The position numbers were made by a program, and so were the translations under genes. Positions 1-43,633 of a DNA stretch of 43,633 nt are shown one piece after another. The DNA comes from Caballeronia sp. (GTDB lineage Bacteria; Pseudomonadota; Gammaproteobacteria; Burkholderiales; Burkholderiaceae): assembly GCF_028292365.1 (NCBI RefSeq), contig NZ_JAQGMM010000537.1, forward strand, positions 1 to 43,633, read 5' to 3'. Positions within the stretch are counted from its first letter, which is position 1. Each line of letters begins with the position of its first letter. The notes below the pieces were generated by a model, which did no database searches, was not told where the DNA came from, and saw nothing but the letters and a program-made list of their open reading frames with translations.

Positions 1-1203
1 GAATCTCCGACTGATATCGTCTATCTCGATCGGATCGATCATAGGATTGCTTCGAATGATCCGCGACACCTCGTGTTGCCGGGCCTTGGTCATGACCCAC
101 AACAGGCGCTCGGAAACCGCGCGATCGGTCGCCGAGACAAGCATTTTGGCAAGGTCGGAGGGGTCGAAAGCGTTGACCGTGTCAAAGAGCGTGCGATCGT
201 CGATGAATTCAATGTCGGCCAGCGATTTGTAATCGTTGGTGGACCGCGGCGGCTTCTTCGAACTGGCGGGGATGCCGTTATCCTCGCGAGACAGCTTGTC
301 CAGCAGCAACTGCTTTTCGATGCCGATAAGCGCGTCGACGTTCGTCAAGCCGGCCTGTTCCAGTTCCGTCACGATCGAGATGCCAAGGCTATGGTCCGCG
401 GCCCGCTGCGCTGATTCCACGATTCGCCCAGGGTTGAAAACGACGACCTGCCGCTCGACGGTGTCGTCAGCCGTGGGAGAGGACACATCGTCGACGAAGT
501 CCCCACGCGCGGTTTCAAACGCGATAAGGTTCAACGTTTCCATACGTCTGAGCATTGCCATAATGTGCATGCGAGGATGACCGATTATGGCCTGGCAATG
601 CCTGAAGGCATCGGTGAATGAAATAGACACATTCTCCGAACTCGGATGACGCCGTGCGTCGTGGCTTTCGGCCCGCGCCATCAGACTCAGCAAATTGGCA
701 TAGGAGACGATGCCATGCAAAAGATCGGCGTTCGTGTGTGCCGGGAGGAGTTCGTCAACTCGTTTGTTCCTGCGGATCAGGCTACGCATCAAGTGGCGAA
801 GCAGGGGCGACACGCGCTCCAGTTCAACTTCGACCGACGTTGGGTCGATGACGATCAGCCGACAAAAGCTTAGGGCTCTCGCGGTTGATCCGCGCGGCTC
901 GGACCGCAACAGCGCACATTCCCCGAAGCATTCGTCTTTCCCCAGGATCGCAAGCACCACTCGCCTTTCATCGCATCTGGTGGAGATCTCGATCTTGCCT
1001 TCGGCGATGACGTAGATGCAGGCGTTTCCTGCATACCCTTCCGAGTAAACGACTTCGCCCGCTGCGACGGCCCGAAATTGTGGTGCCTTTTCTTGGTGCA
1101 ATGTATCCCCCGCTATGCCACTTATGTCGCCTGACCCAACGTTATCGATCGGGTAGCCTGATTTTTGTCGGAGACAATCGTCTTCTACAAGGGATAACGG
1201 CAT
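1..1203 (-). CDS. Cyclic-nucleotide-binding protein with FliG-like C-terminal part (3' end outside window)
   Basis: The frame is open from an ATG at 1203 to the left edge, giving 401 codons with no stop, so the C-terminus is missing. Residues about 45-150 form a cNMP-binding (Crp-like) domain: a beta-roll segment with AGNACIYVIAEGKIEIS and a phosphate-binding cassette FGECALLRSEPRGSTA with its conserved Glu and Arg. No helix-turn-helix follows, so it is not an ordinary Crp/Fnr regulator. A helical middle leads to a stretch (about residues 325-401, from YKSLADIEFIDDRTLF) whose spacing recalls the C-terminal repeats of the flagellar switch protein FliG. That resemblance is by eye and weak. A stop lies 14 codons upstream in frame, supporting the ATG; AAGGG lies about 12 bases before it. 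Likely a cytoplasmic cAMP- or c-di-GMP-type sensor. The domain call is solid; the role is unknown. Confidence 0.75.
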   Translation of the reverse strand, partial: MPLSLVEDDCLRQKSGYPIDNVGSGDISGIAGDTLHQEKAPQFRAVAAGEVVYSEGYAGNACIYVIAEGKIEISTRCDERRVVLAILGKDECFGECALLRSEPRGSTARALSFCRLIVIDPTSVEVELERVSPLLRHLMRSLIRRNKRVDELLPAHTNADLLHGIVSYANLLSLMARAESHDARRHPSSENVSISFTDAFRHCQAIIGHPRMHIMAMLRRMETLNLIAFETARGDFVDDVSSPTADDTVERQVVVFNPGRIVESAQRAADHSLGISIVTELEQAGLTNVDALIGIEKQLLLDKLSREDNGIPASSKKPPRSTNDYKSLADIEFIDDRTLFDTVNAFDPSDLAKMLVSATDRAVSERLLWVMTKARQHEVSRIIRSNPMIDPIEIDDISRRF

Positions 1204-1993
1204 TCTCTTACGAACCCTTTAATTGCAAGAGGGGTGTTTTGACATATATCGATCGGGAATGGCGGGTTGGCCGTTGTAAAGGGGGCCAAACATACAACTG
1301 ACTACACAGAAGGTAGGATTAGCTCAACCGGGCGTTGGGGCGACGGATCATTTGTGTCGAGCAATTTTCGGCGTGCTGCCAGCAGAGCTCGGCGCCGACG
1401 TATTCGGAAAACAGGCTGGATGGAGAGGTGTGAACGGCGGTCAGAAAGCGACACCGATGGCGGCGTCAATCAGAAACGCTAAATGACTTGTTCTTCAGAG
1501 CGGGGTTTTCGACGGCTGGCGGAGGTGCCGATGGACTAGTATCGGGCGCATCGGGGGGAGCCCGAAGGGCGAGTGCAGAGGCACCTGGTGCAGCTCACGT
1601 CCGAATGGGGCTGACGCAGGAGCCGGTATGCGGAACCCTACACATGTACGACAGGACTGATCGACAAGCACCCCCTTCCGAACAAAGCCCAGTGGTAGCC
1701 TGGCGATGCGGCGCGTCGATTCAACCGTGGCTGACTGTATCACTGTGAGATTGGGCATTTGCTCATCGCCAGCGGACGACCACTAAAAACCGCTCAGCTA
1801 AGTGCGCTGCGTTAGCAGCAGTCCGTTGAATAGGTGCATCTGTATTCCGACAAATGGCCCCTCGGGTAATCGTCCGCCCTGTCGAAGATGCAGGGCAACC
1901 AAAGCATAGAAAAAAAGCTGAAAAACGTTATCATGGCAGTGATTTCAGGCGTCACCACGACACAATTCTTCCAGCCTATCGCTTGCCATTTCG
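1204..1993. other. Gene-poor region, 790 bp
   Basis: No convincing protein is seen. Short open frames here lack ribosome binding sites and protein-like composition. The stretch 1555-1660 is a run of short hairpins (GCCC-GAA-GGGC at 1560-1570, GCAC-CTG-GTGC at 1581-1591, GGCT/AGCC at 1609-1624) that could be a remnant of a structured RNA. The 1994 gene starts just after an A-rich segment (1900-1935). Confidence 0.4.
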
Positions 1994-2890
1994 ATGTCCA
2001 TAACAGTTAGCTTCCCCGCCGCTTTGCGTGATTGGATCACCCACAATCTCACACGCGGCGTTGCGCCACAGGCGATTGTGCGTGAGCTGGTTGACCGAAA
2101 GAACGCACCGGAGCTCGCGTCGGCAATGGTCGATGCGGTCTCGTCGGCTTTTTTGTACGGCACGCCGTTGCCGGGCGAGACGCTCGAAATCGGCGGTGCG
2201 CCGCTCACATACGAAGTGGAGCCGTGGCGCGTACCGGACGGTCCGCTGATCCGGCTCGGAGAGCATAAGGTGCGCGTGATTGCGCGTATGCACCGGCCCG
2301 CCGCAGTACTGCTCGACAATTTTCTCAGCGCGAACGAATGCGAGCAGTTAACTTCTCTCGCGCGGCCGCGTCTGGACCGTTCGACCGTGGTCGATCCTGT
2401 GACCGGGCGTAATGTCGTGGCAGGGCATCGCAGCAGCCACGGCATGTTTTTTCGCTTGGGCGAAACCCCGCTGATCGCGCGCCTTGAATCTCGTATCTCC
2501 GAACTCACAGGCCTGCCGGTCGAGAACGGCGAAGGCCTGCAACTTCTGCACTACGAAGCGGGCGCCGAATCGACGCCGCACGTCGACTACCTGGTCCCGG
2601 GCAACCCGGCGAATCAAGAGTCGATCGCGCGCAGCGGACAGCGCGTGGGCACATTGCTGATGTATCTGAACGATGTGGATGGCGGAGGTGAAACCGTGTT
2701 CCCCCAGATCGGATGGTCGGTGGTGCCGCGGCGCGGCCAGGCACTTTACTTCGAATACGGCAACCGTTTCGGGCTCGCCGACCCGAGCTCCCTGCACGCA
2801 AGCACGCCCTTGCGGACGGGCGAGAAGTGGGTGGCCACCAAATGGATTCGCACGCGCCGCTTCGCGCCACGCGTGTCCGGCATGGAGTGA
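1994..2890 (+). CDS. 2OG-Fe(II) oxygenase, prolyl 4-hydroxylase-like
   Basis: The 298-residue protein has a C-terminal double-stranded beta-helix oxygenase domain (about 105-290). The iron ligands are visible as H196-x-D198 (STPHVDYL) and H268 (LHAST), and K278 (GEKWVATKW) is placed to bind the 2-oxoglutarate carboxylate. The NDVDGGGETVFP stretch is typical of the prolyl 4-hydroxylase alpha-subunit family (P4Hc). The enzyme is expected to hydroxylate a peptidyl or free proline-type substrate using O2 and 2-oxoglutarate, releasing succinate and CO2. The N-terminal about 100 residues are a helical lead-in found in bacterial members. There is no signal peptide, so it is cytosolic. No strong Shine-Dalgarno precedes the ATG. 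It stands alone, convergent with the lipoprotein gene that ends at 2930. The substrate cannot be told from sequence. Confidence 0.88.
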   Translation: MSITVSFPAALRDWITHNLTRGVAPQAIVRELVDRKNAPELASAMVDAVSSAFLYGTPLPGETLEIGGAPLTYEVEPWRVPDGPLIRLGEHKVRVIARMHRPAAVLLDNFLSANECEQLTSLARPRLDRSTVVDPVTGRNVVAGHRSSHGMFFRLGETPLIARLESRISELTGLPVENGEGLQLLHYEAGAESTPHVDYLVPGNPANQESIARSGQRVGTLLMYLNDVDGGGETVFPQIGWSVVPRRGQALYFEYGNRFGLADPSSLHASTPLRTGEKWVATKWIRTRRFAPRVSGME

Positions 2891-2929
2891 CCTTCGGGAC
2901 GGCTGGGCGCCCCGCAGGCCCGCTGGATT

Positions 2930-3601
2930 TCAGCGGACGAAGACCTCGTCGGCGACCCAGCCCTTCGACGTCAAATACACACCCTCGCGCAGCTGCATCG
3001 TGCCCGCGCCTTCGATCACGCGCCTGACCATCGGGAACACGCGCTGTGCGTCGTCACTCTTGGCCCACGGCGCAGGATCGATCTTGTAGGTATAGATAAC
3101 CGAGGTGGCGGTCTGGCCGTTCACTTGCGCCGGCCGCTCCCAGCCCACTACCTTGTCGAGCGAAAGCGTGGCCGCGCAGAAATCGGCCGGATGCGTGACG
3201 CGCGAGGTGGCGGTCGCAACTACTTCCGGAATATGCAGATAGTATTTCTGACCTTCGGCCGTCAACTGGAACTGGCGCGCGTTCGCGCGGATCTTCTTGC
3301 TGTTCTCATCGGTGCGTTCGACCACCACGTCCTTGCCTGCGACCAGACCGAGTTTCTCGAGTACCGGCATTTGTAACGCGTCGCGGGTACCGGCGGCCAT
3401 ATCGTCCGTTGTCACGTAGATCGGCCAGTCGTATTTAGCGAGGCACAGGTGGCCACGCTGGGCGAGAAAGGTGTTGATGGTGGCCGTGAAATTCTCCCGG
3501 CTGACGTCTTGGCTATTGTCATGGCAGCCGGCGAACAGGGTCAGGGCGCTCAGGGCGAATGCGCCACAAGCAATGCGGCCGGCGGTGGAACGTCGCGTCA
3601 T
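2930..3601 (-). CDS. Small exported lipoprotein, function unknown
   Basis: This 223-residue protein begins with a lipoprotein signal: basic MTRRS, a hydrophobic run, and a lipobox LFAGC that puts the lipidated cysteine near residue 26. The mature part (about 197 residues) has mixed alpha/beta composition and two further cysteines (HLCLAKYDW, HPADFCAAT), which could form a disulfide. I do not recognise a catalytic motif. It lies 98 bp downstream of the di-heme cytochrome gene on the same strand and may be co-transcribed with it, although a GC-rich hairpin (about 3649-3675) sits in the gap. The family appears as a Burkholderiaceae hypothetical lipoprotein; any function would be a guess. Confidence 0.75.
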   Translation of the reverse strand: MTRRSTAGRIACGAFALSALTLFAGCHDNSQDVSRENFTATINTFLAQRGHLCLAKYDWPIYVTTDDMAAGTRDALQMPVLEKLGLVAGKDVVVERTDENSKKIRANARQFQLTAEGQKYYLHIPEVVATATSRVTHPADFCAATLSLDKVVGWERPAQVNGQTATSVIYTYKIDPAPWAKSDDAQRVFPMVRRVIEGAGTMQLREGVYLTSKGWVADEVFVR

Positions 3602-3644
3602 GGTGTTTGTTGCTCAGGTTGGATTGCTAAAGTACAGGTGAATT

Positions 3645-3680
3645 TTTTCGGCGCACGGCCGCCCGAAAGGGCCGGCCGCT
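3645..3680 (-). terminator. GC-rich hairpin after the di-heme cytochrome gene
   Basis: A stem built on GGCC-GCCC-GAAA-GGGC-(C)GGCC lies 20-50 bases past the stop of the cytochrome gene. There is no T-run on the minus strand, so it may only attenuate or stabilise the transcript that continues into the lipoprotein gene. Confidence 0.35.
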
Positions 3681-3699
3681 TGCCTGGATCAGGGTGTTG

Positions 3700-5169
3700 T
3701 CAGTTCACGCAACTGCCGCTGGTGGGCGGCGTGGCGGGCACTTGATAGCCGTCGGTAAGCGTGTTCAGGAAGCAGGCCAGGTCCGCGATGTTTTGCTGCG
3801 TCAGCTGCGGCGCCGAGTGGACCACGCGGGGCTGCGCACCGTCGGCCGCTGTTGTGCCGCCCGCCGCAGTCTGACCTTGGCCCATCGGTAATTCCTCGTC
3901 GATATTGCCCTGGTACGCCGCTGGCAGATCGTTGAACGACTGGGCCGTCGCACCCGAGGCGGATGTCGGGAACAGCGCGTAGGACGGGTTCTGCACCGAC
4001 TGGCCGGGGTCGCCGCCCGTGCTTGGGTACCAGTACTCCGGGTTCGTGTCGCGCGTGTTATAGAAATTCAGCACCTGCACGAGCGAGTGGAACACGCCGT
4101 TGTGAAAGAACACGGAGCGCGTCGCGACATTGCGCAGCGTCGGCACTTTGAAGCGGCCGCAATACGGGTCGGGAACATTGACGCCGGTGATCGAATCCGG
4201 GCCCGCGCCGCTGCTGGCTGTGCCGGGCGTGTGGAGGTTGTTGAGCGGGCCGCACAGACCCATGTCGACGTACGACGCAGGGACGTTGCTCGGGATCGGG
4301 TCGGGATTGCCCGGGATCTGTGTGTCGTTGCGCGGCGCGCCGATCGCCTGGTAGGTGAAGTCGGTCATGAGCGCGACGGAGCCCTTGAAGTTCGCTCCGG
4401 CATAGTGGCAGGCTACGCATGCGGCGCCCGTACCTGTGTCATTGAAGAGCTGGAGGCCGCGCATCTCCGCCGCTGTCAACGTGCCGCCGAGCTTGTTGGA
4501 GACATACAGGTCGAACTTGCTCGCGTAGGGCGCGAAGCTCGGGTCTTCCTGCTGATAAGCCTGGAGGGCGAGACCGATATCGTTGAACGTGGCGTTGGCG
4601 TCAGAGAACACGCCTGAGCCGAATGCCTGTTGGAACAGCGCCGCGTAGGACGCTTTCTGTACGGCCTGCACCACGGCGGCTGGCGACGGGTTGTTCATTT
4701 CGATCGGATTGAGCAGCGGTAGTGCCGGTTGGGTGGCGAGCGTCGCGGCGCGGCCGTCCAGCATGAAACCGCCGCCAGGCGCGTTCTGCGTGATGCCGTC
4801 CGGGTTCTCGGCGATATCGTTATAGGGCGGCGTCATGGATTTGTAGCGCAACGAAGGCACGGCGCGCTGGCCCGCCTGCGACGGATCCGAGCCGAGCTGC
4901 ACGGACAGGCTGTTGGGCGGCCCGTACGCGAACTGAGGGTTGTGGCAGGTGGCGCAGGCCATGTTCTTGTTGCCTGACAGATTCTGGTCGAAGAACAATT
5001 TCTGGCCGACTTGTGCAGCCACGCTAAGCGTGACTGGCGCCGGGGGCGCGACGACGCCCGACGGGCCGCCCGACGACGTCTGGGTCGAGTCGCCGCTGCC
5101 ACTGCCGCCGCCGCAGGCGGCCAAGATCAGTGAGAGCGCGCAGATCACGCCGAGGGAGAGTTTTCGCAT
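3700..5169 (-). CDS. Di-heme cytochrome c peroxidase / MauG-family lipoprotein
   Basis: The 489-residue exported protein starts at the ATG at 5169 (MRKLSLGVICALSLILAACG). The longer frame to 5196 would need a TTG start and spoil the signal peptide. The signal ends in a lipobox (ILAAC) followed by a Gly/Ser-rich linker, so it is probably a membrane-anchored periplasmic lipoprotein. Two c-type heme sites are present: CATCH (ACATCHNPQFAYG) and CVACH (ACVACHYAG). The C-terminal FFHNGVFHSLVQVLNFY segment is typical of the CcpA/MauG family. These enzymes reduce peroxide or perform long-range oxidation using high-potential hemes. It follows the phosphoesterase gene with 176 bp between, including a strong hairpin. 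Electron donor and true substrate are unknown. Confidence 0.88.
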   Translation of the reverse strand: MRKLSLGVICALSLILAACGGGSGSGDSTQTSSGGPSGVVAPPAPVTLSVAAQVGQKLFFDQNLSGNKNMACATCHNPQFAYGPPNSLSVQLGSDPSQAGQRAVPSLRYKSMTPPYNDIAENPDGITQNAPGGGFMLDGRAATLATQPALPLLNPIEMNNPSPAAVVQAVQKASYAALFQQAFGSGVFSDANATFNDIGLALQAYQQEDPSFAPYASKFDLYVSNKLGGTLTAAEMRGLQLFNDTGTGAACVACHYAGANFKGSVALMTDFTYQAIGAPRNDTQIPGNPDPIPSNVPASYVDMGLCGPLNNLHTPGTASSGAGPDSITGVNVPDPYCGRFKVPTLRNVATRSVFFHNGVFHSLVQVLNFYNTRDTNPEYWYPSTGGDPGQSVQNPSYALFPTSASGATAQSFNDLPAAYQGNIDEELPMGQGQTAAGGTTAADGAQPRVVHSAPQLTQQNIADLACFLNTLTDGYQVPATPPTSGSCVN

Positions 5170-5257
5170 ATCAAGTCTTTGGAACCCTGACTCCAATCGC
5201 CGGGCGGTCCTGACAGGGCCGAAGGCCGCTTGGCGATGGGACGGATAGAACGGAAAC

Positions 5258-5286
5258 TGCCAGGCCGCAAAAAACGCGGCCTGGCA
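5258..5286 (-). terminator. Strong hairpin between phosphoesterase and cytochrome genes
   Basis: Perfect 11-bp arms TGCCAGGCCGC / GCGGCCTGGCA with a 7-base A-rich loop, located about 60 bases past the stop of the phosphoesterase gene. On the minus strand the loop becomes GTTTTTT and the stem is followed by only a short T stretch (GTTTCC). It is probably a terminator or attenuator separating the two genes. Confidence 0.65.
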
Positions 5287-5345
5287 GGGAGATCACACTT
5301 GCCGCCGCGGGGAGGCAGTGAGCCGCCTCCCCGCGAGCCGCGTGC

Positions 5346-7643
5346 TTACTTGGCCAGTGCCCAGACGTTGGTCTGGGTTGCGTCCGGGCCCGGAGCGCGT
5401 GATGCCAGCGACGTACCCGTCACATCGACCGGGTTCAGCTTCTGCGTGTAGCCTGCCGGTGTGATGTAGGCATGGTTCATCGGACGCACGGAGTCGAAGT
5501 GCGTATCCGCGCTGGCCGCGAGTTCCGGCAGGTTCACGATGTTGCTCGCGATGAACGACTCGGTGTACTTCGCGCGAGCGAGGTACGTCTGCGGCTGCGC
5601 CGGGTCAGCGACCTGGAACATGTCCTGCAGCGTACGCACCAGTGCGAAGTGACTGTACTCGTCGCTGTCGATTACCTTCGGGTTGGCCTGGTTCGTTGCC
5701 ACACCGAAGATCGAGTTGCCGTGACCGTGGTTGCCCGCACTGTAAGCCGTCGTTGTCGTCTGCGTGAACTTGCCGTTCGCGAATGTGAGCGGTTGCTGAC
5801 CGACGTTCGACGTCACCGGGTTCCAGCCACAGCACGAGGTGGAGCTGCCTTCGCCTTCGTCAAACATCACGACGATGGCCACCTTGCGTTGCTTGTTGGA
5901 CCAGAGCGGCGATGCCTGGATCTTCGCGACCACCTGACGTACGTAGTCATCGCCACGCTGAACGATATTCTCGCTTCCGCCGAGGCACGAAGGATCGGAG
6001 CCAGTGCCGTGCATGTCGTCGCACTGATCGGGCATGATGAAGTTCAGATTGCCCACGTCACCGCTCGCGAGGTCTGTGCTGAACTGGTCGGTGTTGTAGC
6101 CGGCCGGGACAGGGTACGCCGTCGCTTTCGACCAGTCGGCGGCGGAGTATTGCGTGCCGAAGATGGTGCGGTTGTCGGCGAAGAACTCAGGCAGGCTGCG
6201 CGTCTGCTGATAGGCCATGCCAGGATGGTGCTTGGTCTTGTACAGCGCACCCGGAACCTTGAATGGCCCACCGGCGGAGCCCGGACCCGTGTAGGTATCC
6301 GATATTGCGGCGTCGGCAATACTGTCGGCGCGCGGATCCTGGCCGGGGTTCATCGATTCGCTATACGAGCGCCACGTCAGGCCCGCTTGCGAAATCAGGT
6401 TGAAAATGGACGGTGCCGTGACGTTGTGGTTGGCGCTGGCGGTGACGTTGCAGGACGAACTCCCAAAGCCCGACAGGTGACTGGAGTCTTGCGGTGGCAA
6501 CGCGCCGGTCGCGACGAGAGGCTGGCCGTCCGAGGCCTTGCCACCGGTGAATGCCACGTCCGTCGGCGCGGCCGGGGCGGCGCAGCCCCACCAGTTGTCG
6601 TCCACGATACCCCAGTCGTCCCCGCCGCCGAGTGCCGTGTAGTTCGGCTCGCTCGGGTTACCCGTCGAGTAATAGGTCGTGAACTGGTTGTTGGCACTCA
6701 GGAACGCGTTGATGTTCGGGGCTTGCGTCGCACCGAGAATTCCTGGGGTACCCGTAACCGGGGCCACGCTGTGGTTCTCGAGCATGATGATGAAGACGTT
6801 GTCGTAGCGCGGGATGCCTTCGACATTGAACGCGGCTTGCTGGGCTTGAGCGAACGTGATGGGCGCCTGCGTCTGCGTCGGTTTCACGATCGTTGCGGCG
6901 CTCACGCCCGCGACACCGACCAGCGACGGGTCGCCGCCGGGCACGGCGAGGTTGTCGGGGTACAGGTCGCCGCGGTCGAGCTTCGTCGTGGCGTAGGTGT
7001 AGCGGTTCGCGAGCTGGTTGTCTTCGAACAGCACAGCCTGCTGCTCAGGAGCCGAGAGCTTGTTCACATCGCTGAGTACGTCCGCAGCTGGCACCGACAC
7101 CGACGCCGCACCCAGGACCGGTGTGCTCAGGCGGTTGACCAGGTTGCTCTTCTCGGTCGCGTAGACTGTGCCGTTCGCTTCGACAAGACGCTGGACTTCG
7201 CTCGACATCGGGCTGATCACGACATTCGTCGCACCCTGGTCGGCGACCTGCGCAGCCGAGGCGCGCAGGATCAGATGGCTTGGAGCAGCTGCGCCGGTTG
7301 CCGTGTTGATGGCCTTGGTGCTCACGTCGGCGATCAACGGGCCGCTGGCGGCGGACTGCAGCGTGAAGTGGCCGGTGCTGTCGGTTGTCGTGCTCGCTTC
7401 CGATGTATCGCACTTGCCGTTGCCGTTCACGTCCACGCACACGGTGGCGCCAGCATAGTAGCCCGCCTTGAGGGTTGGATTGCCGGTCGTGCTGCCGGGC
7501 ATGAAGCCGGCTGCGGCTACTACGCCGCTATCGCTGACCGATGCCGGCGAATTGTTGTCATTGCCTCCGCAAGCGGTCAGCACGCAGGCTGCCGCGATTG
7601 AGGTTAGAAGAAAACCAGTGCGACTTGTTGAAATGACCGACAT
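5346..7643 (-). CDS. Exported phosphoesterase (acid phosphatase/phospholipase C family) lipoprotein
   Basis: The 765-residue protein carries a lipoprotein signal (lipobox VLTAC near residue 25). Next comes a beta-rich N-terminal module with a calcium-loop-like CVDVNGNGKCD motif (about 72-82). From about residue 280 a PF04185-type phosphoesterase domain follows: YDNVFIIMLENHSV (ENH metal site), NPSEPNYTALGGGDD (nucleophile region), a later MPDQCDDMHG, and FDEGEG and GNHGHGNS motifs carrying further metal-binding acidic and histidine residues. This family includes AcpA acid phosphatase and bacterial phospholipase C. It probably hydrolyses a phosphomonoester or phosphodiester outside the inner membrane for phosphate scavenging or lipid turnover. 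It is the first of three minus-strand exported-protein genes and is divergent from a response regulator; tandem repeats lie just upstream of its start. Confidence 0.87.
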   Translation of the reverse strand: MSVISTSRTGFLLTSIAAACVLTACGGNDNNSPASVSDSGVVAAAGFMPGSTTGNPTLKAGYYAGATVCVDVNGNGKCDTSEASTTTDSTGHFTLQSAASGPLIADVSTKAINTATGAAAPSHLILRASAAQVADQGATNVVISPMSSEVQRLVEANGTVYATEKSNLVNRLSTPVLGAASVSVPAADVLSDVNKLSAPEQQAVLFEDNQLANRYTYATTKLDRGDLYPDNLAVPGGDPSLVGVAGVSAATIVKPTQTQAPITFAQAQQAAFNVEGIPRYDNVFIIMLENHSVAPVTGTPGILGATQAPNINAFLSANNQFTTYYSTGNPSEPNYTALGGGDDWGIVDDNWWGCAAPAAPTDVAFTGGKASDGQPLVATGALPPQDSSHLSGFGSSSCNVTASANHNVTAPSIFNLISQAGLTWRSYSESMNPGQDPRADSIADAAISDTYTGPGSAGGPFKVPGALYKTKHHPGMAYQQTRSLPEFFADNRTIFGTQYSAADWSKATAYPVPAGYNTDQFSTDLASGDVGNLNFIMPDQCDDMHGTGSDPSCLGGSENIVQRGDDYVRQVVAKIQASPLWSNKQRKVAIVVMFDEGEGSSTSCCGWNPVTSNVGQQPLTFANGKFTQTTTTAYSAGNHGHGNSIFGVATNQANPKVIDSDEYSHFALVRTLQDMFQVADPAQPQTYLARAKYTESFIASNIVNLPELAASADTHFDSVRPMNHAYITPAGYTQKLNPVDVTGTSLASRAPGPDATQTNVWALAK

Positions 7644-8014
7644 GTGTGGGGGTCCCCGGTTGGTTTGGGTGTACTAGTTTCTCGTTCCCTTACTTACTAT
7701 TTCGTTCTCTTACTATTTTTGAAGCTGGCCGGATTGGAACACTGCCAAATGAAATTTTGGCGTCGGAAACCTGAACGTTTGCTTTCGAAGTGATTAACGG
7801 GCGTAGATGTTTCTCAATTATTCGCCCTTGAATTGGCAAAATTCGCTACCATAAAAATGTGACAAATCGATGTTGAGATAAACCGCTGAAGTTCTCAGAC
7901 ACGGGTGAGGCAGCCGGTTATGATCACGCCTCAGTCGCAAATAAGAACTTAGGCAGCTTTTGTTTACTGCTCCACCAACCTACTTTCTTCGCGCCCCCAT
8001 ACTCGGGCAGCAAT
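7644..8014. promoter_or_regulatory. Divergent intergenic region, 371 bp
   Basis: This AT-richer spacer separates the phosphoesterase gene (minus) from the response regulator (plus), so it should hold both promoters. A tandem repeat is found at 7682-7713 close to the phosphoesterase start. I see no gene and no clear Pho box. Confidence 0.5.
7682..7713. repeat. Tandem 12-bp repeat upstream of phosphoesterase gene
   Basis: TCGTTCCCTTAC (7682-7693) and TCGTTCTCTTAC (7702-7713) are repeated with 20-bp spacing, each followed by TTACTATT-like bases. The position, 39-70 bp before the phosphoesterase ATG, and the two-turn spacing fit a regulator-binding site. OmpR-family regulators bind tandem direct repeats, so the neighbouring response regulator is the obvious candidate. 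This is inference. Confidence 0.45.
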
Positions 8015-8713
8015 ATGTCTGCAATCCTGATCGTCGGAGATGACCCCTCAATAGCCGAACGACTATGGCTGCATGCACAGCAAGCAGGGCATCAACCTGC
8101 GATTGCATTCACGGGAAAAAAAGCGAAGGAATTAATTGATGAGCGGTTGCCAGAAGTTGTGATCCTTGACTGGACGTTGCCCGACATGACGGGCCTGTCG
8201 CTGTTGAGCGCACTTCGTTCGGTTAGAAGGACAAAAGATTTGGGTGTGATCGTGTTGGGTGAAGGCTTGCGCGAAGCAGACACATTGAAGGCACTCGAGG
8301 TCGGGGCAGACTTCTACCTCGTCAAGCCCTTTTCAACGAGAGAATTGTTTGCCCGTGTGCAGGTTATGTTGCGACCACGGCCAATTGTTCAAGCGCAGGA
8401 TGTTTTGAAAGTTGCTGCGATCACCATGTCTCTCACGTCACATCGAGTATCCGTCCGAATGGAAGATCAAGAAGTGACCATTAGCCTGTCGCCAATGGCG
8501 TTCAAACTCTTGCGTCTGTTTTTGACGCATCCCGGAGAGGTGCTTTCACGTGACACAATTTTGAAAGTAGTCTGGGCGGAACAAACCGATACTAAAGAAC
8601 GCACCGTCGATGTGTATGTCAAAATCCTCCGTGATGCGCTTAGGCCGGTCGACGCAATGATCGAAACGGTCCGGAAAGGAGGCTATCGGCTATCGAGTGG
8701 CAGTCTTCGGTGA
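8015..8713 (+). CDS. OmpR/PhoB-family response regulator, orphan
   Basis: This 232-residue protein has a receiver domain (about 3-117) and a winged-helix DNA-binding domain (about 135-227). The phosphoacceptor is D52 (VVILDWTLPDM), with acidic residues at D9/D10 and the conserved Lys in LVKPF. The usual Thr/Ser of the switch (LTA in PhoB) is replaced: the sequence reads VIVLGEGLREAD, with Gly at that place. This could change or weaken phosphorylation-driven switching. The wing motif TVDVYVKILRDALRP is intact. No histidine kinase gene is adjacent. It is divergent from the phosphoesterase gene and may control it. The last few codons (GSLR-stop) lie within a foreign hpnJ-like segment, so the natural C-terminus has probably been trimmed or replaced. 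Confidence 0.88.
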   Translation: MSAILIVGDDPSIAERLWLHAQQAGHQPAIAFTGKKAKELIDERLPEVVILDWTLPDMTGLSLLSALRSVRRTKDLGVIVLGEGLREADTLKALEVGADFYLVKPFSTRELFARVQVMLRPRPIVQAQDVLKVAAITMSLTSHRVSVRMEDQEVTISLSPMAFKLLRLFLTHPGEVLSRDTILKVVWAEQTDTKERTVDVYVKILRDALRPVDAMIETVRKGGYRLSSGSLR

Positions 8714-8837
8714 AGCGTCGCGCGATGTCCGTACGCAGGCCCTTCTTGATGTTGAGCAGGATCTGGTCGTCGCCCGACTCATAGCCAACGAGCAACAGGC
8801 GCAAGCCGTTTTCTTTCATGATTTTCAGCGTCCCGTA
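8700..8837 (-). pseudogene. hpnJ: Fragment of hopanoid radical-SAM gene hpnJ
   Basis: About 45 residues in one minus-strand frame (TLKIMKENGLRLLLVGYESG, then DDQILLNIKKGLR, then ARRFTEDC) match the internal part of HpnJ, the radical-SAM enzyme linked to the bacteriohopanetetrol side chain. Nothing before or after in that frame continues the match, and the catalytic CxxxCxxC cluster is absent, so it is a dead scrap. Its 3' side overlaps the last codons of the response regulator on the other strand, marking a recombination junction near 8698-8712. Recognition is from memory of the family. Confidence 0.65.
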
Positions 8838-9192
8838 GCCTGCCGGCCGAATAGGCTTCTTCGTCGTGGCCGAACGGCGGATATGAGCGCTCAAGATAGA
8901 CCACTGAAAACTCCGAATTGAGATAATAATATTTGCGAAATGTTTTAGTTATCCAAATCAATTAGTAGCTGCTGCGGCAAAGCGGAGGTCATTTCTCAAT
9001 GAAAGCATGTTAGCCAATGAATCACATAGCACGGCGTGCACGAACCAGGAGGAGGGTGGCAGTGCCGGGCAGACGGACGCATAGAGGTTGGCAATCAACT
9101 CTAGCGCGCAATGCCGAGCGTCAAAAGAGCGCTGATGCCGCGCCTTTGCCAGTCTTCGCCCGGGAGACCGACCAAACCCATGTTGCCTTCTG
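8838..9192. other. Gene-poor region, about 355 bp
   Basis: No supported gene. Short open frames on both strands lack ribosome binding sites. The segment around 8910-8990 is AT-rich, unlike its surroundings. Confidence 0.35.
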
Positions 9193-9513
9193 TCAGTAGG
9201 CGCCGAAAATTCGGTCGAGTGCGGACAGGATGACATCGCGGCGATCCGCAAGCGAGCCGATGTACCTGCCGAGCGCGCTCAAGGGAACAGCACTCATGGC
9301 AGGCGTGTCGAGGAAGTGTTTCTCACTACTGATCTCGAAGAACGGCAGCAAATCGGATGGTTTGCCTGAGAACCCAAGATCCGAGGTAGGTCGCAAAGGA
9401 ATCACGATGCGCGTCGGCAAGATTCCGACGTGAGTGCTCTGCACATCAAGCAGATACGGCGCAAGGCGGCGCGTCCCATCGTCGGGGTTCTCGTAGAGAT
9501 CAAAACGCGCCAC
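9193..9513 (-). CDS. ccdB: CcdB-family toxin (DNA gyrase poison family)
   Basis: The 106-residue protein matches the CcdB fold along its length: N-terminal MARFDLYENPD, central LPTRIVIPLRP, and C-terminal LSALDRIF. It starts with GTG at 9513, and that G is shared with the ccdA stop (TAGTG), giving strict translational coupling. In F-plasmid CcdB the last three residues (Trp99-Gly100-Ile101) are needed to poison gyrase. Here the tail is F-G-A-Y, so the key Trp is absent. This chromosomal copy may be weakly toxic, or act by a different contact. Partner of the CcdA-like protein just upstream. Confidence 0.88.
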   Translation of the reverse strand: MARFDLYENPDDGTRRLAPYLLDVQSTHVGILPTRIVIPLRPTSDLGFSGKPSDLLPFFEISSEKHFLDTPAMSAVPLSALGRYIGSLADRRDVILSALDRIFGAY

Positions 9514-9755
9514 TAAAACGTCCTGTGCTTTGAAAGCGGCAGCCCGTCGCGCTCAACCATTGAAGTGTATGCTGCGACCAACTCGGCATTGTCGTCGGCC
9601 CAACGGCGAGCCTCAGTCTCCTGAATTTCTTCACGCACACCACGCTCACTCGCGCGCGAAAGGTTGATCCCGAGCTCCTTGGCTCGAGTCAGAACTTCAA
9701 GCGGCAGCGTAACGTTCGTTGACTTACGTGCCCGGACTTCGAGTGCCTTACCCAT
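9513..9755 (-). CDS. ccdA: CcdA-family antitoxin
   Basis: I place the start at the ATG at 9755 (MGKALEVRARKSTNVTLP), giving 80 residues. GGAG sits 8 bases upstream, and the promoter and operator lie above it; the open frame further up would begin inside the promoter. The N-terminal half is a ribbon-helix-helix DNA-binding domain (STNVTLPLEVLTRAKELG). The C-terminal half (EARRWADDNAELVAAY) is the disordered segment that wraps CcdB in this family. It neutralises CcdB and should repress its own operon through the palindrome at 9765-9780. Confidence 0.88.
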   Translation of the reverse strand: MGKALEVRARKSTNVTLPLEVLTRAKELGINLSRASERGVREEIQETEARRWADDNAELVAAYTSMVERDGLPLSKHRTF

Positions 9756-9764
9756 GCGCATCTC

Positions 9765-9789
9765 CATGTTCAAAAACATGTGCATTATA
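9765..9789 (-). promoter_or_regulatory. ccdAB promoter (TATAAT) with overlapping palindromic operator
   Basis: On the minus strand a perfect -10 box TATAAT occupies 9789-9784, followed directly by the palindrome CATGTT-N4-AACATG (9765-9780) where transcription should start. The -35 is weak. An operator at the start site just above a ribbon-helix-helix antitoxin gene fits autorepression. Confidence 0.6.
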
Positions 9790-9875
9790 GTCCACATGAA
9801 CGATGATTCTCGTATGGGATCTTCCTCCCCGCGGTCGGTGCATTTTATTTGACATAATGCTAATTATCAATGATT

Positions 9876-9966
9876 TTGATATAGCAGCTAAGTTGTAATG
9901 TCCGCTTTTAGCCAGATTCAAATGTCCGCTTTCGGGCGGCTTAAGCTTAGCCGGCGTCGATTCCTA
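9876..9966 (+). repeat. 91-bp direct repeat, copy 1 (ISNCY left end)
   Basis: This runs from TTGATATAGCAGC to CGATTCCTA and includes the left terminus of the ISNCY element. Copy 2 lies at 11466-11556 beyond the right end with about three mismatches. Confidence 0.85.
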
Positions 9967-11449
9967 CGGCGCCGGGAGCTACGATGACGGCGACGGACAG
10001 AATCACCATGACGATGCGCGAGTTGGACCGGTTCAAAGTGATTCAGTCAGTCGTCGATGGATTGCTCAAGCCGTGGCGAGCCGCCGAGCGGCTGTCGTTG
10101 ACCACGCGCCAGGTTCGACGCCTAGCGGCACGCCTGCGCGAACAAGGACCGCCTGGGCTGATCTCGGGCCGATGCGCCAAGCCGAGCAATCACCGGATAG
10201 ATTCAGGAGTTGGCGTGCGAGCCGTGGCGGTCATCAAGGAGCGGTACGCCGATTTCGGTCCGACCTTGGCGTGCGAGAAACTGCGCGAATGCCACGATCT
10301 GAAGCTGGCCAAGGAGACGGTCAGGCGCTTGATGATCGACGCGGGCTTATGGACGCCTCGCCGACAACGTCCGCCCAAGATCCACCAGCCGAGGAACCGG
10401 CGTTCGTGCCTGGGCGAGCTGATCCAGATCGATGGCAGCGATCATCGGTGGTTCGAAGACCGGGCGCCGGCCTGCACGCTGCTGGTGTTTATCGATGATG
10501 CGACGAGCCGCTTGATGACTTTGCACTTCACCGCGACCGAGTCGACCTTCAGTTATTTCGAAGCGACGCGGCGCTATATCGAGCAGCATGGCAAGCCGAT
10601 GGCGCTCTACAGCGATAAAGCCAGCGTGTTCTCGGCCAATCACAAAAGCACTGCTGACACGGGAATAACGCAGTTCGGCCGGGCCTTATATGAACTCAAT
10701 GTCGACACCTTTTGCGCCAACAGCAGCCAGGCCAAGGGCCGCGTGGAGCGCGCCAACCTGACCTTGCAGGACCGGCTCGTGAAGGAATTGCGGTTGCGCG
10801 CAATTGACACACAGGAGGCGGCCAATGCTTATGCGCCCCACTTCATTGCCGACTTCAACAACCGGTTTGGCAAGGTACCCAAGAGCGACTACAACGCACA
10901 TAGGCCACTGCGCAGCGACGAGAATCTGGACTCAGTTTTAACGTCTCGCGCATCGCGCTGCGTGTCGAACACACTGACCGTGCAATACGATCGGGTGCTC
11001 TACCTGCTCGATGATTCACCCATAACCCGAGCGCTGATTCATCACTATCTGGAGGTGTACGAGTACCCGGATGGTCGCATCGAAATCGTGGCCAATGGCA
11101 CCGCCCTGACCTATCGCCAGTACGATCGGCTCTCGGATGTAGACCAGGGTGCCGAGATCGATAACAAGCGGCTTGGACACATCCTCGCGCTGTCTCGACA
11201 GGTGCAAACCGAGCGTGATAATCGACGCATCTCGGGCTCGCCGTCAAGGACCAATCAGGGCGAACCGGTGAGGCCGAAGATGCGGGCCAACAACACGCGC
11301 AAGCAACGCGAACTCAAGCAGATTGATCTGAACGCGATGATCTTGAGGACCTCCGAAATGCAGGCAGCCGCGGTGGGGAAACTGCTTTCTACAGAGATAA
11401 TTCTCGACCCAAAAGCGGACATTTCAACTTAGCCCGGAGGCGGACATCT
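9896..11449 (+). mobile_element. ISNCY-family insertion sequence
   Basis: A single transposase gene is bounded by imperfect inverted ends. Each end carries two ATGTCCGC boxes: 9898-9905 and 9922-9929 on the left, and their complements at 11415-11422 and 11440-11447 on the right. The exact outer bases are uncertain by a few positions. The left-end sequence recurs in direct orientation past the right end. Confidence 0.75.
9984..11432 (+). CDS. ISNCY-family transposase
   Basis: The 482-residue protein begins with a helix-turn-helix (WRAAERLSLTTRQVRRLAAR, residues about 32-51). A second HTH-like part follows, then an integrase-core (rve) domain with the DDE residues in QIDGSDHRWFE, YSDKASVF and KGRVERANLT. 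The C-terminus is basic. Length and layout match full-size ISNCY transposases of Burkholderiaceae, and the frame is intact, so it is probably active. GGGAG lies 7 bases before the ATG. An internal ATG at 10008 (MTMRELDRF) is an alternative start. Confidence 0.9.
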   Translation: MTATDRITMTMRELDRFKVIQSVVDGLLKPWRAAERLSLTTRQVRRLAARLREQGPPGLISGRCAKPSNHRIDSGVGVRAVAVIKERYADFGPTLACEKLRECHDLKLAKETVRRLMIDAGLWTPRRQRPPKIHQPRNRRSCLGELIQIDGSDHRWFEDRAPACTLLVFIDDATSRLMTLHFTATESTFSYFEATRRYIEQHGKPMALYSDKASVFSANHKSTADTGITQFGRALYELNVDTFCANSSQAKGRVERANLTLQDRLVKELRLRAIDTQEAANAYAPHFIADFNNRFGKVPKSDYNAHRPLRSDENLDSVLTSRASRCVSNTLTVQYDRVLYLLDDSPITRALIHHYLEVYEYPDGRIEIVANGTALTYRQYDRLSDVDQGAEIDNKRLGHILALSRQVQTERDNRRISGSPSRTNQGEPVRPKMRANNTRKQRELKQIDLNAMILRTSEMQAAAVGKLLSTEIILDPKADIST

Positions 11450-11465
11450 GTATCTGGCCTCGACA

Positions 11466-11556
11466 TTGATATAGCAGCTAAGTTGTAATGTCCGCTTCTA
11501 GCCATATTCAAATGTCCGCTTCCGGGCGGCTTAAGCTTAGCCGGCGTCGATTCCTA
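11466..11556 (+). repeat. 91-bp direct repeat, copy 2 (solo ISNCY left end)
   Basis: This is nearly identical to 9876-9966, including about 20 bases outside the inverted-repeat core, and stops abruptly at CCTA. It looks like the left end of a second, otherwise lost copy of the element. Confidence 0.85.
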
Positions 11557-12209
11557 GATTTATGTCAAACGCGCTGACTGTACCGGCCTTGGTATTGGGT
11601 AGGAATCCAAAGTTCATAAATCGACAATTCCTTTGCCCAAACTCTGATCGCTATGGCTGCGTAAATCGGGAAAATTAGCCTTGAACTTCAGGCGATAAAT
11701 GGTTGAGGCCGTTGCCTTCCATACCCTCACGATATCCGAGCCTGCCGTCCCGTGAGTTACGCATTTTTAGGATTCGCCTCAGCGAACGTCACGCGCAGAC
11801 ATCGCCCGATCCGCAAATCGTTGTCTGTCAGTTCAGCCGTTCGAGCAACCAGTGCAACTCGCGCTCCGCAATTTCCAGTGTCGTGCGACCAGAGAAATCG
11901 ACCCTCCTTACGGCGACGATAAGGAAGGTTGATGCAAGATGATCGGGCACGGATTATCGAGAAGCAATAAACCCATGCTATCAAGTCGAGCACGGCCTAC
12001 GCATTTAGGCCACATACCAGTGCGGGCAGGTCAGGTTCACTTCAGTGGGTAGTGAAGGCGTTCGAGGACCCGTGCCACAGCCGGATCAAGTTATGCTTCA
12101 TCGATCAAATCGTTGGTCTCGTCGCCTGCAGCTTGGCAGGCTGCGGTATTGCAACAAACCGTGTGGAATGATGTCGACGAAGGCGATACGGCTGCTGGGC
12201 AGCGCGAGA
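11557..12209. other. Gene-poor region, about 650 bp
   Basis: No gene is supported. GATTTATG (about 11556) and CATAAATC (about 11615) form a loose inverted pair of unknown meaning. Open frames near 11700-11990 have no recognisable family or ribosome binding site. Confidence 0.35.
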
Positions 12210-12971
12210 CTATTGGCCGAGATGGGACAGCGCGATCTGCGCCGGCGCGCGGGAGATCTGCATCAACCCTTCGAGAGGGTGGGCAATGTCCTCGATCAGG
12301 AAAAGAGCGCCGGAGACCGACAGCGCACAGACGAAAAGCGTCGCAATGGCGGTTGGGTTGTTGGCGCTGACCAGACCGAAACCTGCGAAGAGGATACCAA
12401 GCCAGAGTACCAGCACCGCCAGGAATGGCGTTGGTATCGCGCCCTGCCCTGGTCGGAACAGTATCCAGCGCGTTTGCGCCAGGTCGTGGCTGCGGGCCAA
12501 GGTGTCCGACTGAAGCATCCGCTGCATATCGTTTCGTGGTGCCAGTTCTCGAAGCTTTTGCTGAAATTGCTCCACGCGCACCAAGCTGTCCGGAACGTCC
12601 GCTTCGGCCTTCCCGGCACCTCCCCCGGAATAAAACAGCTCCACAGACGAGGCGTAGGTACGGCGCAGGAGCTCGCGGGCTTCCTTCGCCTCCGGGCCAT
12701 AATCGGCCAAGGTGCGATCGACCATGATGACCGTAGCCGCCGTCTGCATGAACTCGTCGTTGAGTCGGTCGAAAGAAACCTTTGCCGAGGCGATGAGGAG
12801 ACCAAGGACGAGAGCGGCGAGCGTCGCCATCAGGCCAGCCCCCAGCTTCACGATAACCGTCGAATCCTCGCTCAGGTGATGGGCGGGAAGAAAAGAGCGA
12901 AGACCCAAGCCGAGCATCCCACTGGCGAAGACGCACACAAACACGATCAAGGCGACTACCAATGAGCTCAT
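12210..12971 (-). CDS. DUF4239 (bestrophin-like) membrane protein
   Basis: The start at 12971 (MSSLVVALIVFVCVFASG) is preceded by AGGAG at good spacing, giving 253 residues. Four hydrophobic segments are visible: near 3-25, 47-67 (GAGLMATLAALVLGLLIAS), about 182-202 (LAVLVLWLGILFAGFGLVSA) and 210-232. A soluble helical domain of about 110 residues lies between TM2 and TM3. This is the arrangement of DUF4239 proteins, which are common in proteobacteria and of unknown function; a channel role has been suggested only from distant bestrophin similarity. It is monocistronic. A very long antisense frame over the same bases is a composition artefact. Confidence 0.8.
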   Translation of the reverse strand: MSSLVVALIVFVCVFASGMLGLGLRSFLPAHHLSEDSTVIVKLGAGLMATLAALVLGLLIASAKVSFDRLNDEFMQTAATVIMVDRTLADYGPEAKEARELLRRTYASSVELFYSGGGAGKAEADVPDSLVRVEQFQQKLRELAPRNDMQRMLQSDTLARSHDLAQTRWILFRPGQGAIPTPFLAVLVLWLGILFAGFGLVSANNPTAIATLFVCALSVSGALFLIEDIAHPLEGLMQISRAPAQIALSHLGQ

Positions 12972-13692
12972 GATTGACTCCTGCGGTTTGCCTCGAGGTC
13001 GCCCCCGCACGACCGGGACTGGCGAAGACCATGTTTGAGTGCTGGGATGCTACACCTACATCACAGTGCCCGACCGAGGATATCGCTTCGGCGCCGAAAT
13101 CATGTCTCATTGACGGGCGGACTCTAAGCGTCCACCATAGGGAAGTTTTAATCGCCACCTCGAACGGCGGTTTCTGTGGGCGAACACTGTCTTTCACGAT
13201 TGCCAATGTTAGACCCGCTGCGGCCCTTCGACCCCACATTCACACCTGTGCGCCTGCCGCCCTGTTACTGACCGTGGAAAATCGCGGGCAACTGCCTGAA
13301 GGCAATGGACACGAACGTGTCAGCTCCCTTAACTGATTAGAGCCACCTATGCGTTGCGCAATGTACTGCCTGCGTATACGAGGCATTGCGGCTCACGGCA
13401 TAGGTCTGAGCTGGCGGACCCAGGCGACCCGTTGAATGAACGAGACATTGACGCTCGTAGTACCGGAATATATCTCTCGAACATCCTGAGGTATCCATCC
13501 GAAAAAGCAGATCTGAAGGGACAGGCTAATGGGTCTTGCTATAAGACAATCTGGTAACGTAGGTTTGGAAAACAAAAGGATAGATCGACGAAAAGCGAGC
13601 TCGAATGCGGGCGTGGACAAGGTGCTCAAGCGGCCGCGCTATCCAGCTTCCTGTTCGGAACCGCCAGCGAGGCAGTGAGCCAGACGCTTCAG
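12972..13692. other. Gene-poor region, about 720 bp
   Basis: This lies between the DUF4239 gene and the TAXI gene. I see no supported coding sequence. Its right end leads into a strong hairpin (13693-13724) in the leader of the TAXI gene. Confidence 0.35.
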
Positions 13693-13724
13693 CTGACAGT
13701 CGCCGTCTCGCCGGCGACTGTCAG
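13693..13724 (+). promoter_or_regulatory. 13-bp perfect hairpin in the leader of the TAXI gene
   Basis: CTGACAGTCGCCG (13693-13705) and its exact complement (13712-13724) enclose a 6-base loop TCTCGC. No T-run follows. It lies 71 bp upstream of the chosen start, so it would form in the 5' leader or mark the end of an upstream transcript. Confidence 0.55.
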
Positions 13725-13794
13725 CAACTCCGCCACCTATACGCTTACTCCGAGTCCAGCCCCGCGTGAGAGACCTGACGAGAGAGGCCGAGCA

Positions 13795-15138
13795 ATGCCC
13801 AGGCATAACCCAGCGCTTCGTCGTAGCCAGAAGGTTCCCATGACACTAGGGCGCCGGCGGCTCCTCATCCTTGGCGCGGCACTGCTGCTGGCCGCGCTGG
13901 GCTGGCCGCTGGCGACAGTACTCAAGCCCGCCATGCAGCACACGATCGTCATCACGTCCGGGGCGGACAAGGGTATCTATCGCGGCTTTGCGGATCGCTA
14001 TGCCCCCATCCTGAAACGTAATGGCATCACGCTCGATATCCGCAGGTCTTCCGGTTCGATCGAGAATTATCAGCGGCTGAAGAATCCGGACAGCGAATAC
14101 GAAGTGGGCTTTATCCAGTCCGGCACCACCAGTCCAAAAGAAACAGACCGCCTGCAGATCATCGCCGCCGTCTCATATGAACCGATCTGGGTGTTTTATC
14201 GTGGTGACGCCACCGTCGACCGGCTGGCACAGCTGCGCGGCAAAAGGATCGCCATAGGCGTTCCCGGCAGCGGCCTGCTCAACGTCTCCTTGGTATTGCT
14301 CGCCGATAGTGGCATCACAGGCGACAGCACCACGCTGCTGCAAATAGATGCAGTCAAGGCATATCAAGGCCTCGAAAATGGCCAGCTGGATGCCGCATTC
14401 TTTATCGGCAGGCCCGATGCCTCCATGCAGCAAACACTTTTAAACAGTGATCTGAAGTTGATGAGTTTTGCCCAGGCCGACGCCCTGGTGCAAAAATTCC
14501 CGTCTCTGTCCAAGATTATTTTTCCGCGCGCCTCGACCAGCATCGTCAACGATCTTCCGAAGGCTGATGTCACCCTGCTGGCCGCCACGGCTCTGCTCGT
14601 GTCCAAGGACACCCTGTACCCGGCTCTCGCCTACCTGCTGCTCGAAGCGGCCAAAACGGTCCACGGCGGCGAAGATTACTTTACGCCGCTCGGCGCGTTT
14701 CCCAATCTGAACACCGAAGAGTTCCCCATCTCCGAGGAAAGCACACGCTACTTCAAGTCCGGTCGGCCCTTCCTGCAGCGCTACCTTCCGTTCTGGCTGG
14801 CCAGCTTTATCGAAAGGCGCCTGTTGATCCTGCTCCCCTTCATGGCCTTACTGCTAGGCTTGCTGCAGGCATTGCCGCGCATGGTGGAGGCGCGGATAAG
14901 AAACCGGCTGGTGGTTTGGTATCGGGAAATCAAATCGCTGGAAGATGAAATATGGAGGAACAAGCAACCAACCCCTGACCAGATTGCGAAATGGCGCGAT
15001 GAAATCGAGAACATTGATGCTCATGCCAGCCGGATACGGATTCCTCAGCGTTATTTTCAGGATGTTTACGCCCTCAAACAGGCGATTCGCGTCGTACGGG
15101 ACCGGATTTCCCATGTAGCTCAGAAGGTGAAAGAATAG
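13795..15138 (+). CDS. TAXI-family TRAP-type solute-binding protein, membrane-anchored
   Basis: I choose the ATG at 13795 (MPRHNPALRR, preceded by AGAGAGG), giving 447 residues. The longer open frame upstream crosses the leader hairpin. A signal anchor (RRLLILGAALLLAALGWPLA, about 20-39) is followed by a TAXI-type binding domain: HTIVITSGADKGIYRGFADR, GSIENYQRLKNP, and LRGKRIAIGVPGSGLLN. A second TM segment (LLILLPFMALLLGLLQAL, near 330-350) leads to a charged helical tail of about 100 residues on the other side of the membrane. Classic TAXI proteins are free periplasmic subunits of TRAP transporters that bind acidic ligands. No TRAP permease gene is nearby, so this one may act as a sensor or serve a permease elsewhere. 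Confidence 0.82.
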   Translation: MPRHNPALRRSQKVPMTLGRRRLLILGAALLLAALGWPLATVLKPAMQHTIVITSGADKGIYRGFADRYAPILKRNGITLDIRRSSGSIENYQRLKNPDSEYEVGFIQSGTTSPKETDRLQIIAAVSYEPIWVFYRGDATVDRLAQLRGKRIAIGVPGSGLLNVSLVLLADSGITGDSTTLLQIDAVKAYQGLENGQLDAAFFIGRPDASMQQTLLNSDLKLMSFAQADALVQKFPSLSKIIFPRASTSIVNDLPKADVTLLAATALLVSKDTLYPALAYLLLEAAKTVHGGEDYFTPLGAFPNLNTEEFPISEESTRYFKSGRPFLQRYLPFWLASFIERRLLILLPFMALLLGLLQALPRMVEARIRNRLVVWYREIKSLEDEIWRNKQPTPDQIAKWRDEIENIDAHASRIRIPQRYFQDVYALKQAIRVVRDRISHVAQKVKE

Positions 15139-15184
15139 CTGGGCGGCGAAAATTGTTTCGGCTGTTGGAGTTCGTCAATTCTGC

Positions 15185-15236
15185 TAGTGATGTCCACTGG
15201 CGCGCTAATATTTGCCCGTTATTTTTGCTGGCGCGG
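15185..15236 (+). repeat. Degenerate dispersed repeat, copy A
   Basis: TAGTGATGTCCACTGGCGCG followed by TAAT, TTGCCC and TTTTGCTGGCGCGG matches copy B at 16273-16321 in order and spacing, with several mismatches. The two copies bracket the BON-domain gene. Confidence 0.45.
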
Positions 15237-15645
15237 AGGCACGGCCACGCCCGCCTGTGATCGCCCGTTTTGTGTCCGCCCGACATTGGCGAAATCCCGC
15301 GTGTAACCGGGTACCGGGTCCGCCAGAAAGCGACGACGCCAGGCGATAGAAAGTCGTCCAATGGACACCGACGTGTTGCCCGCACCCACGGCTTGCACCC
15401 GCGAGAGCGATCCATGACCAAGCCGGTCGAAACATCGCTGCCACCTTTTCGCTCGCTTATCGGCGGCCTTCGGCCGCGCGGAGGTCACGGGCGTCAAGCG
15501 CAAGCCGGCCCATGTGCCGCCATTCGATGAACACTTGGGGACTGTCCGCTTCCCTGTGAACTTGAGCCGATCATGTCCGGCCCTCCGGGAACCTATCGAG
15601 GTGCCATCTCAGAAGCTTGGTGCTGCCGATCTATTGGACCAGGGT

Positions 15646-15667
15646 CAATTGGACCAAGGTCCAATTG
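15646..15667. promoter_or_regulatory. 22-bp palindrome, possible operator
   Basis: CAATTGGACC-AA-GGTCCAATTG is a perfect inverted repeat with 10-bp arms. A near-copy of one half (ATTGGACCAGGGTC) lies just before it at 15633-15646. It is about 205 bp upstream of the BON gene. The bound protein is unknown. Confidence 0.45.
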
Positions 15668-15872
15668 TTTCGCTGGAAAAACAGGAGCAGATTGCCTGTG
15701 AGCGATTGCATACCCTTGCGCGCTCGCCAAAACTCGGCCAACGGTCGGCGGGGTCTATTTGTAGGGGCCAAGGCAGGGAGCAACCTACTGCGAATCAGCA
15801 TGATCAAGCTGCACCGTAATGGCAGACCCGCGATCTCTGTGGAGATTTATCGTGGCCCAACTGGAGCTAGCA

Positions 15873-16241
15873 ATGAAATCAGTCAAGACACTCAAGCTGA
15901 TAGGTAGCGCATTGATCGTTGTGGTATCCATCAATGCGTGGTCGCAGACTGGCGAATCCGCTGCGTCGTCGACTCAATCCAGCATGGCGCCGGCAGAAGG
16001 AGGAAGTGCGAAAGCCGCCAGACAGGCTAATCGCGCACTCAGCAAGAAAGTGATCCGCGCGCTCTCGAAGGGTGGCGTCAAGACTTCCGGAATCAACGTA
16101 ATTGCAAAAGGCGGCGCAGTGGCGCTTGCGGGATCCGTCACTGACCCGGCCCAGATCGACAAGGCCGGCGAGGTGGCGAAGGGTGTGTCCGGCGTGACGT
16201 CTGTGAAGAATGCTCTGACAGTTAAAGAAGTGGGTCAGTAG
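15873..16241 (+). CDS. Exported BON-domain protein
   Basis: The start at 15873 (MKSVKTLKLIGSALIVVV) has GGAG 8 bases upstream and gives a clean signal peptide cut near AWSQ. The protein is 122 residues. Its mature part is a Ser/Ala-rich linker followed by one BON domain (about 55-120: KKVIRALSKGGVKTSGINVI, then GGAVALAGSVTDPAQ and GVSGVTSVKNALTV). BON domains occur in OsmY, where they bind phospholipid surfaces under osmotic stress. This is likely a periplasmic stress protein. It stands alone. Confidence 0.88.
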   Translation: MKSVKTLKLIGSALIVVVSINAWSQTGESAASSTQSSMAPAEGGSAKAARQANRALSKKVIRALSKGGVKTSGINVIAKGGAVALAGSVTDPAQIDKAGEVAKGVSGVTSVKNALTVKEVGQ

Positions 16242-16272
16242 TCCTTCTGGTGTTGATGTCCGTTAATAGCGC

Positions 16273-16321
16273 TAGACGTCCACAGGCGCGCCAACCTTGC
16301 CCATCAATTCTGCTAGCGCAG
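16273..16321 (+). repeat. Degenerate dispersed repeat, copy B
   Basis: TAGACGTCCACAGGCGCGCC, then TTGCCC and TCTGCTAGCGCA, corresponds to copy A at 15185-15236. Possibly the remnants of one kind of insertion-element end. Confidence 0.45.
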
Positions 16322-16553
16322 CCGGCAAAGGTCACGCTGCTTGCATTTTGCACGCTAACGGATGATCGCTCGAAGTGCTCCCGCGAAATTTGGTGAGTCG
16401 CTGAACACGTTAGCCGGAACGGTTGCGAGCTCCGATTGATGCACACGGCGTATCGTTTTTCAGGTTTTAACCATTCACGCTTCCAGCGAGGAGCAGCGAC
16501 GTCAGCATCGTTCAATACGAGACATTTGGAGCAATACGGGAGACGATGACGGG

Positions 16554-16727
16554 ATGTCATCCACTTCGATGGCGTTTGAATCCGGCTCAATCGATCGTCA
16601 TCTAATCGTGCGAGCATGGACAACCGATCCAGGACAGTTTGCCAAACGCATCACATGCGATCGCGTAGTCACGCGCTACAACAGCGCCACGGATCTGATC
16701 GAAGCAGGAGTCGGTTTGCGCTTTTGA
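16554..16727 (+). CDS. Possible small protein, 57 residues
   Basis: An ATG at 16554 opens a frame of 57 residues (MSSTSMAFESGSIDRHLIVR and then AWTTDPGQFAKR) ending in EAGVGLRF. The composition is protein-like, unlike the other short frames nearby, and a weak purine-rich segment (GGGAGACGATGACGGG) precedes it. No family is recognised. It could be the tail of a decayed gene rather than a complete one. Confidence 0.3.
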   Translation: MSSTSMAFESGSIDRHLIVRAWTTDPGQFAKRITCDRVVTRYNSATDLIEAGVGLRF

Positions 16728-16920
16728 GCGTATCACCAACGATCATTGTTTTCGCTGTTGCCAGCGCGTGGATCGAGATCAAACTATTGCTTGATTCGCG
16801 CCTGATTCAATTCATAGTAATTATGCGGCTAACGAGAAAGGGTAACATTTTCCGTCGACAAAACTAGTACAGTAAGATTGCACTCGCGGTTCCCCTAAGA
16901 CAACTGAGAGAGGATTTGAG

Positions 16921-17154
16921 ATGGTCCTATACCACCGAGGTGCGGCGATACAACCTTCCGTCACAAGAGAAGGTCACGCTTTCGTAGCGCGCGCTGTCAT
17001 CTTAGAAGGGGATGGCGAGGCTACTTCACTGGGAATGCTAGGCCAGTTCGCGAGCCAAAATTCCGCTTACGAGTTTGCCCTTCGGAGCGCTACTGCATTC
17101 GTAGATGGCGACCCAATGCCCCGCTCCCCTTTTGAACTCCTTCAGTCAGCATAG
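16921..17154 (+). CDS. Small hypothetical protein, 77 residues
   Basis: The ATG at 16921 is preceded by GAGAGGA at good spacing. The protein (YHRGAAIQPSVTREGHAF and so on) has a beta-strand-rich start and a helix around ASQNSAYEFALRSATAFVDG. It resembles short conserved Burkholderiaceae proteins of unknown function. No signal or membrane segment. Two other small genes of the same sort follow at 17358 and 17869, both frameshifted. Confidence 0.6.
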   Translation: MVLYHRGAAIQPSVTREGHAFVARAVILEGDGEATSLGMLGQFASQNSAYEFALRSATAFVDGDPMPRSPFELLQSA

Positions 17155-17357
17155 GAAACGCTGTGTCGGTGGCGCAAGGGTAATCCCTTTGGTAACTTCC
17201 AAACAATTCCTCCGACGCAGCCCCGCCCAGTAACGCTCTCCGCGGTACTTGATAGGCCATCTCATTCGGCCCCGGGGCACCAACGACCGTCGGTAGGCAG
17301 CTCAAGCGTCGACAGCAGGCTGACCCAGATTTTTCTAAACTTTGCTTCGATTCGCGG

Positions 17358-17827
17358 ATGGCAGGAACAAAACGAAAACCCACCCGCCCGGGTGCGAACC
17401 GAAAGCCATTGAGCAAGTCATCGCTTTTGCCGATGCCCCAGTCACTCAGCGCGTGGAATTATCGCTCGCGTATCACCTCGCGCTGGTTGCCTGCCGCAGC
17501 GACAACGGAAGCCGCCATCAAATCAACGAACTAGTCCGCTCGGTCTATATGGCGTACAACCTTCAGCGCATGGGATCTGGTGATATTCCTTTCGAGTGCT
17601 ATGAGCACGCTGAAGCGGCGCTCAAGGACACGGCCGCGGTAGCAGCCAAATCCGGCAAGTGGATCTTCAGTGAGCAGGACGCCCCCGTGATCGAACGCTT
17701 GCTTTCTCTGCATGACAAGCAGTTGGCCGAGGCTCCACTGCGTCGGGTGGTGGCAGCCGAAAGACAATTGCGCCAATTTCTGGCGGGCGCCGGTGCATCG
17801 CCGCTCGTGCGCCCTAAATTGGATTAG
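17358..17827 (+). pseudogene. Hypothetical protein gene with a -1 frameshift
   Basis: Two frames join into one plausible protein. The ATG at 17358 gives MAGTKRKPTRPGANRKPLSK and SSLLPMP, a basic N-terminus. The neighbouring frame then carries VTQRVELSLAYHLALVACRS through to the stop at 17825. The switch falls near 17425-17440, which contains TTTT and CCCC runs, and needs one extra base (-1 shift). The helical C-terminal part looks like a conserved Burkholderiaceae hypothetical family. Taken alone the second frame lacks a good start. The shift could be a real mutation, a sequencing slip, or, less likely, programmed frameshifting. Confidence 0.55.
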
Positions 17828-17868
17828 CGGCCGACCGCCCTTCAGTTAAACACGTTCGCTTCTCAACA

Positions 17869-18086
17869 ATGCCGCGTAACCAACCGCTAGGCTCTCGCGT
17901 CCGCTTCCTTTTAAAGGCCCGTCCCAAGCGGGCGCGCTACTGCGATACGGCGATCGCATCGCCGAGGTGCTTGGCAAGGCGCGCGGCCAGCGAGTCATGA
18001 TCAAATCGATTCACCGCGACGGCGTCGCGCGGCGCAGTGCCGTGAAGTGGACGAACCTGGTGGCCCTTGACGATCAACTGTTTTAA
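17869..18086 (+). pseudogene. Small hypothetical protein gene with a -1 frameshift
   Basis: The ATG at 17869 gives MPRNQPLGSRVRFLLKARP. After a -1 shift near 17915-17925 (GGCCCGTCCC) the frame continues as AGALLRYGDRIAEVLGKARG, then QRVMIKSIHRDG and AVKWTNLVALDDQLF to the TAA at 18084. The joined product (about 72 residues) reads as one small protein with a beta-rich core. The family is not named. It is the second consecutive gene broken by a one-base deletion. Confidence 0.5.
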
Positions 18087-18185
18087 GCGTCGCCGACCCT
18101 GCCCCAGGTGTTGAAGCGCCGAGCCATGACTTCGCCACCGCTTGCCATGGGGTTGCGCAAAGACCCGATAATACGCCGAGCGCCC

Positions 18186-18428
18186 TTACGAATTCACTGA
18201 ATCCTTGAACGCTTTACCCGCCGTGAATTTGACGGTTTTTGCAGCCGCAATTTGCAGCGTTTCACCGCTCCTCGGGTTGCGACCGGTGCGTGCCGCACGC
18301 TGGCCGGTGCTGAAGGTGCCGAAACCGACCAGCTGAACGCCCTCACCTTCAACGACTGCTTGCGTCACAACCGCGACGAATGCGTCGACGGCCTCGCCCG
18401 CGGTGCTCTTGCTTATGCCAACGGCCGA
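18186..18428 (-). pseudogene. 5'-truncated HU-type DNA-binding protein gene
   Basis: The frame codes for residues from about 14 onward of an HU/IHF-type protein: [20 protein letters not shown], then [20 protein letters not shown] and [14 protein letters not shown]. These are the DNA-binding arm and C-terminal helix. The first dozen residues are missing because an IS6 element ends at 18429 inside the gene. The residues that seem to precede it (around SYRDRT) are coded by the terminal repeat of the element. Without its N-terminal helix it is unlikely to fold normally. Confidence 0.8.
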
Positions 18429-19351
18429 GGTTCTGTCGCGATAAGATCGTCTTGATGAGCAGACAAGAAATGACAAGGACTGCTCACATAACCATAGAAT
18501 AAAACTGCGCGGCGGTGGACGGATGAGTTCCGTTCTCGGTTTTCATCTGCCCCTTCTTGATCATATGCATCACTTCGATGCCGGACAGGATGATGCGGGC
18601 ACAACGAAAATCTTTGAAGCCAAGCATCGGTCGGGTGATGCGTTTGATGGCCCGATGGTTCTGCTCGACCACGTTATTCAGGTACTTGACTTGACGAATC
18701 ATGATGGGCGTCTCCCGCTCGGCGTTCACCGCGTGCAGCGCGGCCAGATCAGAGCCGCTTTTGTCGATGGTTACCGTCTCAGGCACACCACTCTGAGCGA
18801 TCGACTTTTCAAAGAAGCGCCGTGCTGCCACCTTGTCCCGCTTGGCTCTGAACAGGAAATCAATGGTTTTACCCGTTTTGTCGACCGCCCGGTAGAGATA
18901 CCTCCTCTGGCCTTTGACTCGGATATACGTTTCGTCCATTCCCCAGCTCTTGCCCACTGGCCGCTTGTGACGGCGAAACGTCTTCTCGAACAGCGGCACC
19001 AGTTTAATCACCCAGCGATGTACCGTCGAATGATCGACCGCGATACCTCGCTCGGCCATCATCTCTTCAAGATTACGCAAACTGAGCGAGTAGGCGCCGT
19101 ACCACCGCACGCACAGCAACATCACATCGAGCGGATAGTGGAGGCGTTTCAGGACATGGGCGATGCCCGGAGCTAGCGTCTTTCGCGGTGTTTGCACTTT
19201 CTTCATCGGGCAGCCAAAGTATATTTGTCAGCCGCGAATATTACCTCTCCCGCATTAGCGCGACAGAACCGGCAGTTCTACTCGCTAGTGATATAAATAA
19301 TCCTGATGATATTGATCAGGCTCGTCCGTTCACCGTTATCGCGACAGAACC
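18429..19351 (-). mobile_element. IS6-family insertion sequence
   Basis: Perfect 16-bp inverted ends GGTTCTGTCGCGATAA are at 18429-18444 and, as the complement, at 19336-19351. A near-copy of the right end (TTAGCGCGACAGAACC) also lies inside at 19255-19270, leaving an 81-bp extra piece. The flanking bases show no target duplication, and the element joins a broken hup gene to a broken kinase gene. This is the signature of an IS6-mediated deletion. Confidence 0.8.
18484..19206 (-). CDS. IS6-family transposase
   Basis: This is an intact 240-residue transposase. An N-terminal helix-turn-helix (about 40-65, around [20 protein letters not shown]) precedes a DDE catalytic domain with the acids in [20 protein letters not shown] and [12 protein letters not shown]. 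Length and motifs match the IS6 group. It reads inward from the right end, as usual for these elements, and appears functional. Confidence 0.92.
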
Positions 19352-20007
19352 CTCGCGCCCAGGCGCGCTCTGCATCCGTCGCTTCAGGTCGGTCGAGAAT
19401 GGCGATGCCGGTCCGAATAGGCACCAGCGGCGCGCGAAGCTCATGCGCAAGCATTGCGAGAAACTCTTCCTGGTGATGCTCAAGCTCGTCGAGGCGACGT
19501 CGCATCTCCAGCAGTTCTGCCGATGCCTGCCGTTTTTCAAGATGTAGCACTGCGTGTTCTGCTAGCGTTTTCAGTGTCGCTCTCTCCGACTCACTGAGAT
19601 TCCGGGGCTCATGAGCAATTACGCACAGCGTCCCGAGGGCCGTGCTGTCCGACGCTTTCGATACCGCCCCACATAGACAACGACGTTGCGCTCACCGACC
19701 ACTTGAGGGTGATTCCGAGATTCTTCATCGCGGTCGCATCTGGAATCACAGGGATATCGTTCGTCAGGAGGGCCTGAGCACAAAGCGACTCCTCTCGCTT
19801 GGCCGACCGGCGCGCCATTCCCCACGCGGACTTACACCACTCTCGGGTTTCGTCGATGAAGTTGAGCAATGCAATCGGTACCTGCAAAAGACTTGCAGCG
19901 ACCCTGGTAATGGAGTCGAAATGCTCCTCCGCCGGGGTGTCGAGAATCCCGAACGTTTTGAGCCTGCGTAGTCGATGCGACTCGGTGAAGGGAACGGCGG
20001 TGGCCAT
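19352..20007 (-). pseudogene. GAF-domain sensor histidine kinase, frameshifted and truncated
   Basis: From the ATG at 20007 a GAF domain is read (RLKTFGILDTPAEEHFDSIT, ALLNFIDETREWCKS, IPVIPDATAMKNLG). One-base shifts near 19712 and near 19668 (a CCCC run) are needed to continue through NHPQVVGERN and SDSTALGTLCVIAHEPRNLS into a HisKA segment with the phospho-accepting His in LAHELRAPL. The gene then stops at the IS6 element, so the ATPase domain is lost. Related proteins are soluble GAF-histidine kinases. It is non-functional as written. Confidence 0.8.
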
Positions 20008-20529
20008 GACAACAGCTGTCCGAGAGGTGAGCTAAGTTAGTCAAGCAACAACCATTCCTCTGCATAAAGTATTTGACCGATAGCTGGTGATGCGACTTCT
20101 TCGAGATTGCGACCAATGCCAGGCGACCGGCATCCCGCACCGCCGGGCTTTTCGACCAAGCATTTGCGGTTGTGGCTCGAGTCCGACCAACATTCCTTTG
20201 AACGTGGATGCCTGGGCGCCCGATTCCCGCCGAGGCATGCATTTGAAACGGCGCCCGTAGTCAAGGCAGGGTGTTAGGAGGATTTGCCAATCCGCGCAGT
20301 CTGGATGTCAAAGATGCCGAGCAACTCCCCTCGCCGCAGCATCCCGTGACGACATTTTCCACACTTCCCGGCCGCTGCGTTGACGGTAATACGGCAATTC
20401 GTGTGCGGCTGTCCGCGATGCCGAACCGTACCTCGACTTGGCGTTCTCCTCGGTCTGAACTGACACCTCGTGGCGGGTGGCTGGCACGTCCCGTGCGCAG
20501 GAGGACATAGTCAACGATGGGAGGATGTC
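20008..20529. other. Gene-poor region, about 520 bp
   Basis: Overlapping short frames on the minus strand (20037-20264) resemble the tail of a decayed gene, but I cannot name it. The right part should hold the promoter of the CsbD-like gene. Confidence 0.3.
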
Positions 20530-20838
20530 ATGGACACCGACACAGCAGAAGGTACATTGAACGAAGTGGCAGGCAAAGTTCAAGACGCAGTAAGCGGTGT
20601 GGTTGGCGACGCGGCCACCCAGATGTCTGGGAAAGCGCGCGAGTTAAGCGGTAAGGCGCAGAAGCTCTGCGCGGATACCACCAGCCTCGTGCGGGACAGA
20701 ACGGCTGAGAGTCCACTTGCAGTGTTGGGCATCGTCGCCGCCGTCAGTTTCATAGCCGGGGCGATCTGGGCAAACACTAGAAGCGCTGCTTCCCAAGCTT
20801 ATCCAACGAATCCGAGAGCTAACGACCGGGCGTATTAG
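20530..20838 (+). CDS. CsbD-like / DUF883-like stress protein with C-terminal membrane segment
   Basis: The start at 20530 (MDTDTAEGTLNEVAGKVQDA) is preceded by GGGAGG, giving 102 residues. The N-terminal part has the CsbD pattern GTLNEVAGKVQDAVSGVVGD; a helical heptad stretch and a single TM segment (LAVLGIVAAVSFIAGAIWA, about 65-83) follow. Such proteins are induced in stationary phase and general stress, and DUF883-type members tether ribosomes to the membrane. It heads a short run of envelope genes with the holin-like and YqjK-like genes. Confidence 0.78.
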   Translation: MDTDTAEGTLNEVAGKVQDAVSGVVGDAATQMSGKARELSGKAQKLCADTTSLVRDRTAESPLAVLGIVAAVSFIAGAIWANTRSAASQAYPTNPRANDRAY

Positions 20839-20967
20839 GTCAGCACCGTCGTGGTAGCGGGTCGATGTTTCTACGAACCTCCGCTCCGACGGCCTAGGAT
20901 TGCGTCTCGCCCAATTGGCAGGACCGGTTGGATTCGCCGCAGTCACCGTCTTGGTGGGGGTACGAAG

Positions 20968-21342
20968 ATGTCGGCCCAATCAAAAATCACGCGATGGCGC
21001 AATATTGGTCGATTCTGCACTCGAAGAGTCGCTGACTACGGTGAATTGTTTCGCATCGAGCTGGCCGAAACGAAAACGCGATTGCTGCACGAAGTGATTG
21101 CGTTGGTCGCGCTGGCAGTTGGCGCTCTTTTCACGCTTTCCTTCCTTTGCATCGCCGTCATTGCGTCCGCCTGGGGGACGCCCTATTTCCTTCGCGTCGT
21201 GTGGGGCGTCGCCGCAACGTGGCTGGTTGTGACGATTGCTGCCTTCCTTGTCTTACGCGCTCAGCGACCTGGGCAATCATTCAAGACCTTGCAACAAGAG
21301 CTCCAACGCGATGTTGAGTCTGTCAAAGAGGCGATCAAATGA
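20968..21342 (+). CDS. Phage-holin-family (PF07332-type) membrane protein
   Basis: The start at 20968 (MSAQSKITRWRNIGRFC) follows a GGGGGTACGA sequence, giving 124 residues. There are two TM segments (about 43-68, ALVALAVGALFTLSFLCIAV, and 76-97, VAATWLVVTIAAFLVL) with a charged N-terminal amphipathic helix. The pattern fits the YqjE-like branch of PF07332, chromosomal proteins not tied to phage lysis. It overlaps the next gene by 4 bases (ATGA). Confidence 0.75.
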   Translation: MSAQSKITRWRNIGRFCTRRVADYGELFRIELAETKTRLLHEVIALVALAVGALFTLSFLCIAVIASAWGTPYFLRVVWGVAATWLVVTIAAFLVLRAQRPGQSFKTLQQELQRDVESVKEAIK

Positions 21343-21644
21343 AGCGCGGGATACACGAACATAAGGAGGCTCAAGCAGTTGTCCTCGCACGCATGGCGGC
21401 AACGCGCGCACAACTCGTATCAACCAGCCAGCCTTCGAAAATTGGCGCCGGTGTAAACCGGGCAGCCCGACATGTCTCACCGGATGCCGGTCCCGTGCTC
21501 TTGTGCACACCCAACGCGGCGCTACTCGCCATCGTGCTGGTCGGATCGGTCATCATCGGACCGAGGCGGATCCTGGTCATATCGTTTCGAGCGGTCCTGA
21601 CGGCGTGGATCACGAGAACGGTGCGCGCCATCGCAGGCGGGTGA
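21339..21644 (+). CDS. YqjK-like small membrane protein
   Basis: This 101-residue protein starts in the ATGA overlap with the holin-like gene. A helical polar N-terminus (HEHKEAQAVVLARMAATRAQ) precedes one TM segment (LLAIVLVGSVIIGPRRI, about 60-78) and an amphipathic tail. Position and size match YqjK-type partners of YqjE-like proteins. Function unknown; co-translation with the gene before is clear. Confidence 0.65.
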   Translation: MKRGIHEHKEAQAVVLARMAATRAQLVSTSQPSKIGAGVNRAARHVSPDAGPVLLCTPNAALLAIVLVGSVIIGPRRILVISFRAVLTAWITRTVRAIAGG

Positions 21645-22208
21645 ACTTAGAGCGGTCGGTCGCCAGAAAGCCGCGATGGCGGCCCGAAACCAGGGGCTTG
21701 CGGCTCACACCTCAGAAACCGTCCCAAGAAGCGCTTTGAGACCTGCAGATGCGACGCACCAGTCTGTGCCGGACTTTCGTCTGGCCTCGTGGCTTAGGAC
21801 CGGTCCACAGCCTGCCCTTCGGCTAAGGCATTGAAGTCGGAGGTCGGAGTAAGGCTTAGTCTTATGAAAACCCGTCGTCGAATGTTCGGGACTGTTCAAA
21901 ACGGAGCTATCAAGTGGCGGCCGATGCCACGGCTCGACTTCGTTTTACGACGACCCGCGGAGGCGCCAACCGTGGCCGTTTTGGCCGGCAAAATTATCGG
22001 AGTCGTCGCTGCCCGCTCGAACAATTTATTTGATGGTGCACAGGCGCCACAACGCGTGTCGCACCGCACCGTCGTTCGGCTGATTCGATGAGCGGGGCAT
22101 CGCGGTGCTCGTCCACAAGAAGGCGATCGGATCCCGGAGCTTCGGGAGCCATCCCTGATGGGAAGTGAACGAAGTGCAATCGCAGTTTGGCCGTGCAGCG
22201 GAGGCGTT
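21645..22208. other. Gene-poor region, about 560 bp
   Basis: One open frame (21831-22091, plus) has no family or ribosome binding site and I do not call it. The segment should hold the promoter of the YihY-family gene. Confidence 0.3.
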
Positions 22209-23111
22209 ATGCAACGGATACACGACAGCGCGTTGCGGACCGTTGCAGGTCATCCGGCAACGTTCGTGGTGCAAACCTTGAAAGCGTTTCGCGCGAACCA
22301 AGGGATGCTGCTCGCAGGCGCGGTTGCCTACTACGCGCTGCTTTCGATCGTCCCGCTACTCATCCTGGTTGTGATCGCGCTGTCACACCTCGTTGAACAA
22401 AGGGTGCTACTTGATTCGCTTGTGCATTTGCTCGAGTGGTTAGTCCCAGGGCAAGCGAAGGCCATTGTGCGGGAACTGGCGAACTTCCTTGCGCACCGCG
22501 CCGTGATAGGTTGGGTACTTCTCTGCACCATGATTTTCTTCAGTTCGTTGGCGTTCACCGTGCTAGAAAACGCGATGTCAGTAATCTTTGTGCACCGGGT
22601 GGCAATTCGGCGGCGACACTTCCTGATTTCCGCGCTGCTCCCCTATTGCTACAGTCTATCGTTGGGCGTGGGTGTTCTCCTCGTCACGCTCGTTTCCAAT
22701 GGCTTGCAGGCCGTCGGCGCCAACAGCATTGACGCGTTCGGCTGGCAGGTCTCTCTTGTCGGTGCCTCACGCGTGTTGCTTTATCTGTTCGGACTTGCGG
22801 GAGAAATTTTTGTCTTGACGTCAATCTATCTCGTGATCCCAGTCGGTCGCCCGACGTTCAGGCATGCGCTGGTCGGCGCGATCGCGGCGGCCCTACTGTG
22901 GGAAGCGACACGTCACGTACTCGTCTGGTATTTTGCAACGCTATCTCAGGTAAGCGTCGTATATGGTTCTCTGACAACAGCGATCGTTGTTCTCTTCAGT
23001 CTCGAAGCCCTCGCGACGCTCCTGTTATTCGGTGCTCAGCTGATCGCGGAATACGAACGTCTTAGCGCCGGCTCGAATGAATTGGACCCCAAACCATTCC
23101 GAACGGGCTAA
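22209..23111 (+). CDS. YihY/BrkB-family inner membrane protein
   Basis: The start at 22209 (MQRIHDSALRTVAGHPATFV) has GGAGG 5 bases upstream, giving 300 residues. The signature AGAVAYYALLSIVPLLILVV lies in TM1 and five further TM segments follow. The VVYGSLTTAIVVLFSLEALATLL region is typical of the family near the C-terminus. These proteins were once called ribonuclease BN by mistake. They are now thought to be envelope transporters or lipid-related proteins; YhdP/TamB/YihY-type lipid work is suggestive only. It closes the envelope/stress run. Confidence 0.88.
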   Translation: MQRIHDSALRTVAGHPATFVVQTLKAFRANQGMLLAGAVAYYALLSIVPLLILVVIALSHLVEQRVLLDSLVHLLEWLVPGQAKAIVRELANFLAHRAVIGWVLLCTMIFFSSLAFTVLENAMSVIFVHRVAIRRRHFLISALLPYCYSLSLGVGVLLVTLVSNGLQAVGANSIDAFGWQVSLVGASRVLLYLFGLAGEIFVLTSIYLVIPVGRPTFRHALVGAIAAALLWEATRHVLVWYFATLSQVSVVYGSLTTAIVVLFSLEALATLLLFGAQLIAEYERLSAGSNELDPKPFRTG

Positions 23112-23163
23112 TAGACCGCCATTGATATTTAAGCAGTGCCGCGCTTAACTGCCGCCCTCGATC

Positions 23164-23791
23164 TGTTTGTAAGCTAAGCCTTCGGGACCTCGTCGAAGTG
23201 ATGGTTGAACGCGGCCTGTCGCTATCGCACACGACGATCATGCGCTGGATTAAACGCTTGACGCCGGAATTCGTTAAGCGCTGGAATCGGTTCGCAATAT
23301 CCGCCGGACGCTCATGGCGTGTCGACGAGACGAAAGATTCGTGGAAAACGGACCTATCTTTACCGTGCCGTTGATCGAGCGCGAAAGACAGTCGATTTCA
23401 GGCTCAGCGCCAAGCGCGATGTCGTTGCTGCCAAGGCCTTCTTTGCGAAGGCGATCAACAGCCAAGGGATGGTTCCGGATACCATTACGCCGGATGGCTA
23501 CGCAGCATCTCACGCGCGGTGCGAGAAATGGTGGCCGACGAGTTGCCGCGCGAGGGTACAACGCCGAGATCATCGAAGTACTCCAACAACCCGATCGAAC
23601 AAGACCATCAAAATGTCAAGTCCAGCGGCAATGTGATGCTTGGCTTCAACCGCTTTCGGAATACGGCCGTTACGATATCCGGCATCGAACTGATACATCG
23701 CATTCGGAATGGCCAGTTCGATCTCTTCAAGATGCAACTCAAAGATATCACGCCATCAGCTGTCTGGATGACGGTGTTCTCAGCTCGTTGA
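23164..23791 (+). pseudogene. Decayed IS6-family transposase
   Basis: Three frames together give an IS6-type transposase: RDLVEVMVERGLSLSHTTIM with [10 protein letters not shown]; then [19 protein letters not shown] with [20 protein letters not shown]; then [20 protein letters not shown] with ELIHRIRNGQF. Breaks fall near 23335 and 23510. The first DDE Asp sits in RVDET, and the Glu in IEQDHQ. No clear terminal repeats were found. It differs from the intact IS6 element at 18429-19351, so it is a separate, older insertion. Confidence 0.8.
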
Positions 23792-23900
23792 AATGGCGGA
23801 CGAAAGACGGTGTCTCGCCCGCTCGTTCTATTTGCACCACAACCCATGTTTCCGCCTTATGAGGTTCAGCCTTGAAGCGAAAACGCTAGGCAGATGGGCG

Positions 23901-24863
23901 CTATTGACCCACGGCGGCAGGGACCGCGACGCGTTGCAGCACGGACATCGGACCGAGCCTCTTAATGACGTCCATCTGTGCTGCGTCACGCACGAAGAGC
24001 GATCCGGCAAACCCCAGCGCATTCACTGAAATGCCTTCGACGCATTCCGAATACCTTGGTACGAGCAGCATCCATCGGCGGGTGACAAGCAGGTTATACG
24101 GTGCCGACTGATGCAATTCGCCATTCACCTCGATCGCTCGCAGGCCAGCAGCTTCGAGCAACGCGTGGTAGCAATCAAACGCGGCGTGTGCGGCGTGCCG
24201 CGAGGCGGCAGGAGCCAGTTCCAGACGGGCGAACGCATGCAGAAAAGGCAGGCCAGGTACAGTGCCGATCGGACCTTCCATGCCCCCGGGCCTAAGAACG
24301 GATTCAATGGGGAGCGGCGGACCTGATTCTCCGAGCGGCAGCGGCACGATCTGCAGATGCTTGTGGCGTTGACTTGCGCCGGATTGCGCGCCGCCATTGT
24401 AAAAGCCGAGGCCGTCGAACTCGGCCATGCAGGCGGCCAATGCAACGAAGTCCGCGAACTCGAGCAGCGCTTCCTGCGGTTTGAAGCAACGGGTGACGAT
24501 CAGGAGATGATGGTCGATGACGTTGAACTTGTTGAGCAAGGCGACGTGAGTGTCCGAGAGCTCGGCCACAAAGAGGTCGGGGTCGTAAGGAAGGAACGGA
24601 TTCACCGCGCTGCCCGCCCCCACCTCGACTTCGCGCGCCTGTCGGGTTTCCTCCTTGCGCGCGAGGCTTGCGACCTGGCGGACGAGAAAGCGTACGCCGC
24701 CTTCTTCGAGCAGCGTCTGGATTGTCTCGATGGGCCGCAGTGCACCAAGACGCAGCGCATGCGCGGTCTGACACAGGACGGCCGGCCACAGTGTGCCGGG
24801 ATGCAGACGTAGATGTTCCATGGTTCGATGGGCACGCGGGTCGCGCGAGGAGAGCAACCGCAC
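23901..24863 (-). CDS. ATP adenylyltransferase / Ap4A phosphorylase-type enzyme
   Basis: This 320-residue HIT-like protein has the substrate loop NPFLPYDPDLFVAELSDTHV, NKFNVIDHHLLIVTR, and the catalytic H-x-H-x-Q motif in SQRHKHLQIVPLP. Family members cleave Ap4A with phosphate to ADP and ATP (or run in reverse), controlling alarmone-like dinucleotide levels. The start is taken as a GTG at 24863 that directly abuts the stop of the adenosine-kinase gene (TAGGTG), implying coupled translation. An ATG at 24821 (MEHLRLHPGTLW) is the alternative and aligns better with family N-termini. Confidence 0.85.
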   Translation of the reverse strand: MRLLSSRDPRAHRTMEHLRLHPGTLWPAVLCQTAHALRLGALRPIETIQTLLEEGGVRFLVRQVASLARKEETRQAREVEVGAGSAVNPFLPYDPDLFVAELSDTHVALLNKFNVIDHHLLIVTRCFKPQEALLEFADFVALAACMAEFDGLGFYNGGAQSGASQRHKHLQIVPLPLGESGPPLPIESVLRPGGMEGPIGTVPGLPFLHAFARLELAPAASRHAAHAAFDCYHALLEAAGLRAIEVNGELHQSAPYNLLVTRRWMLLVPRYSECVEGISVNALGFAGSLFVRDAAQMDVIKRLGPMSVLQRVAVPAAVGQ

Positions 24864-25349
24864 CTACGCTTTGTAACCGATAGCACGTAACAGATCCTTA
24901 CGCCATTGAACGTCCTCCTCGTTTTCCACGCCGAGCGGCGGGAACCCATCAACCACACCCAGGATGCCGCGCCCCTGCTCTGTCTCGGCAACCAGAATCT
25001 GCGTGGGATTCGCCGTCGCACAGAATATCCGGCATACCTCCGGCACAGCCTTTATCGCATTCAGAACATTGACGGGGTAAAAGCCATCGCCGAGAAAAAT
25101 CACGAAGCTGTGGCCCGCACCGATGGCCGTGGCATTCCGGCACGCCAACTCGACCAGGTCGGCGTCGGTGCCAGACCGGCGCACAAGGCGCTTACCGGAC
25201 GCTTCACAAAAGGCCAAACCAAACTTGATACCCGGAACGGTACCGACCATTGCCTCGTGCAGATCCTCGACAGACTTGATGAAGTGGCTTTGCCCCAGGA
25301 TGAAGTTCGTCGCTTCGGGTTTGACGATTGTTACTGTAAGTACTTGCAT
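24864..25349 (-). CDS. Adenosine-specific kinase family protein
   Basis: The start at 25349 (MQVLTVTIVKPEATNFILGQ, after GCGAGG) gives 161 residues, the usual length for PF04008. Recognisable parts are HFIKSVEDLHEAMVGTVPG, KFGLAFCEASGKRLVRRSG, HSFVIFLGDGFYPVNVLNA and ETEQGRGILGVVDG. The family was named from structural work on an archaeal adenosine-binding protein; its kinase activity in bacteria is not well established. Pairing with an Ap4A-type enzyme suggests adenine-nucleotide salvage or signalling. Confidence 0.85.
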   Translation of the reverse strand: MQVLTVTIVKPEATNFILGQSHFIKSVEDLHEAMVGTVPGIKFGLAFCEASGKRLVRRSGTDADLVELACRNATAIGAGHSFVIFLGDGFYPVNVLNAIKAVPEVCRIFCATANPTQILVAETEQGRGILGVVDGFPPLGVENEEDVQWRKDLLRAIGYKA

Positions 25350-25587
25350 ATCGGACCTCGCTCTGTGCCGCCAGGAACACTGGGGGAGAAGCGGTTTTCG
25401 CCAGTAGGCGGGTATCAGTTCACCACGTTTCGCCGGACGACGACCGCCTTGACCATAAATCAAGCCTAGTACGAACCGGAGACGCATGCCTGAGCATTTC
25501 CTGCACTAGAATGGATTTTCACAGTGCCGGACAGTGCTGGTGAATCGTATCAGGCCGGCCAGGTGGATTCGTGTTGGAGAAGTGCAA

Positions 25588-25752
25588 ATGCCAACGTATC
25601 AATATCGTTGCGAGAAGTGTGGCCATTTGTTCGAGCACGCTGAACATCTCGCTGAACATGAGAGCGCCCATCCGCGTTGCCCGAAGTGCGCAAGTGAGAC
25701 GTGTCAGCACGTACCGACGCCATTTATCGCCAAAACGTCAAAAAAGAGCTGA
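25588..25752 (+). CDS. FmdB-type zinc ribbon protein
   Basis: The start at 25588 (MPTYQYRCEKCGHLFEHAEH) is preceded by GGAGAAG. At 54 residues it is a single zinc ribbon with two CxxC pairs (CEKC and CPKC) and a basic tail (KTSKKS). FmdB-family proteins are assumed regulatory; the exact role is unknown. It lies 108 bp upstream of the trehalose-6-phosphate synthase gene on the same strand. Confidence 0.85.
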   Translation: MPTYQYRCEKCGHLFEHAEHLAEHESAHPRCPKCASETCQHVPTPFIAKTSKKS

Positions 25753-25860
25753 GATCTGACCTCGCATCAATTCGTCCATGGAGTGGATGATTAACTGTCG
25801 GCGCTACCCCTTCGTGTCCGGGCGGTGAGTGCCGTGTGAACACACCAGCATAGGGACCTC

Positions 25861-27288
25861 ATGAGCCGTCTAGTCGTCGTTTCAAATCGCACTGCCGATC
25901 CTCGCAAGCCTGCAGCCGGCGGACTCGCTGTAGCGGTAAGGGAGAGCCTGCAACAGACCGGCGGGCTCTGGTTTGGCTGGAGTGGCAAGATACGCGAAGC
26001 TGCGGATACCGCAATAGCCGGCCAGAGCGAAGTTCATGTTCAAACGGCCGGCAACGTCACGCTTGCGACACTTGATCTGAGCCGGGAAGATCACGACACG
26101 TATTACCTGGGTTACGCCAACGATGTCTTGTGGCCGGTATTCCATTACCGGCTGGACCTGGCCAATTTCGACACGCGGTTCGCAGCGGGCTATCGCAGGG
26201 TCAACCAGTTATTCGCGCACAAGTTGCTGCCGCTGCTGAAGCCGGACGATCTCATCTGGGTTCACGACTATCAGTTGATCCCGCTCGCGGCCGAGTTGCG
26301 AGCCATGGGATGTACCAATCGTATCGGCTTCTTCCTGCATATTCCGATGCCGCCACCGCTGATCATGGCCGCGATTCCGGAACACGAATGGCTGATGCGC
26401 TCGCTCTTCGCCTACGATCTGGTGGGCTTCCAGAGCGAAGCCGACCTGACGCATTTTTCTCACTACGTCGAATCGGAAGCGCAGGCACAACGGTTGAGTC
26501 CGGATCGCCTTCGGGCATTCAATCGAACGCTGCGGGTCGGCGCCTACCCCATCGGCATCGACGTCGACGACTTCATTCGTCTTGCCGACTCGAAGGAAGG
26601 GCGCGACATGTTCGTCCGGATGCGAGAGGAGTATTCGCGGCGGCGTTTGCTGGTGGGCGTCGACCGGTTGGACTACTCGAAGGGGCTGCCACAACGCGTC
26701 CATGCTTTCCGCGAACTGCTGACCTTCTACCCGGAAAACCGCGATAGCGCGACGCTGATCCAGATCGCTTCCCCTAGCCGCGAGGACGTGGGTGCCTACG
26801 ACGATCTGCGGCGACAGATGGATAGCCTGTGCGGCGCGATTAATGGCGACTTCGGTGAACTGGACTGGATGCCGGTGCGCTACATCCATCGCAACGTGGC
26901 CCGTAAGCGTCTGCCGGGGCTCTATCGCGCGAGTCGAGTGGCGCTCGTCACGCCGTTGCGGGACGGCATGAATCTGGTCGCGAAAGAATTCGTCGCTGCA
27001 CAGGACTCTGCCGACCCGGGCATGCTGGTGCTCTCGCGTTTTGCCGGAGCCGCAGAGCAATTGAAGGAAGCGCTGCTCGTCAATCCCTACGACACGCAAG
27101 GCACGGCGCAGGCCATCCAGCGGGCGCTAACGATGTCGCTCGACGAGAGGATCAACCGGCATGAAGCTCTTCTTCAGCGAATCCGCAAGTTCGATGTGCA
27201 CTGGTGGAGTTCGACGTTTCTGCAAGCGTTGGAAGATTCCGAGCCGCAAGAAGTGGCGGCGAGCGGTATGCGCCGTGTATCTGGCTGA
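25861..27288 (+). CDS. otsA: Alpha,alpha-trehalose-phosphate synthase (UDP-forming)
   Basis: The 475-residue GT20 glucosyltransferase transfers glucose from UDP-glucose to glucose-6-phosphate, making trehalose-6-phosphate. Visible family blocks are [13 protein letters not shown] with GLWFGWSGK at the N-terminus; [24 protein letters not shown]; the nucleotide-sugar site [15 protein letters not shown] (Arg and Lys); and [18 protein letters not shown]. Size matches E. coli OtsA (474). No otsB phosphatase gene is beside it, so dephosphorylation must be encoded elsewhere or lost. Trehalose serves as osmo- and desiccation protectant, consistent with the other stress genes nearby. Confidence 0.95.
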
Positions 27289-27327
27289 ACACCGTCCATC
27301 GCCAGGCGTCGTGCCCGGCGCAGATTC

Positions 27328-27459
27328 TCAACACCGGTCAGGCAATAGAATCCGCTCGTCCACCTGACAGATGTCAGCGTGGCCGCAAAAGGCCATCGTG
27401 ATCTCCAGTTCCTTCGGGATGATCTGCAGGCACTGGGTGACACCAGCCTCTCCCATTGC
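27328..27459 (-). pseudogene. C-terminal scrap of FMN-dependent alpha-hydroxy-acid dehydrogenase
   Basis: About 43 residues (GEAGVTQCLQIIPKELEITM, then AFCGHADICQVDERILLP) to a stop at 27328 match the C-terminal end of the LldD/glycolate oxidase family. The FMN-binding barrel is absent. The scrap ends abruptly at the junction with an integrase fragment on the other strand. Confidence 0.7.
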
Positions 27460-27550
27460 CGAACTGCGCAAGCCGCTCTCCTCGCTTACGCATGAAGACC
27501 TGCTCATCTATCGGTGGCTTCTGGCGGATCCGCAGCCCGCGCAGCCGTAG
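27450..27550 (+). pseudogene. Fragment of a tyrosine-type integrase
   Basis: About 30 residues (ELRKPLSSLTHEDLLIYRWL, then LADPQPAQP) match the N-terminal SAM-like domain of Burkholderiaceae site-specific integrases. Nothing of the catalytic domain remains. The frame is cut where the ISKra4-type element begins, 2-3 bases after the stop. Confidence 0.6.
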
Positions 27551-27552
27551 AC

Positions 27553-28372
27553 GAGAGTGAACCAAACCGTGGGAGGTCAATTCACGCGCGCTCGGCGCGC
27601 ACTCGGCGAGTTTGCAGCTGCAGAAGTCTTGGTCAACACGGCAAGTTTCTTAACCGAGAATTCTTCGTTGAGAACAGCAACTCTGACCTGTGCCAGACAG
27701 TGCGCTCCCTCGTCCGTCCATCGCATTTGTTGCTTCTTCGCCATGCGATGGCTGACCACCAGGTTCACCACGGACTCGGCAATGCTGCTGCTGATCGGTA
27801 GCCCCTTGTGATAGCGCATGCCATATTTCACGAGCGTACCGGCGTTGTTCTCGATGTAGAAGGACAGGCGGCGCAGGTTCCAGTACAACGTCGAGTGCTC
27901 ATAGCCTTCCTTCGCCAACAGCGTGGCATCCAGGGCCTTGATGCGGGACACCCATTGCCGGCCCTTTCCATGCCAAACCAGCCACTTGGCGTGATCGATC
28001 TCTGTCTCTACAGCGATTCGCTCGTGGGGCTCCATCGTCTGGCTTCCTAAAACCGAGTTCTGGGCAGCCTTGAACTTCATCGCGATGTGAAACCAGTCCA
28101 GGATCCTTCCCCTGGCGAGCTGGCTGCCGTCCACAGCCTTGCCGAATTCGCCAGCGTCATCGCTGATCACGGTGACTCGCTCGTCTCCGATCGGTTGGCA
28201 ACGTTGCCAGCGTAGCTGATACGGCCAGCGTGCCGGGCGGGCTCGCTGGGCTCTTTTCGTTAGAAACTTCGCAGATTCCAAGCGTCGTATCCCATCGGGT
28301 ACTGCGCCGTCACGCCGTCTATGACGGCGGTCAAGTTAACGGAAATGGCCTCCCACGGTTTGGTTCACTCTC
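27553..28372 (-). mobile_element. Internally deleted ISKra4-family element
   Basis: Perfect inverted ends GAGAGTGAACCAAACCGTGG (27553-27572, continuing AGG) and the complement at 28349-28372 bound an 820-bp element. That is far shorter than a full ISKra4-family element because only the C-terminal half of the transposase is present. The right end lies 32 bp from the dhaK stop. No target duplication is evident. Confidence 0.8.
27577..28281 (-). pseudogene. Truncated ISKra4-family transposase
   Basis: The 234-codon frame has the catalytic C-terminal half only: VTVISDDAGEFGKAVDG, LDWFHIAMKFKAAQNSVLGS, SSSIAESVVNLVVSHRMAKK and QQMRWTDEGAHCLAQVRVAV. A full protein is about 450 residues. The nominal start is a TTG inside a frame that continues upstream without an ATG, so the N-terminal half was deleted. 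It could be mobilised only by a complete copy elsewhere. Confidence 0.8.
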
Positions 28373-28404
28373 CCTGCCCCTCTCGCCGTGTTCCGCGACG
28401 CGCC

Positions 28405-29394
28405 CTACCTCCCCCATCTCAACGCCGCCGTATGCACCGCACTATCCCAATGCGTTTTCATCTCTTCATCGAGAACACAGAGCGTGATTGACGCTCCCGC
28501 CATCTCAAGCGACGTCGTCAACGCGCCGACCAGCACGCGCCCGATCCTCAGCCCACGCTCGCCAAGCCACACTCGCGTAGAGTTGAACAACAGATAGAGC
28601 TCCCCAAGCGGCGTTCCACCCAGCCCATTAACCAGCACAAGCAATTCCGCACCCCCCTCCGGCTTCAAATCATCAACAATCGCACTCAACAACTCCGCCA
28701 CGATCGCATCGGCCGGCGCCAACTTCGCCCGTCGCCTGCCCGGCTCGCCGTGAATACCCACCCCCACTTCAATCTCATCGTCGCCGATCTTGAACGTACG
28801 CGTGCCCGCCGCCGGCACGACGCAGCTCGTGAACGCAACGCCCATCGACGCGGTGTGCTTGTTAATACGATCCCCAAACGCCTTGCACTGCTCAAGACTC
28901 GCACCACTTTCCGCCATGCTGCCAACCAGTTTCTCGACAATCACCGTTCCCGCTACCCCCCTGCGCCCGGTCGTATAACTCGAATCCTCGACCGCGACAT
29001 CATCGTTGATCAGCACGATCGCGTTCTGCACCTCGGACATCTCGGAGGCCATCTCGAAGTTCATCACATCGCCCGAGTAGTTCTTCACGATGAAGAGGAC
29101 GCCCGGACCGGTATCGACTGCCATGGCGGCGGCCATCATCTGGTCCGGCGTCGGCGACGTAAAGATCTGCCCCGGGCACGCGGCATCAAGCATGCCGTAG
29201 CCGACAAAACCACTATGCAAAGGCTCATGCCCCGACCCGCCACCCGACAGCAGCGCCACCTTCCCGGGCGTCAGCACCTTGCGACGCACGAACAAAGGCT
29301 CGTTGTTCAGGACGACGAGGTCGGCATGCGCGGTGGCGAATCCCGCCAGGCTTTCGGCAAGAAAATCGTCGACGTGATTGATGAACTTCTTCAT
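28405..29394 (-). CDS. dhaK: Dihydroxyacetone kinase, DhaK subunit
   Basis: The start at 29394 (MKKFINHVDDFLAESLAGFA, after AAGGAG) gives 329 residues. Substrate-binding residues known for E. coli DhaK line up: H56 in GGGSGHEPLHSGF, D109 in VKNYSGDV, and H215 in GVGIHGEPG, the His that forms the covalent hemiaminal with the ketone. DhaK binds dihydroxyacetone; DhaL supplies ATP/ADP. The subunits are separate genes here but no DhaM phosphotransfer gene is present, which raises the question of the phosphate donor. Last gene of the operon; a transposon end lies 32 bp further on. Confidence 0.9.
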   Translation of the reverse strand: MKKFINHVDDFLAESLAGFATAHADLVVLNNEPLFVRRKVLTPGKVALLSGGGSGHEPLHSGFVGYGMLDAACPGQIFTSPTPDQMMAAAMAVDTGPGVLFIVKNYSGDVMNFEMASEMSEVQNAIVLINDDVAVEDSSYTTGRRGVAGTVIVEKLVGSMAESGASLEQCKAFGDRINKHTASMGVAFTSCVVPAAGTRTFKIGDDEIEVGVGIHGEPGRRRAKLAPADAIVAELLSAIVDDLKPEGGAELLVLVNGLGGTPLGELYLLFNSTRVWLGERGLRIGRVLVGALTTSLEMAGASITLCVLDEEMKTHWDSAVHTAALRWGR

Positions 29395-29407
29395 GGCCTG
29401 TGCTCCT

Positions 29408-30040
29408 TCACTTGATGTGTTGCGCGAGATGCGCGCACACCGCCGCAATCATGAGCTCGCTGGAACGCGCGCCCGGATCAATATGGCCGCGCGAACGCTC
29501 GCCGAGAAACGACGCCCGTCCTTTGGTCGCGAGCATGTCGCGGGTGGCAAGCATCTGCGTTTGCGCCACGCGCGGCAGCTCGTCGAGGACCGCTTGCGCG
29601 GACGCGCCCGCGGCCGCCAGTTCCCTGAAACGATTTGCGACCGGGATCAGCACGTCCATCATCGTCTTGCTGCCCACGCCCGTCTTGCCCCGCTGGCCGA
29701 CCGCATCCACGCCCGCGGCAAAGATGACGGCAAACCCGGGCACGTCCATCCCCTGCCCCTTCGCGCACTTAGACATGCCGCTCAACAATGAATAAAACAG
29801 CGGTCCCGACGATCCTCCGACTGTCGATAACACTTTGGCCGCCACCGCATCGAGCGACGGCCCGAACGCAGCGGCTTCGATGTCACCGCGGGCGGCGAGC
29901 AGCGCCTCCATGCCGCGCAGCAGGTTGAAGATGTGGTCGCCATCGCCGATCTGCTGATCGAGCAACGCGATCTCGTCCATGTTTTGCTTGAGCGTTGCAT
30001 GCGCGGCTTCGATGCACGCCATGACCGTCTTGCCGTTCAT
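29408..30040 (-). CDS. dhaL: Dihydroxyacetone kinase, DhaL nucleotide-binding subunit
   Basis: The 210-residue all-alpha subunit has the Mg-binding aspartates in LLDQQIGDGDHIF (D28, D33, D35). The usual Gly after the motif His is Ile, a mild deviation. Further family blocks are GGSSGPLFYSLLSG and GVGSKTMMDVLIP. It transfers phosphate from a bound nucleotide to substrate on DhaK. The start ATG overlaps the stop of the upstream ATPase gene (ATGA), and dhaK follows after 13 bp. Confidence 0.9.
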   Translation of the reverse strand: MNGKTVMACIEAAHATLKQNMDEIALLDQQIGDGDHIFNLLRGMEALLAARGDIEAAAFGPSLDAVAAKVLSTVGGSSGPLFYSLLSGMSKCAKGQGMDVPGFAVIFAAGVDAVGQRGKTGVGSKTMMDVLIPVANRFRELAAAGASAQAVLDELPRVAQTQMLATRDMLATKGRASFLGERSRGHIDPGARSSELMIAAVCAHLAQHIK

Positions 30041-31074
30041 GTCGGGATCCTCCTGCCGTCGGCGCGAAAATAGAGAAGACTGCGCGCGGGCAGCGACACG
30101 CCGACCGATTGCCCCGCGTTGAAATTGCGTTCCGTTACGGTCGTCGCGACCACGGCCGTGCCGTTGCGATCCAGAATCAGCAGATGACGCAGCGGCGAGT
30201 ATTCGAGCACCTTCACGTCCATCACATTGCGCTCGCTATGCCCGCCTGACTCGCCTGTTTCCGCGACAACAATATCCTCCGGGCGTATCGCAACGGTCGC
30301 GGTGCCTGCCGGCATGACCGTCGGATCGAAGAGCGTCGGCGGCAGCAGGTTGATCGGCGGCGAACCGAGACGCCGCGCCGCGCTCACGCATGCAGGATTG
30401 CCATAGACCTCGCGCGGCGTGCCGAGCTGCACGAGCCGCCCATGTTCAAGAATGCCGATGCGATCCGCGAGCGTGGTCGCTTCCACCTGATCGTGCGTGA
30501 CATACACAATAGTCGCGCCGATATTCCGGTGCAGGCGCTTCAGTTCGATCCGCAGTTCCTCGCGCAGCTTGGCATCGAGCGATGACAGCGGCTCGTCCAT
30601 CAGGAACACGCGCGGCTCGCGAACCAGCGCGCGCCCGATCGCCACTCGCTGCATCTCGCCGCCCGACAGATGCGTCGCCATGTTGGCAAGCTTCGATTCC
30701 ATGTGCAGCATCGCGGCAACCGTCTGCACGCGCGCGCGTACATCGGCCTCGCTGATGCGACGGCGCGGCGAACGCAGCGGGAACGCGAGGTTGTCGAATA
30801 CCGTCAGGTGCGGATAAAGAGAGTACTGCTGGAAGATGAACGCGACATCGCGATCGGACGGATGGACGTTGGTTGCCAACTTTCCGTCGATCAGGACATC
30901 GCCGGTATCGGGTTTTTCCAGGCCCGCGATCAGGCGCAAGGTCGTGGTTTTTCCTGCGCCGCTCGGTCCAAGCAGCACGACGAATTCCCCGTCCTTTACG
31001 TCAATCGACAGCTCGTCCACCGCCAAGGTCGCGCCAAAATGCTTCGAGACGTTTTGTAGTTGCACCTCAGCCAT
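30037..31074 (-). CDS. ABC transporter ATP-binding protein (MalK/UgpC-like), second
   Basis: The start at 31074 (MAEVQLQNVSKHFGATLAV) has GGAG 7 bases upstream, giving 345 residues. Walker A is GPSGAGKTT, signature LSGGEMQRVAIGRA, Walker B VFLMDEPLSSLDA, and switch His VTHDQVEA. The C-terminal TOBE-like regulatory part (AIRPEDIVV) is typical of sugar importers. It overlaps the upstream ATPase gene by 8 bases and should form a heterodimer with it, powering the two permeases. Confidence 0.92.
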   Translation of the reverse strand: MAEVQLQNVSKHFGATLAVDELSIDVKDGEFVVLLGPSGAGKTTTLRLIAGLEKPDTGDVLIDGKLATNVHPSDRDVAFIFQQYSLYPHLTVFDNLAFPLRSPRRRISEADVRARVQTVAAMLHMESKLANMATHLSGGEMQRVAIGRALVREPRVFLMDEPLSSLDAKLREELRIELKRLHRNIGATIVYVTHDQVEATTLADRIGILEHGRLVQLGTPREVYGNPACVSAARRLGSPPINLLPPTLFDPTVMPAGTATVAIRPEDIVVAETGESGGHSERNVMDVKVLEYSPLRHLLILDRNGTAVVATTVTERNFNAGQSVGVSLPARSLLYFRADGRRIPT

Positions 31075-32170
31075 GAACATCTCCCGTTTCCGCGCTCGCC
31101 AGCTCGGTCGCCGGAAGCCTGCGACCCGACACCGCGTCATAGAGCAACGCGCGCTCCTTGCGAAACGACAGCCCGACCGGCGATCCGGCAGCGAGCCTCA
31201 CCTCCTTGCCCACGCGCGCCCGCACGATGCCCGCAGCCGTTTCTATCATCAGCACCTGGTGGGAGCCCAGGAACTCGTCGGCGATCACCTTGCCGCGCAG
31301 CGCCCCGTGTTCATCGACGACAACATGCTCCGGGCGAATGCCCAGCAGCACGCTCGTGGCCGCAGCGTCGCAATGCGGCACCGTAATCGTCGCGCCATGC
31401 ACCTGTACTTGCGTCGCACCAGCGGCGACGGGTCCGTCGACGGGCAGGAAATTCATCGGCGGACTGCCGATAAAGTTGCCGACAAACACCGTCGCCGGAA
31501 AATGATATATCTCGTGCGGCGCACCCGCTTGCAGCACCTCGCCCTGATTCATCACGACGATATCGTCGGCCATTGCCATCGCTTCGCTCTGGTCGTGCGT
31601 GACGTAGACGGTGGTCGCATTGAGCTGGTCGTGAAGTTTGCGCAATTCGAGGCACATCAGTTCGCGGAAGTCGGCATCGAGCGTGCCGAGCGGCTCATCC
31701 ATCAGGAACGCCTTCGGCTGGCGAACAATGGCACGGCCCAACGCCACGCGCTGACGGTCGCCACCGGAAAGGCCGCCGGTCTTCCGGTCGAGTATCTCTT
31801 CAATGCGCAGCATGCGCGCCGCCGCATCCACCCGCGCCGTGATCTCGCGGCGCGGCACATGCTCGTTCTTCAGCGGAAACGCAATGTTGTTGCGCACCGT
31901 CATATGCGGATACAACGCGAACATCTGGAACACGAAGGCAATGTCGCGCTGGCGTGCGCGCAGCGCCGTAACGTCCTCGCCGTCTATCAGTATCTGGCCT
32001 GAAGTAGGCAGCTCCAGCCCGGCGATCATGCGCAACGTGGTTGTCTTGCCGCAGCCCGACGGACCGAGCAGCACGACGAAACGCCCGGCGCCCACGACGA
32101 GATCCGTGTTGCGCACCGCGACGAAATCGTCGAAGCGTTTGTGCAGGTTGACGAGCGTGATGGCGGACAT
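31067..32170 (-). CDS. ABC transporter ATP-binding protein (MalK/UgpC-like), first
   Basis: This 367-residue ATPase has Walker A GPSGCGKTT, signature LSGGDRQRVALGRA, Walker B AFLMDEPLGTLDA, His in VTHDQSEA, and a C-terminal domain with GIRPEHVVV. Operons with two distinct MalK-like ATPases, two permeases and one binding protein are known for polyol importers such as the glycerol system GlpSTPQV. The start lies 3 bases after the stop of the small membrane-protein gene. Confidence 0.92.
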   Translation of the reverse strand: MSAITLVNLHKRFDDFVAVRNTDLVVGAGRFVVLLGPSGCGKTTTLRMIAGLELPTSGQILIDGEDVTALRARQRDIAFVFQMFALYPHMTVRNNIAFPLKNEHVPRREITARVDAAARMLRIEEILDRKTGGLSGGDRQRVALGRAIVRQPKAFLMDEPLGTLDADFRELMCLELRKLHDQLNATTVYVTHDQSEAMAMADDIVVMNQGEVLQAGAPHEIYHFPATVFVGNFIGSPPMNFLPVDGPVAAGATQVQVHGATITVPHCDAAATSVLLGIRPEHVVVDEHGALRGKVIADEFLGSHQVLMIETAAGIVRARVGKEVRLAAGSPVGLSFRKERALLYDAVSGRRLPATELASAETGDVHG

Positions 32171-32173
32171 GGA

Positions 32174-32368
32174 TCAGCCCGGAAAATGGCTGGTGACGAG
32201 GAACGCCAGCGCGCCGGCGAGGATCACGGGAAACGACCACGTGAAGAGCGCAAGCGAAAACGGTTGCACGAGCATCGCGATGCCGGCGCCGATCACGACG
32301 GTCGCCGCGATTTCGCTATGGCCGCGTCGCAGGAAACGCTCGCGCGGCGCGACAAGTTGACGTTTCAT
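32174..32368 (-). CDS. Small inner membrane protein of the ABC operon
   Basis: This 64-residue protein has a basic N-terminus and two close hydrophobic segments (AATVVIGAGIAMLVQPFS and WSFPVILAGALAFLVTS). It starts in a 4-base ATGA overlap with the permease gene, so it is translated with the transporter. Several polyol ABC operons carry a small membrane protein at this place; its role is unknown. The overlap makes it a real gene despite its size. Confidence 0.75.
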   Translation of the reverse strand: MKRQLVAPRERFLRRGHSEIAATVVIGAGIAMLVQPFSLALFTWSFPVILAGALAFLVTSHFPG

Positions 32369-33318
32369 TTGCGTACCGCTCCGAAGGTGATGCCGCGCAA
32401 CAGGTGCTTGCGAAGCACGACGGTGAAAAAGAGGATCGGCAGGACGAACAGCGTCGTGGCCGCGGCAACGGCCGGCCAGTCCTGCCCGCCCTCACCGATG
32501 ATGAATGGTATGAACGGCGGCATGGTCTGCGCGTCGCCGCTCGTCAGGAGCGACGCGAACGCGTACTCGTTCCACGCGAAGATCAGGCAGAAGATCGCAG
32601 TGGCGGCGATCCCGGTAATGGCCTGGGGCAGCACGACCTTCACGAACGCATGCAGTCGCGTATAGCCATCGACGAGCGCGGCTTCCTCGTACTCGCGCGG
32701 TATCTCGTCCATGAAGCCCTTCAGCAGCCACACGGCGAGCGAAACGTTGACTGCCGTATAGAGCACGATCATGCCGACATAGCTATCGCTCAAACCCAGC
32801 GCGCGATACATCAGGTAGATAGGAATTGCGACCGCGATGGGCGGCATCATGCGCGTGGAGAGAATAAAGAACAGCAGGTCATCCGCCAGCGGCACTTTGA
32901 AGCGCGAGAACGCGTAGGCCGCGAGCGTACCGAGAAACACGGCGAGAAAGGTCGAGCCGAAGCCGATCACCAGCGAATTGACGAAGCGCGGCAACACCTT
33001 CGATGCCCCCGCGATCACCATGCCGCGCTTGCGCACATCGCGTTCATACCACGTCGTCGCAGGCGGCAGGCTCGCGATAAATTCGGGTGTCTGCCGAGAG
33101 TGGATCGTAAAGAGATTGACGTAGCCTTCGAGCGACGGCTGAAACAGCACGACCGGCGGATACGCAATCGCATCCTCCTGCGTCTTGAAGCTCGTCATGA
33201 AGATCCACGCTATGGGCAAGGTCGTCACGAGCGCATACACGATCACGACCATGGCCGCGAAGGTCTTGCCGCGAGGCGACGCGGCCACCACCGAATGAGC
33301 ATTGCCGGGCGGTTTCAT
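32365..33318 (-). CDS. ABC transporter permease (MalG-like)
   Basis: The start at 33318 (MKPPGNAHSVVAASPRGK) overlaps the stop of the upstream permease (ATGA), giving 317 residues. Six TM segments are predicted. The cytoplasmic coupling loop is EEAALVDGYTRLHAFVKVVL (EAA motif), which contacts the ATPase. A periplasmic insertion of about 60 residues follows TM1 (SFKTQEDAIAYPP onward). Forms the channel with the MalF-like permease. Confidence 0.9.
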   Translation of the reverse strand: MKPPGNAHSVVAASPRGKTFAAMVVIVYALVTTLPIAWIFMTSFKTQEDAIAYPPVVLFQPSLEGYVNLFTIHSRQTPEFIASLPPATTWYERDVRKRGMVIAGASKVLPRFVNSLVIGFGSTFLAVFLGTLAAYAFSRFKVPLADDLLFFILSTRMMPPIAVAIPIYLMYRALGLSDSYVGMIVLYTAVNVSLAVWLLKGFMDEIPREYEEAALVDGYTRLHAFVKVVLPQAITGIAATAIFCLIFAWNEYAFASLLTSGDAQTMPPFIPFIIGEGGQDWPAVAAATTLFVLPILFFTVVLRKHLLRGITFGAVRK

Positions 33319-34271
33319 CGCTGTTTGATCCGGTTGAGCGCCTTGATATAGATGTTCGCTGCGCCGAACACCGTGACGAAGAGAATGATCGCAAGCGCCG
33401 ACGAATAACCGGTCTGCCACTTTTCGAACGCGGCGCGCTTGAGCGTGATCGAAACGGTCTCCGTGACCGAGCCCGGACCGCCGGACGTCAGCAGGTTCAC
33501 CATATCGAACATCTTGAAGTTTTCGATGCCGCGAAACAGCACGGCCAGCATCAGGAACGGCATGGTCATGGGCAGCGTGATCGACCAGAACTGGCGCCAG
33601 GGTGTCGCGCGATCCACTTCCGCGGCCTCATAGATATAGTCGGGAATCGAGCGCAGTCCCGCGAGGCAAATCAGCATCACATAGGGCGTCCACATCCAGG
33701 TATCGACCATGACGATGGTCCACGGCGCGAGCGGCACGTCGCCGATCATCTGGAACGAGGCCGGTGAAATGCCGGTGACAAGGCTGACTACATCGTTGAA
33801 CAAGCCCGTCTGCGGCTGAAGCAGAAAGGTCCAGAAATTGCCGACGACCGCAGGCGACAGCATCATCGGCAAGAGGATCAGGGTCGTCCAGAAGCTGTGG
33901 CCGCGGAATTGCCGGTTGATCAGGAGCGCAAGGCCGAAGCCAAGCAACACTTCGAGGCTCACCGACCAGAACACGAAACGCGCGGTGACCTGCATGGCGT
34001 ACCAGATGTCCTCGTCGGTCAGGATATCGATGTAGTTGTCGATGCCAATGAACCGTGCCGGCACGCTCGGCATGTTCGACTTGAAATTCGTGAACGACAG
34101 TCGCAACGCCCAGATCAACGGGAAAATATTGATCGCGAGCAATAGCAGGATGGTCGGAAGAATGAAGAGCCATGCAATGGTGCGATCCGACAGGCCGCGC
34201 AAGCTGCCGCCGCTGCGCGTCCCTCGCCCGGACTCCAGCTCCTGCGAAACAAAAGGCTTGTCTGCCAGCAT
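33315..34271 (-). CDS. ABC transporter permease (MalF-like)
   Basis: The start at 34271 (MLADKPFVSQELESGRG, after GGAGGCGGGC) gives 318 residues. Six TM segments start with IAWLFILPTILLLLAINIFP. The EAA coupling loop is EAAEVDRATPWRQFWSITLP. It lies 66 bp after the binding-protein gene, with a hairpin in the gap. Confidence 0.9.
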   Translation of the reverse strand: MLADKPFVSQELESGRGTRSGGSLRGLSDRTIAWLFILPTILLLLAINIFPLIWALRLSFTNFKSNMPSVPARFIGIDNYIDILTDEDIWYAMQVTARFVFWSVSLEVLLGFGLALLINRQFRGHSFWTTLILLPMMLSPAVVGNFWTFLLQPQTGLFNDVVSLVTGISPASFQMIGDVPLAPWTIVMVDTWMWTPYVMLICLAGLRSIPDYIYEAAEVDRATPWRQFWSITLPMTMPFLMLAVLFRGIENFKMFDMVNLLTSGGPGSVTETVSITLKRAAFEKWQTGYSSALAIILFVTVFGAANIYIKALNRIKQR

Positions 34272-34288
34272 GCCCGCCTCCTCGTGGC

Positions 34289-34321
34289 GTACTGGCGCGG
34301 CCATGCGACCGCCGCCAGTAC
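34289..34321 (-). promoter_or_regulatory. Hairpin between binding-protein and permease genes
   Basis: GTACTGGC (34289-34296) and GCCAGTAC (34314-34321), extended inward by GCGG/CCGC with a bulge, form a strong stem-loop. Such intergenic hairpins often protect the upstream mRNA from 3' decay, allowing the binding protein to be made in excess of the membrane parts. Confidence 0.5.
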
Positions 34322-34336
34322 TGATGCTCGAACGCC

Positions 34337-35665
34337 CTACTTGCCTTCCTGCTTGAACACCTTGTTCCAGTCCTTGACGAGCAGATCGAGCGCCTGCTTC
34401 GCCGAGCCCTTGTCCGCCACGACGTAGTCATGCACGCGCTTTTGCATGTCGAGCAAGAGTTCCGCGTAGGCAGGCTCGGCCCAGAAGTCCTTGACGATTT
34501 CCATCGATTTCAGGAACGCCGGTGCGAACGGTGCGCTCGTCGGGAAACTCGGGTCCTGTACGACCGATTTCGCCGCCGAGTAGCCACCGATTTGCCACCA
34601 TTTCTTCTGCACATCGGCTTGGGCGAACCACTTGATGTATTCGAGCGCGTCCTCCTTGTGGTCGGAGTAAGAGACGACCGATATCCCTTGCCCGCCGAGC
34701 TGTGTGAATTGCTGAAGTTCTTTTGGCGTCACAAAGAAACCGATCTTGTCGCCGCCGACGTTCGGGTCTTTATAGAGTCCCGGGAAGAATGCAAACCAGT
34801 TCATCTGCATCGCGACCTGACCCGACTTGAACGCGTCGAGGCCTTCCTGCATGTAGGCGTTCGTCATGCCCGGCGCCGTGCAGCACTTGTAGAGCGCCTT
34901 GTAGAACTCCAGCCCCTTGACTGCATTGGGCGAATTGACGAAGCCGTCGAGGTGATACGGCTTCTTCGGATCTTCGTACTGGAAGCCCCACGCGTAGAGC
35001 GCGTTCGTCACGCCCATGGTGATGCCCTCAGACCCGCGTTCGGTGAAGATATAGACGCCGTACACGGTCTTGCCGTCGATCTTGCGGCCCTGGAAGAACT
35101 CGGCGGTCTGCTTGAGTTCGTCCATGGTGGTGGGCGGCGCCAGTTCGCGTTTGTATTTCTGCTTGAACTCGGCGCGCAACTCGGGCCTCGCAAACCAGTC
35201 CTTTCTATACGTCCAGCCGACGGCATCGGCCATGGCCGGGAGCGCCCAGTAGTTCGCGGTGTTCTTCGGCCATTCCGCGTAGCCGACGACCGTTGCCGGC
35301 ATGAAGTCGTCCATCGATATCTTGTTCTTCGTGAAGAAGTCGTTGAGCTTCACGTAGTGGCCATTGACCGCCGCGCCGCCGATCCACTGACTATCGCCGA
35401 TGATCAGATCGCACAGCTTGCCGTGCGAGTTGAGCTCATTGATGAAGCGGTCGGCATAGCTCGTCCATGGCACGAACTCGAACTTCATCTGTATGCCGGT
35501 CTTGGCTGTGAAATCCTTCGATAACTCGACGAGTGCGTTCGCCGGGTCCCATGCGGCCCAGCACAGCGTCAGTTGCTTCGCCTGCGCCTGCGCGCCCGAA
35601 GCCATGCCAAGCCCCAGCGTCAAGGCGAGCACTGCAGCCACCCTTTTTGATGTAAGCCGTAACAT
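34337..35665 (-). CDS. ABC transporter periplasmic solute-binding protein
   Basis: The start at 35665 (MLRLTSKRVAAVLALTLGLG, after AAGGAGAAG) gives 442 residues with a signal peptide cut near AQAQAK. The mature protein is a cluster-B type sugar-binding protein: VELSKDFTAKTGIQMKFEFV near the start, WALPAMADAVGWTYRKDWF, and DALEYIKWFAQADVQKKWWQ near the end. The many Trp/Tyr/Phe residues suit a sugar or polyol ligand. It is the first structural gene of the operon, 111 bp after lacI-type gene; the promoter may lie in that gap or above the regulator. Confidence 0.92.
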   Translation of the reverse strand: MLRLTSKRVAAVLALTLGLGMASGAQAQAKQLTLCWAAWDPANALVELSKDFTAKTGIQMKFEFVPWTSYADRFINELNSHGKLCDLIIGDSQWIGGAAVNGHYVKLNDFFTKNKISMDDFMPATVVGYAEWPKNTANYWALPAMADAVGWTYRKDWFARPELRAEFKQKYKRELAPPTTMDELKQTAEFFQGRKIDGKTVYGVYIFTERGSEGITMGVTNALYAWGFQYEDPKKPYHLDGFVNSPNAVKGLEFYKALYKCCTAPGMTNAYMQEGLDAFKSGQVAMQMNWFAFFPGLYKDPNVGGDKIGFFVTPKELQQFTQLGGQGISVVSYSDHKEDALEYIKWFAQADVQKKWWQIGGYSAAKSVVQDPSFPTSAPFAPAFLKSMEIVKDFWAEPAYAELLLDMQKRVHDYVVADKGSAKQALDLLVKDWNKVFKQEGK

Positions 35666-35776
35666 GTGTCTTCTCCTTTTATTTCGGTCTCCGATCATTA
35701 CGACGATTGGCGCTCATGCGCTGGGCACCGTGTTTCGGCTCTGCGGATTCAGGCATCGGTCCGCGTGTCGCGAGCG

Positions 35777-36796
35777 TCAGGCATGCGCATTCTCACGAAG
35801 GTAAATCCGGGTTCCCGGCGTTGGAATGGCAAGCGCGCCCCGCACGTCGTTCAGAAAATTGAGGGCAGCGAGTCCCGCCCAGTGCACGATGCCGCGCACG
35901 TCCTGATCGAGGATCACGTCAATCGCGCGCTCGGCGAGTTGGGCGCGCGTCTGCGCCGTGCAGCCGTGGCCGATCAGGACCACGCGCTCCTTGTCGCCGG
36001 ACTCCTGGAGCGCCGACGCAATGCCGGCGATACCGCCGCCCGTTACATAGACGCCCACGAGATCCGTATGGCGCGCGAGCAGGCCCTGCGCCGCGAGGCC
36101 GGCGCCGTCGTCATCTTCGGTAAAGTCGGGCTCTGCAACCCAGCGCAGATTGCGAAAGTCTTCTTCGAGGACTTGCGAAAAACCGGTGCGCCGTTCGAGT
36201 TGGTCGTGCAGGCGTGACGATCCCGATAGCACCGCGACCGTGCCGATGCGCGCGCCCAGAAAGAGGCCCATCAACAGTCCGGCGGTGCGTCCGGCAATGC
36301 GGTTATCGACGCCTACATATGCTGCCCTGGCGCTGCCCGGCAAGTCGGAAAACACCGTGACGACGGGCACGCCGGCGCTACTCAGTTCGTCGATGAAGTG
36401 GGCGACCCATGGGTAGTCCAGAGGCGCCATGACTACGGCGTCGTATGCGATCGCTTGCTCCGAAAAGGATGCGGTGTCGCGTTGAACCGCGAAATCGCAG
36501 CGGTAGAACGACGAGGTGATGCGATGCTCACGAAAAAAACTCGCGGACAACGCAATGTCGCGTTCCACGTGATCGAGGAAGCGGGAATTGATTTGCGGAA
36601 GAACGAAGGCAATGCGGAACGAGGTGGCTTTCGCGGGACGGCCACGGCTTGCACGGTCATCGCGCAGATTGGCGAGTGCAAGATGAACGCGTTCGGCGGT
36701 CTCGGGACGCACCGCCAGGTCGTCGCGCAAGACGCGATCGACAGTGGCCACGCTGACGCCGGCTCGCCGCGCAATCATCATCCGTGTAGCCGGCAT
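35777..36796 (-). CDS. LacI-family transcriptional regulator
   Basis: This 339-residue regulator has an N-terminal HTH (IARRAGVSVATVDRVLRD, about 8-25) and a periplasmic-binding-protein-like effector domain (FRIAFVLPQINSRFLDHVER to the end), of the type in which the ligand is usually a sugar or polyol. It is upstream of and co-directional with the transporter/dhaKL operon, so it is its probable local regulator, with the transported or phosphorylated ketose as inducer. Nested inverted repeats lie just above its start. Confidence 0.9.
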   Translation of the reverse strand: MPATRMMIARRAGVSVATVDRVLRDDLAVRPETAERVHLALANLRDDRASRGRPAKATSFRIAFVLPQINSRFLDHVERDIALSASFFREHRITSSFYRCDFAVQRDTASFSEQAIAYDAVVMAPLDYPWVAHFIDELSSAGVPVVTVFSDLPGSARAAYVGVDNRIAGRTAGLLMGLFLGARIGTVAVLSGSSRLHDQLERRTGFSQVLEEDFRNLRWVAEPDFTEDDDGAGLAAQGLLARHTDLVGVYVTGGGIAGIASALQESGDKERVVLIGHGCTAQTRAQLAERAIDVILDQDVRGIVHWAGLAALNFLNDVRGALAIPTPGTRIYLRENAHA

Positions 36797-37305
36797 AGTC
36801 TCCTCCGCCGCGCTGCTGAAAATCTTTGTTGTTTATCTAAGATAGATTTTCGGGTGGAAAATGCAAGCTTATTTATTGGGATAAACCCATCATGGCGCTG
36901 CCAATGATGACATTGATTGATATGGATAGCTTACTTAATAGACGCCCGGAATTTTCGCCGGTGAAGCCCGGTGCACTCAAGCGCGGCGCGATATACGCGG
37001 TGTCGTAGCCGCCGTTCGGTATCGGACTAAAAATGTATATTCGTCGGTACGAGCGGCTAATACATTACCTGTCGGGTCGCTCGGCCGCGTTTCGCGGGTA
37101 TGAGCACGTCTGTGTCGCGTGCTTTTACCAATCAAGTGGGCGCACTTACCCTGGACTGAGTGCCCAGGTTCTGGGCAGATTTCGCGGCCTCGCCGGCAGC
37201 ATAAGCAATGCGAACTGTCACCGCGGGTCTGGAGCCTTTCAGCGCGTGGAGACGTGGGTGGTATAGCAGGAGACGAGGATGAGATGCTTGAGGAAAACAC
37301 TGCAG
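36797..37305. other. Intergenic region, about 510 bp
   Basis: It holds the promoter region of the lacI-type gene at the left and no supported gene. The stretch 36820-36940 is AT-rich, unlike the rest. Confidence 0.45.
36819..36850. promoter_or_regulatory. Nested inverted repeats upstream of the lacI-type gene
   Basis: AAAATCT (36819-36825) pairs with AGATTTT (36844-36850), and TATCT-A-AGATA (36834-36844) lies within. They are 23-54 bp upstream of the regulator start and could be its operator. This is inference. Confidence 0.4.
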
Positions 37306-40300
37306 CTACGCGGCAAGGAACGCGTTCACGGCAACCAGGTAACTCTTGAAGCCGGCATCCCGAAGTACCTCGCCGACGCGCTCGAGTTCGCGCCGCGTGG
37401 CATTGTCAGCGTGGCCTTGCAGGCAGAGGGCGAGCACACGGCCGCGCGCCGCGAATAGTTCCGCCCAAGGCAGCGGCTCGACTCGCGTATATTCCTCGAG
37501 GCCCGTCACGTAGCGCAGCGCGCCGGACGCGTCGCCGACCGAAAGCATCGCTTCGATGGCGTCGCGGTAGAACCACAAGTGATTGTGACCAACCGCGCCG
37601 AGACGCAGTAGTTCGGCACCCTTGGCCAGGAAACGCGCACGCTCGGCGTCGTCCTCGACCGCACGGCACAACGCGCCCACGGCCTTGGGAGCGCTGAACT
37701 GCATGCCGACCTCGCCACAGATCGCCAGCGCTTCATGCAGCAGGCTTACGGCGTCTTTCCGGCGACCGCAATCAAGCAGCACGCGCGCCTGCATCTCCAT
37801 GTTTTGTGCCTCGAAGCGGCGCGCTCCCAGTTGCCGGATCAGCTGCATCTCCTGCTCGAGATGGACTTGGGTCGCCTGCACGTCGCCCATTTCAAGGCAG
37901 GCAAAGACACCTAGCGTCTCGCCCAGCATCTGCGCGCGCGGCTGCCCAACGAGCGTTGCCGCACGCACTGCGGCGACTGCGTCCTCACGCGCTTGCTGAG
38001 CTTCGTTGAGGTACATCCGGCTGAAACCCTGCATCGAACGATTCGCGACCTCGATCCGGCCGAGGCCATATTCGCGACTCAACGTAACGCAACGGCTGAA
38101 GTGTTCGAAAGCCGTGCGCATCCGCCCTTGCGCGTAGGCTGCGTCGGCAAGCCCGCCAAGAGCGCGCGCCTCCGCTTCAGGAAGGCCCAGGCGCCGCGCA
38201 TACGAAAGCCCTCGCTCATGCTCGGCGCGGCAATCCTCGATCTTGCCGAGGGGGAAAAGGATGTTTCCACGCAGGTGGTGCAGGCGCGCGAGTTCCGACA
38301 CCATGTCATCGCGTTCCGCCACTCTCTGGGCCGCTTCCAGCAGGGCGAGGGCCTCAGCAAGACCTTCGTTGACCCGTAAGCCCTCGGCGAGCCCGAGCTG
38401 CGACCGGCATACGCCTGGTTCGTCCGGCGCAGCGGCCAATGCCGCCCGGTACGTGTCAAGCGACGCCGCAATATCACCGAGGTCCCGTTGCAGTTCGCCC
38501 TTGAGGCAGATGAGCGCGTGGCGATTTGTGTCCGTCTTCGCGATTTCGAGGCCTCGTTCGATCAGGCGTACCGCCGCCTCGATAAAGTAGGCCGTGCGTT
38601 GCGCGACAGCCGCGTCAAGATACGCCTGCGGGGCGCGGTTATCGTCGGCGCGATCGAGATGCTGGGCGTACAGCACGGGGTCGGTAGCCGCAAACCAGTC
38701 GGCGGCTCGCCGGTGCAACTCGCGCCGACGTGTTCGCAGCAGCGTCGAGTAGGCCCCTTCCTGAATCAATGCGTGCGCGAACAGGAGATCGTCGCCTTCC
38801 GGTACCACAAGTGCATTGGCGACCAGAGCATCGCAGACGTAGTCGGGTTCATCGATGAGCCGCCGCAACAACGCCACGTCGAAGCGCTGTCCAATCACCG
38901 CAGCCGCCTGAAATGCCTGACGGTCGCGCGGGGTCAGCCGGTCCATGCGCGCCAGCACCAGGCTTTGGATCGAGGCGGGAACAGCCTCACCACTTCCTTC
39001 TTCGGCGTTGCGCAGGAGCTGTTCGAGGAATAGCGGATTGCCGCCCGCCCGCTCGATACAAGTGAGCGCCACACGTTGGCTGGCGTCAATGAAGTCTCCC
39101 GCAAGGCTCAATGCCTCGTCTCTTCGCAACGGCCCAAGATCGATGGTGGCAAACGGCGTACCGCGACAGCGCGTTCGCCAGGCGGCGTCGAGTGGATCGC
39201 CTTCCACGCGCGACGTCATCACGAGCAGGCCTGGGCCGTTGGCAACGCCCGAGGCAAAGGCCGCGAGGTCGTCGAGCACCTGCGGGTCAGCCCAATGGAG
39301 GTCTTCGACGACAATCAGGACCGGCCCATTCCGGCACGCATTTTCAGTCAGCGTGGCGATGAGCGCCTGCTTGCCGCGTTTGCGCGCGGCGTGTGCCATC
39401 GCGTCATAGAGGGTCCTCCATTCACCGGATTGTGGCAGATCGAGGAGATCATGGAGGAACACGACCTGCTCAGGCTTGACGACGCCAGCCGAGACGACAC
39501 GCTCGACGGCGATGCCAGACTCGGCGCCACCTGAGGTGGACGACAGGCCGAGCAGGCTGCCGATGACAGCGCGCACCGGATCCTGACCTTTGCCGACCCC
39601 GAAATCCAGCACGAGGCCGCGATGGATCTCAAACCCCTGCGCCTGCGCGACGCCGCGCATCTCGTTGACAAGCCGAGTCTTGCCGATGCCCGCGTCGCCG
39701 CGAACATACACGACATGGCCTGCCGGCCCGGCAAGACATGCGCGGACAATCCCATGGAATTGCTCGAGTTCGGCCTTTCGTCCGACGAAATGACCGCGGC
39801 TGGCAGTCGATGGCTCGCTCGCCATGCTGCGCAGCCGCCATACCCGCACCGGTGTACCGATACCTTTGAAGCGCATGTCGCCGGCCGGGTCGCAGACTGC
39901 ATAGTCACCGAGCGCGCGGCGGACGCCGTCGGAAACCAGGGTTTCACCGGTCTTGGCCGCTGCCACGAGCCGCGCGGCGAGATTGACCGGATCGCCGTGC
40001 ACTGTGTAGTCCTGCGCGTCGGCACGTCCGAGCGCGCCCGCGACAACCTCACCACTGGCAATTCCCACGTGCGCCTGCAAAGGACGCGATGCCTGCGCGC
40101 CTAGCTGGGCCAGCGCGTCGTGGATATCCAGCGCGGCACGCGCCGCTCGCAGGGTATCGGAGTCGTGCGCGCGCGGAGCCCCGAACAGCGCCATAACGGC
40201 ATCGCCGATGTGCTTGTCGATCGTGCCGCCGTACGCGAGCACGATACCGTCTACAAGCGCGGTATAGCGGCCGACAATTTCGCGCAGTTCTTCCGGATCG

Positions 40301-40590
40301 AGCGACTGGGACAGCGCGGTAAAGCCGCACAGATCAGCAAACAGAATGGTGACCTGTCTGCGTTCATCCGCTTGCACGTCGACCACGGACGGCGTTGCGC
40401 AAGACCCCGCCGTGGCGAGTTCGGAAATGGACAAGAGCATGCGCTTGCGGTGGCCAAGCGAATGGACCCCGAGCTCCTTCAGATCCGCGTCGGTCAGTCG
40501 GGGCAACATCGCGAAGTCGACGTCGTTGTCGGCAAATGTGCGCGCGTATTGCTCAAGCCCCAACAGGCTCAGCCATCGTTCAATATCCAT
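37306..40590 (-). CDS. SAM-domain class IIIb adenylate cyclase with AAA-ATPase and TPR regions
   Basis: From the ATG at 40590 (MDIERWLSLLGLEQYARTFA) the protein is 1,094 residues. Order: a SAM domain (1-60); a cyclase homology domain (about 75-250); an AAA/NTPase domain from FVGRKAELEQF (about 269), with P-loop GDAGIGKT at 298-305; then a long TPR-type helical region. Catalytic residues: metal Asp D86 (FADLCGF) and D130 (HIGDAVMALFG), adenine Lys K126, Asn203 and Arg207 (VNLAAR). T196 in DYTVHGD replaces the purine-binding Asp, the class IIIb mark shared with bicarbonate-activated cyclases. It should make cAMP from ATP. The layout resembles mammalian soluble adenylate cyclase, with one cyclase domain instead of two. 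Divergent from a SulP transporter with a cyclic-nucleotide domain. Confidence 0.88.
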   Translation of the reverse strand: MDIERWLSLLGLEQYARTFADNDVDFAMLPRLTDADLKELGVHSLGHRKRMLLSISELATAGSCATPSVVDVQADERRQVTILFADLCGFTALSQSLDPEELREIVGRYTALVDGIVLAYGGTIDKHIGDAVMALFGAPRAHDSDTLRAARAALDIHDALAQLGAQASRPLQAHVGIASGEVVAGALGRADAQDYTVHGDPVNLAARLVAAAKTGETLVSDGVRRALGDYAVCDPAGDMRFKGIGTPVRVWRLRSMASEPSTASRGHFVGRKAELEQFHGIVRACLAGPAGHVVYVRGDAGIGKTRLVNEMRGVAQAQGFEIHRGLVLDFGVGKGQDPVRAVIGSLLGLSSTSGGAESGIAVERVVSAGVVKPEQVVFLHDLLDLPQSGEWRTLYDAMAHAARKRGKQALIATLTENACRNGPVLIVVEDLHWADPQVLDDLAAFASGVANGPGLLVMTSRVEGDPLDAAWRTRCRGTPFATIDLGPLRRDEALSLAGDFIDASQRVALTCIERAGGNPLFLEQLLRNAEEGSGEAVPASIQSLVLARMDRLTPRDRQAFQAAAVIGQRFDVALLRRLIDEPDYVCDALVANALVVPEGDDLLFAHALIQEGAYSTLLRTRRRELHRRAADWFAATDPVLYAQHLDRADDNRAPQAYLDAAVAQRTAYFIEAAVRLIERGLEIAKTDTNRHALICLKGELQRDLGDIAASLDTYRAALAAAPDEPGVCRSQLGLAEGLRVNEGLAEALALLEAAQRVAERDDMVSELARLHHLRGNILFPLGKIEDCRAEHERGLSYARRLGLPEAEARALGGLADAAYAQGRMRTAFEHFSRCVTLSREYGLGRIEVANRSMQGFSRMYLNEAQQAREDAVAAVRAATLVGQPRAQMLGETLGVFACLEMGDVQATQVHLEQEMQLIRQLGARRFEAQNMEMQARVLLDCGRRKDAVSLLHEALAICGEVGMQFSAPKAVGALCRAVEDDAERARFLAKGAELLRLGAVGHNHLWFYRDAIEAMLSVGDASGALRYVTGLEEYTRVEPLPWAELFAARGRVLALCLQGHADNATRRELERVGEVLRDAGFKSYLVAVNAFLAA

Positions 40591-40896
40591 GACCGTCACC
40601 GAAAGCCGTTTCCCGGAGCGGCGTTCCTCGTTGAGCCGCAACGCGGCCCGGTTCTCCTCGCTGCTCAAGACGTATCCGTCCGCCTGACCTGAAATCAGAC
40701 GAATTGACGCTGCACGATTCCCAGCATCAGAACCACACGGACTGTTCGCTGTTCCGACGTTTGCCCGTGAATAAACAGTGTAGGCGTCACGCGACGAGAT
40801 GTAAGCAATTTGACATGGCCGAAACCCGCGACGGATACTAAGTCGCTCTGCCAGCGACGCCCGAAGCACGACCACCTGCATTCGTCGGGGAGTACC
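40591..40896. promoter_or_regulatory. Divergent promoter region between cyclase and SulP genes
   Basis: A 306-bp spacer separates the two divergent starts and must hold both promoters. I see no clear Crp-type palindrome (TGTGA-N6-TCACA) in it. Confidence 0.5.
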
Positions 40897-43128
40897 GTGA
40901 AGCCAGACACCACCGGTTCAGCCGCCGACGTTCGCACCCGTTCCCGCCTCTCCGGCCTGCTCGGCGACCTGACTGGCGGCGCAGTATCGACGCTCGTCAT
41001 GCTCTGCTATGCAATGAGCCTCGGCACGATGATCTTCAGTGCGGATCTCGCCCGTTATGCCGAGCTGGGCGTGCCCACCGCGCTCGTCAGTTGCGTCGTG
41101 ACCGCGCTGGTCATCGCGCTCATGAGTTCAATGCGCCTGAACATCGCGGGGCCCGACAGCAATGCGACAGCTTTTCTCGCGGGCGTCGCGGCGGGCGTCG
41201 CCAGCAGCGTGCGAGCGGACGGCGGATCGGCGCAGACCGTCCTGTTGACCGTGCTGATGGCCATCGCGCTGTGTTCAGTGGTGACGGGTACTATCCTTTA
41301 CGCGATTGGTTCGTCGAGGCGCAGCCGCTCACTGCAGTTCCTGCCCTATCCGGTTGTAGGCGGATTCCTGGCCGGCACGGGCTACCTGTTGCTGTCGGGC
41401 GCGTTTCGCGTACTGACCGGCGAGCCGCTGCACTGGCGCACGCTGGTGTTCCTGACGCATCTGCACTGGCTCGCCTGGATGCCTGCCCTACTGGTCGGAG
41501 TACTAATCACGGTTCTGATGCGCAGCTGGAGACACGCTGCCGCGCTGCCTCTCGTGCTGGTGTTCGGCATCGCGCTTTTCTACTTCCTGCTGCACGTCGA
41601 CGGCCTGTCGATCGATGACGCGCGCAAGATGGGACTGTTACTTCCTCATGCGGGATTGCATTTGAGCCAAATTCCCGCGTTTCACCTGCCGGGACCGCTC
41701 GTGCACGGCAACGTCGATTGGGCGGCCATCGGTGCACACCTGCCGGAGACGCTCGTGGTCACGTCGGCGTCGGCAATCACGATCCTGATGAACTCGACTG
41801 CGATCGGCGCGGCGACAGGCGAGGATGTCGACCTGAATCGCGAGATGCGGGCTGCGGGCATCGCCAACCTTGCGAGCGGGATGCTGGGTGGAATGGTCGG
41901 CTATCAATCGTTCAACCGGTCGATGCTCAACTCGCGCGCGGGCGCGACAAGCCGGATGGCCGGCGTGTTCGCGTCCCTCGCGTGCCTGCTTTTGCTGGTC
42001 GTCTCGCCAGACATCGTCGCGCTGTTCCCCGTGCCGGTGCTGGTCGGACTCCAGCTCTTCATGGGACTACGCCTGTTGATCCAGTGGCTGGTCGGTGCAT
42101 ACCGGAAGCTGAACTGGTACGAATATCTCCTTGTCCCGATCATTCTCGGCGTCATCGCGCTCTATGGCGTTGTTACTGGCGTGGTGGCGGGCGTCGTTGC
42201 CGCGTGCGTGATGTTCGCGTTGCTCTATGGCCGCGTCAGTTGCGTGCGCATGGAGTTCGATGCCAGCACCCGGACATCGAACGTCGAACGCAGCATCGAG
42301 GATAGCCAACGACTCCACGAACTCGGCACGCAGGTATGCGGGACGTGCCTGCAAGGGTTCCTGTTCTTCGGCACGGCCAATTCGATCCTGCAGCGCGTGC
42401 GCGAACGGCTAGCCACGCGCGGTCCCGTGCCGGCCCGTTTTGTGGTTCTCGACTTTGCTGCCACCAGCGGGATGGACGCGTCGGTATCGGTCAGTTTCGT
42501 TAAGCTCAGACAGCTTTGTGCAACGATCGACGCGGATTTGGTATTGACGGGATTGCCGCCGCGATCGCGTGAGCTGCTTGTGAAAACCGGTACGCTCAAT
42601 CTCCGGATACATGAGTTCGCGACCTTGGATGCTGGCCTGGAATGGATCGAAGACAAGCTGCTTGCGCCGGGTGTCAATGCCCCGCCTCAGGAAGAGGACA
42701 ATTTCCGCGCAATGCTCGCGGCGCATTTCACGCCACACTCCCTGGAAAGGCTAGCTGCATGCATGGAGGTGCGCGATCTCAACGCCCGGCAGGCGCTGTT
42801 CCTTCGCGGCGAGCCGGGTGACGCCCTGTACATCATCGAGCGCGGGCGTGTCGCCGTATCGCTCCCGCTTGCGGACGGTCGGTCGGTCCGGCTGCGCTCG
42901 TTCGGGCCCGGTACGGTCGTCGGCGAAATGGCGGTGTACACGCGGAATCGGCGCAGCGCTGATGTGCTCGCCGAAGTGCCCACGCGTGTCCGGCGCCTGT
43001 CACTTGAGACGCTGCTTGCACTCGAGCAGGAGGATCCAGTAACCGCGCAGCAGTTTCATCGCTTTCTCGTCAAGACGATTGCTTCACGACTTGCGGTCGC
43101 GGATGAAGCACTGCGTGCAGCCTATTGA
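40897..43128 (+). CDS. SulP-family anion transporter with STAS and cyclic-nucleotide-binding domains
   Basis: I take the GTG at 40897 (VKPDTTGSAADVRTR), with GGGGAG 6 bases upstream, giving 743 residues. A SulP membrane domain (about 20-440) has many TM helices and blocks such as LNIAGPDSNATAFLAGV, LQFLPYPVVGGFLAGTGYLL and GMLGGMVGYQSFNRSML. A STAS domain follows (about 470-600; FVVLDFAATSGMDAS). A cyclic-nucleotide-binding domain ends the protein (about 610-725): LFLRGEPGDALYIIERGRVA and cassette VVGEMAVYTRNRRSAD with the Glu and Arg needed to hold a cyclic phosphate. SulP proteins move sulfate, bicarbonate or dicarboxylates. The ligand domain suggests gating by cAMP from the adjacent cyclase. 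Substrate unknown. Confidence 0.9.
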   Translation: MKPDTTGSAADVRTRSRLSGLLGDLTGGAVSTLVMLCYAMSLGTMIFSADLARYAELGVPTALVSCVVTALVIALMSSMRLNIAGPDSNATAFLAGVAAGVASSVRADGGSAQTVLLTVLMAIALCSVVTGTILYAIGSSRRSRSLQFLPYPVVGGFLAGTGYLLLSGAFRVLTGEPLHWRTLVFLTHLHWLAWMPALLVGVLITVLMRSWRHAAALPLVLVFGIALFYFLLHVDGLSIDDARKMGLLLPHAGLHLSQIPAFHLPGPLVHGNVDWAAIGAHLPETLVVTSASAITILMNSTAIGAATGEDVDLNREMRAAGIANLASGMLGGMVGYQSFNRSMLNSRAGATSRMAGVFASLACLLLLVVSPDIVALFPVPVLVGLQLFMGLRLLIQWLVGAYRKLNWYEYLLVPIILGVIALYGVVTGVVAGVVAACVMFALLYGRVSCVRMEFDASTRTSNVERSIEDSQRLHELGTQVCGTCLQGFLFFGTANSILQRVRERLATRGPVPARFVVLDFAATSGMDASVSVSFVKLRQLCATIDADLVLTGLPPRSRELLVKTGTLNLRIHEFATLDAGLEWIEDKLLAPGVNAPPQEEDNFRAMLAAHFTPHSLERLAACMEVRDLNARQALFLRGEPGDALYIIERGRVAVSLPLADGRSVRLRSFGPGTVVGEMAVYTRNRRSADVLAEVPTRVRRLSLETLLALEQEDPVTAQQFHRFLVKTIASRLAVADEALRAAY

Positions 43129-43510
43129 CCAGCCAACCGGCATCCAGTGCACGTCGGCGCAACGATTTCGGACATGCCGCGATGTCCCGCGCGAGCTCGC
43201 ATCACCCCTCCAGTGGATCGTCGAGGCCGGCCCTATCATGTCCGGTCCATTCCTCCTGAAGACGGTGCGACGGCGCATGGTCACTCTCATTAGTAGCGAC
43301 GAGCCCTAAAAACAATGTCGCCTTCCAACGGAGGTTCGGCCGTTCAATACACCCTGGTGATAGACCGTTCATGGCCGGACCTCGACGCTGGGGCATGTAA
43401 CGGACCCCGAGCTCCCGTCGCCCACGCGCATGCTCCCCACCAATGACGCGTAACCAAACCGGGGGCCTCGGTCGGTTCGACCGGGAGGATTCAAAAAGTC
43501 AACGAACAAG
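43129..43510. other. Gene-poor region, about 380 bp
   Basis: No gene is supported between the SulP gene and the partial gene at the right edge. No clear terminator hairpin with a T-run was seen after the SulP stop. Confidence 0.35.
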
Positions 43511-43633
43511 CTAACCGAAAACCCGAGTCCATGCCGCCCGAAGGCGACGCGCGCGGTTTTCGAAGAGATATGAGGCAACCAGCGTCAAGAGACCTGAAAT
43601 AGCACCCGTCACGATGTGCTCGACATAAGGGAT
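43511..43633 (-). CDS. C-terminal part of a small membrane protein (5' end outside window)
   Basis: The minus-strand frame is open from the right edge to a TAG at 43511, giving 40 residues. They hold one hydrophobic segment (VTGAISGLLTLVASYLF) followed by a basic tail (NRARRLRAAWTRVFG), the positive-inside end of a TM helix. The start lies beyond the edge, perhaps only a few residues away. No family is recognised. Confidence 0.5.
   Translation of the reverse strand: MPYVEHIVTGAISGLLTLVASYLFENRARRLRAAWTRVFG

What the first reader, a model, noticed from the sequence alone, without database searches (positions are those of the whole stretch)
37306..43128. Possible self-contained cAMP circuit: sAC-like cyclase divergent from a cNMP-gated SulP transporter
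Seen: a cyclase with SAM-CHD-AAA-TPR layout and a Thr (T196) in the class IIIb position, transcribed divergently from a SulP-STAS protein ending in a cyclic-nucleotide-binding domain whose Glu/Arg cassette is intact. Known: class IIIb cyclases (mammalian sAC, cyanobacterial CyaC/CyaB1) are stimulated by bicarbonate, and some SulP proteins import bicarbonate. Inferred: the transporter brings in the anion that the cyclase senses, and the cAMP made feeds back on the transporter. I know of no described system with both halves joined this way.
Basis: partly seen in the sequence, partly recalled or inferred. Interest (0 to 1): 0.82.

Follow-up and report, generated by a model that had tools for sequence, protein, structure and literature searches.

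The report
cAMP-gated anion transporter with own cyclase
A soil bacterium carries, back to back, an enzyme that looks able to make the signal molecule cAMP and an anion transporter with a built-in cAMP-binding domain; relatives pair this transporter with several different enzymes of that kind, so the two probably form one signalling unit, although no bicarbonate link is shown.

Summary
In detail: a SAM-CHD-AAA-TPR class III cyclase (37306-40590, minus) lies divergent from a SulP-STAS-cNMP-binding transporter (40897-43128, plus), with catalytic and phosphate-cassette residues intact. Of 80 named loci of this transporter family, 64 have a class III cyclase nearby: 53 divergent, 10 downstream, 1 upstream; 16 have none. 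In one Paraburkholderia group the divergent cyclase is a 43%-identical lineage while the transporter stays orthologous. A paralogous transporter sits in an operon with a CHASE2-cyclase. In the genus, 30 of 30 genomes with the transporter have a strong cyclase hit, against 1 of 28 without; relatedness inflates this. The window's genome shows no other class III and no class I cyclase. Best reading: a dedicated cyclase-to-transporter cAMP circuit, untested biochemically. The bicarbonate half is not supported: the Thr is routine in these enzymes, the transporter lacks BicA's TM8 carboxylate, and substrate and signal are unknown. "Self-contained" is too strong: 11 other cNMP-binding matches exist, and 19 of 29 genus genomes with this transporter have no cyclase beside it.

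The parts
37306..40590 (-). Class III nucleotide cyclase, SAM-CHD-AAA-TPR, 1094 aa from ATG 40590 (type A lineage)
   Evidence: Pfam; start from relatives; only PF00211 match found in the genome
40417..40590 (-). SAM domain of the cyclase
   Evidence: PF00536, 4.4e-17; upper end trimmed to the ATG
39856..40374 (-). Cyclase homology domain with D86, D130, K126, T196, N203, R207
   Evidence: PF00211; residues
39220..39789 (-). AAA_16 ATPase domain of the cyclase
   Evidence: PF13191, 3.5e-14
38074..38292 (-). TPR_12 repeat region of the cyclase (best stretch)
   Evidence: PF13424, 8.8e-11, two stretches
40591..40896 (.). Divergent intergenic region, 306 bp
   Evidence: Between ATG 40590 (minus) and GTG 40897 (plus)
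40810..40839 (+). Conserved sigma-70-like promoter of the SulP gene, TTGACA-N18-GATACT
   Evidence: 1 found, mean 0.1 in shuffles; conserved in the window plus 18 chosen relatives
40897..43128 (+). SulP-STAS-cNMP-binding transporter, 743 aa from GTG 40897 (SulP1)
   Evidence: Pfam; translation; orthologues
40957..42087 (+). SulP membrane domain; T295 at the TM8 carboxylate position, R341 at the SLC26 anion-site Arg position
   Evidence: PF00916; phmmer alignments to 5da0, 6ki1, 7v73; R341 invariant and T295 in at least 90% of 31 sequences
42349..42600 (+). STAS domain
   Evidence: PF01740, 4e-10
42772..43029 (+). C-terminal cyclic-nucleotide-binding domain; cassette GEMAVY....RSADV with E677 and R686
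   Evidence: PF00027, 2.2e-17; Glu and Arg-Ser-Ala in 79 of 79 named rows compared

Best explanation
The two genes are a dedicated signalling pair. The SAM-CHD-AAA-TPR cyclase (no membrane part recognised) makes a cyclic nucleotide, cAMP more likely than cGMP from its Lys/Thr substrate pair (recalled rule), in response to an internal signal read by its AAA-TPR part. The nucleotide binds the C-terminal CNB domain of the divergently encoded SulP transporter and changes anion flux post-translationally, probably through the STAS domain that lies between CNB and membrane part. Shown here: gene anatomy, intact residues, conservation of the divergent pair and of the SulP promoter, a different cyclase lineage at the same place in one group, and joining of related SulP-CNB proteins to CHASE2-cyclases. 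Inferred: catalytic activity, nucleotide binding, gating and its sign. Unknown: the transported anion and the sensed signal. The circuit need not be closed; the nucleotide may also reach other receptors.
For: Residues intact in both proteins. Divergent pair in 53 of 80 named loci and in 19 of 19 SulP1 genomes outside the genus in the family sample. Partner exchange: 4 named loci, whose SulP is nested among A-linked ones, carry a 43% identical type B cyclase at the same divergent place. SulP2 (47-55% identical) has a same-strand cyclase directly downstream in 13 of 14 fetched loci (of 19 such hits) and in 10 named loci, which overlap these; CHASE2 was confirmed by Pfam in L070, the others by cluster or position. 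More remote pairs: receiver-cyclase just upstream in G126, its genome's only PF00211 match; CHASE2-cyclase upstream in G640; CHASE2-cyclase with MBL and FecR genes near SulP-CNB on an Ensifer plasmid. Genus co-occurrence 30 of 30 against 1 of 28. Cassette Glu in 79 of 79 named rows but Asp in 18 of 52 remote homologues. No other class III and no class I cyclase found in the window's genome.
Against: 16 of 80 named loci have no cyclase nearby; 14 of them are genus SulP1 loci that keep an intact cassette. In the genus only 10 of 29 SulP1 genomes have it beside the cyclase. Outside the family linkage is rare: 2 of 51 fetched loci have a strong CHD in the flanks and one a weak hit 5.6 kb away, many with short flanks; with 1-38 cyclases per genome that could be chance, and of those two the G640 enzyme has Arg at the Lys and Thr columns. 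Divergent genes may share regulation without protein-level coupling. The cyclase beside SulP in L069/L171 has lost Lys, Thr and Asn. No structure could be predicted; nothing biochemical is known. Loci are related and the named and unnamed sets overlap, so counts are not independent.
Confidence: 0.62

Rival explanations
1. Bicarbonate feedback loop: the SulP brings in bicarbonate, the class IIIb cyclase senses it, and the cAMP made feeds back on the SulP.
For: T196 and the likely equivalents of human sAC K95/R176 are present (K126/R207, table in a PMC12867704 passage). Cyanobacterial cyclases respond to inorganic carbon, and cAMP acts on the bicarbonate transporter SbtA through SbtB (PMC10117731 passages).
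Against: The Thr is routine in these cyclases, and the linked enzymes of G126 and G640 lack it. SulP scores far below the BicA cut-off. The TM8 carboxylate is Thr. No carbonic anhydrase or carbon-fixation gene among the neighbours that were scanned with Pfam, a minority of all neighbours. Some sAC enzymes ignore bicarbonate.
Confidence: 0.1
2. The cyclase does not act on the SulP in particular; the genes are neighbours because both serve one stress or nutrient response and share the divergent regulatory region, and the CNB domain answers to a global cAMP pool made by any cyclase.
For: 14 genus SulP1 loci among the named 80 keep the CNB without a neighbouring cyclase. Many SulP1 genomes of the genus hold several cyclases. 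12 cNMP-binding matches in the window's genome.
Against: In this genome the pool could come only from this cyclase as far as class I and III enzymes were searched (other classes not searched). A different cyclase lineage at the same place and other cyclase architectures beside SulP-CNB argue for a functional need.
Confidence: 0.25
3. The CNB domain of SulP is structural or binds another ligand, as the RmlC-like domain of yeast Vsb1 might, and no cyclic nucleotide gating exists.
For: Vsb1's jelly-roll domain is essential, and the passages name no ligand for it (PMC13160679 passages). Remote SulP-CNB proteins often have altered cassettes.
Against: Glu and Arg-Ser-Ala are in 79 of 79 named rows. 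All 51 genomes given to (50 outside the family plus G126, all with SulP-CNB) have a class III cyclase; in the class sample 12 of 12 with SulP-CNB against 195 of 309 without.
Confidence: 0.1

Closest known systems
LtnT of Synechococcus elongatus (SulP nitrate transporter with a comparable C-terminal domain; Maeda 2006, seen only as cited in a passage and the reference list of PMC13160679)
   Same: SulP transporter with an extra jelly-roll/CNB-like domain; the cited title calls its transport activity latent, which suggests control.
   Different: No cyclase partner is mentioned in the passage seen; LtnT and its neighbourhood were not examined here.
SbtA-SbtB of cyanobacteria (PMC10117731 passages)
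   Same: cAMP made by a class III cyclase bears on an anion (bicarbonate) transporter through a nucleotide-binding protein.
   Different: SbtA is not SulP (recalled); the nucleotide binds a separate PII-like protein, encoded in an operon with sbtA.
Mammalian SLC26 exchangers with soluble adenylyl cyclase (titles and starts of abstracts only)
   Same: SLC26 anion exchange and sAC-type cAMP signalling appear together in sperm and epithelia.
   Different: SLC26 proteins carry no CNB domain (recalled); the link is thought to run through bicarbonate; sAC has two CHDs, this protein one.
Yeast Vsb1 (SulP with RmlC-like domain; passages)
   Same: SulP-STAS followed by a jelly-roll domain essential for activity.
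   Different: Moves cationic amino acids and lacks the anion-site Arg that the window SulP has (R341).

Membership tests
Class IIIb nucleotide cyclase | Two metal Asps, Lys/Thr substrate pair, transition-state Asn/Arg (definition recalled) | tested here: met
   D86, D130, K126, T196, N203, R207; CyaB 3r5g is among the best solved relatives
Class IIIb nucleotide cyclase | Stimulation by bicarbonate | not testable with these tools
   Needs an assay; residues compatible but not diagnostic
Soluble adenylyl cyclase (ADCY10) family | Tandem catalytic domains C1 and C2 in one chain | tested here: not met
   One Guanylate_cyc stretch only, preceded by SAM
SulP/SLC26 family | Sulfate_transp membrane domain plus STAS | tested here: met
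   PF00916 and PF01740 over their cut-offs
BicA bicarbonate transporter | NCBIfam equivalog cut-off (880 bits) | tested here: not met
   45.4 bits
BicA bicarbonate transporter | TM8 carboxylate (Asp258 in BicA, per PMC13160679 passage) | tested here: not met
   T295 aligns with Glu241 of 5da0 and with the Asp of 6ki1 (that these chains are SLC26Dg and BicA is recalled); weak alignments, no structure
DauA C4-dicarboxylate transporter | NCBIfam equivalog cut-off (614 bits) | tested here: not met
   67.5 bits
Cyclic-nucleotide-binding domain proteins (CAP/PKA type) | Phosphate-binding cassette with Glu and Arg | tested here: met
   E677, R686
Cyclic-nucleotide-binding domain proteins (CAP/PKA type) | Actual binding of cAMP or cGMP | not testable with these tools
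   Needs ITC or fluorescence binding
LtnT-like SulP-CNB transporters | SulP-STAS-CNB order in one chain | tested here: met
   cyanobacterial homologues at 31-35% on plasmids; LtnT itself was not compared

The most novel reading that the evidence does not exclude
A family of bacterial anion transporters of the SLC26/SulP fold is directly gated by a cyclic nucleotide made by a dedicated partner cyclase, a transporter counterpart of cyclic-nucleotide-gated channels. Evolution has fitted several different sensors to it: SAM-AAA-TPR, CHASE2 with FecR and secretion genes, and a response-regulator receiver. The cyclase end is swapped while the transporter end is kept.
Probability: 0.45. Interest if true: 0.8.

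Novelty: new variant of a known kind. Interest (0 to 1): 0.62.

Why it matters
If true, it gives a compact, testable case of direct second-messenger gating of an SLC26-fold transporter, a fold with medical weight (pendrin, prestin, SLC26A3), with exchange of the partner enzyme as a natural experiment. It would also give bacterial SulP-CNB proteins a working hypothesis, and an output to SAM-CHD-AAA-TPR cyclases, whose outputs are mostly unknown (recalled). None of the papers listed by my ten searches is, by title or the start of its abstract, about such a pair; several of these lists were capped and subscription papers are not held.

Tried and rejected
CRP-site idea: TGTGA-N6-TCACA with up to 3 mismatches gave 107 hits in the window, mean 123.9 expected; one hit at 40800 overlaps the -35 box but means nothing at that rate. 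sAC orthology: rejected, one CHD only. BicA or DauA identity: rejected. TOMM kinase/cyclase: best NCBIfam match of the cyclase, but 169.8 against a cut-off of 705.75, rejected. A shorter TM query against the PDB found nothing. Paper searches drew mostly unrelated work; the last counted 5,637 papers with at least 2 of 5 terms, and none of the 40 listed held SulP, so it says little.

Counting choices: 80 of 247 confirmed loci were returned by the genome-contig scan; many are the same records as unnamed-genome loci. CHDs under 60 bits were not counted. One row (L169, broken SulP) was left out of the SulP tree; one of 80 named rows had no CNB on its best ORF, so 79 were compared. 'Strong' cyclase in the genus table means at least 60 bits, a line drawn after seeing the hits; at Pfam's own cut-off the figures are 30 of 30 against 5 of 28 (G049 69 bits; G030, G042, G043, G056 23-28 bits). 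Of the 28 genomes counted as without SulP-CNB, G026 and G042 hold SulP1 fragments and G036 a 26% relative. G021's cyclase lies in two pieces on two contigs and G057's type B cyclase in two pieces. The family searches scored only 2-3 candidates a genome. Of 56 genomes outside the family with a SulP-CNB match were fetched (51 loci); 6 were not. Of 7 plasmid records, 6 were fetched. The cyclase tree used 20 of 50 linked A cyclases (49 named plus the window). Both trees are quick searches drawn with a midpoint root.

Full report
What is there. The minus-strand gene 37306-40590 encodes a 1094-residue protein with SAM, cyclase homology, AAA_16 and TPR parts. Its start is probably ATG 40590, because 17 of 18 relatives printed begin M[D/N]IxxW there. 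Six key catalytic positions are standard: D86, D130, K126, T196, N203, R207 (roles recalled). The plus-strand gene 40897-43128 encodes a 743-residue SulP-STAS-CNB protein. The 306 bp between the starts carry a TTGACA-N18-GATACT promoter reading into SulP, conserved together with the GTG start in the window plus 18 chosen relatives.

Where it is. The nearest named relatives are Caballeronia udeis (97% for SulP) and C. sordidicola (96%), so the window is most likely a Caballeronia (inference). In this 8.08 Mb draft, 98.75% complete in 681 contigs, the cyclase is the only PF00211 match and no class I cyclase was found; other cyclase classes were not searched. Twelve cNMP-binding matches exist, including another protein in the window (1-1203), so the nucleotide may have other receptors.

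Conservation of the pair. In the genus (58 genomes) an intact SulP1 of at least 70% identity is in 29 genomes. The type A cyclase (at least 69%) is in 16, all with SulP1; in 10 the two are divergent neighbours and in 6 unlinked. The other 13 SulP1 genomes all hold a type B cyclase of 41-44% identity elsewhere (G057's in two pieces). No genome without SulP1 has a type A or B match; the nearest is a partial 35% match in G049. In the 19 unlinked SulP1 loci no CHD was found in the roughly 5 kb flanks. Adding G033, which has only SulP2, 30 of 30 genomes with SulP-CNB have a class III hit of at least 60 bits against 1 of 28 without (Fisher about 1e-15); at Pfam's cut-off it is 30 of 30 against 5 of 28. 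These figures ignore relatedness and genome size, and three of the 28 hold SulP fragments or a remote relative. In the 299-genome family sample, 19 genomes outside the genus have SulP1 (one, G199, broken) and 19 of 19 have a divergent cyclase next to it, 18 type A and one (G236) type B. Record titles give the genera as Caballeronia, Paraburkholderia, Trinickia and Pararobbsia.

Named loci. Of 247 relatives found in the GTDB contigs, the best 80 were returned. 53 have the divergent cyclase, 10 a same-strand cyclase directly downstream, 1 a cyclase 3.3 kb upstream on the same strand, 16 none in the flanks of up to 6 kb. The divergent ones comprise 49 type A and 4 type B. On the SulP tree the four B-linked transporters form one group with one A-linked row (L150) and one unlinked row (L158), inside a supported mostly A-linked clade. 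Their cyclases form a clade with the ten unlinked genus B cyclases compared, apart from type A. The simplest reading is that the cyclase was exchanged beside a retained transporter. The history is not clean: L150's type A cyclase groups with the unlinked type A cyclases of the genus, and both trees are quick searches with a midpoint root.

Other pairings. The SulP2 type (47-55% identical) is, in L070, preceded by TPS exoprotein, ShlB-type and FecR genes and followed, overlapping by 4 bases, by a CHASE2-cyclase. Ten further loci hold the same cyclase cluster (c7) at the same distance, and two composite loci a same-strand cyclase there: 13 of 14 fetched, of 19 such hits. The exception is G118 (L069). 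Five loci add an MBL-fold protein (cluster c22); the one scanned matches Lactamase_B_2 (59.6 bits) and, over a short stretch, PDEase_II (27.5 bits, cut-off 23.7). On the SulP tree the SulP2 rows are not one clade: two of them (L155, L160) lie nearer SulP1. In C. humi and C. terrestris both modules lie side by side (L039/L040, L133/L139). In P. monticola (L069/L171) a SAM-CHD-AAA cyclase lies upstream, but its Lys, Thr and Asn are lost. Further off, G126 has a receiver-cyclase whose domain ends 84 bp before the SulP match, its genome's only PF00211 match. G640 has a CHASE2-cyclase upstream, with Arg at the Lys and Thr columns. An Ensifer plasmid has a CHASE2-cyclase on the other strand, with MBL and FecR genes close by. 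Against this, of 51 loci from 50 genomes outside the family (of 56 with a match) only two have a strong cyclase in the flanks and one a weak hit. Of six plasmid records fetched, two have a cyclase: a Caballeronia orthologue of the pair and the Ensifer one. Linkage outside the family is thus not shown to exceed chance.

The switch. In the named loci the cassette Glu and Arg-Ser-Ala are present in 79 of 79 rows compared, unlinked ones included. In 52 remote homologues Glu is Asp in 18 and the Arg is missing in 4. All 51 genomes given to one search have a class III cyclase. In the class sample, 12 of 12 genomes with SulP-CNB have one against 195 of 309 without (p about 0.005, relatedness and genome size ignored).

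The bicarbonate claim. The class IIIb Thr is in all type A, B and CHASE2-operon cyclases of the Burkholderiaceae pairs tested, but not in the linked enzymes of G126 (Asp), G640 (Arg) and L069 (Ala), so pairing does not depend on it. K126 and R207 correspond by spacing and symmetry (inference) to the human bicarbonate-site residues K95 and R176 (passages of PMC12867704 and PMC12250328). In a single-CHD homodimer these would also be catalytic, and in 12 of 49 named type A enzymes the Lys is Arg. PMC12867704 states (significance passage) that sAC of marine invertebrates and fish is unresponsive to bicarbonate and activated by alkaline pH. The SulP is not BicA by score, has Thr where SLC26Dg and BicA have the TM8 carboxylate, and has an Arg where prestin has SFSRS (residue roles from PMC13160679 passages). 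That looks more like an SLC26-type anion exchanger or channel than a sodium-bicarbonate symporter (inference). Nothing tested identifies the substrate.

Literature. Ten searches listed no paper that, by title or start of abstract, describes a cyclase paired with a SulP-CNB transporter; some searches listed only part of their hits. I read passages of PMC13160679, PMC10117731, PMC12867704 and PMC12250328; everything else is from listings. LtnT and SbtA-SbtB are the nearest precedents.

Verdict. A conserved cyclase and cNMP-domain SulP pair, very probably one functional unit; direct gating is likely but unproven; the bicarbonate loop is not supported. New variant of a known kind.

Noticed in passing
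L070:1-9153, L072:3-10434 and other SulP2 loci: Operon of two-partner-secretion exoprotein, ShlB-type transporter, FecR, SulP-CNB, CHASE2-cyclase and in five loci an MBL-fold protein (PDEase_II match in the one scanned): a possible envelope-sensing cAMP cassette with its own off switch.
   Followed up: partly
L231:7968-18112 and L229:44-10154: On rhizobial plasmids SulP-CNB lies near FecR and bacteriocin-type (NHLP or C39 peptidase) export genes; in Ensifer also a CHASE2-cyclase and an MBL protein. FecR plus secretion plus SulP-CNB recurs with a different secretion system.
   Followed up: partly
L069:1000-4623, L019, L021: A second SAM-CHD-AAA cyclase type (about 1200 aa) beside SulP or the pair has lost the substrate Lys, Thr and Asn while keeping the metal Asps; possibly a pseudo-cyclase sensor.
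   Followed up: partly
window 1-1203 (minus): Another cNMP-binding protein, open at the contig end, with only that domain recognised by Pfam; a second possible receptor for the nucleotide in the same contig.
   Followed up: partly
L020:2249-3691 (same record as L099) and L101: A further cyclase (DUF5939-CHD by Pfam in L020) sits downstream of SulP on the other strand in two distinct loci where the divergent partner is the type B cyclase.
   Followed up: partly
L088:3439-6761: In a 2.0 Mb family member the genome's only class III cyclase is a response-regulator cyclase directly upstream of a remote (27%) SulP-CNB.
   Followed up: partly
L230 and L227: A Kovacikia plasmid stretch holds at least two SulP-CNB genes close together; Acaryochloris has two SulP genes in tandem.
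   Followed up: no
L032 (G199) and L169: The SulP1 of Paraburkholderia saeva is interrupted (two pieces, a stop inside) while its divergent cyclase is open.
   Followed up: no
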